Below, piece after piece: positions 1 through 64,000 of a stretch of 64,000 bases of DNA (positions are counted from its first letter, which is position 1; every line of letters starts with the position of its first letter). Position numbers and translations under genes: made by a program. The stretch is from positions 930,001-994,000 of the forward strand of contig NZ_AP026802.1 of assembly GCF_033095985.1 (NCBI RefSeq). Reading direction: 5' to 3'. The notes beneath the pieces are model-generated. The model saw only the letters and a list, made by a program, of their open reading frames with translations. It ran no database searches and was not told where the DNA came from. This DNA comes from Xylocopilactobacillus apicola. GTDB lineage: Bacteria; Bacillota; Bacilli; Lactobacillales; Lactobacillaceae.

Positions 1-1
1 T

Positions 2-286
2 AAAGCCGTCATGGGTAAATCGGTTTTTGAAGATGAAGTTGCCGATAAAATTAAAAATAATCCTGCTAAAGTTCAAGAAGAGGAATTGTTTGAAACCCTT
101 ACTAATCGGGAATTAGAAGTTTTGCGTTTGATTGGTGAAGGAAAGACCAATAAAGAGATTGGTGATGAGCTATACATCTCGTTAAAAACGGTAAAAACCC
201 ATGTTTCTAATATATTAAATAAACTTAATGTTCAAGACCGTACTCAAGCCACAATTTATGCATTTAAGCATGGATTAGTGAAGTAA
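2..286 (+). CDS. Response regulator, C-terminal LuxR/NarL-type DNA-binding part (cut by left edge)
   Basis: The reading frame is open from the left edge and only the last ~94 residues are present. A helix-turn-helix of the LuxR/FixJ type is clear: [20 protein letters not shown], then a recognition helix around [16 protein letters not shown], ending shortly after at the stop. In this family an N-terminal receiver domain, phosphorylated by a sensor kinase, controls DNA binding by this domain. The spacing and wording resemble the LiaR/VraR cell-envelope stress regulators, but the receiver and partner kinase lie outside the window, so that assignment is an inference. The internal ATG at 11 is not the true start, because the coding frame continues upstream of it. 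Confidence 0.85.
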
Positions 287-301
287 ATACACTTTTTAAA
301 C

Positions 302-324
302 ATCCGGGGTAACTCGGATTTTTT
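302..324 (+). terminator. Probable weak rho-independent terminator
   Basis: ATCCG and CGGAT form a 5-6 bp stem around an 8-base loop, followed by six T. It sits 16 bases after the response-regulator stop. The stem is short, so termination may be partial. Confidence 0.5.
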
Positions 325-450
325 GGTGGAAAAAAGTTTCTCAAAGTGGAACTTTTTTAAAAAGATTAACAAAATCCCTGAATGTAAGCGTTCCACCATT
401 TTTTGACCATTTGCAATTATAATGGACAAAAAATGAAAGTGTAGGGATGG

Positions 451-2013
451 ATGAAAGATAAAATTCAAAAATTCGGTGGAGCAATGTTTACACCAATCAT
501 GCTGTTTTCTTTTTCAGGTATAATTTTGGCGATTACTATTATTTTTATGAATCCAATTATCATGGGAAAAATTGCTCAGCCGACGACAATGTGGTACAAA
601 TTTTGGGACATTCTTAGTTCGGGTTTTTGGACCGTATTTAACAATTTAGAACTTCTTTTTGTTATTGCTTTACCGGTAGGGTTAGCTAAGAAGTCATTGG
701 CACGGATTAGTATGGAATCATTTGTGATTTATACCGCCTTTAATTATTTCACTGGATCGATTTTGAAATATTTTGGTAAAAATCTTGGAGTTAATTTTAG
801 TCAAGATGCAGTAACGGGTTCTGGCTTAAAGATGATTGGCGGGATAAAAACCTTAGATACTGGAATTGTTGGCTCAATCGTTATTGCGTTAATGGTTGTT
901 TATATTCATGACCATTTTATTGATAAAAAGGTTCCGGACTGGCTTGCAATGTTTAACGGATCTTCACTAGTTGTATTTATTGGAATGTTGCTGTCAGTGG
1001 TTTTGGCACTAGTTTTTTGTATTACTTGGCCATTTTTCCAACGTGGAATGGCTCATTTGCAATCTTTCTTTGTAAATAGCGGGGGGTTTGGCGTTTGGAG
1101 TTATTCCTTATTGGAACGACTACTTTTGCCCACAGGTTTGCATCATTTATTAACGCAGCCTTTTAGCTATGGAAGTGTAATTGTGAATGAAGGGCTGACC
1201 ACATATTGGTTAAATCATTTAGTAGCGTTTAGTGAATCAACTAAATCTTTAGCGCAGTTAGCACCAGGCATGGCTTTTAAACTTTACGGTCAAAATAAGG
1301 TTTTTGCTGCTCCAGGAGTTGCAGCGGCTCTTTATATGTCAGCTAAACCAGAAAATAAGAAGAAAGTTGCAGCAATTGTAATTCCGGCCGCACTTTCAGC
1401 AGTTGTTGGTGGAATTACAGAGCCTTTAGAGTTTACTTTCTTATTTGTTGCTCCGATTCTTTATGTTATTTACTCCGTCTTGTGTGCGACTTTAACTTTG
1501 GCGATGTATTTAATCGGTTTACGGGGAGATTTTACTAGTGGAATTATTACTTGGTTGGCCAAAAATTGGATTCCACTTTGGCATAATCACCATAACGAGT
1601 ATTTAGCCCAGATTGGAGTCGGGTTGGTCTTTATATTAATCTTCTTTTTGGTATTCTGGTTTGTAATTACTAAATTTGATTTTAAAACACCAGGACGTCA
1701 GGATACTGGAGAAACAAAGTTATTTTCGAAAAAAGATTATAAAGCCAAACAAGCAGAAAGCAATGCAGAAAATGAATTTCAAAGAAAGGCGATTGATGCG
1801 TTGGCTGGATTAGGAGGTAAAGAAAATATCCGAAATGTGACTAATTGTGCGACAAGGTTGCGAGTCACCGTTAATGATGTTCAAATAGTTAAAAGCGATG
1901 ACTATTTTACCGAAATGGGCGCGCTAGGTGTTGTTAGAAAGGGAGATAATATCCAGATTATTATTGGTATTAGTGTTCCGCAAGTTAAAGACGAATTTGA
2001 TAAATTATTATAA
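451..2013 (+). CDS. PTS transporter EIICB, glucose superfamily (alpha-glucoside/maltose-like)
   Basis: A sugar phosphotransferase membrane permease that imports and phosphorylates a sugar. Residues ~1-410 form the EIIC domain with about ten hydrophobic segments and the family motif GGITEPLEFTF. Residues ~445-520 form the EIIB domain with the phosphocysteine in NVTNCATRLRV. The opening GGAMFTPIMLFSFSG and overall order resemble alpha-glucoside (MalB/AglA-type) permeases, but substrate cannot be fixed from sequence. No EIIA domain is fused, so phosphate must come from an EIIA encoded elsewhere. AGGGATGG precedes the ATG at 451. The next gene starts 14 bases after the stop, so it is probably co-transcribed. 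Confidence 0.88.
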   Translation: MKDKIQKFGGAMFTPIMLFSFSGIILAITIIFMNPIIMGKIAQPTTMWYKFWDILSSGFWTVFNNLELLFVIALPVGLAKKSLARISMESFVIYTAFNYFTGSILKYFGKNLGVNFSQDAVTGSGLKMIGGIKTLDTGIVGSIVIALMVVYIHDHFIDKKVPDWLAMFNGSSLVVFIGMLLSVVLALVFCITWPFFQRGMAHLQSFFVNSGGFGVWSYSLLERLLLPTGLHHLLTQPFSYGSVIVNEGLTTYWLNHLVAFSESTKSLAQLAPGMAFKLYGQNKVFAAPGVAAALYMSAKPENKKKVAAIVIPAALSAVVGGITEPLEFTFLFVAPILYVIYSVLCATLTLAMYLIGLRGDFTSGIITWLAKNWIPLWHNHHNEYLAQIGVGLVFILIFFLVFWFVITKFDFKTPGRQDTGETKLFSKKDYKAKQAESNAENEFQRKAIDALAGLGGKENIRNVTNCATRLRVTVNDVQIVKSDDYFTEMGALGVVRKGDNIQIIIGISVPQVKDEFDKLL

Positions 2014-2027
2014 AGAAAGAAGAATTT

Positions 2028-2756
2028 TTGAAAATGATAACTGCAAAAATTGATACTCATACTCATACGATTGCCTCTATTCATGCATATAGTACTTTGA
2101 AAGAGAATATTACTGAAGCGAAGAAAAAAGGATTAACTGGTTTGGCAGTGACTGATCACGCTCCTGGGTTGGGTTTAGGAGACACTTTTCCTAAAACTTA
2201 TTTTGGCAATATGCGAAAAGCAATTCCTAAATTTGTTGAAGGATTGAGAATTTTTAAAGGGGTTGAATGTAATGTTTTAGACTACGATGGTACGCTCGAC
2301 TTGCCAACAACTACGCTTCAAAAAATGGATTTGGTGATTGCCTCTTGTCATGCACAGGTTGTTAAACCAACCACACTTGAAAAGCAGGATCAGCTTTGGA
2401 TGAACATTGCGAGAAATCCGTATGTTGATATTATTGGTCATCCAGGAGATGAAGCATTTCGCTTTTCTTTTGAGAAAGTAATTCAAGAATTTAAAAAATA
2501 TGATAAAATCGTTGAAATTAATTCCTCATCATTTCCGTATCGAAAAAATGCTCGCAAAAATTGCCAGGAAATTGCGTTATTGTGTAAGAAGTATAGAGTC
2601 AAGATTACAATCAGTTCTGATGCACATTTTTATACTGAAATTGGGAACTTTGAAGAGGCATTAAAAATGTTAGAATCCATTGACTTTCCAGCAGAATTAA
2701 TCGTTAATCGTGATCTGGAAAGTTTAACTGCCGCTTTGACACACTGCGAAAAATGA
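2028..2756 (+). CDS. PHP-domain metal-dependent phosphatase/hydrolase
   Basis: A ~242-residue PHP-domain protein of the YcdX/histidinol-phosphatase-like class. Metal-binding signatures are visible in order: DTHTHT near the N-terminus, VTDHAPG (~residues 42-48), VECN (~82), IGHPGD (~145) and SSDAHF (~198). Members hydrolyse phosphate esters with a multi-metal centre. It follows the EIICB gene closely, so a role on a phosphorylated sugar imported by that permease is plausible but only inferred from context. The start is ambiguous: TTG at 2028 is well spaced from the GAAAGAAG purine stretch, while the ATG at 2034 is two codons later. The gene converges with the RpiR gene, whose stop lies one base beyond. 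Confidence 0.85.
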   Translation: MKMITAKIDTHTHTIASIHAYSTLKENITEAKKKGLTGLAVTDHAPGLGLGDTFPKTYFGNMRKAIPKFVEGLRIFKGVECNVLDYDGTLDLPTTTLQKMDLVIASCHAQVVKPTTLEKQDQLWMNIARNPYVDIIGHPGDEAFRFSFEKVIQEFKKYDKIVEINSSSFPYRKNARKNCQEIALLCKKYRVKITISSDAHFYTEIGNFEEALKMLESIDFPAELIVNRDLESLTAALTHCEK

Positions 2757-2757
2757 T

Positions 2758-3498
2758 TTAAGCTTCACAGTTAAGAAATTGTTTCACGATCAAATCCAGG
2801 AGCAAACAAAGAGGGACGTAGGAAGTATAAAAGCCATTGGTATCGGTTGTTTGCAAATATAAATTAAAGGAAGACATGCTGGCAAGGGGGTTGACAAGAA
2901 ATCTTGTAATTGAGACAACAATAATCCCTTTTTCTTTCAAAAAAGGTAGTTCTTTGATAACTGTATCGGCTTGTCCGTTCATGGAAACAACAAATAAAAT
3001 ATCGTCTTTTTGCATAACTGAATTGTTTAGCTTCAGTTCAATGCTAGTGGGAAAAGAGATGATCGCTTTTTTAGCTGCGACCATCCCTCTTTTGAAATCT
3101 TCGAGAATATTTTTGGCTCCATAGCCAGTAGCATAAGTATAAATTCTCGGAGCTTGCTTCATTTTTCGGCAGAGCATTGCTAATTGATCAAAATCGATTA
3201 AATTCATAGTTTCGCTTAAATCCAATTTGGTCTGTTCTAAGATGTTTTGGCTATTAAGCAATTTATCGGCTTGTTCCAGCTCTCTTTTTAACTGATATTT
3301 AAATTCACTGTAGCCAGAATATCCAATATTTTTGCAAAGTCGAATAATAAATGATTTAGAAATCAAAGCTTTCTTGGCGAGTTCATTGATTGTTAAATTG
3401 GAAAAATCTCTTTTGTTGGTCAGAATTCTTGATAGAGTCTGACGCTCGTTAACGTTTAAATCATGGTAGTGCTCGTTGAATGCCGATTCTATCGTCAT
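2758..3498 (-). CDS. RpiR/MurR-family transcriptional regulator
   Basis: A 246-residue regulator. Residues ~1-75 form the RpiR-type helix-turn-helix (NELAKKALISKSFIIRLCKN is the recognition region). Residues ~105-240 form a sugar-phosphate-binding SIS domain (YTYATGYGAKNILEDFKRGM, then DDILFVVSMNGQADTVIKEL). RpiR proteins usually sense phosphosugars such as MurNAc-6-P. AAGGAG stands well placed before the ATG at 3498. It is divergent from the EIIB gene at 3688, with a perfect 12-bp palindrome in the 189-base gap, so control of the EIIB-EIIA operon and probably of the MupG-like gene is likely. Confidence 0.9.
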   Translation of the reverse strand: MTIESAFNEHYHDLNVNERQTLSRILTNKRDFSNLTINELAKKALISKSFIIRLCKNIGYSGYSEFKYQLKRELEQADKLLNSQNILEQTKLDLSETMNLIDFDQLAMLCRKMKQAPRIYTYATGYGAKNILEDFKRGMVAAKKAIISFPTSIELKLNNSVMQKDDILFVVSMNGQADTVIKELPFLKEKGIIVVSITRFLVNPLASMSSFNLYLQTTDTNGFYTSYVPLCLLLDLIVKQFLNCEA

Positions 3499-3585
3499 TG
3501 TGAACTCCTTGGGTATGCTAAAATTATCTGTTTTTTATTATAATTCAAAAAATTGAAAAACCAATGTTTAAAATTTAGTTTAGTG

Positions 3586-3597
3586 ATTTGATCAAAT
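3586..3597. promoter_or_regulatory. Candidate operator palindrome ATTTGATCAAAT
   Basis: A perfect 12-bp palindrome in the divergent gap between the RpiR regulator and the EIIB gene. It lies just upstream of where the -35 of the EIIB promoter would be. Its position suggests it is the regulator's binding site; this is inference from location. Confidence 0.5.
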
Positions 3598-3619
3598 GAT
3601 TTTTTCGTTTTGGAAATTG

Positions 3620-3628
3620 TGGTAGAAT
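3620..3628 (+). promoter_or_regulatory. Extended -10 promoter for the EIIB-EIIA operon
   Basis: TGGTAGAAT is an extended -10 element (TGn plus TAGAAT) 60 bases upstream of the EIIB ATG. No good -35 is seen, which is compatible with an extended -10 or activated promoter. Confidence 0.5.
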
Positions 3629-3687
3629 AGAAAAAGGGTAGAAATTAAAGACGATCTTTGTTACCAATTTTAAAGGAGTAATATATA

Positions 3688-3996
3688 ATGAGTGAAAAAA
3701 CGATTATGCTAGTTTGTGCTGCTGGGATGTCAACGAGTTTGTTGGTTAGTAAGATGCAAAAATCTGCTGAAGAGAAAAATATTGATGTTAAGATTTTTGC
3801 TACATCAAGCTCAGATGCAGATTCTAAGTTGGAGACAGAACACCCAGATGTCTTAATGCTTGGACCTCAGGTTCGTTACATGTTGGATGATTTTAAGAAA
3901 CGGGTTTCAATTCCGGTTGAAGTTATTAACATGCAAGATTACGGCATGATGAATGGTGCTAAAGTTTTAGATCAAGCAATGAGTTTAATCAAATAA
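3688..3996 (+). CDS. PTS EIIB, lactose/cellobiose family
   Basis: A 102-residue cytoplasmic EIIB protein. The N-terminal beta-strand and P-loop-like segment IMLVCAAGMSTSLLVSKM carries the phosphocysteine (Cys10), as in CelA/ChbB. It accepts phosphate from EIIA and passes it to the sugar bound by EIIC. AAAGGAG precedes the ATG. It is followed after 19 bases by EIIA. No EIIC of the lactose/cellobiose family is adjacent, so its membrane partner must be encoded elsewhere or be shared. Confidence 0.93.
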   Translation: MSEKTIMLVCAAGMSTSLLVSKMQKSAEEKNIDVKIFATSSSDADSKLETEHPDVLMLGPQVRYMLDDFKKRVSIPVEVINMQDYGMMNGAKVLDQAMSLIK

Positions 3997-4015
3997 ATTT
4001 ACGAAGGATTAATTG

Positions 4016-4339
4016 ATGGAAGAGAATGATGAAACTTTACAAGCCGTGATGGGCTTAATTATGAATGGTGGAAATGCTAAAGGTTCAGCTTTTGAAGCAA
4101 TTAAAGCTGCAAAAAAAGGCGATTTCACTGAAGCTGATGCTAAATTGAAGGAATCAGATAAGTTCTTAGCAGAAGCGCATAATTCTCAAACCGGTATGTT
4201 AACAAAGGAAGCTAGTGGTGAGCATGTCCCGGTTTCGTTACTGATGGTTCACGGTCAGGATCACATTATGAATGCAATTACTTTTCGCGATTTAGCTGGT
4301 GAAATAGTTGATCTGTATAAAAAACTAGCTGAAAAATAA
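4016..4339 (+). CDS. PTS EIIA, lactose/cellobiose family
   Basis: A ~107-residue all-helical EIIA. The segment ESDKFLAEAHNSQT contains the phosphohistidine in the usual AHxxQT context, and LLMVHGQDHIMNAI is the conserved C-terminal helix. It takes phosphate from HPr and gives it to EIIB. AAGGA sits eight bases before the ATG at 4016; a TTG at 4013 is an alternative start. It ends the operon before a clear terminator. Confidence 0.92.
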   Translation: MEENDETLQAVMGLIMNGGNAKGSAFEAIKAAKKGDFTEADAKLKESDKFLAEAHNSQTGMLTKEASGEHVPVSLLMVHGQDHIMNAITFRDLAGEIVDLYKKLAEK

Positions 4340-4354
4340 AGTACTTGAAGAAAA

Positions 4355-4379
4355 AGTCAACTTTGGTTGGCTTTTTTTA
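4355..4379 (+). terminator. Rho-independent terminator after EIIA
   Basis: AGTCAAC pairs with GTTGGCT (one T-G wobble) around TTTG, followed by seven T. It separates the EIIB-EIIA transcript from the MupG-like gene. Confidence 0.85.
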
Positions 4380-4406
4380 TATGTATCCTTATTTGGTAAT
4401 TGGCTG

Positions 4407-4412
4407 TATAAT
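4407..4412 (+). promoter_or_regulatory. -10 element TATAAT upstream of the MupG-like gene
   Basis: A consensus TATAAT lies 30 bases before the GTG start and after the preceding terminator, so the gene has its own promoter. The -35 is not convincing. Confidence 0.45.
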
Positions 4413-4442
4413 TAGAAGTAAATACATCTTGAGGTGATTAAA

Positions 4443-5537
4443 GTGCGAATGTTAGGAATTTCAGTTTATCCAGAGCAGTCAGATTATGATTCTGATAGAA
4501 AATATTTAGATTTAGCTCATAAATATGGTTATGAGCGGGTTTTTACTTCTTTACTCCAGTTAAAAGATGATAACGGAGAAGATATTTTATCAAAATTTAA
4601 AAAAGTTGTCGACTATGCAAATTCGCTGGGAATGAAAGTTATTGTTGATATTAATCCGGCTCTATTTACAGACTTAGAGATCAAATACGACGATCTAAAA
4701 TTTTTTAGCGACTTAAACGTTTGGGGCTTGCGTTTAGATGAGGGATTCAGTGGGTTGGAAGAAGCTCAAATGACAAGGAACCCTTATGGATTAAAAATTG
4801 AGTTGAATATGAGCCGCGGTACCCATTATCTAGATCAAATTATGGATTATGCACCAAATTCTGATAATTTATTAGGTTGTCATAATTTTTATCCACAGTC
4901 GTATACAGGACTGAGTGAAAATATTTTTAATGAATATTCTAAGGGTTATCGTCAATTTAATATTCATAGTGCGGCATTTGTTTCTTCGCATGTTGCAACA
5001 ATGGGACCTTGGCCAGTTAGCGAAGGCTTGCCAACACTAGAGAGTGATCGAAATCGGCCAGTTGCGTCTCAGGTAAATCATTTATTGCTGAGCAATCAAG
5101 TTGACGATGTAATTGTTGGGAATGCATATGCCAGCGAGGAAGAGTTGAAATCTATTGCATCTGCCTTCAAGGCTCCTGAACCTTTTTTGCAAGTGAATTT
5201 TGGATCCAAAATGAATGAAACTGAAAGAAAAATTGCTTTAGACGAAATTCAGTTATATCGGGGCGATGCTTCAGCCTACTTACTGCGTTCAACAATGTCT
5301 CGGATTAAATACAAAAATGAATCAATTCCAGCTCATGATCAAAATGGAAAATTTCAGCGCGGTGATGTAATTATCGTTAATGATGATTATGCACGTTATA
5401 AGGGTGAATTACAGATTGCGCTTTGTGAATTTCCTAACGATGGCAAACGTAATGTGGTTGGACGTCTGACAGAAAGTGATCTTCCTTTGTTGGATTATGT
5501 GAAGCCTTGGAGCAGTTTTAAATTAATTGAAGCTTAA
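4443..5537 (+). CDS. MupG-like (DUF871) 6-phospho-N-acetylmuramidase family protein
   Basis: A 364-residue protein of the DUF871/MupG family. Residues ~1-235 form a TIM barrel (LGISVYPEQSDYDSDRKYLD, then RVFTSLLQL, VIVDINP, LRLDEGF, CHNFYPQ). Residues ~245-364 form a small C-terminal cyclophilin-like domain. Staphylococcus aureus MupG hydrolyses MurNAc-6P-GlcNAc during cell-wall recycling, and relatives are often next to PTS genes, as here. GAGGTGAT matches the anti-SD and is best spaced for GTG 4443; GTG 4434 lies inside that SD and ATG 4449 is an alternative. Specific substrate is not proven by sequence. Confidence 0.85.
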   Translation: MRMLGISVYPEQSDYDSDRKYLDLAHKYGYERVFTSLLQLKDDNGEDILSKFKKVVDYANSLGMKVIVDINPALFTDLEIKYDDLKFFSDLNVWGLRLDEGFSGLEEAQMTRNPYGLKIELNMSRGTHYLDQIMDYAPNSDNLLGCHNFYPQSYTGLSENIFNEYSKGYRQFNIHSAAFVSSHVATMGPWPVSEGLPTLESDRNRPVASQVNHLLLSNQVDDVIVGNAYASEEELKSIASAFKAPEPFLQVNFGSKMNETERKIALDEIQLYRGDASAYLLRSTMSRIKYKNESIPAHDQNGKFQRGDVIIVNDDYARYKGELQIALCEFPNDGKRNVVGRLTESDLPLLDYVKPWSSFKLIEA

Positions 5538-5544
5538 TAGAGAA

Positions 5545-5576
5545 AAAGATCTACTGTGGTGAGTAGATCTTTTTTT
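5545..5576. terminator. Bidirectional terminator between MupG-like gene and the SMC operon
   Basis: An 11-bp perfect stem (AAAGATCTACT with its complement) around a 6-base loop, with T runs on both strands. It serves the two convergent genes and reaches the stop codon of the SMC gene. Confidence 0.88.
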
Positions 5577-8500
5577 AACGCCAGATTAGGGCGGGATAAA
5601 CGTTATTTAAATGGAATTTTCCATCATTTGTCTGAGTGGGTGCAATTACTTCATATGCGATATTTTCGACACCATCAGCAAGAATTTTGTTTTGAGCACC
5701 ATTTGGCATTGTAGCAATAAAACTAAATCCAAAATGTGAAATAGTTTGAGCAAAAGATTTAGCTGTTTCAGGATCTAATTTATCGGCAAATTCATCAAAC
5801 ATTACAAGATAAGGAGCATCCTTTAAATTAGCTTGCTGAAGAAGCATTTTTGGTACTAACAATAATGGAAGGACCATTGCTTGGGCTTTTTCGGCCCCTG
5901 AGCCCCCAGATTGGACAAATTTATCATCTACTTCTTCGTATTCGTCTTCGTTATTTTGGCGGCGCTTAATCAAAATTCTAAAATTAGACCATTGACGAGG
6001 GTCAAGAAGTTCTTGAGCCTGTTCATTAAAAGCTTCATCATCGTCGGCTAAATCAGTATTATTTGCTAAGCGTCGAAGACGTTGTTGAATTTCTGCTTGC
6101 AGCGCAGGTCGTTCGACCAATTCGGGATCGCAAGCTTCTTCAATTACTTTTTCCAAAACAGTTGATGGTTTCAGTTCAACTTTTAATTTAATGCTTTGAG
6201 CGTTTTCTGCCCCTTCATTTAAGATTTGGTTGTACTCTTTGATCACATTGTATTGTTCAGTAATGCGATTAATTGCCGCTGCTTCATAGGCTTTTTGGGA
6301 AACATCATTACCAGTTTCTAATGTTCTTAAAGCTTTGATAACACCTACTTCATCGGCGTGTAAAAAATTTAATGCTTGATTAAGATCGAAAGCAACAACT
6401 GTTAAATCGTTTTTTGTTGTTGTTCGTTGCTGACGCATTGCGCTAGCAATTTCTCCTTGCCCCCGTTCTTCGAAAATGGTATCCAATGCATTGCGGTCTA
6501 CTCCGTTTTGATCGTTGTGATGAATTAAATGACTAATAATGCCGCTAAGATCAGCAAAATTATTATTCTTAATTTCACTGCGATGTTGTTTTACAAAATT
6601 AAGTAAATCATCGACAGTTGCCAATTGGAGTTCATTGGGAAAATAGGGTGAAAGGTTTTTTAGATCTAATTCGATTACTGCATTAAGAACCGTTAGTTTT
6701 TGTTTCAAACGGTTCATTTGTAATTGTGCTGCCTTCATCTCTGCCTGAGTTTCATTAATTGTTTGGATTAAATTCTGTTGTTGTTCGCGATAATCATGAT
6801 ATCGTTTTTCAGCATCATCTAAAGCTTGATCAATTTCTGGATTATCTTTCAAACTGGCCGCTTTTTCTTTTAAATTCATGATTGAATTTTTAAGTTCAGA
6901 TACCTCTAAATCTGCTGGCATTTGATTTTTTAAGTTATCGATTAATTTGTTTAAATTGTTTTGCTCACTTTTTAGAGTGTTTTGTTGTTCCTGATATTGC
7001 TTAATTTTGTTTAAAACTCCGCTTAAATCTTTATTTGCTTGATCTAAAGAAGTTAGAAGTTCAGGGTGTTTAATCATCACAGTTAGATCAGGATGATTAT
7101 ATATAATTTCTTTTTGTTCATTAAGCAAGTCTTGATTCTGATCATTGATTTTAGATGTTCCAGCATCGTGAATATTACGATTGTCTTCAATTAGGCGGTT
7201 GTGAGCACGATTAGAAAGTGGTCCTTGCAATCTTTCGTTAATCTGTTGCTCCATTTGATTTTTCATTTCTTCAACAAAATTCACATTTAGACCGAGTTTA
7301 GTTATAGTTTGATTAATTGATTGATATTGATTATTAGCGTCTTTGATTTGATTTAGATATGTTTTTAAGTAGGCAGCAAACTCAAAAATATCGTCAGTAG
7401 CGAGTAATTTTTCTAAAGTACTTAAATTTTGACTTGTTATTGACTGTAATTTTTCTTTCAAGGGATCTAGTTCAGTAACTCTAATGTTTTTCTCAACATT
7501 CAGGCTCTCTTTTAATTGGTCGGTTATTTTGTCTAATCGGTGGTACAGTTCGTTTAGCTGATCTTGTTGTTTTTGAAAAGTAGTTAATTGCTGATTTTGA
7601 GTAACAATTTGGCCATTTAGAAAACTTTTAAGCTCAATTGAGGTTTTTTGTTCTGCCTTTTGAAATCTAAGATCGTCCAAATGAGTATTTGTACTTTTAA
7701 GTTGATCGTTAAGTTTTTGCTGGCTATAATTTAATTCTTTTAGCTTTTCTTGTGCTTGTTCAACCTTAATTTGTTCACTAGCGAAGTCATGATAGTTTTC
7801 GGTATAAGGATCAAGTAAGACTTCATTTAAATGATTTAAGTTTCGCCAAAAAATTTCTTGTTTAATTTTATCTAACCTTTTTTGACCAGATTTTAAATGT
7901 TCTAAAACTCCGTTCATACGGTTGACTTCTCGTTGACTGTTGGCAACTTTGTTAATTAGATCAGCATCGATGCCTTCCTGGGCATTTTTTAAAGAATCAC
8001 GAATCGGCGTAAAACGGGCACTACCAGCAGTTAAAATCGGAGATGCTAAAAGGCGATAAACATTGGCAAGTTTGCCAAGTGTTTCTCCATCGGTAAATCC
8101 GTAAACTTTTTGGGCGGCAAATTCTCGGTAATCAAGTGCTCGATCAAAGACAGTTAATTTGTCTTCTAAAGATTTGTTAGCTTGAATAAAATCTTCTTTA
8201 TTTAAGCCTTGATCGAACTGATCAGTAGTTACAAGATTGATCGGTTTATCCAGTTCATCGCTGATCACAATAAACCACCAAGTGGGCTTTTTATTATCCC
8301 CAACTATTCTTGTAGCGCCAAGACCTAAAATGATTTGCCTGGTGTCTGATTGCAAGTTTATATAGCTGTAACCAGTCCTTACTTTCATTGCTCCTGCACC
8401 CCAACCGAGGAGCATACTTTCAAAATTACGAGTATCACGAGCGCTGTTTCGAGGATTGATATCTTGATTTAATTTGTCAATCCCTTTTGCTGCATTGAAA

Positions 8501-8688
8501 GAAGGAGTCGAGATGGCACCGTCGATAAGCATCGGGAAAAAGCAGTTAGCAAGGGTAGTTTTACCGACAGCATTTTCGCCAATAAAAGTTATATTACCAG
8601 CTTTGGAAGCAGATAAATCTAATTTTACATATTTATTGAATTGGCGTAAATGGAAGCTTGTAGGGACTAGGTGTTGAAATAAATTCAT
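5575..8688 (-). CDS. SMC-like ATPase of a MksBEF/JetABC (Wadjet-type) condensin
   Basis: A 1037-residue MukB/MksB/JetC-like ATPase, third gene of the operon. Walker A is FIGENAVGKTTLAN (~residues 35-48). Long coiled-coil stretches cover about 270-460 and 530-720, with a hinge-like part between. The ABC signature is QSGGSGAEKAQAM (~930) and Walker B YLVMFDEFADKLD (~965). Such proteins form a DNA loop-extruding complex with a kleisin (JetA/MukF) and a MukE-like subunit. In Wadjet the fourth protein, JetD, cleaves plasmid DNA; no JetD gene is adjacent. GGAGCC precedes the ATG, 15 bases after the preceding gene. Family is clear; whether it is a defence or chromosome-organising system is not. Confidence 0.88.
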   Translation of the reverse strand: MNLFQHLVPTSFHLRQFNKYVKLDLSASKAGNITFIGENAVGKTTLANCFFPMLIDGAISTPSFNAAKGIDKLNQDINPRNSARDTRNFESMLLGWGAGAMKVRTGYSYINLQSDTRQIILGLGATRIVGDNKKPTWWFIVISDELDKPINLVTTDQFDQGLNKEDFIQANKSLEDKLTVFDRALDYREFAAQKVYGFTDGETLGKLANVYRLLASPILTAGSARFTPIRDSLKNAQEGIDADLINKVANSQREVNRMNGVLEHLKSGQKRLDKIKQEIFWRNLNHLNEVLLDPYTENYHDFASEQIKVEQAQEKLKELNYSQQKLNDQLKSTNTHLDDLRFQKAEQKTSIELKSFLNGQIVTQNQQLTTFQKQQDQLNELYHRLDKITDQLKESLNVEKNIRVTELDPLKEKLQSITSQNLSTLEKLLATDDIFEFAAYLKTYLNQIKDANNQYQSINQTITKLGLNVNFVEEMKNQMEQQINERLQGPLSNRAHNRLIEDNRNIHDAGTSKINDQNQDLLNEQKEIIYNHPDLTVMIKHPELLTSLDQANKDLSGVLNKIKQYQEQQNTLKSEQNNLNKLIDNLKNQMPADLEVSELKNSIMNLKEKAASLKDNPEIDQALDDAEKRYHDYREQQQNLIQTINETQAEMKAAQLQMNRLKQKLTVLNAVIELDLKNLSPYFPNELQLATVDDLLNFVKQHRSEIKNNNFADLSGIISHLIHHNDQNGVDRNALDTIFEERGQGEIASAMRQQRTTTKNDLTVVAFDLNQALNFLHADEVGVIKALRTLETGNDVSQKAYEAAAINRITEQYNVIKEYNQILNEGAENAQSIKLKVELKPSTVLEKVIEEACDPELVERPALQAEIQQRLRRLANNTDLADDDEAFNEQAQELLDPRQWSNFRILIKRRQNNEDEYEEVDDKFVQSGGSGAEKAQAMVLPLLLVPKMLLQQANLKDAPYLVMFDEFADKLDPETAKSFAQTISHFGFSFIATMPNGAQNKILADGVENIAYEVIAPTQTNDGKFHLNNVYPALIWR

Positions 8689-8703
8689 AAAAATAGGCTC
8701 CTT

Positions 8704-9699
8704 TTAGTTAGATAATTTGACATGAAATCTGTTTACGACAGGCGTTGCAATAATAAAGCCGTTGTTTTGAGTGGCAAGAGCTTGCTCAAATAATAGGCGT
8801 CTAACTTCGCTGATGCTAATTTGAAAATGAGGGAAATATTGTTTGGCTGTTTGCTGAATTAGCAAAGTTAAGCGAGATTTGGGCAAGCCAGCGGTTAGTG
8901 ATTGGGCGACCAAGATTGCAGTCATAAAAGCTTTTGATGAACTAGTGCGTCTTGAACGATCAAGTAATAAAGCATAGTCATCACCGCATTCTAAGTCAAA
9001 ACGTTTTAATTGTGCCCATTTTTGAGCGATTAAATCTTTATTTGAAATAAAGATTGACCAAAGATCATGAGATTGTTTTGAATCTAAATATTTATTTTCA
9101 AGTAAGAATCGATTAACACGTTGCAGGTCATTTAATTTATATTCCTCATCCTGCTTTAATAATAGGTTCACCAAGCATTGAGCAATGTAATTAAAATCGG
9201 GAGAAATATCCCAGTATTCAATTAATTCTTCATTAGAATCTTTAATAATTTCTTCTGGTAGTTCTGGTTTAAATAGTGCAAAACGATCAACAAACAAATT
9301 AGTTATTTGTTTTGCGATTTCTGATTCTCTTAATTCGGTAACCTCGCTATGGACAAGTTGAATAATCTTTTGAGTAGAAACAACCCGGTCTCCGTCAACG
9401 CCTTGTAATTCAGGTAAGTTTATCACTGCCTTTAAGGTAGCTAATAAAACATGAACTGTTTCAGGCGGGAGTTGTTCTTTATTTACCAAAAAAAGTAAAT
9501 TTTCTTGGTAATTTTCAGGAATTATTCCCAGCAGATCTTGAAGGTATTTATTAATTCTTTGTTGAACTAGTGGTCGCTTTAACACAGTAATAGCTCGAAG
9601 CGTGGTCTTGGTTAGTTCGGGGGTAATAGAACTTGTAAAAACGTTATGGTCGAGAAGCTGATTAATTATTAGACGTTCAGATGAATGTAATTCAGTCAC
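8704..9699 (-). CDS. MukE/MksE/JetB-like subunit of the condensin operon
   Basis: A 331-residue soluble protein between the kleisin and the SMC gene, the position of MksE/JetB. It begins VTELHSSERLIINQLLDHN and ends with a winged-helix-like region (LTLLIQQTAKQYFPHFQISI, then a segment ending PVVNRFHVKLSN). Similarity is judged from length, helical character and gene order rather than a strong motif. The GTG at 9699 follows a GGAAGG site and starts one base after the stop of the upstream gene, typical translational coupling. A longer reading from 9771 would overlap the upstream gene by 71 bases and is less likely. Confidence 0.72.
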   Translation of the reverse strand: MTELHSSERLIINQLLDHNVFTSSITPELTKTTLRAITVLKRPLVQQRINKYLQDLLGIIPENYQENLLFLVNKEQLPPETVHVLLATLKAVINLPELQGVDGDRVVSTQKIIQLVHSEVTELRESEIAKQITNLFVDRFALFKPELPEEIIKDSNEELIEYWDISPDFNYIAQCLVNLLLKQDEEYKLNDLQRVNRFLLENKYLDSKQSHDLWSIFISNKDLIAQKWAQLKRFDLECGDDYALLLDRSRRTSSSKAFMTAILVAQSLTAGLPKSRLTLLIQQTAKQYFPHFQISISEVRRLLFEQALATQNNGFIIATPVVNRFHVKLSN

Positions 9700-9700
9700 T

Positions 9701-11209
9701 TCAAATTTTTCCTTCCGCAAAACTGATTTCAAAACCTTGGGGTAAAAAAACACTAAACATTTCGCCTGCACAATGAAGACGAATTGAACTAATTTCAGGA
9801 ATTATTCTTACTTCCAATACGTTACGACCAAAAGGTGCAAAACTATCATAATGATCTGCTCTTGTTGCACTATATAACCGAACAATTTCGTCACGTGCAA
9901 TTTTTGTTTTGAACTCCAAATCATGATCAATTACAGCGTGTAAATCATCTCGCATAATAAGTTCCTTGATCTCGTCAAGAGCCGTTTGAGTGGTAATTTT
10001 TCCAAGATGGTCATCTACAATGATCGGATTGTCGTTTTCAGTGGCAATTTTTTTGATTCGAATATTTGCAACATATTCGACCGGTCCCATCGTTGAAGCA
10101 TCCAATAAGTCACTTGGATCAGCAAGAAGTCGATCTTGGGCGAGATGACGAGGTAGCTGAGCGGGCACATTTAAAGACTTAAAATCAGTTAATAATTGAT
10201 CAATTTTTGAAGTTAAGGCTTTTAAATCAATGGTTTGATTCTTAATGTGTTCATATTCTTGACTTAAAATTTGGATGGCTTTTAAAATAGTGTTAAAAAG
10301 TAAGTATACTGAATCTAAACTATTGTCGATTGCGCTTGTACTAGGATCTAAACTCTTTGCAAGTCGATCTAACTGCCGTTTAACATAAGCTTGAGTTTGA
10401 CGAAATCGTTGAGTAATTGCGTGTTGATCATTAATTGCCCGAGCAGTATCAAGATCGTCTTCCCCTTGTTGACTGTATGCAACTCGATTTCTAAAGCTTT
10501 CTGAATTAGCTAAAGTTTGAATTTTAGGAGCTTTGGCTAATAATTGCTGAAAAGCTGGGATGGCCTTTTCGTTTATCATCGTTTGGAGTTGTTTTGCTTC
10601 TTTACTACCATGATTGAAATTTAGATCGTTAATTAATTGATCTAAATCGTTATCTAGTTTATGCATTCCCTTCATGACATCGTCATAAGTATTGAGCATT
10701 TGAGCAAAATAGTTATAAAACTTTGTGCTTTGGGTTTCTGTTCGTTGATCAGCTAAAAGGTCAATTAAATTACAGTATTCATTGATTTGATTGATATTAG
10801 CTGTGACAGTGTTCTCGGCATCAACAACTTTTTGCATTAAATTTAGATATTCAATTCCACTACTGGTAATGTGATAAATAATGGATTGTCGAATGTGATA
10901 ATTACCATTTTTCATTCGCAGTCGGACTTTACGAGATGTTTGTTCAACTAGTTTTGCTTGTTCCGTTAGAATCAGCATGATGTGTTTCAACACATTTTCG
11001 GTAATTACTGGCTCTCCTTCATCAACATCAAGATAATTTGCATTGTAGCGATGTAATAAAAATTGAAGAGTCACTGGTTCACTGCTATTACTACCGTCGT
11101 GATATAAAATAGTTAATATATTCCAACCAGCTAATGGATGCTCTCGACTCTCACCAAGTCTGATTGCTACTAAGAGTTCTTTTAACGGTTTTGAAATTTT
11201 AATTGCGAT
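9701..11209 (-). CDS. Kleisin (MukF/MksF/JetA-like), first gene of the condensin operon; non-canonical start
   Basis: A protein of about 502 residues if started at ATC 11209. An N-terminal winged-helix region (~1-110) is followed by long helical/coiled-coil stretches and a C-terminal domain ending LPQGFEISFAEGKI. The first canonical start in frame is GTG 11074, but it has no SD and would remove ~45 residues that look like the start of the winged helix (KPLKELLVAIRLGE, then HPLAGWNILTILYH). GGAG at 11217-11220 lies seven bases before ATC 11207-11209. Between the upstream stop (11228-11230) and 11074 there is no in-frame ATG, GTG, TTG or CTG. Loss of one A in the AAAA at 11209-11212 would instead join an ATG at 11222 to this frame. 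Family by operon position and helical architecture. Confidence 0.7.
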   Translation of the reverse strand: MAIKISKPLKELLVAIRLGESREHPLAGWNILTILYHDGSNSSEPVTLQFLLHRYNANYLDVDEGEPVITENVLKHIMLILTEQAKLVEQTSRKVRLRMKNGNYHIRQSIIYHITSSGIEYLNLMQKVVDAENTVTANINQINEYCNLIDLLADQRTETQSTKFYNYFAQMLNTYDDVMKGMHKLDNDLDQLINDLNFNHGSKEAKQLQTMINEKAIPAFQQLLAKAPKIQTLANSESFRNRVAYSQQGEDDLDTARAINDQHAITQRFRQTQAYVKRQLDRLAKSLDPSTSAIDNSLDSVYLLFNTILKAIQILSQEYEHIKNQTIDLKALTSKIDQLLTDFKSLNVPAQLPRHLAQDRLLADPSDLLDASTMGPVEYVANIRIKKIATENDNPIIVDDHLGKITTQTALDEIKELIMRDDLHAVIDHDLEFKTKIARDEIVRLYSATRADHYDSFAPFGRNVLEVRIIPEISSIRLHCAGEMFSVFLPQGFEISFAEGKI

Positions 11210-11239
11210 TTTCTTTCTCCATTGTTTTTATTACAACTA

Positions 11240-11245
11240 ATTATA
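11240..11245 (-). promoter_or_regulatory. -10 element (TATAAT) for the condensin operon
   Basis: TATAAT on the minus strand, about 20 bases upstream of the GGAG ribosome site at 11217-11220. Its closeness supports translation starting near 11209 rather than at 11074. The -35 is weak. Confidence 0.5.
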
Positions 11246-11324
11246 CTATTTTTTGAGCGAGATTTAATTCGTAATATTTATCTACGAAAAACTTTTAGCT
11301 AAGTTAAGTTTAAACTTTTGTTCA

Positions 11325-11352
11325 TTGCTTCCCCATTTAAAATGATTATAAT
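11325..11352 (+). promoter_or_regulatory. Promoter for the NADH oxidase-like gene
   Basis: TTGCTT (11325-11330), a 16-base spacer and TATAAT (11347-11352), 32 bases before the ATG. It is divergent from the condensin operon promoter. Confidence 0.65.
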
Positions 11353-11384
11353 GAAAGTTAGAAAAGAAGGAGGCATTGAAAGAT

Positions 11385-12740
11385 ATGAAGGTAATTGTAA
11401 TTGGTTCATCACACGGTGGTTTTGAGGCAGTTGAAGAATTGCTGTTGGACTATCCAGAAGCAGAAATTCAATGGTATGAAAAAGGCGATTTTGTTTCGTT
11501 TCTATCCTGTGGGATGCAGCTTTATTTAGAAGGTTTAGTTAAGGATGTTAATAGTGTACGTTATGCAACAAAAGAGGGGATGGAGAAAAAAGGTGTTCAT
11601 GTCTTCGTTCAACAAGAAGTAACGGAAATTCATCCTGAAAAACATGAAGTCACAGTTCATAATTTGGTTGATGATCAAAAAAGAATTGAGAAATATGATA
11701 AGTTAATTGTTAGCACAGGTGCGGTTCCCGTTAATTTACCAGTGCCTGGTAATGATTTAGAAAATATTTATTTTATGCGTGGTCGCGATTGGGCAATTAA
11801 GTTAAAGAAAGCTACAGTTGAACCAGAGATCCAAAACGTAGTAGTTATCGGATCAGGCTACATTGGGATTGAGGCTGCTGAAGCTTTTTCTAAGGCTGGG
11901 AAACAAGTTACCGTTATTGATATTTTGCCGCGAATTTTAGGTACATATCTTGATCCAGAATTTACCGATGTTTTAGCACCTGAGTTAGAACAACATCATG
12001 TTAAATTGGCTCTTGGTCAATCTGTTCAGAAATTTGTCGGAGAAGCAGGAAAAGTTAAACAGGTGGTCACTGATAAAGGTACTTTCGATGCCGATTTGGT
12101 GGTTGAAGCTGCAGGTGTTAAGCCGAATACAGCTTGGTTAGAAGGAACTCTTGAGTTAAACCAGGATCATACAATTAAGACTGATCGTTATCAACGGACC
12201 AATCAACCTGATATTTTTGCAGTAGGTGATGCGACTTATGTTAATTATGCTCCAACCGATCAGATGTCGAAGATTGCTTTGGCAACAAATGCTCGGCGTC
12301 AAGGCCGCTATGCAGTAAAAAACTTGGAGAAAGAGAATACACCGACTCCAGCGGTTTCAGGTTCCTCAGCTTTATCAGTATTTAAATATCATTTTGCTTC
12401 GACGGGAGTCAAAGATGCTACTGCTGATAGTAGCCATTTAAAAGTGGCTTCAGTTTATGTTGAAGATACTTTTAGACCGCCATTTGTTCCGGCTGATCAT
12501 AACGCAAAAGTTCAATTTAAGTTAACTTATTCACCTGAAAATGGTCGGATCTTAGGGGCTCAAATTATGTCAACTGCTGATGTGACTGCTAATATCAACA
12601 CGATTTCTTTTGCTATTCAGCAACATGCAACGGTAAACGATTTAGCGTATGCGGACTTTTTCTTCCAACCGGGATTTGATCGTCCATGGAACATTATGAA
12701 TGTTGCTGCCCAAAAAGCTCAACGCGAAATGGAAAAATAA
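11385..12740 (+). CDS. FAD-dependent NADH oxidase/peroxidase-family flavoprotein
   Basis: A 451-residue pyridine nucleotide-disulfide oxidoreductase of the NADH oxidase/NADH peroxidase/CoA-disulfide reductase class. The FAD-binding strand is [13 protein letters not shown] with the active-site-type His10. The single redox cysteine is in SFLSCGMQ (~residue 42). The NADH-binding motif is [16 protein letters not shown] (~150), the second FAD motif [10 protein letters not shown] (~275), and a dimerisation domain fills the C-terminus. In lactic acid bacteria these enzymes reoxidise NADH with O2 and limit peroxide. AAGGAGG is 11 bases before ATG 11385; TTG at 11376 is too close to the SD. H2O-forming NADH oxidase is most likely, but peroxidase cannot be excluded. 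Confidence 0.88.
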
Positions 12741-12751
12741 ATTTTAACTGT

Positions 12752-12779
12752 AGAGTGAACATTGTTTGCTCTTTTTTTC
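12752..12779 (+). terminator. Rho-independent terminator after the NADH oxidase-like gene
   Basis: AGAGTGAAC pairs with GTTTGCTCT (two wobble pairs) around ATT, followed by seven T. Confidence 0.82.
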
Positions 12780-12800
12780 TGCTAAGAAAGAGGCACTTAT

Positions 12801-12833
12801 TAACTCGCTAAAGTTAGATAGGACGGTTTTTTT
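12801..12833 (+). repeat. Left copy of a 33-bp direct repeat flanking the surface-protein gene
   Basis: It matches 16604-16636 at 30 of 33 positions, including an identical GATAGGACGG/AATAGGACGG core followed by seven T. The two copies bracket the phase-variable gene in the same orientation. They resemble the ends of an insertion element, but no transposase is present, so this is unproven. Confidence 0.75.
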
Positions 12834-13040
12834 ATGAGCAAATCATCAATGAGATAGCTTGAAAAACAGTCAAGCGACTGCGAACACTCATTAAGATTTT
12901 TCCGTATTTCCTTACAGCATAACCTCCTTGGGAATTCATGCAGCCACTGCCCATAAATCCAAGTATAACAAAGAGAATAACTTTATTCTGATATTTCTGA
13001 AATTTTTTATAAAAAACGGAATCCAATTTGATAAGAAGTC

Positions 13041-13049
13041 TGGTATACT
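13041..13049 (+). promoter_or_regulatory. Extended -10 promoter for the surface-protein gene
   Basis: TGGTATACT is an extended -10 (TGn plus TATACT), 45 bases before the ATG at 13094. No well-spaced -35 is seen. Confidence 0.6.
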
Positions 13050-13093
13050 ATCGATAATTAGTGAAGAGATAGCACAATTACGAGGAGATGACC

Positions 13094-16000
13094 ATGAAAC
13101 TAGTGAAGAAGTTGGGATATATTCTGGCAGTTTTAAGCGGAGTTTGGGTATTGAACTTTGCATTGAGCTTTAAACAGGACAGTAGAGCTGCAGATTTTCC
13201 GACAAATGTAGCAGTATTAACAGATGGTAGCGATTTCAGGGGGGGGGCAATTAGCTAACTCCTCTCGATCTGCTTTTGTAGAGCCAGGCTCATTAATAAA
13301 ACCAAGAAGTGGACTTAGTCCGATTAATGTTGGTTTAGGCGATACCCAAAATTTTTTTGCAACTGTTGGGACAGCTGTTTCGAAAGTAAATGATAATGGT
13401 ACATGGGATACTATTCAAATTAATGAAGCTAAATCTTATCAAGTAGGTGCTGTAACTCTCAACTCTACATTAGATATGACAAAAGATTTTAATTTTAGTT
13501 GGGATTTAAAAATTGAACCACCTACATGGACGTTTTTGTGTGATGGTATAGGTTTTGTTTTGCACCCTCTATATAAATCGGGTGAGAGAATTATAGATTC
13601 TAAAGGAAGTCCTGATTATATACTTCCATTGGTTTTTGGAAGACATTCTGATAATTCTTCTGTTACACTCTCTGATGACGTTGATAATGGTCAAAATATT
13701 CATTCATTAGGTTATAGCGGGGGTAATCTTGGGATTAGCGATTTAATGAATGCAATTGGGTTTAAAGTTGATACTTATAATGATGATAGTAGCATTGTTG
13801 GTATTAACTATATTCATGGAACGCCTTATGGAAGTCAATCTCATTCTCTTACCCAAGTTTTAGATATTGACGATGTATTTGCTTACGGGAGTCCTTGGAA
13901 TGTCAATAATACATACGGTGCTTTTGTAACGACTGATAGTAATGGATATGCGGGAAAAGCTCAATATTCTGCACCTTTAAATGGGATGTCAGTAACTCCG
14001 AAAAATGATGCATTTGGAAGCGTTAGTGGTAAACCATTAAATATTCCCGATTATAATTGGCATCCGATGTCAATGTCGTATAATGCTAGTACTTATACAT
14101 TACAAGTGGTAGTGGGAGATCCTGCTATAGGTGGTTCAGTTTGGACTAAGACATTTAATTCACTTGAAAGAGCAGTTATTGCCGATCGTTCAAACTGGGC
14201 ATTTTCAATTTTAGGAACAACGGGTCAAGGCACTGAAAGTAACACAATTAGAAATGTAAGAGGAAGTTATACACCCGGAGATCCAGTAATTACAACTCGT
14301 TATGTTGACGAAAACGGCAATGATTTACAAGCTGCAAAATCAACAATTTTATCAGATTGGCAAATTCAACATCCGGGTTCAACACAATTTATTGATACCA
14401 GCAGTCCGCTTACAATTGTAAAAAATGGGAAAACATATCGCCGAGCACAGGTTAATGGCACATTTTTTGATAATGGAACGAGAATTAATAAACGTTTAGG
14501 GACACCAGGAAGTGGGGGAACCGTCACAACTTCAGGAAATACGGTAACCGTTGGAACCGAATTTAACGGCGTCACTTTTGTCAATTACGTTTACCGGCAG
14601 GATTTACCAACAGGCAGTGCTGACATTTCAGCAGATCTTCAGCTTAGTGTTAATAGTGGAACGTTTAGTAAAGTTGCGACAATTAGACCGGGGGACAATG
14701 TAATATTTAAATACACCGCAAAGAATAATGTGATTCCGATTTGGTCCAAGGTCACAGCAGTTCAATCACTAGGCGGCTTATTTACCACGGTTGGAACGTT
14801 ACCGGCAGATGTCATTCAAAAAAATGGATTTCTTTATATTCCATTGAAGCTGGGAACTACTAATGATTTGAAGTTGGGGGAAACAGGAACCAACACGATT
14901 ACGATGAAATACAACGGATGGAATAACGCTCAATTGACTGCTAATGATGCAGGTCAAATAACAATCACTTCATCTCCTGCGAGTCCAAGCGCAGCTCCGT
15001 TATCAAAGATTGTGACAAAAGTAGCGATTTATGATCAATCGAGTCAATTAATTGATGAAAATGGAGATCCATTCTTCGGTTCATATTTTTATAGCGCAAG
15101 TAATAATAAATCACCACTGGCTAGCACAGATCTGGTGTATAACACTGGAAACTATGCGCCAGCTACTGATGCAGTGACTCTAAATGATCAGGGTTGGTGG
15201 TATCTTGATCCAATCACTAAAGTTTTGACGATTTACCCACATGAATTAAACGGTTCGGTGGATACAACGGGAGCTTCTGTTTGGCCTTGGCATGGACAAG
15301 CGGCAGATATTACAAAAGTGGTAATTAAACCGGGAGTAACAGCTCGTGGATCACTTCATAATCTATTTGCTGATCTCATGAATGCTACATCAATTGAAGG
15401 ACTCGACGCTTTGAATACTGCTAACGTCACCGATATGAACGCGATGTTTGCCCATTGTCAAAAGGTGACTAGTCTTGATGTGAGCCATTTCAATACCACA
15501 AATGTGACAGACATGAATAGTATGTTTAATGACTGTAATTTGTTAACGAGCTTGAATTTGAGTAGCTTTGTTACGAACCAGGTTACCAGCATGCGGGGCA
15601 TGTTCCAGGCTTGTACAGGGATCACTGAGTTGGATCTCAACAGTTTCAACACCAGCTTAGTACAAGATTTTAGTTACATGTTTAACGAAATGCATGGATT
15701 AAAGAAGCTGAACGTAACGAGCTTTAATACATCAAGTGCCACCGACATGACGGTAATGTTTGCGCACATGTCGGTGCTTCCGAGTCTTGATCTTAGTAGT
15801 TTTAACACAAGTAGTGTTACAACGATGACTTCAATGTTTGATGGTAGTTCAAAGCTTTGGCAACTGACGCTTGGGAGTACTTCTAAATTGGCAGCAGATT
15901 GTGGTTTAACAGATCCGGCAGTTGAGACGGAGATTGTAGATGCAGGCACAACATATTACGTGACAAATCCGAATTGGCGTGAAGTTGGAGTAGGAGGAAC

Positions 16001-16505
16001 GGCTCACGATCCCAAGGAAACAGCAAAGACTGCCGCTCAGATTATCAGTGACTCAGCGACTGCTACGGGTACTAGAATTTACGTTTGGGATCAAATCGGT
16101 AAGCAGGCTTTAGCGACAACGGGAAATATTGATTTTGGGGTACATCGTGGATCCCTTCGAGAGCATAATCACAGCAGCTCCGTTCAGAATTTCAACATTA
16201 CTGACAACCGAAATTCCCGCAACGGAAAAGTCTGGCGCGTCGAAGCGGCAGTGACTAAACAATTTGAACTTGCCAGCGACGCTACGAAGAAGATCTCAGG
16301 CAATCCGCTCTACTTCCAAAATAATGGCCTTACGACTAATCTCACCTCAACGGCTCAGACTGTGTATAACGGGACGGCAGGTAGTGGCTATCAAGACGCA
16401 CTTGCGATTCCTTGGAGCTTGAGCTTTAAAGCACATTCAAACGATATTCCGGCTCCGGGTCAATACAAGGCGACCGTGACGTATACTTTAGTTAACGTGC
16501 CTTGA
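13094..16505 (+). CDS. Phase-variable lectin/MucBP/BspA-LRR/WxL-like surface protein, frame broken at a G9 tract
   Basis: GAGGAG stands before ATG 13094, which opens a signal peptide (MKLVKKLGYILAVLSG, then VWVLNFALSF, cleavage near SRAA). With nine G at 13239-13247 this frame stops at 13256-13258 after 54 residues. With eight G it runs into the long frame and gives 1136 residues. Domains of the joined protein: an L-type lectin-like domain (~90-345), a MucBP-like domain (~355-460), about five BspA/DUF285 repeats of the NTxxVTDMxxMF pattern (~765-925) and a C-terminal WxL-like domain (~975-1136; WRVEAAV and YTLVNVP replace the usual WxL words). Family members are secreted, bind peptidoglycan non-covalently and are thought to act in adhesion. 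The ATG at 13224 has no ribosome site or signal peptide. The state seen is OFF. Confidence 0.85.
13239..13247 (+). repeat. Poly-G tract (G9), predicted slipped-strand switch
   Basis: Nine consecutive G in an AT-rich genome, located 48 codons into the reading frame just after the signal peptide. G8 (or G11) joins the signal peptide to the lectin domain; G9 and G10 do not. Homopolymer G tracts in coding sequence are classic contingency loci. Confidence 0.85.
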
Positions 16506-16710
16506 TTGTGTACCCTGCGTGATATATATTTAGTTACAAAAAGAGCCGGTGCGTCTACACCAGCTCGATGTGAGCCACTTTATGGCAATAATACCCGTTC
16601 CTATAACTCGCCAAAGTTGAATAGGACGGTTTTTTTGTTAATTTTCGCTATCAAGATGGTTGCAACACGTCATCAACGAGATGAGACTTATGTCACAGCC
16701 TCAAGAAAAT
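16506..16710. other. Intergenic stretch after the surface-protein gene
   Basis: Holds an imperfect hairpin (16543-16551 with 16558-16566, one mismatch, no T run) and the right copy of the 33-bp repeat. An open frame starting directly after the stop shows no domain or ribosome site. Confidence 0.5.
16604..16636 (+). repeat. Right copy of the 33-bp direct repeat
   Basis: Starts TAACTCGCCAAAGTTG and ends AATAGGACGG plus seven T. It differs from 12801-12833 at three positions and has the same orientation. The sequence beyond the T run is unlike that after the left copy. Confidence 0.75.
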
Positions 16711-17553
16711 TTATGGCCATAAGAACTTAATCAAAATTTGATCGACTTCTTTATTCTCGTGCAGTCGACTGTGTTGGCCGTCAGCTCCAATAATTTTCTT
16801 CTCTTGATATGTTTTGGCTCGCTCGCCAATCAAATAACGTAAAGATTGAGAAGAAGCATTTGTTACAGAACCGTCGGAATGAGATCCATCATTTTTATCG
16901 CCAAAAATATTTAAGACATGTACTTGTTTATTAGGATATTTTTTTCTCAATCCAAGAAGTGTTCGGTAATTATCATCCATGCGATCGGGTTTTCCGGAAT
17001 CGTCTAGCTTGGTTAAGTTTGGTTTGTCGTTCATTCCAATAATTCCATCAAAATGACCAGCCATATCAACTTGTTTTCGCAATTTAGGTAAAGAGGAATT
17101 ATTGCTATGATCTAAAATGTAATAAGCAATTGCCATGTTGCCCATCGAGTGGCCGACTAAATTTACATTTTTAATCTGATAAGTATTTTGCAGTTCAGTT
17201 ATAACGTTTTTAAGCCATTGTCCATCCTCATGATAATCGGTATTCTTGTTATTCTTAAATCCTACTTCAACAACTGGATTTTTAGCGTGTTTAGGAATTG
17301 ATCCTATGAGTTTAACTTTCCCTTCTGGACTCACAATTGCTTGAGTCACACTATTTGTGATTCCAGATTTTTTCATTGCAGAGGTCATTTGATGTTCAGC
17401 ATTTACACTGCTGCCCCAGCCGTGCAGAAAAATGGTCGGTGTTGATTTAATGATTGTGCTTCGTGGTCGTATGATTTGCTGCCAGCTCCATCCGGCAACA
17501 ATTAAAAGGACGATTCCCCCAAAAATTGTTAGAAAAATCCATTTTCTTTTCAA
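16711..17553 (-). CDS. DUF915-family alpha/beta hydrolase, membrane-anchored
   Basis: A 280-residue alpha/beta hydrolase of the DUF915 group common in lactic acid bacteria. An N-terminal hydrophobic segment (IFLTIFGGIVLLIVAGW, ~5-22) is a signal anchor, so the enzyme faces outward. PTIFLHGWGSS (~40) is the oxyanion region, VGHSMGN (~135) the nucleophile elbow with the catalytic Ser, and DGQHSRLHEN near the C-terminus supplies the His. Substrate is unknown; lipase/esterase-like activity is assumed from the fold. The TTG start at 17553 follows GGGGG and overlaps the stop of the upstream gene (TTGA), so the two are translationally coupled. Confidence 0.85.
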   Translation of the reverse strand: MKRKWIFLTIFGGIVLLIVAGWSWQQIIRPRSTIIKSTPTIFLHGWGSSVNAEHQMTSAMKKSGITNSVTQAIVSPEGKVKLIGSIPKHAKNPVVEVGFKNNKNTDYHEDGQWLKNVITELQNTYQIKNVNLVGHSMGNMAIAYYILDHSNNSSLPKLRKQVDMAGHFDGIIGMNDKPNLTKLDDSGKPDRMDDNYRTLLGLRKKYPNKQVHVLNIFGDKNDGSHSDGSVTNASSQSLRYLIGERAKTYQEKKIIGADGQHSRLHENKEVDQILIKFLWP

Positions 17554-18401
17554 TTGTTAACCCCCGTTTGAAGGATCTTAACTTGTGTTAGATCTAATTT
17601 TGGATCATCTTGAATAATTTCTCCAATCTTGTGTGCTTTAATCACACCACTGATAGGATTTTTAACACTGACAATATTTGAATCGATCTCAGCTTCGATT
17701 TCAGAGCTGTATTCAAAAGCTAAATCGGTTTGTAACAAAATACAATTTTTCATTGTCAAATGTTTGACGTAACAAAGCCCCTGATTACTTTCAACCGTGC
17801 AATTAATTAAAGTTAGATTCTCGGTGTTCCAGCCCAAGTATTCTCCATTGATGGTACAGTTCGTTAAGGTCACATTTTGACAATTCCAAAAAGCATCTTT
17901 TGAAAAGAAAGTACAATTATTAGCTGTGATATTTTTAGCGCCGTCAAAAGCGTAGTTGCCGACTAGTTGGAGATTATCTAGTTTAATGTCTTGGCTGTTC
18001 ATACCGAAATAGTCGCCTTTTGCCTGAACATTTTTCAGATTTATTTCAGAGCAGTTCCAAAGGGTTTCTAAAGCATCGGCAAAATAGACCTCATTTAAAG
18101 TGACGTCTTGACAGCGCCGAAAAAGTTTGGGCGCTTGGATTGTACTGTTGTTGATTGAGATATGGTTTGTGTACCAAATACCAGAGCGCGCCATTGTCTC
18201 AAAAACCGGGTGGTCTACTGAGATATCCGAGCAGTACCAAAGCGGGTACTTCCATTGAAAAATTGAATCTGAAATTTTTAGATGGTGACTTTCTTTTAAC
18301 GGAGATTCGCCGTTACCAAAGGTTATGTGTTGAAGCGTAGCATTATTAGTGGCAAAAAGAGATCTTTCACCGGTGTAAATTTTTTCTTGATAAACTGTCA
18401 T
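17550..18401 (-). CDS. DUF3737-family right-handed beta-helix protein
   Basis: A 283-residue protein of the DUF3737 family. Its whole length is made of short repeated turns such as NCQNVTLTNCTI, NTENLTLINCTV and NVTLNEVYF, the pattern of a right-handed parallel beta-helix as in pectate-lyase-like folds. It has no signal peptide and the catalytic role is not known. It is first of a two-gene unit with the DUF915 hydrolase, overlapping by four bases. The weak GGGAACGA stretch precedes the ATG. Confidence 0.85.
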   Translation of the reverse strand: MTVYQEKIYTGERSLFATNNATLQHITFGNGESPLKESHHLKISDSIFQWKYPLWYCSDISVDHPVFETMARSGIWYTNHISINNSTIQAPKLFRRCQDVTLNEVYFADALETLWNCSEINLKNVQAKGDYFGMNSQDIKLDNLQLVGNYAFDGAKNITANNCTFFSKDAFWNCQNVTLTNCTINGEYLGWNTENLTLINCTVESNQGLCYVKHLTMKNCILLQTDLAFEYSSEIEAEIDSNIVSVKNPISGVIKAHKIGEIIQDDPKLDLTQVKILQTGVNN

Positions 18402-18500
18402 AAATCGTTCCCAACCTTTTTTATATTGAAGATAACACTTAAAGTTGACTTGAAGTCAAATTTTTCTTTTAATTGTAATCGATAAAATTAATCGTTAGCG

Positions 18501-21119
18501 TCATGGTTTTCGACGTTTAAGGTATAAGCAAATCATTAGTCCGCCTGAGGTTACAATGCTAATTGTTAAGCCAGTGATAAAGTAAGGTGGGAGATATGTA
18601 ATTTTGACAGTGTGTTTGCCTGGTTTGACCGGAATTGCGATAAAGTTGCGAAAAGCCTTCTTTATTGGAACTCTCTTTCCATCAACGCTTGCATGCCATC
18701 CTTTGACCGCAGGAATACTAAAAAATAAAACTTGGTTTTGCTCTTTTACTTCAATGTTTCCTTTAAGACTGTTCGAGTGATGTTCGGTCAATTTTAACTG
18801 ATTGTGCTGCAGTTGCGTATTCTGGACTAAGAATTTTTTGCTATCCATGAAATAAAAACTGAGATCATAGAGGTTTAATTCTTTGCGATCTACATTTAAG
18901 ACATAATTCACATTCTGATCTTTTTTATTTTGAAAAATTGATTGAACGACTGTATTTTGAATTGGTTCGTCTTGTTCAATATTTTGTCCGTTAACGCAAT
19001 ATTTAATTTTGTGGTCAGCGAGATCGCCATTAAGTGATACATAGTAAGGATCATTAGTCTTTGGAGTAAGCGAAATAATGATTTTTCCTGGTTTGGCTGG
19101 ATTGATTTTTGTGTAAGTATTCCAAGTTGCCGAGGATTTCTTTTTGAGGTTGACCAGTTTTTCGTGATAGGAATAAAAAGGCAAAAATAGATCTTCAAAA
19201 TCACTTTGTTGGACAAGATTATGATAAATTGTGTTGTAATTCGTGATCGGATTAATGAGGGCAAGGTCCGGTTTTAAAGCTTTGTTTGAAACCAAAAATC
19301 CGTTGGTCAATGCGTAAGGATTTTCGCGAATTACAATGTTTTGATCTTTGGCTTTAATTCCATAGTTTTGGACGTCCATTCTTGTTCCGATTGGTTTATA
19401 AACTTCTGGTTTATTTTTTTTGTTTTCTAGGAAATACTTAATGCCTAACAATGAATCAGTGAACAGATTTCCGTTCGCGTAAATAACATCTCCTTCAGAT
19501 TGCGGTTGACCAAGTTTGGCATATAACGTGCTGGTTTGAGGTTCTAACATACTGTTAAATTGGTCGGTTCCGTTAAAATCTAAGAGCATTGCATCGTTAT
19601 TAGTTCGTTCAAATGATTTGCCAATTCGATAAAAACCTGAATCAGTTTTTTTGATTTTTTGAAGGGAATTATTCGTGGTCTGGATGTATTTTGCAAAATC
19701 CGAATGAGAAATAAAGCCAATCATGCTGATCGAAACATAAGCATTTATTGTCGCTTCCAAAACAATTAAAGCCGGAAAAAATCTATTGAAAATTTGATAT
19801 TTGTTAATAATTCCACCTAAGGCAGCGACACTAATCACAAAGAAAGCTGCTGAAACGATGATAATTGGATAATTTAAATAGTTTAAGTTTTTTCGTTCAA
19901 AAATCGAACAAGAGGTAATAGCCACAAAGAAAATGGCGGGAATAATTAATTGCTTGAGGGTTATTTCTTCGATAAACTCAAAAGTTTGTAAACTTAAAAT
20001 GAGGAGCCAGAAGATGGCGAGATAAGAAAAACGGTAGGGATACCAAACTGGAAATTGAAAACCGTGCCATAACAAATCGAATGGTTCAAATGATAATGAC
20101 AAAATTAAAAAAATAGTAATTAAAAGAGCTGTAAACCTTGTTCGGAGTTCAATTTTTTTAATGCTAAAAAATAAAATAACGAGCGCTAATAAAAAGCTTG
20201 GAATAAAGAGATTGGGTAGACCACTAGAAATTGCATCAAAGTTATAAGCGCCAATATTAAATTTGGTAAGCATTTTGAAAGGATTGTACTCAAACTTCCA
20301 ATTAATTTTTTTAATAGTGTAGGTTCCTTTACTTTGCGTAAGCTGAAAAAACGTTGGGAGGAGAATAAAAGCAGCTATTAGAGCAGAACCAATTGATGCA
20401 ATTAAAAAATTAACTAACTGTTTAACGAGCAAGCGAAATGTGTGATAATTTATAGAGGCGAGGAAGATAAAATAGAGAACCGCAAAGATACAGATCATGT
20501 AGCCCATATAGTAGTTGATGATTAAGATGGCGGCCAAAAAAACGGTATAAAAACGAGTTTGATTTTTTTTAAAAATGAGGTAAATTCCCCAGGCAACAAG
20601 GGGAGTGAGGTATGCGGCATCAAGCCACATAATATTAAACTGATTAGCAACAAAAAAACCGCTAAGCGCATAACTGACGCTAATAGATATTAAAAACTTG
20701 GGTGGGACTTTAGAGGTTTTAAGACCAAAAAAGTAAAAAGCCAGACTGGCCAAACCATACTTCAACAAGGTTATAATGACTACAGCGACATCTAAATGTT
20801 CTTTATTAAAAAAAAGAAAAATTATATTAAGAGGGCTTAATAAATAATAGCTCCAAACACCGATCATATCTCCGCCGATATCTTTGGCAAATGAATAAAA
20901 GAAGCTTGCCGGATGGTGGAGAATTGTATCGCGAAAAAGGCCAAAAAAATCAATGTATTGTTGACCCAGGTCGACTGTCATAATTGTGTTATGTCCAAAA
21001 GGATAGACCCCAATTGCGATAAAATAAATTGTCATCAAGATGATTGGGGTCAAAAACGCAATGGTTGGTTCAAACTGTATTTTTTCTTTGATTTTTATAA
21101 TTTTCATCTTCCTTACCAT
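18501..21119 (-). CDS. YfhO-family membrane protein (GT-C-like, probable lipoteichoic-acid or polymer glycosylation)
   Basis: About 870 residues. The N-terminal half contains a dozen or so membrane segments with the acidic first loop MTVDLGQQYIDFF, in the position where GT-C glycosyltransferases keep their catalytic Asp. A large extracytoplasmic beta-rich domain follows (~520-850, ending VPIKKAFRNFIAIPVKPGKH), then one C-terminal membrane segment. Bacillus YfhO family proteins glycosylate lipoteichoic acid; the role here is inferred. The start is uncertain: ATG 21119 lacks an SD, ATG 21107 has AAGGAAG directly against it, and a longer frame to 21167 would overlap the divergent PBP start. I chose 21119. 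Confidence 0.8.
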   Translation of the reverse strand: MVRKMKIIKIKEKIQFEPTIAFLTPIILMTIYFIAIGVYPFGHNTIMTVDLGQQYIDFFGLFRDTILHHPASFFYSFAKDIGGDMIGVWSYYLLSPLNIIFLFFNKEHLDVAVVIITLLKYGLASLAFYFFGLKTSKVPPKFLISISVSYALSGFFVANQFNIMWLDAAYLTPLVAWGIYLIFKKNQTRFYTVFLAAILIINYYMGYMICIFAVLYFIFLASINYHTFRLLVKQLVNFLIASIGSALIAAFILLPTFFQLTQSKGTYTIKKINWKFEYNPFKMLTKFNIGAYNFDAISSGLPNLFIPSFLLALVILFFSIKKIELRTRFTALLITIFLILSLSFEPFDLLWHGFQFPVWYPYRFSYLAIFWLLILSLQTFEFIEEITLKQLIIPAIFFVAITSCSIFERKNLNYLNYPIIIVSAAFFVISVAALGGIINKYQIFNRFFPALIVLEATINAYVSISMIGFISHSDFAKYIQTTNNSLQKIKKTDSGFYRIGKSFERTNNDAMLLDFNGTDQFNSMLEPQTSTLYAKLGQPQSEGDVIYANGNLFTDSLLGIKYFLENKKNKPEVYKPIGTRMDVQNYGIKAKDQNIVIRENPYALTNGFLVSNKALKPDLALINPITNYNTIYHNLVQQSDFEDLFLPFYSYHEKLVNLKKKSSATWNTYTKINPAKPGKIIISLTPKTNDPYYVSLNGDLADHKIKYCVNGQNIEQDEPIQNTVVQSIFQNKKDQNVNYVLNVDRKELNLYDLSFYFMDSKKFLVQNTQLQHNQLKLTEHHSNSLKGNIEVKEQNQVLFFSIPAVKGWHASVDGKRVPIKKAFRNFIAIPVKPGKHTVKITYLPPYFITGLTISIVTSGGLMICLYLKRRKP

Positions 21120-21149
21120 AACAAATAATAATTTTGAGGCAAATATTTT

Positions 21150-23270
21150 TTGAAAAATAACAAACATTTAAATAATAATCAAGTTCAAGATAAATCCAGA
21201 ATTCCTTTTCGACTTAATCTCCTATTTTTTATTGTATTTATTTTATTTGCTATCTTGGTTTTAAAACTAGGCGATGTTCAGCTCCAACACGGTAAAGAAC
21301 ATCAAAGCGAAATTGATCAAACAAAATTACTTTCGATTACTACTCCTGTTCAACGGGGCTTAATCTATGATTCTCGCGGAAATGTTTTAGCTGGAAATCA
21401 AGCGACTAACGCGATTACCTATACCCGTGGGTTAAGTGTAACCAAAAGTGAAATGTATAAAATCGCTGTAAAACTGGCAGGTTTTATTGACGTTGAGCCA
21501 GAAAATCTTTCGAAGTGGGATCGGGCCGATTATTATCTTGCTAATGATGCTAATAATAAATCAATCAAAGCGCAAATGCCAAAAAATCTGCTGCTTGATA
21601 GTAAAGGTAATTCTTTGTCTTCAGATCAAATAGAAAAAAACTTGATGCAATTTACGATGGATAAAGAAATAACTTTTTCAAAAGAACAAGAAAAGGAAGC
21701 CACTATTTTTAAAAGTATGGAATCGGCTTATCAATTATCGACAGTTTACATTAAATATAGTGGTTTGACTGATCACGAAATTGCTAAAGTTAATGAACAT
21801 CTTTTAGAGTTACCAGGAATCAGCGTTGGACCTTACTGGATTCGAGAAAATACGACTAATCCAACTATTGCGGGGGTTTTAGGTAACGTAACTTCTAATA
21901 AACAGGGTTTGCCAGCTGAGCAGATCAACAGTCTTTTAGCTCAAGGATATGCTAGAAATGATAGCGTTGGGACAAGCTATTTAGAACAAGGGTATGAGGA
22001 TGTTTTAAAAGGATCGAAGAAAGTTTCGCAGATTGAACTTTCGACTAACAATAAAATTCTTTCCCAAAAGACGATTTATCCCGGTCAAATGGGTGGCAGT
22101 TTAAACTTGACCATTAATTCGCAATTTCAAAATGATGTGAGTTATGTTGTTAAAAGTGTTCTGGAGTCTACCGTTGCTGGCGGGTACGCGGGAAAAAATG
22201 ATGGAGCCTATGCAGTAGTAATGAATCCTAAGACGGGAGCGATTTATGCGATGGCAGGAGTTGATCGTGATATTAAGACTGGTGAAGTTACTTATAATCC
22301 TTTGGGAGTGATTAATAAAGCTTACGTTATGGGATCGGCAGTTAAAGGAGCTATGGTAATGGGTGGACTGATGAGTGGTGCTATTACAACTACTGATAAC
22401 TCACTACCAGATTCAGCAGTTCGTCTGCCTGGAACTCGCTCAAAAGGATCGGTGTATCCGGAAGGAACTTTTAGTTCGTTGACTGCGGCTCAAGCTTTAG
22501 AAGTATCATCTAATATTTATATGATGCGACTAGCAATGAAAGAATCTAACGCCGAGTATGTTCCAAATGTTTCAATGACCGCTGATAAAAACTCGTTTGA
22601 TCGATTGAGAATGTATTTTAACGAATTTGGTTTGGGAGTTAAAACTGGCATTGACTTGCCAGGAGAAATTACTGGGCTAGTTGGATCTAGTTTCAATGAG
22701 CAAGGAAGTCTTTTGACGGGATCACTTCTTGATCTTTCATATGGAAATTATGATTCTTATACAACTTTGCAGATGGCCCAGTATATTTCAACAATTGCTA
22801 ATAACGGATACCGGATGAAGCCATATATTGTTCAGTCAATTCAACAGATTGAAAATGATGGTTCAAAAGGTCCAATTGTTTATAACAATGCTCCTAAAGT
22901 TTTAAATCGAGTAAATGCGACTCAAGGAGACTTTGATCTTGTAAAAACGGGACTTCACAACGTAGTTTATGGATCGGGAAATAATCGTGTTGACGGTTGG
23001 CGTACAGGATTAGCAATGGCTAAATTGCCTTTTGAAGTGGCGGCAAAGACGGGGACCTCAGAGTCCGTTAGTGTTGACGGTCAACCAGTTCTAAACGAAA
23101 GTCTAGTAACTTTTGCACCCGTAAAAGATCCGCAAATAGCAATCGCAATTGTTTTTCCGGGACTAAATAACGTATCTTACCAAAATTTACCGACGGTACC
23201 GGTCCCGATCCAGATGGCTAATCAGATTTATGCGCTCTATAGCAAATATTACCCGGATGATGCTAATTAG
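21150..23270 (+). CDS. Class B penicillin-binding protein (PBP2b-like transpeptidase)
   Basis: A 706-residue monofunctional transpeptidase that cross-links septal or peripheral peptidoglycan. One membrane segment (~25-42) anchors it outside the cell. A pedestal/dimerisation domain begins RGLIYDSRGNVLAGNQ. The penicillin-binding domain has SxxK in GSAVKGAMV, SxN in SSNIYMMR and KTGT in AAKTGTSES. The TTG start at 21150 is preceded by GAGG at the right distance. It is divergent from yfhO and followed by a hairpin. Confidence 0.92.
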   Translation: MKNNKHLNNNQVQDKSRIPFRLNLLFFIVFILFAILVLKLGDVQLQHGKEHQSEIDQTKLLSITTPVQRGLIYDSRGNVLAGNQATNAITYTRGLSVTKSEMYKIAVKLAGFIDVEPENLSKWDRADYYLANDANNKSIKAQMPKNLLLDSKGNSLSSDQIEKNLMQFTMDKEITFSKEQEKEATIFKSMESAYQLSTVYIKYSGLTDHEIAKVNEHLLELPGISVGPYWIRENTTNPTIAGVLGNVTSNKQGLPAEQINSLLAQGYARNDSVGTSYLEQGYEDVLKGSKKVSQIELSTNNKILSQKTIYPGQMGGSLNLTINSQFQNDVSYVVKSVLESTVAGGYAGKNDGAYAVVMNPKTGAIYAMAGVDRDIKTGEVTYNPLGVINKAYVMGSAVKGAMVMGGLMSGAITTTDNSLPDSAVRLPGTRSKGSVYPEGTFSSLTAAQALEVSSNIYMMRLAMKESNAEYVPNVSMTADKNSFDRLRMYFNEFGLGVKTGIDLPGEITGLVGSSFNEQGSLLTGSLLDLSYGNYDSYTTLQMAQYISTIANNGYRMKPYIVQSIQQIENDGSKGPIVYNNAPKVLNRVNATQGDFDLVKTGLHNVVYGSGNNRVDGWRTGLAMAKLPFEVAAKTGTSESVSVDGQPVLNESLVTFAPVKDPQIAIAIVFPGLNNVSYQNLPTVPVPIQMANQIYALYSKYYPDDAN

Positions 23271-23277
23271 GATGAAA

Positions 23278-23300
23278 CAAAAAAAGTGCCACATGGCACG
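23278..23300 (-). terminator. Terminator of the small Cys-ended protein gene (possibly shared)
   Basis: GTGCC-ACAT-GGCAC stem; on the minus strand it is followed by seven T. It lies between convergent genes and may also slow plus-strand transcription. Confidence 0.7.
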
Positions 23301-23304
23301 ATTT

Positions 23305-23529
23305 CTAAGAGCAGCATCCATTAGCAAAGACAGTGGCTGAGTTTTTTGAAGAGAAGATTCGATGTTCTTTAATCTCTTTGGAATCGGGTGTTAAAGTCCA
23401 CTCGGGATTGAATTTGGTTTTAAAAGTAACCGTTTGAGAGTTAGATTTAATGACCTTAACTTCAAAAGTAAGATTTAAGTTGTTCACATAGTAATAGGTT
23501 TTGCCAGGTTCAAATTGATAAGGAAACAT
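23305..23529 (-). CDS. Small conserved-looking hypothetical protein ending GCCS
   Basis: A 74-residue soluble protein with predicted beta-strands (KTYYYVNNLNLTFEVKVIKS, then QTVTFKTKF) and a cysteine pair at the very end (FANGCCS). I do not recognise a family. A near-perfect GGAGGTGAT ribosome site stands before ATG 23529, so translation should be strong; a start at 23544 would include that SD and is rejected. The terminal CCS could bind metal or be redox active, but nothing around it supports a specific role. Confidence 0.7.
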   Translation of the reverse strand: MFPYQFEPGKTYYYVNNLNLTFEVKVIKSNSQTVTFKTKFNPEWTLTPDSKEIKEHRIFSSKNSATVFANGCCS

Positions 23530-23635
23530 AAAAATCACCTCCAAAAATATTATAGCGCATTCATAACTTTAGCGAGCAGAGGAAAATAAAAATAATCTTT
23601 TTTGGCAATTTGGCCTCGCATCTGATCTTAATGTA

Positions 23636-23644
23636 TGTTAAAAT
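23636..23644 (+). promoter_or_regulatory. Extended -10 promoter for rpmG
   Basis: TGTTAAAAT (TGn plus TAAAAT), 46 bases before the rpmG ATG. Confidence 0.5.
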
Positions 23645-23690
23645 CTATTAGTTTGTATTTTGAAATGTTATAGAAAGGTGGAAAGTAGCT

Positions 23691-23840
23691 ATGCGCGTAA
23701 ATATCATTCTCGAATGTACAGAATGTCATCATCGTAACTATTTAACTTCAAAAAATAAAAGGAATAACCCTGAACGTTTAGAGAAGAAAAAATATTGTTC
23801 TAACGATCATAAGGTTACATTACATCGCGAAACTAAATAG
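23691..23840 (+). CDS. rpmG: 50S ribosomal protein L33
   Basis: A 49-residue protein beginning [17 protein letters not shown] and ending VTLHRETK, the standard L33 pattern. The CTEC pair and the later KKYCSND segment match the type in which the second zinc pair is incomplete. It binds 23S rRNA near the E site. AAAGGTGG precedes the ATG. Its last codons form the left arm of a terminator hairpin, and two tRNA genes follow directly. Confidence 0.95.
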
Positions 23841-23864
23841 GCATAACTTTTTAGTTTCGCTTTT
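23827..23864 (+). terminator. Terminator-like hairpin overlapping the 3' end of rpmG
   Basis: GCGAAACTAAA (23827-23837, inside the coding sequence) pairs perfectly with 23850-23860, followed by TTTT. The rpmG stop codon begins in the loop. The tRNA-Ser gene starts only three bases after the T run. Confidence 0.8.
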
Positions 23865-23867
23865 AGT

Positions 23868-23957
23868 GGAGAATTGTCCGAGCGGCTGAAGGAGCATGAT
23901 TGGAAATCATGTATACGGGCTTTACCTGTATCGGGGGTTCGAATCCCCCATTCTCCG
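23868..23957 (+). tRNA. tRNA-Ser (GGA)
   Basis: A complete class II cloverleaf of 90 bases: acceptor GGAGAAT/ATTCTCC, anticodon stem CATGA/TCATG with loop TTGGAAA, a long variable arm and T arm GGGGGTTCGAATCCCCC. CCA is not encoded. Confidence 0.96.
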
Positions 23958-23961
23958 TTAG

Positions 23962-24045
23962 GCCCCAATGGCGGAATTGGCAGACGCGCAGCGTTCAGGT
24001 CGCTGTATGAGCAATCATGTGCAGGTTCGACTCCTGTTTGGGGCA
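23962..24045 (+). tRNA. tRNA-Leu (CAG)
   Basis: A class II cloverleaf of 84 bases: acceptor GCCCCAA/TTGGGGC, anticodon stem CAGCG/CGCTG with loop TTCAGGT, and T arm GCAGGTTCGACTCCTGT. It is four bases after tRNA-Ser, so the two share a transcript. Confidence 0.95.
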
Positions 24046-24056
24046 TATTTATTGTG

Positions 24057-24082
24057 ACAGGCTTAATTAGCCTGTTTTTTTC
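24057..24082 (+). terminator. Terminator after tRNA-Leu
   Basis: ACAGGCT-TAATT-AGCCTGT perfect 7-bp stem followed by seven T. Confidence 0.9.
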
Positions 24083-24099
24083 TAGGGATATTTAAACAA

Positions 24100-24933
24100 A
24101 TGAAACAAATTGCTAAGGAAATTTTGCATCAGGTAATTAAACCAAGGAACCCCGATACTCATAAATATAATTATGGCAGAGTTTTATTTATTGGCGGAAA
24201 TCAGCATTATGGTGGGGCTGCCATTATGAGTGCACAAGCTGCCGTTAATAGTGGAGCAGGCTTAGTAACGGTTGCTTGTGATCCAATTAATTTATCCAGC
24301 CTCCATAGCGTTGTCCCGGAAGCAGTTTTTCAAGATTACAATGATCAAAAATCATTAGAAACGATATTTTTAAAATCAGACGTCATTAGCATTGGTTCAG
24401 GCCTTGGTACCGAAGCAAAATCATTAAGCTTGCTTAAAATGGCATTTGAGTTAGTTGATCACAGTCAAATACTTATCATCGATGGTTCTGCTTTCTCTCT
24501 TTTGGCAGATAATCAGTTGAATTTGCCGCCAGCTTCGTTGATTTTAACGCCGCATCAAGGAGAGTGGCAACGATATAGTGGTTTACAAATTGATGATCAA
24601 TCTTCAGAAAATAATCAAAAAGTTCTCAGTAGTTTAAGCCATGATCCAGCTACATTAGTCTTAAAAAAACATCGTACGGAAATTTATTATGGAAATATGG
24701 TTTGGCAGAATACGAGCGGTAATGCAAGTATGGCGACAGCCGGAATGGGGGACACGTTGGCTGGAATGATCGCAGGTTTTGTTGCTCAATTTTCTAATCA
24801 TGTTGAGGCAGTTCTGGCAGCGGTTTATCTTCATGGATCAATTGGAGATAAATTGGCCCAAAAGCAATACGTTACCACTCCAAGTGAAATTGTTAAACAA
24901 ATTTCAGCGGAAATGAAATCATCTTCTATTTAG
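24100..24933 (+). CDS. nnrD: ADP-dependent NAD(P)H-hydrate dehydratase
   Basis: A 277-residue ribokinase-like enzyme equal to the C-terminal half of YjeF. It repairs hydrated NADH/NADPH with ADP as cofactor. GRVLFIGGNQHYGGAAIMSA near the N-terminus, GSGLGTEAK (~97) and LTPHQGEWQR (~148) are conserved, and TAGMGDTLAGMIAG (~213) contains the catalytic Asp. The epimerase half (NnrE) is not fused and not nearby. AGGGA is ~12 bases before the ATG, slightly long. Confidence 0.9.
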   Translation: MKQIAKEILHQVIKPRNPDTHKYNYGRVLFIGGNQHYGGAAIMSAQAAVNSGAGLVTVACDPINLSSLHSVVPEAVFQDYNDQKSLETIFLKSDVISIGSGLGTEAKSLSLLKMAFELVDHSQILIIDGSAFSLLADNQLNLPPASLILTPHQGEWQRYSGLQIDDQSSENNQKVLSSLSHDPATLVLKKHRTEIYYGNMVWQNTSGNASMATAGMGDTLAGMIAGFVAQFSNHVEAVLAAVYLHGSIGDKLAQKQYVTTPSEIVKQISAEMKSSSI

Positions 24934-24943
24934 TAACTACTTG

Positions 24944-24952
24944 TGATATAAT
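24944..24952 (+). promoter_or_regulatory. Extended -10 promoter for tRNA-Gly
   Basis: TGATATAAT (TGn plus TATAAT) lies 10 bases before the tRNA. Without a strong terminator after the tRNA, argS may be read from it too. Confidence 0.6.
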
Positions 24953-24962
24953 GATTTTCATT

Positions 24963-25033
24963 GCGGGTGTAGTTTAGTGGTAAAACACCAGCTTCCCAAG
25001 CTAGCGTCGCGAGTTCGATTCTCGTCACCCGCT
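24963..25033 (+). tRNA. tRNA-Gly (CCC)
   Basis: A 71-base cloverleaf: acceptor GCGGGTG/CACCCGC, D stem GTTT/AAAC, anticodon loop TTCCCAA, T loop TTCGATT. The anticodon stem CCAGC/GCTAG has one C-A mismatch, so the gene is slightly irregular but otherwise sound. Confidence 0.92.
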
Positions 25034-25053
25034 TTTTTATTTTTGGAGGTTCC

Positions 25054-26757
25054 ATGAGTTTAGAAAATGTCGTCGTACAAGAATTGAAAAGGGCTTTAAG
25101 TATATACATTTCTGATGAGGTCCAAGTTGAAAATCTTCTGGAGCGACCTAAAAATTCCTCTTTTGGTGATTTTTCTTTTCCTACTTTTTCCCTTGCTAAA
25201 GTTAAACATAAATCTCCCAATGAAATAGCCAGTGAGATCGTTGCACTGATAAATCAAAACTTGTTTAAAAAAATTAATATTGTCAATGGATATATTAATT
25301 TTTTTGTGCTCAGAGAAAAAGACTCTGAAAAAATTTTAACTGAAATCAATCAAAAAAAAGCTGATTACGGCTCAAATAATGAGGGTAACGGACAAAATGT
25401 TACGATTGATATGTCTTCACCTAATATTGCTAAACCCATGTCAATGGGGCATTTACGATCAACAGTGATTGGAAATTCTTTAGCAAATATTGAAAAAAAA
25501 TGTGGCTATGAACCGGTAAAAATTAATTTTTTGGGTGATTGGGGAACACAATTTGGTAAGTTGTTAGCGGCTTATAAGATGTGGGGAGTACCTGAAGAGA
25601 TTGAAGATCAACCCATTGAAACGCTTTTAAAGCTTTATGTTCACTTTAACCAGGAAGCAAAAAAAGATGAAAGTCTGAATGACCTTGGTCGCGCTTGGTT
25701 CAAAAAGCTGGAGGATGGGGATAGTGAAGCTTTAAAACTTTGGGAGTGGTTTAGAAAAGTCTCTCTACAGAGATTTGAAGAAATTTACAATGACCTTGAT
25801 ATTCATTTTGATTCTTATGATGGTGAGGCTTTTTATAATGACAAGATGGCTGCTGTTATTGATAGGTTAAAAACCGAGGGTATTCTAGAAGAGAGTCAAG
25901 GGGCCCAGGTTGTTGATCTGTCGGCAGAGGGATTTGATAATCCAGCGTTGATAATTAGAAGTGATGGAGCGAGTCTCTACATTACTCGAGATCTGGCTGC
26001 TGCTATTTATCGTAAAAATAAATATAAGTCAGTTAAATCTCTTTATGTCGTTGGTAGCGAGCAAAAGCAGCATTTTGCTGAATTAAAGGCTGTCTTAAAG
26101 AAAATGGGTTATTCTTGGGCAGAGCAAGTAATTCATGTTCCTTTTGGATTAATTACTTTTAATGGCAAGAAATTGTCTACCAGAGAAGGAAGAATTGTTC
26201 TTTTAAATGATGTTTTGAACAAGTCTTTTGAATTAGCTCTAAAACAAATTGAAGAGAAAAATCCGACTCTTGAAAATAAGGAGCTTGTTGCAAGGCAAGT
26301 TGGCTACGGAGCTGTAGTTTTTCATGATTTAAAAAATGATCGTTTAGAGAATTTTGATTTTAAATTAGATGAAGTGGTCCAATTTGAAGGTGATACCGGA
26401 CCTTATGTTCAGTATACCAATGCGCGAGCACAAAGTATTTTGCGCAAGGCAAGCAAATTAGTTCAGCCGACAGAGAAATATGTCAATATTTTTGAAGATG
26501 ACTCTGCTTTTGATGTAATTAAATTGTTAGATCAATATCCAACGGTTATTAGACAGGCTGAGAAGAAATATGAGCCATCAGCGATTGCAAAATATTCAAT
26601 TCAGTTGGCTAAGTCTTTTAATCACTATTATAAAAATGTTAGAATCTTAGTTGAAGGGGATGAGTTGTTTTCACGCCTTCAAATGGTTCGAGCAGTTAGC
26701 TATGTATTACAAGATTCTTTGAGTTTATTAGGTGTTAAGGCTCCATCTGAAATGTAA
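25054..26757 (+). CDS. argS: Arginyl-tRNA synthetase
   Basis: A 567-residue class I synthetase that charges tRNA-Arg. The N-terminal tRNA-binding domain is followed by the HIGH-type motif in SPNIAKPMSMGHLRST (~128-143). The KMSKS position reads GKKLSTREG (~377), as is usual for this group. The C-terminal DALR anticodon domain is seen in YTNARAQSILRKA onward. GGAGG is well placed before the ATG, 20 bases after the tRNA-Gly. argR follows 13 bases after the stop, so the pair is probably one operon. Confidence 0.96.
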   Translation: MSLENVVVQELKRALSIYISDEVQVENLLERPKNSSFGDFSFPTFSLAKVKHKSPNEIASEIVALINQNLFKKINIVNGYINFFVLREKDSEKILTEINQKKADYGSNNEGNGQNVTIDMSSPNIAKPMSMGHLRSTVIGNSLANIEKKCGYEPVKINFLGDWGTQFGKLLAAYKMWGVPEEIEDQPIETLLKLYVHFNQEAKKDESLNDLGRAWFKKLEDGDSEALKLWEWFRKVSLQRFEEIYNDLDIHFDSYDGEAFYNDKMAAVIDRLKTEGILEESQGAQVVDLSAEGFDNPALIIRSDGASLYITRDLAAAIYRKNKYKSVKSLYVVGSEQKQHFAELKAVLKKMGYSWAEQVIHVPFGLITFNGKKLSTREGRIVLLNDVLNKSFELALKQIEEKNPTLENKELVARQVGYGAVVFHDLKNDRLENFDFKLDEVVQFEGDTGPYVQYTNARAQSILRKASKLVQPTEKYVNIFEDDSAFDVIKLLDQYPTVIRQAEKKYEPSAIAKYSIQLAKSFNHYYKNVRILVEGDELFSRLQMVRAVSYVLQDSLSLLGVKAPSEM

Positions 26758-26770
26758 AGGAATAATTTAA

Positions 26771-27244
26771 TTGAAAAAAGAAAAAAGACATGCATTAATC
26801 TCTCAAATTATTAACGAGAATTCGATTACAACCCAAGATCAATTATTGTTTTTTTTAGAAAAATATGGAATAAAAGTTACTCAAGCAACGATATCTCGTG
26901 ACATAAGAGATATGCATATCACTAAAGTTCCTGATTTTAATGGAAATTTACGTTTTGTTGTCTATCATCAAGATGATAGAGATCCAGTGCAAAAATTATT
27001 GGATAATGCTAGAATTGTTGCTATTTCTATTACTCAGGTACATTTTTTGAACGTGATTAAAACAATTAAAGGTTCGGGAAATGCTTTTGGTGCAAATTTG
27101 GATGAGCTTGATTTTCCTGAAATTACAGGAACTGTTGCGGGACTTGATAGTGTTGTAGTAATCTCAAAAGATGAAACTGATGCCAAAAAAGTTTATGATA
27201 TGTTAGCTAAATATATCAACACTAAAGAAGTTGAGGCTTCTTAG
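26771..27244 (+). CDS. argR: Arginine repressor family regulator
   Basis: A 157-residue ArgR/AhrC protein. The N-terminal winged helix contains KVTQATISRDIRDMHITKV (~38-56), which carries the SRD DNA-contact motif. The C-terminal hexamerisation and arginine-binding domain shows VVISKDETDAKKVYDML. It starts at TTG with AAGGA about 11 bases upstream. Coupling to argS is common in lactobacilli; it may control arginine metabolism elsewhere in the genome. Confidence 0.92.
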   Translation: MKKEKRHALISQIINENSITTQDQLLFFLEKYGIKVTQATISRDIRDMHITKVPDFNGNLRFVVYHQDDRDPVQKLLDNARIVAISITQVHFLNVIKTIKGSGNAFGANLDELDFPEITGTVAGLDSVVVISKDETDAKKVYDMLAKYINTKEVEAS

Positions 27245-27255
27245 AGGACTTGTTT

Positions 27256-29235
27256 TTGAATACGTTTATTAAACGATATCATCCATTTAAAATGACTCTT
27301 GTAGTGATTTTATTTTTTTTAATTTTAATATTTTCTTTTTTTACGTATAGAGCAAAAACTGCTGATATTAAAGGGCTAGAGTCTTCATTGCGCCTTAATT
27401 CATCTGTTTATGATCAAAATGGACAGTATGCAGGAGTTTTATTAAATCGAAAAGGTCGCTATGTTAATTTGGAGCAAATTAGCCCTAATATTGTCAATGC
27501 GGTTATTAATACTGAAGATCGAACTTTTTATCATAATTTAGGTTTTAGTGTTACTGGAACTGCTCGTGCAATACTTGGTTATGTGATTCACTTTGGTCGC
27601 GATACTGGAGGAGGAGGGAGTACAATTAGCCAACAACTGGTAAAAAACATGTTTCTGACTCAAAAAAAGACAATTGGCCGAAAAGTTGAAGAATTATTCT
27701 ATTCAATTCAGTTGAATCGGATTGAACCCAAAAAGAAAATTTTAGAAATGTATTTGAATCACGCTTATTTTGGATATGGTGTTTGGGGAGTTGAAAATGC
27801 TTCTTTACGTTATTTTGGAGTTCATGCCTCTGAGCTAACAACCGCTCAAGGAGCTTCGATTTGCGCGATGTTAGCTAACCCGGGACTTTTTAATCCGATT
27901 AGTTACCCAGACTATGCTTTATCTCGGCGTAATGTTATTTTGAAATCAATGAAAGATAACAAAGTCATTTCTGATGAAACTTATACCCAGGCTTTCAATG
28001 AAAAAGTTAATGTAGTTAATAATTATACTCCAGTTACTACCTACAATTACCCTTCCTATTTTGATGCAGTGATTGAAGAAGCTAAACGAGATTATAAAAT
28101 TTCTGAAGATGATCTTTTAAATGATGGTTATAAGATTTACACCAATCTTAACCCTAAAATGCAAAAAAAGATGGAAAACTATTATGCCAACGAAGGAATC
28201 TTGCCCAAAGTTGGTGATATTCAGGCGCAATCTGCTTCTGTAGCTGTTAATGTAAAAACTGGCGGAGTAGAAGCGCTAATTGGCAATGCTAACGATCAAA
28301 ACCATTTGTTTTTAGAGCTAAATCGGGCGACGCAGATGTATCGACAAGCAGGTTCGACGCTTAAACCAATTGCAGTTTATGCCCCAGCACTAACTAAAGG
28401 ATATCGGCCAGATTCACTTTTGCAAGATAAATTAGTGTCATATAATGGTTATCAGCCGAAAAACTACAGTAATACCTATGCGGGTGAAGTTACAATGAAT
28501 GATGCTTTAACCAATAGTTTAAATGCCCCAGCGGTTTGGCTTCTTAATGAAATGGGCTTACAGACGGGAGTTGATTCTTTGAATAGATTTGGCTTTAAGG
28601 TTAAAGATAATCAAAAAGATCTTGGCCTAGCTTTGGGTGATCTGGAAGTTAGTCCAATGCAAATTGCCCAAGCTTATCAAATTATTGCTAATAATGGAGT
28701 TAAACGTCAAACCCATTTAATTAATAAAATTGAGACCTCTAATGGCAAACCGGTCCAAAGTTTTAATGATTTTTCTCGCTCGGTGATTTCACCGAAAGTG
28801 GTCAAAGAGTTAACCCCGATGTTAAAAAGTGTTTTTAATCAGGGGACCGCTGTTTCTGCTAAACCACAGAATTTTGAGGTAGCTGGTAAAACAGGTAGTA
28901 CTCAAACAAAAGAAGGACTTGCTACTGCTACTCGTGATCAGTGGATTGCGGGTTTTACGCCTGATCTTTGTTTAACAACTTGGGTTGGCTATGATGATCC
29001 TAGTGATGAAAGAGTCCTTACCAACAGTAATTACGCAAACTGGACTTTTAAGAACATTTTTGAAATAATTTACTCTGATACGGCTCAGACTTCTTTTTCA
29101 AATAATTATGAGCCACCAGCAGAGAAACAACAAGATTTTATTAAGAAAAATACGGACCTTTATCAACAAGGAATTGATGTGATTCAAAAAGGTTTTTCGT
29201 CAATCTATAATTCGGTCGTAGATTTTTTTAAGTAA
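27256..29235 (+). CDS. Class A penicillin-binding protein (transglycosylase/transpeptidase)
   Basis: About 659 residues. One N-terminal membrane segment (VVILFFLILIFSFFTY) is followed by a GT51 glycosyltransferase domain with INTEDRTFYHN (catalytic Glu) and GGGSTISQQLVKNM. The transpeptidase domain has SxxK in AGSTLKPIAV, SLN in TNSLNAPAV and KTG in AGKTGSTQT. It polymerises and cross-links peptidoglycan outside the cell. AGAGGA sits eight bases before TTG 27256; TTG 27250 is too near the SD. At ~660 residues it is short, like PBP2a-type rather than PBP1a with long tails. Confidence 0.92.
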   Translation: MNTFIKRYHPFKMTLVVILFFLILIFSFFTYRAKTADIKGLESSLRLNSSVYDQNGQYAGVLLNRKGRYVNLEQISPNIVNAVINTEDRTFYHNLGFSVTGTARAILGYVIHFGRDTGGGGSTISQQLVKNMFLTQKKTIGRKVEELFYSIQLNRIEPKKKILEMYLNHAYFGYGVWGVENASLRYFGVHASELTTAQGASICAMLANPGLFNPISYPDYALSRRNVILKSMKDNKVISDETYTQAFNEKVNVVNNYTPVTTYNYPSYFDAVIEEAKRDYKISEDDLLNDGYKIYTNLNPKMQKKMENYYANEGILPKVGDIQAQSASVAVNVKTGGVEALIGNANDQNHLFLELNRATQMYRQAGSTLKPIAVYAPALTKGYRPDSLLQDKLVSYNGYQPKNYSNTYAGEVTMNDALTNSLNAPAVWLLNEMGLQTGVDSLNRFGFKVKDNQKDLGLALGDLEVSPMQIAQAYQIIANNGVKRQTHLINKIETSNGKPVQSFNDFSRSVISPKVVKELTPMLKSVFNQGTAVSAKPQNFEVAGKTGSTQTKEGLATATRDQWIAGFTPDLCLTTWVGYDDPSDERVLTNSNYANWTFKNIFEIIYSDTAQTSFSNNYEPPAEKQQDFIKKNTDLYQQGIDVIQKGFSSIYNSVVDFFK

Positions 29236-29274
29236 CAAAGATATAATTTTTTTAGCAATATAAAGGGGAGCATC

Positions 29275-30483
29275 ATGAAATTCATTCATACAGCCGATCT
29301 ACACTTAGATACACCTTTTCGAGGGTTGCAGATCGAGGATACAGAGATTCTTAAAAAAATCAGAAATTCGACTTTTGAGGCCTTTACAAATATCGTCGAT
29401 GTTGCAATTAAGCAAGAAATTGATTTTATGATCATTGCGGGAGATTTATACGATTCCGATGTTCAAAGTGTTAGCGCACAACTTTTTTTGAGTAAGCAAT
29501 TTAACCGCCTTAAAAGTGAGGGAATAACAGTATACGTGATTTTAGGGAATCATGATTTCGCTAAAAGTCAGGTCGGTAACTTTGAGTTTCCGGATAATGT
29601 TTTTGTTTTTCCAAGCAACATTAAAAGTTTCTATCATACGGCAAAAGATGGGACCAAAGTTGAGTTAGTAGGATTTAGTTACGAAGACCGTTGGATCACC
29701 GAGGATTTGGCCGATAAATACCCCAAAAGACATTCTGATGTAGATTATACGATCGGCCTGTTACACGGGGCATTAAGAAAGGGGCAAAGCGATAATTATG
29801 CACCTTTTACTAAGGATGAATTACTTGATAAGGGTTATAATTATTGGGCTTTAGGTCATATTCATGAAAGACAGGTCCTTAACGAAAATCCATATATTAT
29901 TTATCCTGGTGTTCCACAGGGACGCAGCATTAAAGAAGATGGTCCGAAGGGTTTTTACTTAGTTGAAGCTGATCGACATGAAACTAACGCTACATTCTTA
30001 CCTAGCGCCAAAATCGAATGGGATCGGATTAAAGTTGATGGCCGTAGTTTAACATCAATGAGCGATGTTGAACGGGAAATTGAGTTAAGTTTGAATGAAT
30101 TGAGTAAAACGGTTTCCCATTTTGTTGAAGTTACGATAAAAAATGCTAATAACTTACCTTTAACTGTAGTTAAGTCGATTGAAGATGATTCTTTTGCAGG
30201 TGGCTTAGCTCCAAAAGAATTTGAAGATAATTATACGATTGTTATTAAGATTAATGTGCAGATTACCAAAAGTGATGTCTTTTCAGAGTTGGATCAGACT
30301 TTTTGGAATGAAAGTGCTGAACAAATTTTTTCAACTGAGAACGTTGAAGCAGAAGTATTGCCTTTACTAAAAAATTATCGGTTTCTTCAAGATCTTGTAC
30401 GCGATCCTGATTTTTTATCAAGCCTTAAAAATGAAACATTTGAATTAATTAATGAAAGAAAGAGTGAGAATGATCAGTCATGA
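29275..30483 (+). CDS. yhaO: SbcD/YhaO-like metallophosphoesterase, DNA repair exonuclease subunit
   Basis: A 402-residue Mre11/SbcD-type nuclease. Phosphoesterase motifs are in order: FIHTADLHLDTPF (~3-15), IIAGDLYDSD (~54), VILGNHDF (~86), LLHGA (~161) and LGHIHER (~192). It is expected to bind two metal ions and cut DNA ends together with the ATPase encoded next. GGGGAG precedes the ATG. Its stop overlaps the next start (ATGA). Confidence 0.9.
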   Translation: MKFIHTADLHLDTPFRGLQIEDTEILKKIRNSTFEAFTNIVDVAIKQEIDFMIIAGDLYDSDVQSVSAQLFLSKQFNRLKSEGITVYVILGNHDFAKSQVGNFEFPDNVFVFPSNIKSFYHTAKDGTKVELVGFSYEDRWITEDLADKYPKRHSDVDYTIGLLHGALRKGQSDNYAPFTKDELLDKGYNYWALGHIHERQVLNENPYIIYPGVPQGRSIKEDGPKGFYLVEADRHETNATFLPSAKIEWDRIKVDGRSLTSMSDVEREIELSLNELSKTVSHFVEVTIKNANNLPLTVVKSIEDDSFAGGLAPKEFEDNYTIVIKINVQITKSDVFSELDQTFWNESAEQIFSTENVEAEVLPLLKNYRFLQDLVRDPDFLSSLKNETFELINERKSENDQS

Positions 30484-33116
30484 TAATTAAAAAAGTTAAC
30501 ATCTTTGGTTTTGGTAAATGGGTTGATACAAGTTTTGATACTGCCGATGATTTTCATATTTTCTATGGTTTAAATGAAGCAGGTAAAACCACTTTAAGGG
30601 CTTTTATCCGTGGGGTTCTGTTTGGCTTTGGTAAAAAAACGGATACTGATAAATATAAGCCCCGCTTTGGTTCATCGTTTGGAGGGGAACTTTTAGTTTC
30701 TCAAAATGGCGTTGATTATCTGATTCGCCGAGTAGGGGGGTTACGTAGTCGTAGCGGCAGTGTAATAGTGACTTCTGAAGGCAAAGAATACGATGAAAGT
30801 AAGTTGCATGAACTTTTAGGAGCTGCAGATTTATCTCTTTATGAAAATATTTTTGAATTTGATGAAAATGCACTAAATGAGGTTTTTAGGTTAAAAAAAG
30901 ATGATTTTACCGATCAAATTTTACACATCGGAATGACTGGCTCTCAAGATTGGCTAAATCTTAGTAATAGTCTAGCTAGTGATGCGGGAACAATTTTTAA
31001 ACCTTCGGGAACTAAACCGCTCTTAAATTTAGCGATGAAAGAGCACCGAGATTTGGAGAAGAAGGTTTCTGAAGCAGGGCAAGAAAATAACATTTTTAAT
31101 GAACTGCAGCAACAAAATAAAGAGCTTTCGCAAAATAAAGAGCAGATTCATCAACAAATTGAGAAAAAAAATAATACAATTAAAAAGTTGCAACAATTAA
31201 ATGATAATTGGCATAACTATGACGAATATTTAACACTTTTAAATTCGATTTCAAACCGGAGAAATCTTGATGTTGATCTCTATGATGATTTTATGAAACA
31301 AAAAAAAGACTTTGAAACCGCAAAAGAAGATCTTAAAATAGCGCGGGAAGAAGTTGATAAAATCACAGAAAGTACGATTACCAACAATCCTCGGTATGCT
31401 TTTTATCTCGATAATAAGGAAGAATTTGATGATTTAGAAAGTAAACTTTCTGAAGTTACAAGTGTCTGTGAAAAAAATGAAAAAATTAGCGACCAGATCG
31501 CTGAATTGACAAAAGATCAAAATGATTTACTAGTTAAAAATGCTTTTAAGATGGAAACCGAGGAGATGTCTAAAGAGGATTATCTTCATGGATTAGAACT
31601 TAAAAGAAATTATGATGAGTTGGAAGATGTTCGGGCAAGCATTCAAGGGCGAACAACTATTGATAGTCCTAAATCAACAAAAGCTGCAGCTCGTAATCGG
31701 AGTAAAAAAAATTGGGCGCCAACAATCATTTGTCTTTTAATTGGTCTAGTGGTCGGAGCTGTTGGAATGATGATGGGGTCAATTGGGCATATCGTTAGTA
31801 TTGCTGGAGTCATTATTGGAGTGCTAGCAGCGATTATAAGTTATGTTGTATCAAGTCCCGTTAATACGAGAGAACCAGATGAGTCTGCGGTTGTTGATGA
31901 CAAAACAAGGATAGAAGATGAACTGAAGCATGTTAATCTAAGGATGCAGGATTTAGTTCGAGAATTAACGAACCTAAAAGATAAATATCGTTATGAATAT
32001 CCAATTGATACTTTCTTAGGTTTTCAGCTTGATCTGAAGAAGCTTCATGAAAATGCTGAAAAAAAGAAAAAACTCGAAGAAGATCAAGACAAATATTGGG
32101 AACAAGTTAATGATTATTTTTCTGAGTTTGATTTTGCCAAAAATTGGATTCAAATTCAGCTTAAAGATCAAGTCGCAACATTGAATTTGATTAGCTCATT
32201 TTTTGAGGATATGGCTAATATTTCAACGGTTAATGCGCAAAATGAAGAGAAGAAGAAGTTCTATGTTACTAAAATTAATAAACTGAACTTTGAGATGGAT
32301 GACGCAAATAAAGAAATGGCACGATTGCTTAGAGATAATGGTTTGCAATCTGAAATGGAATTAGAAGTCTATCATCATGATCTTTTGAATCGCGAAAGAC
32401 AGCGAGAACAGCTTAAAATTTACGAAAGCAACCTAAGTAGTTTACTACCGGAACTTAAAAAATTTGATAATTACGAGCAGCTAAAATGGTCTCTTGATCA
32501 AAATAGTAAAGATGTTAAAGAACTTACGGAACAAGAACGTGAAATTGGTAAAGAGATTCTCAGTAATCAAAGCCAGTTGCAGGGAGTTATCAATACTGAA
32601 AAATATGATCAACTAAGACAAGATCTCGCTAATTTGGAATCAAGAATTGAAAGTTTAACTAAAAGTTGGATTACTAATTATTTAGGTAGCAATTGGATAA
32701 AAGCAGCTTTGGATGATGCAACGCAAGAAAGATTTCCTCAAATTATTGATCATGCGAGCGAATACTTCAATGTATTGACTGATAATCGTTATCGGGGAAT
32801 AAATTTTGAAGGTGATACGATCAATGTTGAAAGACTTGATAGTCAAACGTTTGAAATAGCTGAGTTATCTCAAGGCACAGCTGAACAGTTATATGTTGCT
32901 TTGCGATTTGCTTTTGCAATAAGTTTCTTAGATAAAATCCAGTTACCATTAATTATTGATGATGCATTTATAAATTTTGACGTTGTCAGACGGGCTAAAG
33001 TAATCGAACTTATTCAAAAATTAGCAGTTTCTACTCAATTGTTATTCTTTACGACAGATCTAGGAATCAGAAATCAGTTTGTTTCTTCTAATCATTTAAC
33101 AGAGCTGATAGTTTGA
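30480..33116 (+). CDS. yhaN: YhaN-like SbcC-type AAA ATPase with membrane hairpin
   Basis: An 878-residue Rad50/SbcC relative of the YhaN family. Walker A is FYGLNEAGKTTLR (~28-40). Coiled coils flank a central pair of membrane segments (~408-450, IICLLIGLVVGAVGMMMG and neighbours), a known feature of YhaN. The signature is LSQGTAEQLYVALR (~795) and Walker B PLIIDDAF (~825). It probably works with the preceding nuclease on DNA ends, perhaps near the membrane. The exonuclease gene yhaM, which often follows, is absent. Confidence 0.9.
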   Translation: MIIKKVNIFGFGKWVDTSFDTADDFHIFYGLNEAGKTTLRAFIRGVLFGFGKKTDTDKYKPRFGSSFGGELLVSQNGVDYLIRRVGGLRSRSGSVIVTSEGKEYDESKLHELLGAADLSLYENIFEFDENALNEVFRLKKDDFTDQILHIGMTGSQDWLNLSNSLASDAGTIFKPSGTKPLLNLAMKEHRDLEKKVSEAGQENNIFNELQQQNKELSQNKEQIHQQIEKKNNTIKKLQQLNDNWHNYDEYLTLLNSISNRRNLDVDLYDDFMKQKKDFETAKEDLKIAREEVDKITESTITNNPRYAFYLDNKEEFDDLESKLSEVTSVCEKNEKISDQIAELTKDQNDLLVKNAFKMETEEMSKEDYLHGLELKRNYDELEDVRASIQGRTTIDSPKSTKAAARNRSKKNWAPTIICLLIGLVVGAVGMMMGSIGHIVSIAGVIIGVLAAIISYVVSSPVNTREPDESAVVDDKTRIEDELKHVNLRMQDLVRELTNLKDKYRYEYPIDTFLGFQLDLKKLHENAEKKKKLEEDQDKYWEQVNDYFSEFDFAKNWIQIQLKDQVATLNLISSFFEDMANISTVNAQNEEKKKFYVTKINKLNFEMDDANKEMARLLRDNGLQSEMELEVYHHDLLNRERQREQLKIYESNLSSLLPELKKFDNYEQLKWSLDQNSKDVKELTEQEREIGKEILSNQSQLQGVINTEKYDQLRQDLANLESRIESLTKSWITNYLGSNWIKAALDDATQERFPQIIDHASEYFNVLTDNRYRGINFEGDTINVERLDSQTFEIAELSQGTAEQLYVALRFAFAISFLDKIQLPLIIDDAFINFDVVRRAKVIELIQKLAVSTQLLFFTTDLGIRNQFVSSNHLTELIV

Positions 33117-33130
33117 TCATTAGAACTGTT

Positions 33131-33154
33131 AAAAAACGCCAAAAGGCGTTTTTT
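33131..33154 (+). terminator. Terminator after yhaN
   Basis: AAAAAACGCC-AAAA-GGCGTTTTTT, a perfect stem with T run. Confidence 0.9.
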
Positions 33155-33310
33155 GTTTGCCACAATTAATATCAGGAGGAAGTACAGATGACAAGAAGTC
33201 ATAATTGATCAAAAATAATCTATAAATTGTAACCACTTCAGGGATTAGTGTAATTGATCACAAAAGAAAATAGTAGTTATAAAATGCGAATTTTCAATAA
33301 ATCAAAGCAC

Positions 33311-33344
33311 AAAAAAACAAGGCAATCAATTTACCTTGTTTTTT
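33311..33344 (-). terminator. Terminator of the downstream prsA copy
   Basis: On the minus strand AAAACAAGG and CCTTGTTTT pair around an 11-base loop and are followed by a T run; the stop codon of the gene is at 33352. Confidence 0.8.
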
Positions 33345-33351
33345 AATAAAA

Positions 33352-34311
33352 CTATTTATTGCTTGAACCTTGCTGTGTAGCTCCTTGTTGCTGAGTAGGA
33401 GTCTGAGTCTGATAGAATGCCGAAAGAACATCCTTCAAATCTTTATCCTTATCAACAATTTTAGCATCAACATCTTTAAGAACTTTACCATAAATTGGAT
33501 TCATAACTGTTGTATCTTTTTGCCATTGCGTATAGACCTGATCAGTTAATTCCTTCTTATGCTCAGCTAAGGTACCTTTAGCAGGTTTCTTGATTAAACG
33601 AATAATAAAGTAGCCATTTCCAGTTTGATACTTAACTGGTTCTTTTGTATAATCGCCTTCTTTGTTTAGCTTAGCAGCAGCAGCTGTAAATCCACTATCA
33701 AGGTTACTTGATTTTGGATCGAAAGGATCGATTTTACCACCATTGTTCTTTGAAGAAGTATCTTTAGAATTCTCTTTAGCTAATTTACTAAAGTTCTTTT
33801 CTGTTGGGTCTTCTTCATATTTCTTAATCAAATCTTTAGCTGTATTTTCATCGTCAACTAAAATATGTTGAACAGTGATTTTTGGAGTATAGTTCTTCCA
33901 AGCACTGTCTAAAGCGTCTTTAAACTTCTTGCTGCTGGTTGGCTGTTTGTCTTTTAAAGCAGCTGTTGCAAGTAAGCCATTTCTGAGAACTTTCTTGTAA
34001 GATGATTCAGTATAACCACTTTGCTTCAACATACTAGGTAGGCTAGAGCCATATTGATCTTCTAAATTTTTATATTGCTTATCAATTTCAGACTTTTTAA
34101 CTTTACTACCATACTTTTGTTCAAGCGCGTCTGCTAAAACCAAGTTTTGTAATGTTTGTTTTCCAGTTGAAGATTCCTTTAAAGCTGTATAATAATCATC
34201 CTGGGTAATTGTTTTACCTTTCATCGTGGCAACATTTTTACTACCACTGGAACAACCTACGAGCAGGAGAGAAACAGATAAAATAGTCCCTGCTAAAAAC
34301 TTTTTTTGCAT
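33352..34311 (-). CDS. prsA: PrsA-like peptidyl-prolyl isomerase lipoprotein (copy 1)
   Basis: A 319-residue secretion foldase. The signal peptide ends in the lipobox LLVGCSSGS, so the mature protein is lipid-anchored outside the membrane. A PrsA N-terminal chaperone domain is followed by a parvulin domain (~160-260; VQHILVDDENTAKDLI, then KLAKENSKDTSSKNNGG and GYFIIRLI). The tail is Gln/Thr/Ser rich. AGGAAG precedes ATG 34311; the longer frame to 34341 would swallow the SD. It is a close paralogue of the next gene. Confidence 0.92.
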   Translation of the reverse strand: MQKKFLAGTILSVSLLLVGCSSGSKNVATMKGKTITQDDYYTALKESSTGKQTLQNLVLADALEQKYGSKVKKSEIDKQYKNLEDQYGSSLPSMLKQSGYTESSYKKVLRNGLLATAALKDKQPTSSKKFKDALDSAWKNYTPKITVQHILVDDENTAKDLIKKYEEDPTEKNFSKLAKENSKDTSSKNNGGKIDPFDPKSSNLDSGFTAAAAKLNKEGDYTKEPVKYQTGNGYFIIRLIKKPAKGTLAEHKKELTDQVYTQWQKDTTVMNPIYGKVLKDVDAKIVDKDKDLKDVLSAFYQTQTPTQQQGATQQGSSNK

Positions 34312-34396
34312 GTATGTACTTCCTAAATTAAATTTTTTCACAACAAAGTAGATTCTATCACAAAAAAATAAAAATGGAAAATAATTTTAAAGGCGC

Positions 34397-34430
34397 AAAA
34401 AAAACAAGGAGAATTAATTTACCTTGTTTC
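34397..34430 (-). terminator. Terminator of the upstream prsA copy
   Basis: AAACAAGG/CCTTGTTT stem with a T run on the minus strand, nearly the same arms as after copy 1, showing that the duplicated unit includes the terminator. Confidence 0.8.
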
Positions 34431-34437
34431 TAATCTA

Positions 34438-35391
34438 TTACTTGTTTGAGTTTTGTTGAGTAGTAGGGGTCTGGGTTTGATAGAATGAAGATAGAACATC
34501 CTTTAAATCTTTATCTTTATCAACAATCTTAGTGTCAACTTCCTTAAGGACTTTACCGTAAATTGGATTCATAACAGTTGCATCAGATTGCCATTGATTA
34601 TAAATTTGTTCCGTCAATTCTTTCTTGTGATCAGCAAATTTACCCTTGTTTGGCGTCTTAATTAAACGAATAATATAGAAACCGCTCGTTGATCCTTTGA
34701 CTGGTTCTTTGGTGTAATCGCCTTGTTTTTTCAATTTTCCAGCAGCCTCTTTTAAATTCGTATCGAGATTTGCTTGCTGGTTTGTTGTTGATTTAGGATC
34801 AAATTCAGCTAACTTTCCACCGTTATCCTTTGATGATGTATCTTTAGAATTCTCTTTAGCCAACTTGCTAAAGTTTGCTTCGGTTGGATCTTCTTCGTAT
34901 TTCTTAATCAGATCTTTAGCAGTGTTTTCGTCATCGACTTGAATACTTTGAACAGAAATTTTTGGAGAATAACTCTTCCAAGCGCTGTCTAAAGCATCCT
35001 TAAATTTCTTACTGCTTTCTGGTTGCTTATCTTTTAAAGCTGCTTTTGCAAGCAAACGGCTCTTGATAGATTTCTTATATGAAGACTCAGTATAACCGGC
35101 TTGCTTCAACATAGCTGGTAAGCTGCCTTTATATTGGTCTTCTAATTTTTTGTATTCAGCGTCTATCTCAGATTTTTTAACTTTGTCATTATACTTCTGC
35201 TCAAGAGCATCGGTTAAAATCAAATTTTGTAATGTAGATTTTCCGGCTTGAGATTCCTTTAAGGCTTTATAATAATCTTCTTGGGTAATCGTTTTACCCT
35301 TCATAGTGGCAACTGCTTGATTGCCACTAGAACAACCTACAAGCAGAAGAGATACAGATAAGATTACGCCTGCTAATTTTTTTGTTTGCAT
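34438..35391 (-). CDS. prsA: PrsA-like peptidyl-prolyl isomerase lipoprotein (copy 2)
   Basis: A 317-residue paralogue of the adjacent foldase with the same order: lipobox LLVGCSSGN, helical chaperone domain, parvulin domain (SVQSIQVDDENTAKDLI, KLAKENSKDTSSKDNGG, GFYIIRLI) and a short polar tail. It differs in the segment STTNQQANLDTNLKEAAG, which carries a small insertion relative to copy 1. Such proteins help fold exported enzymes and PBPs. AGGAAGGAC precedes the ATG. Each copy has its own terminator, so they can be transcribed separately. Confidence 0.92.
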   Translation of the reverse strand: MQTKKLAGVILSVSLLLVGCSSGNQAVATMKGKTITQEDYYKALKESQAGKSTLQNLILTDALEQKYNDKVKKSEIDAEYKKLEDQYKGSLPAMLKQAGYTESSYKKSIKSRLLAKAALKDKQPESSKKFKDALDSAWKSYSPKISVQSIQVDDENTAKDLIKKYEEDPTEANFSKLAKENSKDTSSKDNGGKLAEFDPKSTTNQQANLDTNLKEAAGKLKKQGDYTKEPVKGSTSGFYIIRLIKTPNKGKFADHKKELTEQIYNQWQSDATVMNPIYGKVLKEVDTKIVDKDKDLKDVLSSFYQTQTPTTQQNSNK

Positions 35392-35476
35392 GTATGTCCT
35401 TCCTGAATTAAATATTTTACAATAGGCTAGATTTTATCATAACTGAAATTGAATTGTAAAGATGTGAAAGCTGAGT

Positions 35477-35788
35477 TTAATGTTTAGGAAAATCGTTACT
35501 CAGATTTTGGAGATTGCTTTGGATTTTTTTAACTTTGAAGTTCATCAAATATGAAAATTCATTGATCTCTTTTGTTAAATTTTTTACGGTGGGCTTGAGG
35601 AGTTGCTCATTCTTCAATTGCAATTTGTTGAGATCTTTATTAAATTGTTGATATTTTTCGTTAACAATTTTAGAATTATCTGATAAATTTTGCAGCCAGA
35701 TTAAATTTTCTTCGCGTTTAAAAAAATCGTAAATTTTATAACCGGCCCATGCTGTACCCGCAATCATAATGATTTTTTTAAATTTCAT
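35477..35788 (-). CDS. Small YtxH-like membrane-associated protein
   Basis: A 103-residue protein with a short N-terminal hydrophobic segment (IIMIAGTAWAGYKIYDFF, ~6-23) and a long Lys/Gln/Asn-rich helical tail likely to form a coiled coil. It resembles YtxH-type proteins in size and layout; no catalytic motif is seen. Its start overlaps the end of the HIT gene by 11 bases, so the two are coupled. Similar small genes sit beside hit and prsA in other lactobacilli. Confidence 0.7.
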   Translation of the reverse strand: MKFKKIIMIAGTAWAGYKIYDFFKREENLIWLQNLSDNSKIVNEKYQQFNKDLNKLQLKNEQLLKPTVKNLTKEINEFSYLMNFKVKKIQSNLQNLSNDFPKH

Positions 35789-36200
35789 TTTTGATTTCCT
35801 CCGCTAATTTAGCTAATCGCTCAGGTTGATAATGAGAACTATTATCAGTAAATTTCAGCGTAAAGGTATCGCTATTGGTGTATCGTGGTATAAAATGGAT
35901 GTGGGAGTGAAATACTGATTGACCAGCTAGCTCTCCATTGTTGTTGATGATGTTTAATCCCTGAAGGTCTGGTAACGCTTGTTTAAGAGCGTTAGCCACT
36001 AAGGGAACTCTACCAAAAACAGCCTCTGCTAGTTTTTCATCGTATTCAAAAACATCTTTTACATGTTTCTTTGGGATTAAAAGAGTGTGACCAAGGGTTG
36101 TTTGCGAAAGGTCCAAAAATGAGTAAACAAATTCATCTTCGTAAACTTTGTAACTTGGCACATCTCCGTTTATAATTTTACAAAATATACAATCATTCAA
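35778..36200 (-). CDS. hit: HIT-family nucleotide hydrolase
   Basis: A 140-residue Hint/HIT protein. It starts MNDCIFCKIINGDVPSYKV and carries the histidine triad HSHIHF (~98-103), which forms the nucleophile site for cleaving adenosine phosphoramidates and similar nucleotides. GGAGAA lies ~13 bases before the ATG. It is divergent from ecsA with only 28 bases between them. Confidence 0.93.
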   Translation of the reverse strand: MNDCIFCKIINGDVPSYKVYEDEFVYSFLDLSQTTLGHTLLIPKKHVKDVFEYDEKLAEAVFGRVPLVANALKQALPDLQGLNIINNNGELAGQSVFHSHIHFIPRYTNSDTFTLKFTDNSSHYQPERLAKLAEEIKNEI

Positions 36201-36228
36201 AATTCTATTCTCCAGTAGGTTAAAATAT

Positions 36229-36966
36229 ATGTCACTTAAATTATTGCACGTGTCCGGAGGTTATTCAAATTTACTTATTCTCCGTGACGTTAGTTTTGAA
36301 ATTAAAAAAGGTGAAGTCCTGGCATTAATTGGGTTAAATGGTGCCGGTAAATCGACTACTATTAAGCATATTTTGGGGCTGTTAACTCCCGTATCTGGGA
36401 AGATCACGATTGATGATCAGACAATTTCAAATGATTTTTCTGCTTACGAAAAAAAAATTGCTTATGTTCCAGAGCAGCCAGATTTTTACCGGCAGTTGAC
36501 GCTACAGGAACATCTTGATTTAGTAATGGAAGTTTATCGATCAGATGACGATAAGACCAGAAATGAAGCCAAAAGATTACTGAAAATGTTCCGGCTTGAA
36601 GATAAACTCGATTGGCTGCCCGTTCATTTTTCCAAAGGAATGCAGCAAAAAATGATGCTTACAGCAGCTTTAATGCTTGATTGCGAGTTGCTTATCATTG
36701 ATGAACCTTTTGTGGGTCTTGATCCGGTAGCAATTGACGATTTAATCAAATTGATTAATGAAAAAAAGAAAAGCGGGAAGTCGGTTTTAATGTCAACTCA
36801 TATTTTGGCTAATGCTCAGAATCTTGCTGATCAATTTGTACTTTTAAACCAGGGAAGAGTTCAAGCTCAAGGAAACTTGGATGAAGTTCGTCAAACTGTT
36901 GGGATGCCCAAAGCTTCTTTAGAAGAAATTTATTTAAAACTGGCGAAGGGTGAATTTAAGCAATGA
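36229..36966 (+). CDS. ecsA: ABC transporter ATPase EcsA
   Basis: A 245-residue ABC ATPase. Walker A is IGLNGAGKSTT (~34-44), the signature HFSKGMQQKMML (~137), Walker B LLIIDEPFVGLDP (~155) and the switch His is in MSTHIL (~189). The signature has FSKGMQQ, typical of EcsA-type exporters. In Bacillus, EcsAB affects secretion and intramembrane proteolysis. The permease start overlaps the stop (ATGA). Confidence 0.92.
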   Translation: MSLKLLHVSGGYSNLLILRDVSFEIKKGEVLALIGLNGAGKSTTIKHILGLLTPVSGKITIDDQTISNDFSAYEKKIAYVPEQPDFYRQLTLQEHLDLVMEVYRSDDDKTRNEAKRLLKMFRLEDKLDWLPVHFSKGMQQKMMLTAALMLDCELLIIDEPFVGLDPVAIDDLIKLINEKKKSGKSVLMSTHILANAQNLADQFVLLNQGRVQAQGNLDEVRQTVGMPKASLEEIYLKLAKGEFKQ

Positions 36967-38150
36967 AATCCATTTTTCGAAAAAGATTTCAAGAAAACTT
37001 AGTTTCGAATACGAAATATTTGAGATATGTTTTTAATGACCATTTTGTTTTAATTTTATTAATCCTTGTCGGATACTTCGCTTATTTATACTCTCAAAAC
37101 TTAAATTTAATTTTACGGTTTAATCCTTGGCTGCTTAAAATTTTGATTGGTTTAACTTTTTTAGTACAGCTTAAAAGTTTTAATTTGGTAACATTACTTA
37201 AAGAACCAGATCAAAGTTTTATTTTGCCAGTCATTAGTGACTTAAAGCTGACATTTCGTTTTTCGACTTTTTATAGTTTAATCTTACCAACGATAACTTT
37301 TGGTTTAACGACCATTGCTTTAACACCTATTCTTCATGGTTTAGATTCAAGTTTTAAAATTGTTTCGGGGTTAGCGTTAACCTTAAGCTTGATATTTCTT
37401 GAACTTGCTCGCTTTGCTCATTTTAAACTTGAGATTTATAGCAAAAAAGAATCCTTATCAGCCAAGTTGGCTTTTAATGGAATTTTGATCGTCGTACTTG
37501 GCTTAATTCTTCTATTTTCGGTGTACTGGGGATTAGGAATTTCTTTTATAATTTGGGTGGGATTTTGTCTTAGACCAAAATCCAAAGTTCTCCAAGTTCA
37601 AATGGCAATTCAATCAGAATTGAGAAGGCAAGGTCGAGTTCGTAAATTCTATTCGTTATTTGTGGATTTGCCAGATCAAATCGTTCCAGTTAGAAGACGG
37701 AAATTTCTTGATTTTTTAAAAAGCAAAAAATCTTTTCAAGAAAACTTGTTTTTGGTAACCTTTTTAAGGTCGGGAACATATCTAGGTTTATTTATTAGAC
37801 TATTATTAATAAATTCGGTAGTAATATTTCTATTAAAAGGTGATCTTTTTTCGTTGGTTTTAAGCGTCGTATTCTTATATTTGCTTATGTTTCAATTGAT
37901 TCCAATATTTAAAGAAGCCAATGATCGAATTTGGTTTAAAATTTTTCCGGTTTTACCAAATAGATGGATGGAAAAATTTCAGATTTTTTTGCTGAAAATA
38001 GGAATAGTGTATACCGTAATTATTGCTGGAATAATGCTGGTTAATAACGCTATGAATGCCTTGTTATTCCTTGGAGGAGGGATTATTTTTACAATTTTGT
38101 TTGTGAAATTTTATCTGGTTAGAAGACTAAAGAAAGTAGTAAAAAAGTGA
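36963..38150 (+). CDS. ecsB: ABC transporter permease EcsB
   Basis: A 395-residue integral membrane protein with several hydrophobic segments clustered at ~25-45, 100-150, 170-200, 270-310 and 345-385, and basic cytoplasmic loops. It is assigned as EcsB from its overlap with ecsA and its size and topology. It ends in a basic tail, and its stop overlaps the GTG start of trmB. Confidence 0.85.
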   Translation: MKSIFRKRFQENLVSNTKYLRYVFNDHFVLILLILVGYFAYLYSQNLNLILRFNPWLLKILIGLTFLVQLKSFNLVTLLKEPDQSFILPVISDLKLTFRFSTFYSLILPTITFGLTTIALTPILHGLDSSFKIVSGLALTLSLIFLELARFAHFKLEIYSKKESLSAKLAFNGILIVVLGLILLFSVYWGLGISFIIWVGFCLRPKSKVLQVQMAIQSELRRQGRVRKFYSLFVDLPDQIVPVRRRKFLDFLKSKKSFQENLFLVTFLRSGTYLGLFIRLLLINSVVIFLLKGDLFSLVLSVVFLYLLMFQLIPIFKEANDRIWFKIFPVLPNRWMEKFQIFLLKIGIVYTVIIAGIMLVNNAMNALLFLGGGIIFTILFVKFYLVRRLKKVVKK

Positions 38151-38812
38151 GAATAAAAAGAAGACCATGGGCTGATGAGTTATATGCCGAAAATCAAGAT
38201 CTTTTCCGAAAATTTCCTTACGATTTAAGAGGAAAATGGCATGAAGTTTTCAAAAATAATCAGCCAATTGAACTTGAAATTGGAGCTGGCAAAGGTGGAT
38301 TTATTACCCAATTAGCTCAAAATAATCCGAATAAAAATTACATTGCTCTAGAAATTAATGAAATGGCGCTTGCTTATTTGTTAAGAAAGCAAGCCGAAAA
38401 AAGATTGACTAATTTGTTTCTTGTTGTAGGGAATGCTGATGAAGTAGGACAATATTTTGCCGAGGGCGAGGTAAGTAATCTTTATCTTAATTTTTCCGAT
38501 CCTTGGCCAAAAAGTAAGCATGAAAAAAGAAGATTGACTGCACCGAATTTTTTGAGAAAATATCATCAGATTTTAGCTACGGATGCTACAATTCAATTTA
38601 AAACTGATAATCAGGGATTATTTATTTATTCGATCACGACGATGGCTAATGAACCTGAAGTTTTAATTGACAAAATTAATTTTGATTTGCACCATAGCGA
38701 TGATAATGTTGGTAATATTCGAACAGAGTATGAACAAAAATTTGCTGATAAAGGTCAACCTATTTATCTTTTAAAAAGTCATTTTAAGGAGGAAAAAAAT
38801 GAAAGAATTTAA
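38147..38812 (+). CDS. trmB: tRNA (guanine-N7-)-methyltransferase
   Basis: A 221-residue SAM-dependent enzyme that makes m7G46 in tRNA. The SAM site is LEIGAGKGGFI (~44-54), the family signature NFSDPWPKSKHEKRRL (~116-131), and the C-terminal segment RTEYEQKF is conserved. The GTG start overlaps the ecsB stop. AAGGAGG in its last codons serves the next gene. Confidence 0.95.
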   Translation: MRIKRRPWADELYAENQDLFRKFPYDLRGKWHEVFKNNQPIELEIGAGKGGFITQLAQNNPNKNYIALEINEMALAYLLRKQAEKRLTNLFLVVGNADEVGQYFAEGEVSNLYLNFSDPWPKSKHEKRRLTAPNFLRKYHQILATDATIQFKTDNQGLFIYSITTMANEPEVLIDKINFDLHHSDDNVGNIRTEYEQKFADKGQPIYLLKSHFKEEKNERI

Positions 38813-39110
38813 AGGAAATGAGATGGAAATAAATAAGGGTTTAAAGATTTTAACTTTTACAGCCCCTTGGTGCGGGGATTGTAAATTTATTGAACCTTTT
38901 TTACCGTTAATTGAGAAAGAACATCAAAATTTTGATTTTGTAGAAATTAATATCGATGATTTTAAAGAAATTGCTGAAAAAATGTCAGTTAAGGGAATTC
39001 CTAGTTTTGTTGCTCTAAGTGATGGTAAGGAAATCGGCAGATTTGTTAATGGTGATCGCAAAACTAAAGCGCAAATCGATCAGTTTATTGATGGGTTGGA
39101 AATCAAATGA
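38799..39110 (+). CDS. Thioredoxin-family protein
   Basis: A 103-residue cytoplasmic thioredoxin-fold protein. The active site is APWCGDCKF (CGDC instead of CGPC, ~residues 26-29) and the cis-Pro loop is KGIPSFVAL. The CGDC motif is usual for the small YtpP-like thioredoxins found beside ytpR. AGGAGG precedes the ATG, which lies 14 bases inside the end of trmB; its stop overlaps the next start by four bases. Confidence 0.88.
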   Translation: MKEFKGNEMEINKGLKILTFTAPWCGDCKFIEPFLPLIEKEHQNFDFVEINIDDFKEIAEKMSVKGIPSFVALSDGKEIGRFVNGDRKTKAQIDQFIDGLEIK

Positions 39111-39733
39111 TCATAGCAAGTATTAATAAAGCAGCTTTTGGTGATAGTATTTGGCTGAATTTTAGCAAGGAACCGTGCAGTAATTATAAAATTAATCGTG
39201 TTAATGATATTGTTTTAATTCAAAATGATCAAAACGAGCTGATTGGTCTGAATTTGTTCAACTGGAGTCAAAAGTTGGGCATCACTAAAGATCAAGGTTT
39301 TATTCAAATTGATTCAAATCAAGTCGATGTGATTGCTGGATCAATTCCCGAATTTAGAGATTTCTTAGTTCAAGAGCTAGGACGTCCTTATTTTGTAGTA
39401 GGAGAGGTTAAAAAAATTGAAGACCATCCTAAACTTCAAAAATTGAAACTGATCCAAGTCGAGATCGGACAAGAGAAATTAATTCAATTGGTATCTGGTT
39501 CAATAAACTTGAAGGTGGGGCTAAAAACCGTGGTAGCGCAAGTTGGTGCAATAATGCCTAATGGAAAAATCGTTACTTCAGCTAAGATTGGCGGGTTGGA
39601 TAGTCCAGGTGCTCTTTGTAATCGAGCTGACTTAAAATTGAGTTCACCGGAAATTAAAGGGGCAATTGAGATCACTGATTCTGGTATTTTACCAGGGACC
39701 GATTTTGCTGAAATTGAAAAAATTGATTATTAA
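39107..39733 (+). CDS. ytpR: YtpR family tRNA-binding protein
   Basis: A 208-residue protein with an N-terminal DUF4479 domain and a C-terminal tRNA-binding OB fold (~95-205; VGEVKKIEDHPKLQKLKLIQ, then LVSGSINLKVG and VVAQVGAIMPNGK). The OB domain is like that at the start of PheT. The cellular role is not settled. It is part of a tightly overlapping run from ecsA to murC. Confidence 0.88.
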   Translation: MIIASINKAAFGDSIWLNFSKEPCSNYKINRVNDIVLIQNDQNELIGLNLFNWSQKLGITKDQGFIQIDSNQVDVIAGSIPEFRDFLVQELGRPYFVVGEVKKIEDHPKLQKLKLIQVEIGQEKLIQLVSGSINLKVGLKTVVAQVGAIMPNGKIVTSAKIGGLDSPGALCNRADLKLSSPEIKGAIEITDSGILPGTDFAEIEKIDY

Positions 39734-39742
39734 GAGGAAAAA

Positions 39743-41065
39743 ATGATCGAGCGAAACGGAAATTATTTTATTATTGGGATTAAAGGGTCAGGATTGAGTG
39801 CACTTGCTGCGATCATGCAAAATGATGGTTTAAAGGTTTCTGGTTCTGACATTCCTGGCTATGTCTTCACTCAGGACAAATTAGAGGAAGAAGGGATTAA
39901 AGTTTATCCTTTTGACTCCAACAACATTAAACCAGGACAAATTATTATTCAGGGGAATTCTTTTAATGATGATCATCCTGAGGTAAAAAAGGCACACGCG
40001 TTAGGGCTTAAAATCATGCATTATCATGAGTTTTTAGGCGAATATCTTAAAGATTATTTATCGATTGGGATTTCTGGTGCACACGGAAAAACAACAACCA
40101 CTGGTCTTTTAGCACACATTTTAAATCAAAAAGAAAAAATTAATTATTTGATCGGTGATGGTAGTGGGCAGGGTAATCCTAATTCAAAACTTTTTGTCTT
40201 TGAAGCTGATGAATATGAGCGTCACTTCATTACTTGTTATCCTGATTATTTAATTATCACCAATATTGATTTTGATCATCCAGATTATTTTAGGGATTTA
40301 GAAGATGTTGTTGATGCATTTAATACGCTCGCCCAGCAGACTCGAAAATTAATTGTCGCTTTCGGTGATGACGAGAATACTCACCGCATTCAAGCAAATT
40401 GTCCAATTAAATATTTTGGCTTTGAAGAGAATAATCAGGTTCAGGTCGTTATTATAAAGACAAATCCCCGCAGTACAGTCTTTCAATTAATTGAAAACAA
40501 CCAAGTGTTGGGAACTTTTGAGACGAGCCTACCAGGACATCAATATGTTATAGATACGGCTGCAACCGTTCTTATTGCTAGAGAATTTGGATACTCTAAC
40601 GAATTAATCCAACAGCAGATCAGTGATTTTAAAGGAGTTAAAAGAAGATTTAATGTTTCTAAAGTAAATCAGGTGACGATAATTGATGATTATGCCCATC
40701 ATCCTAACGAAATCGCTGCTTCGATTGATTCGGCGCGTCAAATGTTTCCAAATGATCAGCTAACGGTTATTTTTCAGCCGCACACTTACACTCGGACTGC
40801 AAAATATCTTCAAGATTACGGTCGAGTTTTGAGTGCAGCAGATCGAGTTTTTGTGACGGATATTTTTTCTTCACCGCGCGAGAAATCGGGATCCGTTAGC
40901 AATCAGGATCTTGTTGATTTAATCGGTCCAAAAGCTGAACCCATCAGTTTTGACAATAGGTCCAATTTAAATGAGATTAAAAACGGCGTTTTACTTTTTA
41001 TGGGTGCAGGCGATATTCAAAAGTACGAACAAGCTTATTTAAAAGATAATAGGTCTTTCGACTGA
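39743..41065 (+). CDS. murC: UDP-N-acetylmuramate--L-alanine ligase
   Basis: A 440-residue Mur ligase adding L-Ala to UDP-MurNAc. The N-terminal Rossmann motif is IIGIKGSGLSALA (~11-23), the ATP P-loop ISGAHGKTTTTG (~110-121), the metal and substrate site FEADEYERHF (~153) and DDYAHHPNEI (~311-320) is conserved in MurC. AAGAGGAAA lies before the ATG. A 10-bp hairpin without a T run overlaps its stop. Confidence 0.95.
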   Translation: MIERNGNYFIIGIKGSGLSALAAIMQNDGLKVSGSDIPGYVFTQDKLEEEGIKVYPFDSNNIKPGQIIIQGNSFNDDHPEVKKAHALGLKIMHYHEFLGEYLKDYLSIGISGAHGKTTTTGLLAHILNQKEKINYLIGDGSGQGNPNSKLFVFEADEYERHFITCYPDYLIITNIDFDHPDYFRDLEDVVDAFNTLAQQTRKLIVAFGDDENTHRIQANCPIKYFGFEENNQVQVVIIKTNPRSTVFQLIENNQVLGTFETSLPGHQYVIDTAATVLIAREFGYSNELIQQQISDFKGVKRRFNVSKVNQVTIIDDYAHHPNEIAASIDSARQMFPNDQLTVIFQPHTYTRTAKYLQDYGRVLSAADRVFVTDIFSSPREKSGSVSNQDLVDLIGPKAEPISFDNRSNLNEIKNGVLLFMGAGDIQKYEQAYLKDNRSFD

Positions 41066-41087
41066 TTGACAATGTTAGTCAATCAGT
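41061..41087. other. Perfect 10-bp inverted repeat after murC
   Basis: ACTGATTGAC and GTCAATCAGT pair around AATGTTA. There is no T run, so it is not a standard terminator. It contains the murC stop and lies 30 bases before the next start; it could be an mRNA stabiliser or an operator. Confidence 0.6.
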
Positions 41088-41117
41088 TAAACTGTTAGTA
41101 ATTGGAGGTTAGTAGTT

Positions 41118-41891
41118 ATGCAAAATGATTCTTTTAATAATCGTGATGGCCAGAGCGTACATGGCACTGATCCGATTAATGGACATGTCGGTGAACGTGA
41201 TCAGGCGTTGTCCAAATATTATAGTATGGTCTATCTAATTATGTTTGGTGGAGTTGCAATTACCACTTTCGTTTCATGGTTACTGGCCTATCCGTTAAGA
41301 AATGCATTTGTTAATTTTTTATCAAGCGGCGGCTCGGTAGCAATTATGTTGGTGACTTTTGTTCCTTTAATCTTAGTATTTGTGATGGGACACAATGCCA
41401 ATAAAGATGCGGCAGCAAGTGTTAATTTAGTTCTGTTTATGATAATGTCGGCCTGTTACGGTATCACTCTTTCTGTTACATTGATGTTTAGCTCCGCAGG
41501 TAGCGTGGTTAATGCGCTTGGGGTGACAGCTTTGATCTTCTTATTGATGTCAGTTCTAGGCCGCAATACTACAAGTGATCTACAGCGAGGGCGTCGAGTT
41601 GCATTCGCACTTTTGCTAGGTGTAATCGTAGTTTCTTTGATTAACGCTTTCATGGGGTCATCGATGCTTGAGTGGATTATTGATTATGCTGTCTTAGGAA
41701 TTTTCACATGGATGATTGCTAGTGATCAGCAAAATATCAAAGTTGCTTACTACCAGTTACAAGATAGTGGTGCAACTGATACGATGATGGCAAATTATGC
41801 AACGTCATCAGCGATGGGTCTCTATCTTGATGTATTAAATATTTTCATTGTTTTACTTGAGATTTTCGGTGGAGGCAATAACCGAAATTAA
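41118..41891 (+). CDS. Bax inhibitor-1/YccA-family membrane protein
   Basis: A 257-residue membrane protein with seven hydrophobic segments and an acidic/polar N-terminal tail of ~35 residues. The last segments include the family words GIFTWMIASDQQNIK and YLDVLNIFIVLLEIFGG. Bacterial BI-1 proteins are pH-gated calcium leak channels or interact with FtsH; the role here is unknown. GGAGG is ~10 bases before the ATG. Confidence 0.9.
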   Translation: MQNDSFNNRDGQSVHGTDPINGHVGERDQALSKYYSMVYLIMFGGVAITTFVSWLLAYPLRNAFVNFLSSGGSVAIMLVTFVPLILVFVMGHNANKDAAASVNLVLFMIMSACYGITLSVTLMFSSAGSVVNALGVTALIFLLMSVLGRNTTSDLQRGRRVAFALLLGVIVVSLINAFMGSSMLEWIIDYAVLGIFTWMIASDQQNIKVAYYQLQDSGATDTMMANYATSSAMGLYLDVLNIFIVLLEIFGGGNNRN

Positions 41892-41905
41892 TCATTTTAA
41901 AGGAT

Positions 41906-41942
41906 AAAGCGAAAATTTCCTCAAGAAATTTTCGCTTTTTTT
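41906..41942 (+). terminator. Terminator after the BI-1 gene
   Basis: AGCGAAAATTTC and GAAATTTTCGCT make a 12-bp stem around CTCAA, followed by a run of T. Confidence 0.9.
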
Positions 41943-41976
41943 AACTCTTTGATCTTTTTTTCGATACAATAAGTCT

Positions 41977-44601
41977 ATGGATAAAGAAAAATTATTGTTG
42001 CTTGATGGCAACTCACTTACTTACCGTTCATTCTTCGCATTGAACGTGAATAATTTTACTAGTCATGAAGGCATTCCAACCAATGCAATCTATGGCTTGA
42101 AAAGAGTTTTGGATTCAATCGTAAAAGATCTTAAGCCGACAAAAATGTTAGCCGCTTTTGATGCTTCGGATCGAACTTTTCGAACAGAACTATATTCTGA
42201 TTACAAAGGTAATCGCTCTAAAACTCCTGATGAACTTTCGGCCCAATTTCCTTATGTTCATGAAATGTTGAAATTAATGGGGATTACTTCCTATGAATTA
42301 CAAGACTATGAAGCTGATGATATCATTGGTACACTTGCGAAAAAGGCAAATGAACAAGGAATTGAGGTTGTAATTGTAACGGGAGATCGCGATTTAACTC
42401 AATTAATCAATGATCACACAACAGTTTATATCACTCAAAAAGGTTTTAGTAATTATGAAACTTATAACCCTGATCACCTTAAAGAAAAGTTGGGGATCAC
42501 TCCAAAACAGGTGATTGATATGAAAGCTTTGACTGGAGATACTTCTGATAATTATCCAGGAGTTCAGGGAGTTGGTGAAAAAACTGCTTTAAAATTGTTG
42601 GGACAGTATCCTAATATTGAAGAACTTTACCAGCATCTTGGTGACTTAAAGCCAAGTAAAATGAAGGAGAATTTGATTCGAGATCAAAAACAGGCATTTC
42701 AATCTAAGGAATTAGCAACGATTAGAACAGATGCGCCGATTCAAATATCCATTGAAGATACTGAGATTAAACCATCAAACATTGAGGGATTGAATAGCTT
42801 TTTTGAAAAGCTTGATATGAAGTCTTTAATTATTAAAACATCTAATGATGAAAATCTTAAAGAAAAAGACGTTCCAGCTTATCAAGTTTTAAGTTTGGAA
42901 AATATCTCGGCCCTTAAAGAATTAAAGGAACCGCTAATTTATTTTGAAACTTTTAATTCTAATTATCATGAGGCTGAGATTAAGGCGATGATTATTGCGG
43001 AGCGAGGGAAAATTTTTGTTACTAAAGATTTTTCGTTGTTAACCTCGGAAATATTAGCTGGCTTTGAGCATATTTGGACTTTTGATGGTAAAAAAACGTT
43101 TATTTTGGCGAATCGACACCAGCTTTCTTTACCTAAAATAAGCTATGATTTGATGATTGCTTCTTATGTTGATGATTCAGGCCACAGTAATGAGAGCCTT
43201 GCAACTACGATTGATGATTACTTTGATGAATTTATTTTGTCTGATGAGACGGTCTATGGCAAGGGCGTTAAAATTTCTTTGCCAGAAAATGATCAAATTC
43301 TCTATGATCATCTTGCTAAAAAGGCCGAAGGATATTTTCTGAGTAAGGATATTGTTGATGCACATTTAAAGATGCACGAGCAAGTCGAATTACTAAAGCA
43401 AATTGAGTTACCTTTGTCAATGGTTTTAGCTAAAATGGAATTAGAAGGGATCAAGCTCAATAAATCTGAGTTAAAAAGGATGGGTAAAGAATTTGATTCC
43501 AATATTCATGAATTGAAGTCTAAAATTTTTGCTGAAGTAGGGCAGGAATTTAATTTAAATTCTCCTCAGCAATTAGCCGATATTCTTTTTAACGTTATGA
43601 AATTACCACCTTCAAAGAAAACAAAACGAGGTTATTCAACGTCAGTTGAGGTTTTAGAAGAATTAAGGCCGCACTCTCAGGTCGTTGATTGGATTCTTGA
43701 TTATCGTCAACTTTCAAAATTAAAATCCACCTATGTCGATGGTCTGCAGAAATTTGATTTCGGTAATGGAATTATTCATACTAGATTTTTACAAACAATG
43801 ACCTCAACCGGACGTTTATCCTCAGTTGACCCTAATTTGCAAAATATTCCAGCACGAGGAATGGGAAAAATTATTCGTAAAGCTTTTACAGCCCGTCAAA
43901 ATGATTGGCAGTTGTTCTCATCTGATTATTCGCAAATTGAATTACGGGTTTTAGCTCATATTTCAGGTGATCCTCATATGATCAAGGCTTTTGAAGATGA
44001 TAGAGATATCCACCAGGCAACAGCTGAGAAAATTTATCATTTAGAGCCAGGAGCTGAAATTACACCAGACATGCGAAGAGTTGCAAAAGCCACTAATTTT
44101 GGAATAGTCTACGGAATTTCTGATTATGGTTTAGCTAAAAATATTGGAGTAACTAGAAAAGAGGCAGCCGCATTCATTAATACTTATTTTGAAGAATATC
44201 CCTTAGTCAAAGTTTTTATGGATAATTCGGTGAAATTTGCTCGAGAAGAAGGTTATGTAGAAACATTATCTCATCGTCGTCGTTACTTACCAGATATTCA
44301 TGCTAAAAATTTCAATCTTCGTCATTTTGCTGAAAGAACTGCGATGAATACTCCAATCCAAGGCTCAGCTGCTGATATAATCAAAATTGCAATGGTTAGT
44401 ATCCAAAACTATCTTGCAGATCAGAATTTAAAATCACGGATGATTTTACAGGTACATGATGAATTAACATTTGAAGTTGCTCCAGGAGAAGAAGAAATTA
44501 TTGGATCAATCGTACCTAAATTAATGGATTCAGCTATCAAACTAAAAGTTCCCCTGAAAGTAGAGAGCCACTTTGGGGAAACTTGGTACGACGTTCACTA
44601 G
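41977..44601 (+). CDS. polA: DNA polymerase I
   Basis: An 874-residue family A polymerase. Residues ~1-290 are the 5'-3' flap exonuclease (LLLDGNSLTYRSFFAL, DYEADDIIGTLA, VTGDRDLTQL, DTSDNYPGVQGVGEKTA). Residues ~300-470 are a 3'-5' exonuclease fold in which the first DxE motif is not seen (IYFETFN), so proofreading is probably absent, as in many Firmicutes. The polymerase has SDYSQIELRVLAH (motif A), RRVAKATNFGIVYG (O helix) and LQVHDELTFE (motif C). It works in Okazaki fragment processing and repair. mutM, coaE and nrdR follow. Confidence 0.96.
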   Translation: MDKEKLLLLDGNSLTYRSFFALNVNNFTSHEGIPTNAIYGLKRVLDSIVKDLKPTKMLAAFDASDRTFRTELYSDYKGNRSKTPDELSAQFPYVHEMLKLMGITSYELQDYEADDIIGTLAKKANEQGIEVVIVTGDRDLTQLINDHTTVYITQKGFSNYETYNPDHLKEKLGITPKQVIDMKALTGDTSDNYPGVQGVGEKTALKLLGQYPNIEELYQHLGDLKPSKMKENLIRDQKQAFQSKELATIRTDAPIQISIEDTEIKPSNIEGLNSFFEKLDMKSLIIKTSNDENLKEKDVPAYQVLSLENISALKELKEPLIYFETFNSNYHEAEIKAMIIAERGKIFVTKDFSLLTSEILAGFEHIWTFDGKKTFILANRHQLSLPKISYDLMIASYVDDSGHSNESLATTIDDYFDEFILSDETVYGKGVKISLPENDQILYDHLAKKAEGYFLSKDIVDAHLKMHEQVELLKQIELPLSMVLAKMELEGIKLNKSELKRMGKEFDSNIHELKSKIFAEVGQEFNLNSPQQLADILFNVMKLPPSKKTKRGYSTSVEVLEELRPHSQVVDWILDYRQLSKLKSTYVDGLQKFDFGNGIIHTRFLQTMTSTGRLSSVDPNLQNIPARGMGKIIRKAFTARQNDWQLFSSDYSQIELRVLAHISGDPHMIKAFEDDRDIHQATAEKIYHLEPGAEITPDMRRVAKATNFGIVYGISDYGLAKNIGVTRKEAAAFINTYFEEYPLVKVFMDNSVKFAREEGYVETLSHRRRYLPDIHAKNFNLRHFAERTAMNTPIQGSAADIIKIAMVSIQNYLADQNLKSRMILQVHDELTFEVAPGEEEIIGSIVPKLMDSAIKLKVPLKVESHFGETWYDVH

Positions 44602-44614
44602 AATTGAGGAAAAT

Positions 44615-45442
44615 ATGCCTGAATTACCAGAAGTACAAACAGTAATTAATAACTTAACTCCCTTAATTACAGGACGCACGGTTAAAGAAATAGACCTTTT
44701 GTATCCTAAAATGATTCAAAACGATTTAGTAGAATTTAATCAAAAGATTATTGGCCGAAAATTTATTGGGATTAGAAGAAGGGGAAAATACTTACTTTTT
44801 GATTTAAGTGATGGTCAAACTTTGATTAGTCATTTGAGAATGGAAGGAAAATATAGCGTACTAAAAGATCCTGAAGAATTACCAAAGCACAGTCATGTAG
44901 TATTTTGGCTGGATAATGGGGAGAAGTTAGTCTATCATGACACCCGTAAATTTGGTCGCATGCACTTAGTTTCTACCAACGAGGTTGATCAAACTAAGGA
45001 AATTAAGAAGCTTGGTTTGGAACCTTTTAGTTCAGAATTTACTCCTGAAGCTCTTTTTGCGATGCTTCAAAAAAAGAAGGGGAAAATTAAGGTCGTGTTG
45101 TTGTCACAGGAAGTTGTGGTTGGATTGGGCAATATTTATGTCGATGAGGTTCTTTACGCAGCAAAAATTCATCCAGCTTCCATTTCTGCCAATTTAACTT
45201 TAAATGACGCCAAGGAAATTTGGCAAGCAACCAAGGAAATTTTAAAAAAAGCTATCAAGTATGGGGGAACTACGATTTTTAGTTTCAAAAATGCTAACGG
45301 AGATATTGGTCATTTCCAGGATTACTTGAAAGTCCACAGTCAAGAAGGAGCTACGTGTAAACGTGACGGTCATTTGGTTGAAAAAATCAAGTTGGACGGA
45401 CGTTCAACGTATTTTTGTCCACAATGTCAAATTCTGAAGTAG
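44615..45442 (+). CDS. mutM: Formamidopyrimidine-DNA glycosylase, atypical zinc finger
   Basis: A 275-residue Fpg enzyme removing oxidised purines. It begins MPELPEVQTV with the catalytic Pro2/Glu3. LRMEGKY contains the conserved Lys, GLGNIYVDE the conserved Asn, and GRSTYFC the zinc-finger Arg. The C-terminal zinc finger is unusual: instead of CxxC the first half reads TCKRDGH, so the second Cys is replaced by Asp, while the last CPQC is intact. TTGAGGAAA precedes ATG 44615; an earlier start inside polA is rejected. Confidence 0.93.
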   Translation: MPELPEVQTVINNLTPLITGRTVKEIDLLYPKMIQNDLVEFNQKIIGRKFIGIRRRGKYLLFDLSDGQTLISHLRMEGKYSVLKDPEELPKHSHVVFWLDNGEKLVYHDTRKFGRMHLVSTNEVDQTKEIKKLGLEPFSSEFTPEALFAMLQKKKGKIKVVLLSQEVVVGLGNIYVDEVLYAAKIHPASISANLTLNDAKEIWQATKEILKKAIKYGGTTIFSFKNANGDIGHFQDYLKVHSQEGATCKRDGHLVEKIKLDGRSTYFCPQCQILK

Positions 45443-46035
45443 TTGGAATAACCGGCGGGATTGGAACTGGTAAATCGTTTGTTGCTAGCATTATTCGTTC
45501 ATTAGGGTTTATGGTACTTGATTCCGATCAGATAGCACACCGAATCTTAACTTGTGATCAAAATGCAATTGATAAACTCTGCCACTTTTTTGGCGAAGGA
45601 ATCGTTAAAAAAGATGGAGCTATCGATCGAAAAGCTCTTGGTACATTGGTTTTTGGCCATCCTGATCAATTAGAGAAGTTAAATAAAATTCTTGACCCTT
45701 TTTTACGGCAAACAATTTTAGCTGAGCTGAAATCAGCTCCCAAACCGGTTTTTATTGAAATTCCGTTGCTATATGAACTACATTATGAAAATTATGTCGA
45801 TCAGGTGATTGTGGTATTTGCCGATGATCGAATAGCTTTAGACCGAATTCAAAAAAGAGATCACCTTGATTTTGCAACGGCTAATAAAAAGCTATGCGCC
45901 CAATTGCCGATTAAAGAAAAGATCAAAAGAACTAAATATATAGTTGACACAACTCAGTCAAATGTTTTAGAACAAGTAATTGCAATCTTACAGAAAATTG
46001 ACTTAATGAAGGAGGATAAAAGTGAAATGTCCTAA
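45424..46035 (+). CDS. coaE: Dephospho-CoA kinase
   Basis: A 203-residue P-loop kinase for the last step of CoA synthesis. ITGGIGTGKSFVA is the Walker A (~8-20), VLDSDQIAHRIL the substrate site, and IPLLYELHYENYVDQVIVV the conserved lid region. The ATG 45424 overlaps the end of mutM by 19 bases and lacks a clear SD, so translation probably depends on coupling. A TTG at 45415 is an alternative. Confidence 0.93.
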   Translation: MSNSEVVGITGGIGTGKSFVASIIRSLGFMVLDSDQIAHRILTCDQNAIDKLCHFFGEGIVKKDGAIDRKALGTLVFGHPDQLEKLNKILDPFLRQTILAELKSAPKPVFIEIPLLYELHYENYVDQVIVVFADDRIALDRIQKRDHLDFATANKKLCAQLPIKEKIKRTKYIVDTTQSNVLEQVIAILQKIDLMKEDKSEMS

Positions 46036-46537
46036 TTGTGGTTTTGAAGATACCAGAGTCGTTGATAGTCGGCCAACCAAGCTGAACACAGCGATTAGAA
46101 GAAGAAGACAATGCGAAAAATGTAAGTTCAAATTTACAACTTTTGAAAAAATTGAATCGACCCCTTTAGTTGTGGTCAAGAAAAATGGTTCTAATCAGGT
46201 CTTTGACCGTAACAAAATATCAAGGGGATTAGTTAGAGCAGCTGAAAAGCGCAATATTAGTCAAGATGTTTTAAATAATATTGTTAATGAAATTGAAGAA
46301 CACATCAGGTTAAGTAGTGAATATGAAGTAACTACTAGGCAAATCGGGGATATGGTTATGAAAAAATTAGCTGACGTTGATGAAGTCGCTTATATTCGTT
46401 TTGCTAGTGTTTATCGAGAGTTTTCAAGTATTGATATGTTTTTATCTGAACTTCAAACGATGTCTCGAAAGAATAAAAAGAAACGGTCTCAGCTAGCAAA
46501 AAATTCGATGAGTACTTTTGCTGCTAGGAAAAAGTAA
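46022..46537 (+). CDS. nrdR: Transcriptional repressor NrdR
   Basis: A 171-residue ATP/dATP-sensing repressor of ribonucleotide reductase genes. The zinc ribbon is CPNCGFEDTRVVDSR, with the second pair CEKC, and the ATP-cone covers ~48-138 (VVKKNGSNQVFDRNKISRG onward). The tail is about 20 residues longer than usual and rich in Lys/Arg. The GTG start follows AAGGAGG and overlaps coaE by 14 bases. No NrdR box is recognised nearby. Confidence 0.95.
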   Translation: MKCPNCGFEDTRVVDSRPTKLNTAIRRRRQCEKCKFKFTTFEKIESTPLVVVKKNGSNQVFDRNKISRGLVRAAEKRNISQDVLNNIVNEIEEHIRLSSEYEVTTRQIGDMVMKKLADVDEVAYIRFASVYREFSSIDMFLSELQTMSRKNKKKRSQLAKNSMSTFAARKK

Positions 46538-47836
46538 ATGAACAGTCGTAATTTACATCCGCGTGATGGATTTTTGGTGACAAATGCTAACTATTTTTCA
46601 GAACTGAGTCAACAAGTTTTAACTGATCTTTATTTGCCGATAATTGGGACAGATGCAAATAGTTTATATTTGTACCTTTGGCAGCTTACGACCCAAAAAT
46701 TGGTGTCAATCGATCGATATCAGCATACGCGAATTATTAATGCTACCGGAGAAAGCATTGGTCAAATTGAATCAGCATTGACCAAATTGGAGGGCATTGG
46801 TTTGGTGCGGACTTTTTTAAGAAAAGATATTATTGGTTCATTATTTCTTTATGAATTATCGGCACCTGTTAGTCCGGAGAAATTTTTTGAAGACGATCTT
46901 TTAAGTTCGTATTTAAACGAAATATTGGGAGAAAAGAATGTTTTAGAACTTCAAGAAAAGTACACCTTACATCCAGCAAATGTGCAAAAATTTAAGGAAA
47001 TCACGACTCCTTTTTTTACAGCCTATAAGTTTGCTAAAACAAGATTAAATCAAGAAAAGCCGGAGCTTAATTATCAGCCTGCCCGTAGTCCAATTAATTT
47101 TCAATTTGATCAAAATTTGTTTTTGACTTTAATGGCTAAAAACGGGGTTAGTCAACAGCTTACAGAGCGCAATTTAAGACAATTTAGTGAATTTTGCATG
47201 TTTTATAACATCAACGAACTTGAACTTGCAAATGCATTAATTACCTCAGGTAGCATAAAAAACGATCAATTTTTGCCCGATCGACTGACTGATTATTTGA
47301 ATTTAAGATTAGCTAGTCATGGAGTTAAAAAGGCTGAGAAAACTACTGTTTCTACTGAAAAATTGAGTGGAGAAGAACAAAAATTGATTCAAAAATCGAT
47401 CAATCTTTCTCCTTACGAATTTATTAAGCAAGTAAAGGACAAATTTGGTGGTTATCCAAGTAATTCAGAGATAGCGATTGTCCGTAAATTAATTCAGCGC
47501 CAAAAATTACCAAATGAAGTAATTAATATCTTGATTTATTATGAAATAAACCGATATACTTCACTCTCACAGAAAGTTACCGACGTCGTTGCTAATGATT
47601 GGCTTAAAGATGGGATTCAAAGCGCTGAAGAAGCTCTGGTTCACATTAAAAATTTCAAACATGACCAACAGAAAAAGACTTCTTACACGCGGCGAAAAAG
47701 CTCTAAACCAGTCCCTAAATGGTTTAATGAAGATAGTAATCAAACGACATCGAAAGATCAGGTTTCTAAAGAGAATTTAAGTGAATTAATTAGACAAGAA
47801 GAAGAAAAGCGCCGGAAATTGGAGGGACAAAAATAG
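46538..47836 (+). CDS. dnaB: Replication initiation/helicase-loading protein DnaB (Gram-positive type)
   Basis: A 432-residue primosome protein, not the helicase. It has an N-terminal winged-helix region (~10-110), a central DnaD/DnaB-like domain and a C-terminal DnaD-like part (~285-365; SPYEFIKQVKDKFGGYPSNSEI). A basic, disordered tail follows. In Bacillus it loads the replicative helicase with DnaI at oriC and at stalled forks. It starts directly after nrdR and is next to dnaI. Confidence 0.92.
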   Translation: MNSRNLHPRDGFLVTNANYFSELSQQVLTDLYLPIIGTDANSLYLYLWQLTTQKLVSIDRYQHTRIINATGESIGQIESALTKLEGIGLVRTFLRKDIIGSLFLYELSAPVSPEKFFEDDLLSSYLNEILGEKNVLELQEKYTLHPANVQKFKEITTPFFTAYKFAKTRLNQEKPELNYQPARSPINFQFDQNLFLTLMAKNGVSQQLTERNLRQFSEFCMFYNINELELANALITSGSIKNDQFLPDRLTDYLNLRLASHGVKKAEKTTVSTEKLSGEEQKLIQKSINLSPYEFIKQVKDKFGGYPSNSEIAIVRKLIQRQKLPNEVINILIYYEINRYTSLSQKVTDVVANDWLKDGIQSAEEALVHIKNFKHDQQKKTSYTRRKSSKPVPKWFNEDSNQTTSKDQVSKENLSELIRQEEEKRRKLEGQK

Positions 47837-48730
47837 TTGGAAAATATTTCTGATAAAATTAAAGAGTATATAAATACGCATAATCTTGTCCCAGAGTATC
47901 ATAAAATCGTTGAAAATTTGGTAAATGATCCAGAGATCGCGAATTTTTTGACACAAAATAAAATTAACCAACAGTCGGAAATTTTTAAAAAAGGCATCAG
48001 TAAGATTTTCGAATTTTATCAAGCTTCGCGTGATCCTCAGGCCGATTATCTAGCGCGACTTAAATTGGAAAATGATAGCATTGAAGTTGAGTATTATCCC
48101 AGCAAGCGCTTATTACAAAAACGGCGGCTGGAAAAGCAAAGTCAGCTTTTTCGTTTATTGTATTCTCCTGCAACAATTAAACGTGCATGTTTTGAAGATT
48201 TTGAACAAAATGATCGACAAGATGCTTATTTTAAAGCAATCCAGTTCTCTAATCAATTAATTAGTTCGCCAACTCAATTTATCAAAGGTCCGTATTTTTA
48301 CGGCAAATTTGGGGTTGGGAAGACTTTTTTGCTTGGCGCTGTTGCCAATGAACTTGCAAAAAAGGATTTAGAGACCTTATTTGTTCATATTCCAACACTA
48401 GTAGTTGAGTTAAAAAATTCCATCACAAATCATTCGTTAGCTGATTTAATCAATCAAATTAGAAAAGCGCCAGTTTTGATTTTAGATGATATTGGAGCGG
48501 AGAATTTAAGTGCCTGGGTACGAGACGATATTTTTAATCCGATCTTACAATATCGCATGGAGGCAAAATTGCCGACCCTTTTCTCCTCTAACTATAATTT
48601 GGCTGAACTAGAAAAACATTTTACGGAAGTTAGAGATGATTATGATCAGGTGAAAGCACGAAGAATCATCGAGCGAATCCGTTTTCTTAGTCAAGAAATT
48701 GAAATTTCCGGGAAAAATTGGCGAGAATAA
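47837..48730 (+). CDS. dnaI: Primosomal helicase loader DnaI
   Basis: A 297-residue AAA+ ATPase that loads the replicative helicase. The N-terminal helicase-binding domain (~1-105) precedes the P-loop in FYGKFGVGKTFLLGA (~155-169). Walker B is VLILDDIGAEN (~212), sensor 1 is in TLFSSNYNLAELE and an arginine finger region is RRIIERIRFL. The TTG start follows GGAGGGAC and lies directly after the dnaB stop. Confidence 0.94.
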   Translation: MENISDKIKEYINTHNLVPEYHKIVENLVNDPEIANFLTQNKINQQSEIFKKGISKIFEFYQASRDPQADYLARLKLENDSIEVEYYPSKRLLQKRRLEKQSQLFRLLYSPATIKRACFEDFEQNDRQDAYFKAIQFSNQLISSPTQFIKGPYFYGKFGVGKTFLLGAVANELAKKDLETLFVHIPTLVVELKNSITNHSLADLINQIRKAPVLILDDIGAENLSAWVRDDIFNPILQYRMEAKLPTLFSSNYNLAELEKHFTEVRDDYDQVKARRIIERIRFLSQEIEISGKNWRE

Positions 48731-48808
48731 TTTCAAAGTGGGAAAAATCCTGCTATATTATATTAAGTTAAAACTGACGGCAAAAAGCCGCATTTATGAA
48801 GGAGCGTT

Positions 48809-50743
48809 ATGGTAAAAATAAGTTTGCCTAGTGGCGACACTAAAGAATATTCAAATAAAATTTCTGTTTTAGAAGTGGCTAAGAGTATTAGTCCCACTTT
48901 AGCTAAAAAAGCTGTATTTGCAACGGTTGACCAAGTTGATCGTCCGTTAAATTTTGTGATTGAACAAGATAGTAATCTTATTCTCCATACCAAAGAGGAG
49001 CAAGTTTCTCTCAATAGTCTTAGAGCAACGACAGCTTTTTTCTTAGGAAAAGCGATTAAAACTTTTAACTCAGAGGCAGTTCTTGGAGACAATAATTTTT
49101 CTGAAGACGGTTTTTATTACGACAGCGATATTGCAACTGGGCAAATTTCTGTGGATCAACTTGGTGAAATTACCGATTTAATGGGTAAAGAGCTCAGTAC
49201 AAAAGCTGAATTAACCAGCGTTTATATGAGTGTAACTGAGGCAATTGATCATTTCAAAGATAACGAGTACAAAGTAGGAATTTTAAAAGAGTTGAAAAAT
49301 GATCATGTTTATTTGAATTCTTGGAATGGTTTTGATGATTTTTCACTTGTCCCGCTTGATGTAAATTATGAACAGATTAAACATTTCAAACTTTTATATG
49401 TTGCAGGAGCTTATTTCTTAGGAAAATCAAGCAACAAAATGTTCCAAAGAGTTGCGGGTACGGCTTTCTTCAATCAAAACGATTTGGATGAAGATGAGAA
49501 GAGAAGAGAGATCGCGCGTTCGCATGATCATCGTGTTTTAGGTCAGCAGTTAGATCTGTTTTTTGTCGATCCAAAAATTGGAGCAGGACTTCCTTATTGG
49601 TTACCAAAAGGGGCAACAATTAGGAGAATTATTGAGCGTTATATTATTGATAAGGAAGTGGCAGATGGCTATGAACACGTCTACACTCCGGTTCTTGCTA
49701 ATCTAGACTTATATAAGACTTCAGGACATTGGGATCACTATCGAGAGGATATGTTTCCTCCGATGGATATGGGAGATGGCGAGTTACTTGAATTAAGACC
49801 AATGAATTGTCCTTCTCATATTGAAATTTATAAACATAAACCAAGAAGTTATCGAGATTTACCACTTAGAATCGCAGAACTCGGAATGATGCATCGTTAT
49901 GAAAAATCTGGTGCATTATCGGGATTGCAGCGTGTAAGAGAGATGACTCTTAATGACGGTCATACCTTTGTTTCTCTCGATCAGATTCAAGATGAATTCA
50001 AAAAAGTTTTGAAGTTAATGATGGAAGTTTATCACGATTTTGATATTAAAGATTACAAATTCCGTTTGAGCTATCGTGATAAAGCAAATACTGAAAAATA
50101 TTTTGATGATGATGAGATGTGGAATCGTTCGCAGGCAATGCTTAAAGGTGCAATGGATGATTTAGGGCTTGATTATTACGAGGCAGAGGGTGAAGCTGCG
50201 TTTTATGGTCCAAAACTTGATGTTCAAACTAAAACGGCGTTAGGTAATGAGGAGACAATGTCAACAATTCAGCTTGACTTCATGCAACCAGAACGTTTTG
50301 AGTTAACTTACGTAGGAGCTGATGGCGAGGATCATCGGCCAATTATGATTCATCGTGGGATTGTTGGAACAATGGAACGTTTTGTTTCATATTTGACTGA
50401 AATCTACATGGGAGCATTTCCGACATGGTTGTCACCGGTTCAGATTGACATCATTCCTGTTAATAATGACTTGCACCGAGCTTATGCTGAGAAATTGGCT
50501 GAGGACTTTAGGAAATCTGGGTTAAGAGTTCAAACTGATTTGCGCAAGGAAAAAATGAACTATAAGATCAGAGAAAGTCAGACTCAAAAGATTCCTTACA
50601 CTTTAATTGTGGGAGATAAAGAATCAGAATCTGGTAATGTAACTGTTCGTCGTTACGGCCAAGAAGCTCAAGATACGATGACTGAAGCAGAATTCATTCA
50701 AATGATTCGAAGTGATATTGCAAACTATAGTCGCGAGAGCTAG
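48809..50743 (+). CDS. thrS: Threonyl-tRNA synthetase
   Basis: A 644-residue class II synthetase. An N-terminal TGS domain and editing domain (~65-225) precede the catalytic core; the zinc ligands are Cys in [10 protein letters not shown] (~331), His in LNDGHTFV and His in [13 protein letters not shown]. The C-terminal anticodon domain begins ~540. GAAGGAGCG precedes the ATG. The 78-base leader holds only a CGGC-AAAAA-GCCG hairpin, so no T-box is present. The usual infC neighbour does not follow. Confidence 0.96.
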
Positions 50744-51399
50744 ATAGTTCCATAAGAAATTAGCAGATAAAGGAGTTCCCAGAATGAAGGGGACTCTATT
50801 TTTTTTGGAATTATTGGAACCAAAAGCTGAAGGATTAAGTAGAAAGTTGAATTTTTGAAAATAAAGGTCGAAATTATTCCAATAGCAACGAGGGCGGCAT
50901 AAGTACTGATTTTCCTCTTAATTAGGAACTTTTTGAAAAATTGGTCAGCAATAAAGATTAGGAAAATTTTCTCTAAAATAGCCAGATTAATGGCTCCATT
51001 TAACATATATACAACTTCGCAAAGAGCAAATATCCATAAGCCAATCTGAGCAGAGAGTTTGTTTAATTGTAAAGTGTTTGGAGTTTTGACGGTTAGCAAA
51101 ATTGTGGTAATTATACTTATAAAAGCGACAAAAAAACTATGCTGAATTGTAAATATTATAACCAGAATCAACGATCCCCAGGCTAAAATAAAATCCAACT
51201 TGTTAAATTTATTTTCTCCCTTTATTTGGTTCAAAGAAAAAAGTATAATTAACCATAGCGAGATCCAACAAATGTTGAAATCGAGCTTAATCAGATGTCT
51301 TTTGCTCAGAAAAAAAGCTGCTCCGATGAAGACGGCAATCTGTGCAATAACTTGTAAGATTAAATTGTTTTCTAGTTTTAGTTTATTTGTGATTTTCAT
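50740..51399 (-). CDS. Unrecognised multi-pass membrane protein
   Basis: A 219-residue protein with about seven hydrophobic segments (~15-32, 42-57, 70-85, 88-102, 118-137, 140-155, 168-205) and short basic loops. I do not recognise the family. It converges with thrS and their stops overlap by four bases. It has no clear partner gene. The strongly AT-rich sequence and Ile/Leu/Phe content are typical of membrane genes here. Confidence 0.6.
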
Positions 51400-51437
51400 T
51401 TCTTTTTTAGAATAACATAGATTTAAGGTGAATTTGA

Positions 51438-52625
51438 ATGTCTAATAATTATTTATTTTCTTCTGAGTCGGTTTCAATCGGCCATCCGGATAAAATCGCC
51501 GATCAGATTGCGGACACAATTCTTGACGGAATTTTAATCCAAGATCCAACTGCTAGAGTTGCCTGTGAAGTCACTGTTTCCACGGGATTAGTACTAGTAG
51601 TCGGTGAAATTAGTACTTCTGCTTTTGTCGATATTCAATCATTGGTGAGAAGCAAAATTAAGGAAATTGGCTACAAGGATAAGAAGTTTGGCTTCGATGG
51701 TGACACTTGTGCAATTTTAACGGCGATTGACGAACAGTCTGGTGATATTGCCCAAGGTGTTGACGATCCATTTGATTCAAAGGGTGGATCTGATGATCTA
51801 TCAATCGGAGCTGGTGATCAAGGGGTTATGTTTGGTTTTGCAAGTAACGAAACCGAATCATACATGCCTCTCGGAGTAGTTTTGGCCCAAAACTTAATGA
51901 AAAAAGCTAAAGAGGTTCGAGAAAAAGGAGAAATACCGTATTTAGGACCTGATGCCAAATCACAGGTGACAATTGAATATGATGAATTTGATCGACCTCA
52001 AAGAGTTGATGCAATTGTCCTTAGTACGCAGCATTTAGCAGAAATTGGTTTGGATCAGGTTAAAAAAGATGTTTTAGAATATATCGTTAAACCGGTAATC
52101 CCAGCTAATTTAATTGATGAAAAAACCAAATTTTATATTAATCCAACAGGTCGTTTTGTATTAGGTGGTCCTCAAGCAGATACAGGACAGACTGGTCGGA
52201 AGATTATGGTCGATAGTTATGGTGCTTACGCTCGTAGCGGCGGTGGAGCATTTTCAGGTAAAGATGCAACCAAAGTAGACCGAAGTGCCGCTTATATGGC
52301 ACGCTATGTGGCTAAAAATTTAGTTGCAGCGGGAGTTGCTCCTAAAATTCAATTACAGGTTTCTTATGCAATTGGACTTGAGAAACCTTTGTCACTTAAT
52401 GTCGATACATTTGGTCAAAGCAAGTACAGTAATGAAGAAATTGTTGATGTGATTAACAAAGTATTTGATTTTCGACCAGGAGCAATTATTAAAACTCTCG
52501 ATTTGCGGCGTCCAATTTATGCACCTTTGGCTGCATTTGGGCACTTTGGACGAGATGATCTTGATCTAACTTGGGAAAAATTGGATAAAGTTTCTGAAAT
52601 CAAAAAAAATCTTTACAATAGTTGA
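51438..52625 (+). CDS. metK: S-adenosylmethionine synthetase
   Basis: A 395-residue enzyme making SAM from methionine and ATP. It begins with [20 protein letters not shown] (ATP and methionine site), followed by [12 protein letters not shown] (~115) and [19 protein letters not shown] (~262, P-loop-like). AAGGTGAAT precedes the ATG. The leader is under 40 bases, so an SMK-box (SAM-III) riboswitch common before metK in Lactobacillales is not present in any recognisable form. Confidence 0.97.
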
Positions 52626-52646
52626 TAAAAACCAGCTGTAAACTAC

Positions 52647-52675
52647 AAATATTCGTTTTACGAATATTTTTTTTT
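52647..52675 (+). terminator. Terminator after metK
   Basis: AAATATTCG-TTTTA-CGAATATTT, a 9-bp perfect stem followed by T run. Confidence 0.88.
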
Positions 52676-52742
52676 GAAAATAGCATTCAAATTTAAATGA
52701 ATAATCAGTAGAATAGAGCTATGAAGTTTTTGGAGGACTATT

Positions 52743-55244
52743 TTGGAAACTAGAGAACAGCGGATTAATTCGCAAATTGAAAGAAGCAAAAAACATTATC
52801 GCAAAAGAAAAGCAGAGAAACTGGGAAAGTTTTCTCTTTTTACTGGCACCACTTTAGGTTTAAGTGGTATCTTTGCTAATTCAATCACAACCAAAGCTGT
52901 TTCATCAAATGCGCAAACGATGCAGAAATCTAACAATTCAAACCCCGTTAGTAATCCAGCGCCAAGTTCAAGCTACAACTTTTCAAAAGGCTTGAGTCAA
53001 GTAACTTATCTAACTCAGTCACAGTATAGCTTCTTAAATGAGATCGCTCCAACTGCACAGAAACTCGCTTCGCAAAATAACTTATATGCTTCAATTATGA
53101 TTGCTCAAGCGATTATTGAATCAGCGTGGGGCCAAAGTGGTCTTGCTAGCGCACCTAATTATAATTTATTTGGGGTTAAAGGTAGTTATATGGGAAGTTC
53201 TGTGTCTATGCCGACATTTGAACAAACTCCAGATGGAACTTCTTATTCCATTGTTGCTGCTTTTGCTAAATATCCGGGCTATGAGGATTCGATGAAGGGT
53301 TATATCCGGACAATGCTAAATCCATTGTATGTAGGTGCTTGGCGTTCAACAACTAATAGTTATCAAGAAGCAGCTCACTATTTAACAGGTCGTTACGCGA
53401 CAGCGATTAATTATGGGGACACTTTAATTTCGATAATACAAAGGTATAATTTAAATGTCTTTGATTCGGATGATTTTTCGGTTGACCCAGCGTTAAAAGG
53501 AATTTCAGTTTCTTCTAATAAACAGACATACAAAATTCAAAAAGGAGACTCTCTATGGGGAATTTCGCGTAAATTTGGGGTTTCTTTGGATAGCCTGTTG
53601 CAATTGAATAATTTTAAGTTAGACAGTAAGATTTTTCCTGATCAAGTAATTACGATTAAGGAAGTTGAGCAAGTTAATCTGCCTGATGTGACAATTGTTG
53701 ATAATGCATCTGTTAATGACCTTAATAAACCGAGTTTGCCATTACCTACGGAAACAAAGGTATCTAGTAGTGCAACCGGCACTTATACAGTTAAACAGGG
53801 AGATTCATTGTATCGAATCGCTTTGAAAAATGGGATAAGTTTAGCTGATCTTTTAAAAATTAATGGATTGACAGAAAAATCAGTAATTGTACCAGGTCAA
53901 AAATTAAAGATAACTGGTAATGTTTTGGTGCCAAATAGTAATGTTCAGGCACCAACGGTTACGGGTGAAGAATATACAGTACAAAAGGGCGACAGTTTGT
54001 ACCGAATTGCAATCAAAGCCGGAATTAATCTCAATGACTTGTTGAAATACAATAATTTGTCAGAAAATGCTGTAATTGTGCCAGGCCAAAAATTAATTAT
54101 TCGCAAGAACAATAACGACACATCTGCTAAACAAAATGAGGTTATGAATAGCGATGCTAAGATTGAGAGTTCAAGTTATACAGTCAAACAGGGGGATACT
54201 TTAGCAAAAATTTCTCAAAGATCTGGAGTCAGTGTTGAAGAACTTCTAAGCCTGAATAATTTGAAGATCGATTCAATGTTATTTGCGGGTCAAAATCTAA
54301 TTATTAAAGCGCCAGTTGTTCAAGATAATACTTATACCGTTCAGCAGGGTGATACACTTTATGGGGTTGCTAAGAAGTATAATATTAGTCTGACGGAACT
54401 TTTGAATCTCAATAATCTTAAGATTGATACAATGTTATTTGCAGGCCAAAAATTAATTGTTAAACAAGTAAGCACACCAGCAACAGTATCTGAAAATAGC
54501 GATACTGATTATCTTGTTCAACAAGGCGATACACTTTATGGCATTGCTAAGAAATTTAATATAAGTTTAACTGAGTTGTTGAAGTTAAATAATTTAACTG
54601 AGTCTTCTGTGATTTCTCAAGGCCAGAAATTGACGATTAAGGCCTCGCAAACGCCTGCTAAAAACAAAGATGTTTCTGAAAACAAAGAAACGGTTTATAC
54701 TGTTCAACAAGGCGACACACTTTATGGAATTGCAAAAAAGCATAATATCGGCCTGATAGAACTGTTGAACCTAAATAACCTTAAAGTTGATACAATGCTC
54801 TTTGCTGGTCAAAAATTAATTGTTAAACAGGCAAGCACACCTGAAAAAACTGATGAAACACCAGCAAACAAAGAAACGACTTACATTGTTCAACAAGGCG
54901 ATACACTTTATGGAATTGCCAAAAAAGCAAATTTAAGTTTAGCTGAACTGTTGAAATTAAATAATTTAACGGAATCGTCTAAAATCTCAGTGGGCCAGAA
55001 AATAATTACAAAGGTTGCTGCTGCCCCTAAAGAGTCTGCAGATCAAACACAAGATGTTAATGCTTCTGATGAAAAAGAGCCAAATAAGGTTGCCCCAGCG
55101 GAGCAAAAAACATATACTGTTAAACAAGGTGATTCCTTGTATAAAATTGCAACTGCAAATCATACTACGATTAATAATTTGGAGCAGCTTAACAATTTGC
55201 CCGGAGATATCATTATTCCTGGTCAAACGATCCGAATTCAGTAG
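52743..55244 (+). CDS. Secreted glucosaminidase (GH73) with nine LysM domains
   Basis: An 833-residue cell-wall hydrolase. A basic N-terminus and hydrophobic stretch (~28-55) form a long signal peptide. The GH73 catalytic domain (~95-245) shows IMIAQAIIESAWGQSGLA with the catalytic Glu and NYNLFGVKGSY. Nine LysM domains follow from ~262 to the end, each starting YxVxxGDxLY; domains 5-6 and 7-8 alternate LNNLKIDTMLFAGQ-type and LNNLTESS-type units, a sign of duplicated pairs. It should cleave GlcNAc-MurNAc bonds, perhaps in daughter-cell separation. The TTG start follows TTTGGAGGAC. Confidence 0.92.
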   Translation: METREQRINSQIERSKKHYRKRKAEKLGKFSLFTGTTLGLSGIFANSITTKAVSSNAQTMQKSNNSNPVSNPAPSSSYNFSKGLSQVTYLTQSQYSFLNEIAPTAQKLASQNNLYASIMIAQAIIESAWGQSGLASAPNYNLFGVKGSYMGSSVSMPTFEQTPDGTSYSIVAAFAKYPGYEDSMKGYIRTMLNPLYVGAWRSTTNSYQEAAHYLTGRYATAINYGDTLISIIQRYNLNVFDSDDFSVDPALKGISVSSNKQTYKIQKGDSLWGISRKFGVSLDSLLQLNNFKLDSKIFPDQVITIKEVEQVNLPDVTIVDNASVNDLNKPSLPLPTETKVSSSATGTYTVKQGDSLYRIALKNGISLADLLKINGLTEKSVIVPGQKLKITGNVLVPNSNVQAPTVTGEEYTVQKGDSLYRIAIKAGINLNDLLKYNNLSENAVIVPGQKLIIRKNNNDTSAKQNEVMNSDAKIESSSYTVKQGDTLAKISQRSGVSVEELLSLNNLKIDSMLFAGQNLIIKAPVVQDNTYTVQQGDTLYGVAKKYNISLTELLNLNNLKIDTMLFAGQKLIVKQVSTPATVSENSDTDYLVQQGDTLYGIAKKFNISLTELLKLNNLTESSVISQGQKLTIKASQTPAKNKDVSENKETVYTVQQGDTLYGIAKKHNIGLIELLNLNNLKVDTMLFAGQKLIVKQASTPEKTDETPANKETTYIVQQGDTLYGIAKKANLSLAELLKLNNLTESSKISVGQKIITKVAAAPKESADQTQDVNASDEKEPNKVAPAEQKTYTVKQGDSLYKIATANHTTINNLEQLNNLPGDIIIPGQTIRIQ
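53775..55010 (+). repeat. Array of near-identical LysM-coding repeats
   Basis: Within the gene, the segment encoding QQGDTLYG recurs at about 54345, 54525, 54705 and 54892, with pair spacing near 365 bases (54345-54705 and 54525-54892). These are recombination-prone repeats that could change the domain number. Confidence 0.7.
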
Positions 55245-55265
55245 TTAAGGTTTTTTAGAGGAATT

Positions 55266-55295
55266 TCCTATGGATTGATTTTCATAGGATTTTTT
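55266..55295 (+). terminator. Terminator between the LysM glucosaminidase and leuS
   Basis: TCCTATG and CATAGGA pair around a 10-base loop, followed by six T. Confidence 0.85.
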
Positions 55296-55321
55296 ATTTT
55301 ATGAAGTTAGAGGAAAGATAA

Positions 55322-57751
55322 ATGTATAACCACAGAGTAATTGAGAAAAAATGGCAAAAATATTGGGATAATCATCAAACTTTTAAAGCAGTCGACTTTT
55401 CAGAAAAGCCAAAGTATTATGCTTTAGATATGTTTCCTTATCCTTCTGGACAGGGTCTGCATGTTGGTCATCCTGAGGGTTACATTGCAACAGATATTAT
55501 GAGTCGAATGAAGCGGATGCAGGGATATAACGTTTTACATCCGTTTGGTTGGGATGCTTTTGGTTTGCCAGCAGAACAATACGCTTTAAAAACTGGCAAT
55601 AATCCTGCCGATTTTACTAATAAAAATATTGAAATTTTTAAAAAGCAGGTAAAATCATTAGGACTGTCTTTTGATTGGGACCGAGAAGTTAATACAAGTG
55701 ATCCTAGTTACTATAAATGGACTCAATGGATATTTGAGAAGCTGTATGAAAAAGGTCTAGCATACGAGGACGAAATTATGGTTAATTGGGCGCCAGATTT
55801 TCCTGGTGGCGGAATTGTTGTTGCTAATGAAGAAGTAATTGACGGCAAAACTGAGCGTGGAGGCTATCCAGTCTATCGGGTCCCAATGAAGCAATGGGTT
55901 CTTAAAATAACTGCTTACGCTGAAAGGTTATTAAAAGATCTTGATGATCTTGATTGGCCAGAAGCAATTAAAGAGCAACAACGTAATTGGATTGGCCGTT
56001 CAGAAGGTGCTTCAGTTGATTTTAAAACTGCTGAAGGTAGCCACACAATTGAAGTGTATACGACTCGACCAGATACTTTATTTGGTGCAACTTATATGGT
56101 GTTATCGCCTGAACATGAACTAGTTGATAAGATTACAACAAGTGATCAATTAGATCAAATTAATTCATACAAAAAAATGATTGCTTCTAAATCTGATTTA
56201 GAGCGAACCGATCTTAATAAAGAAAAAACTGGTGTTTTCACAGGAGCTTATGCAATCAATCCGGTGAATCAAGAAAAATTACCAATTTGGATTGCAGATT
56301 ACGTCCTTTCTTCTTATGGAACGGGTGCAATTATGGCGGTTCCTGCACATGATGAGCGGGATTTTGAATTTGCAAAAAAATTTGATTTGCCTATAAAATA
56401 TGTTATTGAAAATCCATCGAAAAAAGTTATTAATGATGAAGCTTATACAGGTGATGGAAAGCATATCAATTCTGGATTTCTTGATGGATTAGATAAGCCA
56501 ACAGCGATTAGGAAGATGATTGATTGGTTAGAAGAACAAAAAGTAGGTCATTCTCAAGTCAACTATCGCTTAAGGGACTGGATTTTTTCACGTCAGCGTT
56601 ATTGGGGTGAACCAATTCCAATTATTCACTGGGAGGATGGCACAATGTCATTAGTTCCAGAAGATGAACTACCTCTTAAACTTCCTCATCTGGATGATTT
56701 AAAACCATCCGGGACTGGAGAGTCACCACTAGCTAACGCAACTGATTGGCTTGAAGTAACCAGATCTGATGGAGTTAAAGGTCGTCGTGAAACAAATACC
56801 ATGCCTCAATGGGCTGGCTCTTCTTGGTACTATCTCCGTTATATGGATCCGCATGATGATAAGCAAATAGTTGCACCTGATATTGTAAAATACTGGCAAA
56901 ATGTTGATCTTTATGTAGGTGGTGCTGAACATGCTGTATTACATCTGCTTTATGCGCGTTTTTGGTACAAGTTTTTATACGACTTAGGGGTTGTTCCAAC
57001 CAAAGAACCTTTTCAAAAATTAGTCAACCAAGGTATGATTCTCGGAAATAATCACGAGAAAATGAGTAAGTCTAAGGGTAATGTTGTTAATCCTGATGAT
57101 ATTATTGAGGAATATGGGGTCGACTCCTTAAGAGTTTATGAAATGTTTATGGGACCACTCGAACAGTCAATTAGTTGGTCGGATGAAGGTTTAGCCGGAA
57201 CAAGAAGATGGTTAGATCGAATTTGGCGGATCTATGTTGATGAAGATAGCGATGAACTTAGTTCAAAAATTACTGATCAAAACACACCAGAGCTAGATTT
57301 TATTTATCATAAAACCATTAAAACGGTGACTGAAGATTACAGTAGAATGCGATTTAATATTGCAATTTCTGCAATGATGGTCTTCATTAATGAAGTACAA
57401 AAGGCCGACCATTTTAATCGCGAAATGGCAACAAATTTCTTGAAATTATTAAATCCAATTGCTCCTCATTTAACAGAAGAACTAAATGAACGATTAGGTA
57501 ATAATGAATCTTTAACATACTCGGAGTGGCCAACTTTTGATGTTAATAAGATTGTTGAGGATACGGTAACAATAGCCGTTCAGGTAAATGGCAAATTGAG
57601 AGGAACTATTGAAGCTTCTGTTGATGAGGATCAAGAACAGTTAAAAGATAAAGCTAAAAATCTGGAAAATGTTCAGAAATTTATTGAGGACCATCAAGTT
57701 GTTAAGACTATTGTAGTTCCTAATAAAATCGTTAATATTGTGGTTAAGTAG
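55322..57751 (+). CDS. leuS: Leucyl-tRNA synthetase
   Basis: An 809-residue class I synthetase. The HIGH-type motif is in [13 protein letters not shown] (~41-53), the editing domain covers ~220-415 ([13 protein letters not shown], then [13 protein letters not shown]), and the KMSKS motif is in [11 protein letters not shown] (~579). The C-terminal anticodon domain follows. AGAGGAAAG precedes the ATG. The 77-base leader is too short for a T-box. Confidence 0.97.
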
Positions 57752-57758
57752 GGAATTC

Positions 57759-59378
57759 TTGGCAAACGATAAAAGCACCAATTCAAAATTTATCAGCGGT
57801 TCATTTTGGATGACATTTGGTAACGTTGCCTCCAATCTCTTAGGGGCACTTTATGTAATTCCCTGGCTTAATTGGTTACGACCAAATGATGCAATCGCTA
57901 ACTCTCTTTTTTCAAAAGGATATCAGTGGTATGCGCTTTTTCTGGTTATCTCACAGGCTGGGATTCCAGGAGCTATTGCAAAACAAGTAGCAAAGTATAA
58001 CGCTTTGGGTGAGTATTCTACCAGCAAAAAGATTTTTAAACATGGAGCCATGTTTATGGTGGCACTGGGGTTTTTGTTTAGTGTGATAATGTTTGTTGTT
58101 GCACCAGTCCTTTCAGCTGGCGATAATCGATTAATTCCGATTTTTCGCTCGCTTTCTGTTGCAATTTTGATAATTCCGGTTATGAGTCTTTTACGAGGAT
58201 TTACTCAAGGTTTCAATGATATGAAACCATCAGCCATCTCTCTACTTATTGAGCAAATTTTCCGCATTATTTTTATCTTAGGATCGACGTATCTAATTAT
58301 TAAGGTTTTTCACCGTTCCTATGTTCTAGCAGTTGTTTTTTCAACGTTTGCAGCTTTTATTGGCGCAGTTTTTTCCCTTTTGTTTCTTTTAAGTACAATT
58401 TTGCTTCATAAAAAAAAATATCATTTAAACGTTAATGAAAGGAATTCCAGGCTTTCAACTACAGATTTATTTCTTGAGATTATTAAGCAATCAGTCCCGT
58501 ACATTTTCACTGATTCTTCAATCACTTTGTTTTTCTTAATTGATCAGTACACTTTTAATCGAGCGATGCTTTTGGTTAAACATTATTCCAAGGATCAATT
58601 GGACTTCTTCTACGCATTATTTGCTGCAAATGCCAATAAATTAACGACGATTGTCTTGTCGCTAGCAGTTGCGATGGCAGTGAGTTTAACTCCGCTTTTA
58701 TCATCAATGATTACAAAAAAAGAAGTAGGAAAAATTAGAGTTCAGATCAGGAAAATTCTTGAAGTATTTAATTTCATCATATTTCCGGCTTCATTAGGTG
58801 TTATGGCTGTTGCAGCACCGCTTTACACTATTTTTTATCGCTATGATCGATTAGGAATTTTAATTCTCCAAATTTCAGCAGTTGTTTGTATTGTTGAAGC
58901 TATGTTTATGGTATTATCTGCGATTTTTCAGGCTTCATACTTTAATTCAGTTGCAATTAAATATTTATTGTTTGGGATTGGATTAAAACTTTTATTTCAG
59001 TTCCCTTGCGTTTATTTTATGCGGGAAAAAGGAGCTATTTTTGCCACGGGACTGGCGCTTTTAATTACGTGTCTGTTAATGTTTAGGGAATTGGTTCATA
59101 CATTTTCTTTAAAACTTAATTATTTTATGCGCCGTTCATTTGCCCTTTTATTGCTTTCGATGGTCATGGCCTTGGTCACTAATTTTGCGGTTAAACTTAT
59201 GTATCATTTTGTAGATCCAAGAGATCGTTTTTTGGCGGTAATTATTTTAATTGTTGCCATCATTTTGGGCGTTATAATTTATGGCTTCCTTGTTTTAAAG
59301 ACAGGCCTGGCCAATTATGTTTTTGGGAAAAAGGCTCTTCAAAAGATCAAAAAAATGATTTTTCGTTCGGGCAATTGA
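57759..59378 (+). CDS. Lipid II flippase-like MOP-family membrane protein
   Basis: A ~539-residue membrane protein with about fourteen hydrophobic segments and the opening FISGSFWMTFGNVASNLLGA, typical of the polysaccharide biosynthesis/SpoVB-YtgP group. SLLRGFTQGFNDMKPSA is the conserved loop. B. subtilis YtgP (Amj-independent MurJ) flips lipid II; this is the likely role. TAGGGA overlapping the leuS stop is the ribosome site for the TTG 57759, so an upstream GTG start is rejected. It is coupled to leuS. Confidence 0.88.
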   Translation: MANDKSTNSKFISGSFWMTFGNVASNLLGALYVIPWLNWLRPNDAIANSLFSKGYQWYALFLVISQAGIPGAIAKQVAKYNALGEYSTSKKIFKHGAMFMVALGFLFSVIMFVVAPVLSAGDNRLIPIFRSLSVAILIIPVMSLLRGFTQGFNDMKPSAISLLIEQIFRIIFILGSTYLIIKVFHRSYVLAVVFSTFAAFIGAVFSLLFLLSTILLHKKKYHLNVNERNSRLSTTDLFLEIIKQSVPYIFTDSSITLFFLIDQYTFNRAMLLVKHYSKDQLDFFYALFAANANKLTTIVLSLAVAMAVSLTPLLSSMITKKEVGKIRVQIRKILEVFNFIIFPASLGVMAVAAPLYTIFYRYDRLGILILQISAVVCIVEAMFMVLSAIFQASYFNSVAIKYLLFGIGLKLLFQFPCVYFMREKGAIFATGLALLITCLLMFRELVHTFSLKLNYFMRRSFALLLLSMVMALVTNFAVKLMYHFVDPRDRFLAVIILIVAIILGVIIYGFLVLKTGLANYVFGKKALQKIKKMIFRSGN

Positions 59379-59475
59379 GGCTTAGTATTGAATGAACTGG
59401 CATAGAGTGCTATATTATTTAACGGTAAACGATAATGGTAGACATTTATAGAATTTAACTAAAGGAGTTTTGAAT

Positions 59476-60195
59476 ATGTCAGGACATTCAAAATGGCACA
59501 ATATTCAAGGTCGTAAAAACGCTCAAGACGCAAAGAGAGGAAAGATTTTTCAAAAAATATCGAAAGAACTTTATGTTGCGGCAAAGGCTGGAGGACCTGA
59601 TCCGTCAGGTAATCCTAATTTACGATTGGTTATGGAGAAAGCTAAACAAGCTAACATGCCAAAAGACAATATTAAACGGGCAATTGATAAAGCATCAGGA
59701 GTTGGCGGTGCAAATTATGAGGAAATTGTCTATGAAGGATACGGTCCCGGCGGAGTTGCTGTTTTGGTTTATGCTTTAACCGATAACAAAAATCGAACTG
59801 CAACCGAAGTTAGAATGGCATTTAATCGTAACGGCGGAACAATGGGGGAAACTGGTTCAGTATCTTACATGTTTTCTCGTAAGGGTGAAATTATTATCCC
59901 TAAAGAAGACCAAGATCTCGACGAAGATCAATTGACACTAGATGCTTTAGACGCTGGCGCGGATGATATCGTTAATGAAGATGATTATTATACGATTTAT
60001 ACTGATCCCAAATCTCTTAATGAGGTTAAAGAGAGTTTAGAGAAGTCTGGATACGTTCTTTCAAGTGCAGAAGTAAGCATGATTCCTAACGTTACAACTA
60101 AAGTGCCAGAAGACAAAGAAGAAAAATTTGAACACATGCTGGATGCACTTGATGATAGTGATGATGTTTCAGATGTTTATACTGCGGCAGAATAA
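59476..60195 (+). CDS. YebC/PmpR-family protein
   Basis: A 239-residue YebC-type protein. It begins [20 protein letters not shown], the canonical N-terminus, followed by the conserved [10 protein letters not shown] and [13 protein letters not shown] segments. Described roles include DNA-binding regulation and, for YebC2-like members, relief of ribosome stalling at proline-rich motifs. AAAGGAG lies ~10 bases before ATG 59476, and the two extra codons from TTG 59470 are not needed. Confidence 0.93.
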
Positions 60196-60206
60196 TTATT
60201 TTTGAT

Positions 60207-60233
60207 AGCCTTTGAAAAAGGGCTTTTTTTTTT
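60207..60233 (+). terminator. Terminator after the YebC-family gene
   Basis: AGCCTTT-GAAA-AAGGGCT (one wobble pair) followed by nine T. Confidence 0.9.
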
Positions 60234-60390
60234 GCAACAAATGAGGTAATTTTCAATTTTTTTCTGAATTTTTATTTGATAAATTTCAAATGTGATTTTG
60301 TAGGCAAATTAAAGATCTTGATTTATCAAGGATTTCAGCGTTTTTTTAAAAAACAAATTGAATTTTTTTGAAAAAAATTTTTGAATATCA

Positions 60391-60419
60391 TTGTTTATTG
60401 ATTCATAAATTGATACAAT
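60391..60419 (+). promoter_or_regulatory. Promoter for the ketopantoate-reductase-like/EIIC operon
   Basis: TTGTTT (60391-60396), a 17-base spacer and TACAAT (60414-60419), about 48 bases before the ATG at 60468. Confidence 0.7.
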
Positions 60420-60467
60420 AACTTTACTTTTTTTCAGAAAAGAATATCAATAACGGGGGAACAAATT

Positions 60468-61412
60468 ATGAAAATTACAATTCTTGGTGCTGGTGGGATG
60501 GGTAGCCGTTTTGCAATTAAATTGCACAAAAAAGGAAATGATGTCAAATTGATTGATGGTTGGCAGATAAACGTAGATACAATCAAAAAAAATGGAATAT
60601 TCGCTAATTTTAATGGTGAAGAGCTCTTTGAATATATTCCGATTATATCGCCTGAAGAGATTGAAAAAGATGAACAACAGGCCGATTTAATTATTGTTTT
60701 TACTAAATCATATCAATTGCGAGAGATGCTCCAAGGGGTAAAGCAGATTATTGGCCCTAATACCTATGTCTTGTGCTTGTTAAATGGGATGGGTCATGAA
60801 GAGGTATTAAAGGAGTTTGTACCAAAGCAAAATATTTTGTTAGGTATTACGATGTGGACAGCGATTATGGAGGCTCCTGGTAGAGTTAAATTGTTTGGGA
60901 CGGGGGATGTCGAAATGCAAAACCTTGAACCAGGGTCAGATCACAAAAAATTTGCTGAAGAAGTTGTTGGGGTTTTAAGTGATGCGGGATTGAATGCTCG
61001 TTACAGTGAAAACGTTAAATATTCTATTTATCGCAAAGCTGCGTTAAATGGGACCTTAAATAGTTTATGTACGATCTTAGAATGCAATATCGGTCAATTA
61101 GGAAAAACTAAGGAGGCAGAAACTCTTCTTAAAGAGATAATTGCTGAATTTGCGGCTGTCGGGGCAAAAGAGGGAATTAACTTAGACCAAGAAGAAGTTT
61201 ACGAACATATTTACCAAACTTTTTTGGGCGATATTACTGAACATTATCCTTCGATGTATCAAGATTTGATCAAGAATCATCGGCCAACTGAAATTGATTT
61301 CATTAATGGTGCAATTTCTAGTAAAGGAACAAAATATGGGGTGCCAACGCCTTATTGCACTCTATTAACTCAATTAATCCATGCAAAGGAACAAATAATA
61401 AATGTAAGTTAG
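60468..61412 (+). CDS. 2-dehydropantoate 2-reductase (ketopantoate reductase) family protein
   Basis: A 314-residue NADPH-dependent reductase of the PanE/ApbA type. The Rossmann motif is ITILGAGGMGSRFAIKL (~3-19). The C-terminal helical domain contains the conserved YRKAALNGTLNSLCTI (~187) with catalytic Lys and Asn. It usually makes pantoate for CoA, but many lactobacilli carry paralogues that reduce other 2-oxo acids. Here it is followed after nine bases by a PTS_EIIC_2 membrane protein and not by panB/panC. GGGGGA precedes the ATG. Confidence 0.88.
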   Translation: MKITILGAGGMGSRFAIKLHKKGNDVKLIDGWQINVDTIKKNGIFANFNGEELFEYIPIISPEEIEKDEQQADLIIVFTKSYQLREMLQGVKQIIGPNTYVLCLLNGMGHEEVLKEFVPKQNILLGITMWTAIMEAPGRVKLFGTGDVEMQNLEPGSDHKKFAEEVVGVLSDAGLNARYSENVKYSIYRKAALNGTLNSLCTILECNIGQLGKTKEAETLLKEIIAEFAAVGAKEGINLDQEEVYEHIYQTFLGDITEHYPSMYQDLIKNHRPTEIDFINGAISSKGTKYGVPTPYCTLLTQLIHAKEQIINVS

Positions 61413-61421
61413 GGGAAAAAT

Positions 61422-62510
61422 ATGACAAATGAAGCAACGCAAGAAAAAATAACTGCCAGTAGTTTTATGAATAATATCTTAGCAGGAACTGCAACAGGAA
61501 TTATTGTTGGATTACTGCCAAATGCGGTATTATCGGGAATTTTGAAATTATTTGGACCAAACCCAATTGCCGTTCAATTGACCAGAGTTTTACTCACTTT
61601 TCAATTTACGACACCGTTGTTGATAGGTGCATTAATCGCTTTGGCTTTTAATTTTACCAAAGTTGATATCGCTATTGTAGCAGGTGCTGCCTACGTTGGT
61701 TCTGGAGTAACTCAGTTTAATCCCAAGATTTTAAATCCTGTGACAAAAGCTGCAGGGATGTTTGTTTCTAACGGGACTGGAGATTTAATTAATACGATGT
61801 TAACGGCCGCGATTGCGGTGGGCTTGACCTTATTGGTAGGGGATAAATTTGGTTCAGTCAAAATCGTTGCAGGTCCAATTTTAATTGGGGGTGGTGCAAG
61901 TTGGATTGGGCTTATTATCTTACCTTATGTTGCTAAAATTACAGTTTGGATTGGTGATGTAATCAATTCATTTACAAAGTTACAGCCAGTTTTAATGAGT
62001 ATATTAATCGCTTGTATGTTTGCTGTAATTCTTATCACTCCCATATCGACCGTGGCAATCGGAATGGCAATTCAATTAAATGGTTTATCCGCTGGAGCTG
62101 CGGCAATGGGTGTTGCAGCAACTACAATTGTTCTGGTGGTTCATTCGTGGAAAGTCAATAAATCAGGGATGACTTTGGCAATTGCTCTAGGAGCTATGAA
62201 AATGATGATTCCTAATTTGTTCCGTCATCCGATTATTCTTTTACCAATTTTAACCACAACAATTATTTCAGCAATCCCAGTTGCAATTTTTGGGGTCTCG
62301 GGAACGCCTGCTTCAGCTGGTTTTGGTTTAGTTGGAATGGTCGGGCCCTTAGCATCACTTGATGCAGGTAAAGCCAGTCTTAATATTGTTGTCGCTTTGA
62401 TTGTGTGGTTTGTAATTCCAATTGCATTGGCTCTAATTTCTCGTTTTATTTATCAGAATATGCTACACATTTATGACGAAAAAGTAGTCTTTGCATATCT
62501 AGGTGAATAA
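61422..62510 (+). CDS. PTS_EIIC_2-family membrane protein without EIIA/EIIB
   Basis: A 362-residue integral membrane protein of the PTS_EIIC_2 group with about ten hydrophobic segments and conserved ILAGTATGIIVGLLPNAVL near the start, TPISTVAIGMAIQLNG in the middle and FGVSGTPASAGFGLVGMVG near the end. It carries no phosphorylation domain, and no EIIA or EIIB is nearby. Transport substrate is unknown. Operon partnership with a ketopantoate-reductase-like enzyme suggests a 2-oxo acid or pantoate-like substrate; that is inference. AGGGGAAA precedes the ATG. Confidence 0.85.
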   Translation: MTNEATQEKITASSFMNNILAGTATGIIVGLLPNAVLSGILKLFGPNPIAVQLTRVLLTFQFTTPLLIGALIALAFNFTKVDIAIVAGAAYVGSGVTQFNPKILNPVTKAAGMFVSNGTGDLINTMLTAAIAVGLTLLVGDKFGSVKIVAGPILIGGGASWIGLIILPYVAKITVWIGDVINSFTKLQPVLMSILIACMFAVILITPISTVAIGMAIQLNGLSAGAAAMGVAATTIVLVVHSWKVNKSGMTLAIALGAMKMMIPNLFRHPIILLPILTTTIISAIPVAIFGVSGTPASAGFGLVGMVGPLASLDAGKASLNIVVALIVWFVIPIALALISRFIYQNMLHIYDEKVVFAYLGE

Positions 62511-62526
62511 AATCTATATGTGATAT

Positions 62527-62552
62527 AGTGTTCTTAAAAGAGCACTTTTTTT
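62527..62552 (+). terminator. Terminator after the PTS_EIIC_2 gene
   Basis: AGTGTTCT-TAAA-AGAGCACT, an 8-bp stem with one wobble pair, followed by seven T. Confidence 0.88.
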
Positions 62553-62595
62553 GTGCTATAAATCGTTATTGTTAATGAAAATGAAGGTATACTTA

Positions 62596-63846
62596 ATGAA
62601 ATCAAAAAAAATTTTAAATCAGACGTTAAATAACGAATCGTATTTACAAAGTGCAGCGACATTGATGCTATTCTTTGCTTCGATGGGTGTATGGTGGTCA
62701 TTTTTTCAAGTTTGGCTAACTTCTACGAAAAATGGGTTAGGTTTATCAGGCGCTGAGGTAGGGACCATCTATGGTACTAACTCAATGGTGACACTGATTT
62801 TAATGTTTATTTATGGTGCAATTCAGGATAAATTGGTGACCAAACGTTATTTGTTAATTTTTTGTGCGGTCATAGATACACTAATTGGGCCTTTCTTTGT
62901 TTGGATTTATTCGCCTCTTTTGCATCATAATTTCATTTTAGGAATAATAACAGGGTCCTTTGTACTTTCAGCAGGTTTTTTGTCTGCATCGGGGGTTTTT
63001 GAGGCAGTTTCAGAAAAATTAAGTCGTCGTTTTAACTTTGAATATGGTTACGCTCGGGCAGGGGGATCTCTTGGCTATGCTTCAGTTACCTTACTAGCGG
63101 GTTTTTTATTTCCAATCAATCCACAATTGAATTTTTGGTTTGGATCTTTCTTAGGTTTATTGTTACTCTTGGAGCTCATTTTCTGGCGACCTAACACCAA
63201 GAAAGAAGATACGTCAAAAAAAGAACAAATTCCCAAAGTAAGAGATATGTTTGGGGTATTAAAAATTCGTGATCTTTGGTTGATCATAATTTTTGTGATG
63301 TTTACTACAACGTTTTTTACTGTCTTTGATCAGCAAATGTTTCCGGATTTTTATACGCGTTTATTTGCAACGCCAGAATTAGGTCAGCGGATGTATGGAA
63401 TTTTAAATTCGGTTCAAGTTTTCACAGAAGCTTTGATGATGAGTTTAGTGCCAATTTTGATGAAAAAAATCGGGGTTAGAAATTCATTACTGTTAGGAGT
63501 CGCCTTAATGTTTGTGCGAATTGGTGCTTGCGGATTATTGCATGACCCTTTAGCAATTTCCTTTATAAAAGTTTTTCAGGCAATTGAAGTACCCCTTTTC
63601 TTACTCTCTATTTTCAGATATTTTAACATCCATTTCGATCCGAAACTCTCAGCAACACTTTACATGATCGGGTTTCAAGTAGCTTCCCAAGTAGGTCAAA
63701 TCTTATTGTCAACTCCTTTAGGAACTTTAAGAGATCGAGTTGGTTACAGTGATACTTTTTACGTAATTGCGCTAATTGTTTTAACTGCAGGCATTTACGC
63801 CTTTTTTGTTTTAAAGAAAGATCCCCCAAAAAAAGTCAATGAATAG
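62596..63846 (+). CDS. LacY-type oligosaccharide:H+ symporter (MFS)
   Basis: A 416-residue major facilitator with twelve hydrophobic segments. The LacY-like features are ASMGVWWSFFQVWL in helix 1, YGAIQDKL in the loop between helices 2 and 3, and EYGYARAGGSLGYA in the central part, where LacY has the sugar-binding ARMFGCVGWA. The late segment FVRIGACGLL contains the conserved Arg position. It should import a di- or oligosaccharide with protons. ATG 62596 is preceded by GAAGGT; earlier frames run back into the terminator. A similar gene begins right after it. Confidence 0.87.
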   Translation: MKSKKILNQTLNNESYLQSAATLMLFFASMGVWWSFFQVWLTSTKNGLGLSGAEVGTIYGTNSMVTLILMFIYGAIQDKLVTKRYLLIFCAVIDTLIGPFFVWIYSPLLHHNFILGIITGSFVLSAGFLSASGVFEAVSEKLSRRFNFEYGYARAGGSLGYASVTLLAGFLFPINPQLNFWFGSFLGLLLLLELIFWRPNTKKEDTSKKEQIPKVRDMFGVLKIRDLWLIIIFVMFTTTFFTVFDQQMFPDFYTRLFATPELGQRMYGILNSVQVFTEALMMSLVPILMKKIGVRNSLLLGVALMFVRIGACGLLHDPLAISFIKVFQAIEVPLFLLSIFRYFNIHFDPKLSATLYMIGFQVASQVGQILLSTPLGTLRDRVGYSDTFYVIALIVLTAGIYAFFVLKKDPPKKVNE

Positions 63847-63856
63847 AAAAAACATG

Positions 63857-63868
63857 CTAACCGGTTGA
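63857..63868. promoter_or_regulatory. LacI-type operator, left copy
   Basis: CTAACCGGTTGA overlaps the -35 (TTGACA at 63865-63870). It differs from the perfect palindrome at 63913 by the last two bases. The centres of the two sites are 56 bases apart. Confidence 0.7.
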
Positions 63869-63892
63869 CACCTTTAGAGAAAGCGCTATAAT
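63865..63892 (+). promoter_or_regulatory. Strong promoter for the gene at the right edge
   Basis: TTGACA (63865-63870), a 16-base spacer and TATAAT (63887-63892), both consensus hexamers. Confidence 0.85.
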
Positions 63893-63898
63893 ATTTTG

Positions 63899-63913
63899 TT
63901 GTAAGCGTTATGC
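63899..63913 (+). promoter_or_regulatory. cre-like site for catabolite repression
   Basis: TTGTAAGCGTTATGC matches 13 of 15 positions of the catabolite-responsive element consensus WTGNAARCGNWWNCA, failing at the last two. It lies at about +1 to +15 of the promoter, a usual place for CcpA blocking. Confidence 0.55.
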
Positions 63914-63924
63914 TAACCGGTTAG
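63913..63924. promoter_or_regulatory. LacI-type operator, right copy (perfect palindrome)
   Basis: CTAACCGGTTAG is a perfect 12-bp palindrome with the central CG typical of LacI-family operators. It sits just downstream of the -10. Confidence 0.75.
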
Positions 63925-63956
63925 TATAACTAATAAAAAGATTGAGGATATTGGTA

Positions 63957-64000
63957 ATGAAGTCAAAAAATTCTTTAGCTCAGACTTTAAAAAATCCTTC
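63957..64000 (+). CDS. Start of a second LacY-type symporter-like gene (cut by right edge)
   Basis: Fifteen codons are visible: MKSKNSLAQTLKNPS, closely matching the start of the preceding symporter (MKSKKILNQTLNNES). GAGGAT precedes the ATG. A tandem paralogous sugar transporter is therefore likely, but only its first residues are seen. Confidence 0.65.
   Translation, partial: MKSKNSLAQTLKNP

Follow-up and report, generated by a model that had tools for sequence, protein, structure and literature searches.

The poly-G contingency set is a classic feature of pathogens, Neisseria and Campylobacter among them, and the poly-G or poly-C contingency genes of these two genera are experimentally proven switches (PMC9187656 cites them). 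In Bifidobacterium breve UCC2003, G-tract switching has been shown experimentally for the pilus loci bbr_0113 and bbr_1889, and the slippage was measured (PMC9187656). An N-terminal poly-G has been noted in two PARCEL (DUF285) lipoproteins of Mycoplasma agalactiae, MAG1330 and MAG3260 (PMC2996958), and adhesin phase variation by frameshift has been speculated for the L. casei group (PMC5566788). We found no report of a multi-locus poly-G set in Lactobacillaceae in the literature searched.

Xylocopilactobacillus apicola XA3 and X. apis KimC2 are NAD-auxotrophic bacteria of the carpenter-bee gut, sequenced with PacBio only (PMC10433979). We scanned the genome of X. apicola (G000, a single contig of 2,311,735 bp), which we take to be strain XA3, and that of a sister species (G001, 2,271,855 bp), which we take to be X. 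apis KimC2; both assignments are very likely, although the name is inferred. A real NAD synthase was absent from both genomes (the best matches, with E about 1e-11 and 1e-9, were long proteins of another kind), and most relatives had one at E 1e-63 or better. The absence agrees with the NAD auxotrophy (PMC10433979).

The locus described here lies in a 64-kb stretch of the X. apicola genome (the whole stretch of DNA that was analysed, referred to as the window), and its features are collected in Table 1. A first-pass annotation of the window had proposed that nine Gs at 13239-13247 separate a signal-peptide frame, stopping at 13256-13258, from a surface-protein frame, and that removal of one G would give a single protein of 1136 residues. 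All of this held. The G9 lies between a frame of 54 codons and one of 1093 codons, and frame computation indicated that the two fuse into 1136 aa when the tract has 8 Gs, or equally 5 or 11. It also held that the signal-peptide ORF has a good ribosome site and the 1093-codon ORF has none. The 13094 frame translates as MKLVKKLGYILAVLSGVWVLNFALSFKQDSRAADFP...SDFRGGAIS up to its TAA, and signal-peptide cleavage is predicted near SRA/A, at about codon 32-33. An AGGAG/GGGAG-type ribosome site was observed upstream of most sister loci, and the paralogues have a conserved signal-peptide ending, KAADFP. The locus is OFF in the assembled sequence, although the exact tract length could be an assembly error.

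Table 1. Coordinates of the features of the poly-G locus in the window
Feature	Position	Strand	Basis
Ribosome-binding site GAGGAG of the signal-peptide ORF	13082..13087	+	Sequence
Signal-peptide frame, ATG 13094, 54 codons and stop in the OFF (G9) state	13094..13258	+	Translation
G9 tract, proposed slippage switch; ON length here 8 (or 5, 11)	13239..13247	+	Sequence, frame computation
TAG stop reached if the tract is one G longer (G10 frame)	13252..13254	+	Frame computation
TAA stop reached in the present G9 frame	13256..13258	+	Translation
Surface-protein body, intact to the C-terminus	13248..16505	+	Mechanical ORF 13224-16505, 1093 aa
L-type (legume-type) lectin domain	13311..14279	+	PF18483 E 9e-25, 88.2 bits (cut-off 78.3)
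Weak SSSPR-51/MucBP-like stretch	14289..14552	+	PF18877 15.8 bits (cut-off 27), PF06458 10.2 bits (cut-off 23)
DUF285/PARCEL 26-residue LRR-like repeats, best Pfam stretch	15354..15689	+	PF03382 E 2e-29, 102 bits
C-terminal beta-sandwich, WxL-like sequence pattern	16101..16502	+	Model pLDDT 91; anchoring role inferred

We also considered the ATG at 13224 as a true leaderless internal start. This is unlikely: the ATG has no ribosome site, and AATGGTAGC is accounted for by the conserved Asn-Gly-Ser codons. The promoter scan called no convincing promoter upstream of 13094, and the Rfam search returned nothing real.

A 33-nt direct repeat (91%) was seen on both sides of the gene, at 12801-12833 and 16604-16636. 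Its core was found only next to family genes, in both genomes, and also flanks the sister-species orthologue, whose outer neighbourhood differs. The repeat may have been left by a tandem duplication, or may mark a gene unit that can move. Elsewhere in the window, a JetC/MukB-like gene with two upstream ORFs (5575-11074, - strand) might represent a Wadjet-type defence operon; the ORFs at 8704-9771 and 9701-11074 (- strand) overlap in a stretch with an A7 run at 9744, where a frame break is possible.

The domain set first assigned to the protein (lectin, MucBP, BspA-LRR and WxL-like) was borne out in part. The lectin claim held: PF18483 exceeded its cut-off, and the domain model matched SraP (4m01; Z 24.7, rmsd 2.5, 237 residues) and YwfG (7yl6; Z 23.9). 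The Pfam match and the model establish an L-type lectin fold for 13311..14279; sugar binding is only inferred, and there are no binding data. The BspA-LRR claim held partly, in that the protein has LRR-like repeats, which are better named DUF285/PARCEL. TIGR02167 matched in 6 stretches (E 8e-40, 134 bits) as tandem repeats of 25-26 residues, and the BspA-type LRR PF13306 remained below cut-off in this protein (15.1 vs 27.7 bits). The MucBP claim is weak, as PF06458 did not reach its cut-off (10.2 vs 23 bits) and only a faint stretch remains. For the WxL-like claim, PF13731 gave no match in the protein and weak matches in the C-termini of 14 of 46 relatives (best E 1e-4). The pattern PWxLxF...YxATVTYTL, which is motif-like, is conserved at the family C-terminus. 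The best solved-fold matches of the C-terminal sandwich were pilin-type sandwiches (Z about 9), and a sequence search of solved structures with the C-terminus found no match. When 30 family members were scanned, the lectin was present in 11 and the DUF285 repeats in all 30, and the putative switch set therefore spans different binding modules behind one type of 5' end.

The claim that a long G run is unlikely by chance was upheld. No G or C run in the 64-kb window exceeds 6 apart from the G9 at 13239-13247, and under a Markov model 0.03-0.05 G runs of at least 9 are expected per window on this strand. Across the genomes we observed 13 G runs of at least 8 in X. apicola and 11 in the sister species, and every one of them (13/13 and 11/11) sits on the coding strand at the 5' end of a member of one lectin/PARCEL-repeat surface-protein family, which comprises 64 paralogous ORFs across both genomes. 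The other G runs of at least 7 were isolated G7 runs only (six in X. apicola, four in the sister species). At 22 of the 24 tracts the order was the same, with the signal peptide (KAADFP end) followed by NGSDFR or NGSVSR codons, the G tract and the body. The two tracts outside this canonical place are a point against the phase switch: the tract of G000_1811282 is inside a 114-codon relic ORF, followed by a paralogue that has a start of its own, and that of G001_724767 is upstream of the likely signal peptide. AGG accounts for 7% of the Arg codons and GGG for 14% of the Gly codons in the window, and since these codons are rare, the protein sequence does not demand the G tract. In G000_101564, a paralogue without a tract, this signal peptide is read in frame with the body (SDFKGALDN), which shows the intended continuous product of the tract genes.

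In the family genes at G000:C1:263514 and 795674 (L118, L124), the tract is broken by an A (GGAGGGGGAGGG, GGGGGGAGGG); these could be switches locked by the interruption. A scan of 84,980 species with the exact motif plus G8 (own-genus records excluded) gave one chance-level match, in Phocaeicola, and no relative was found in viral contigs searched with the lectin part.

We then compared the frames at the 22 canonical loci. The ON length was 8 (mod 3) at 19 of these, and tract length put 7 loci ON (in frame) and 15 OFF. X. apicola had three ON loci (462018, G8; 485291, G9; 1486013, G8) and nine OFF; at 485291, a C-to-G change beside the tract makes it a G9 without shifting the frame. In the sister species, the four ON loci were each G8 and the six OFF loci each G9. 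The 7/22 fits the one third expected from three equally likely frames, i.e. from free switching. Both wrong frames met a stop within 17 nt past the tract at all 22 loci, and in 19 of them these stops ended at exactly 7 and 11 nt. At random positions in the same ORFs, both frames stopped within 17 nt in 13% and within 11 nt in 4%. The loci are related, and hence these counts are not independent trials. Quick wrong-frame stops, formed from different bases, were also present at the divergent locus 329806.

Tract length was compared among paralogues and among orthologues across the two species, with no second strain or reads. G001_1516476 (G8, ON) and G001_1577761 (G9, OFF) were identical over the 20 nt that precede the tract and the 62 nt that follow it. 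The flanks of G001_728701 (G9) and G001_1682158 (G8) matched at 91 and 94 of 100 bases, and the orthologues G000_1729325 and G001_1888324 had G10 and G9, respectively. Tract length has changed more rapidly than the surrounding sequence. Such single-G differences are the signature expected of slippage, though some may be assembly errors. The proteins of G001_1516476 and G001_1577761 (L101, L103) were just 59% identical despite the 82 identical nt around the tract; this identity likely reflects a gene-conversion patch carrying the switch module.

The reciprocal best match of the gene at 13094-16505 was G001_1763371, and both are G9 and OFF. Over 1084 codons, pN was 0.153 and pS 0.70 (pN/pS 0.22), with dN/dS about 0.09 and dS close to saturation. 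In two further OFF/OFF orthologue pairs the pN/pS values were 0.025/0.228 and 0.055/0.158 (0.11 and 0.35). The three pairs had 1018-1194 codons intact, with whole bodies and C-termini. The OFF/OFF orthologues are thus under purifying selection and are therefore not pseudogenes.

Could the frame break be an error of the assembly? The real tract would then be G8 and the gene simply ON, with the other G9 and G10 loci likewise errors. In favour of this, both assemblies are apparently PacBio-only (PMC10433979), a kind in which most residual errors are homopolymer indels. However, among 68 homopolymers of at least 7 in ORFs of the window, the sole clear frame break was this G9. G8, G9 and G10 all occur, and the G9 at 485291 is in frame via its adjacent C-to-G change. 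The explanation also leaves the out-of-frame stops and the family-only occurrence of the tracts unaccounted for. An error in the exact length at 13239-13247 remains possible, yet it cannot account for the whole set, and we consider this rival very unlikely.

A fixed pseudogene, in which a G insertion inactivated a gene that is now decaying, would agree with the broken frame in the assembly and with an ORF behind it that lacks its own ribosome site. However, the 1093-codon body is intact. Its orthologue in the sister species is G9/OFF as well, yet pN/pS is 0.22 and there is no second lesion, and two more OFF/OFF pairs are likewise selected. The comparison of OFF/OFF pairs contradicts the accumulation of downstream mutations that the first-pass annotation had named as a mark of this alternative, which is all but excluded. 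Recoding, i.e. slippage of RNA polymerase or the ribosome on the G run so that some full-length protein is made whatever the DNA length, would hold the OFF genes under selection, and RNA-level slippage can occur on long homopolymers. Against it, G8 needs no shift, G9 a -1 and G10 a +1 shift, so that no single programmed shift serves all, and the stops that follow at once in either wrong frame, which are conserved, favour a tight OFF. Recoding is also highly improbable.

These comparisons have led us to conclude that 13094-16505 is likely a phase-variable (contingency) locus of a surface-lectin repertoire, working by slipped-strand mispairing, with the switching itself inferred. The comparison strongly supports the phase-switch reading originally proposed, through two dozen tracts in two species, their fixed position, the mixed frames, the fail-safe stops, the selection on OFF copies and the single-G differences, all of which are shown. 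For the claim of on/off adhesion, both the switching and the adhesion are inferred only. In the proposed mechanism, slipped-strand mispairing during replication would add or remove single Gs in the tract, which is located just past the signal-peptide cleavage site. A tract of 8 Gs (5 and 11 are equivalent) would place the signal peptide in frame with the lectin/PARCEL body of ~1090 codons, and the cell would export the protein and display it. At G9 or G10, translation would end at a stop no more than 11 nt past the tract, yielding just a stub of some 54 residues. Since the same module occurs in about a dozen X. apicola paralogues and ten of the sister species, each cell would present a random surface subset. 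Slippage in growth, export only in the ON state, wall attachment or surface display, glycan binding and a benefit to the bacterium are all inferences. Loss of mismatch repair as the cause of tract instability was rejected because both genomic repair genes checked, mutS and mutL, are there in intact form; that slippage gets no help from a repair defect is a point against the phase switch.

A bolder reading, taken as one claim, would be a combinatorial surface code run by the genus, in which roughly a dozen lectin/PARCEL genes per genome with a common G-tract module, exchanging gene-conversion patches and with about a third shown by each cell independently of the others, would give thousands of surface types per bee gut. 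We would neither favour nor dismiss it at present.

We also sampled 20 poly-G regions from other Lactobacillaceae. Two genera among these (G170 and G130) have unrelated genes of the same design. In L148 (G170:C1:1495000-1500500), a YSIRK-like signal peptide leads to a G10 at a frame break and then to a Pectate_lyase_5/RibLong adhesin of 1000+ codons, and this may be an independent poly-G switch. In L141, L142 and L143 (G130:C1), runs of G10, G12 and G12 fall within the signal-peptide coding region of three surface-protein genes, one with SdrD_B/SpaA-like domains; these form a second family with poly-G, in a different genus. In genus g38 (L144, L145, L146, L155), repeated short ORFs of the form MKI..LEN.GGG... 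carry G8-G21 after TTAGAAAA. The genes of G170 and G130 suggest that the habit of combining signal, poly-G and adhesin may be wider.

If our reading is true, insect-gut symbionts too gamble with their surface, with a set of about two dozen tracts in two species of host-restricted, seemingly harmless lactic acid bacteria. The Xylocopilactobacillus set would offer a culturable and non-pathogenic system on the drivers of phase variation (host glycans, phages, competition, immunity). Annotation pipelines are liable to miss such proteins, or to label them truncated, leaderless or pseudogenes.

Among the known systems, SraP (Staphylococcus) and YwfG (Lactococcus lactis) have the same predicted lectin fold (27-29% identity over about 230 residues), but the remaining architecture differs and no G-tract switch is described for them in the literature searched. 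The Neisseria and Campylobacter genes, like those of Xylocopilactobacillus, have an intragenic G tract, an ON/OFF surface trait and several loci per genome, but the proteins and phyla are unrelated. The M. agalactiae proteins are lipoprotein-anchored in a wall-less cell, and two genes are named (PMC2996958), whereas Xylocopilactobacillus is walled and its two species together have 22 loci, with Sec signals and lectin domains. The pili of B. breve resemble the X. apicola set in that Sec signal and body are separate ORFs and the length of a G tract decides whether they are joined (ON) or split (PMC9187656), and B. breve too is a commensal gut Gram-positive. However, B. breve has one or two sortase-dependent pilus operons with LPXTG pilins and G11-G12 tracts (PMC9187656), whereas each Xylocopilactobacillus genome has about a dozen single lectin/PARCEL genes, paralogous to one another, with G8-G10, and the slippage there is inferred. 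The principle is thus already known; within the literature searched, the host group, the protein type and the number of loci are new.
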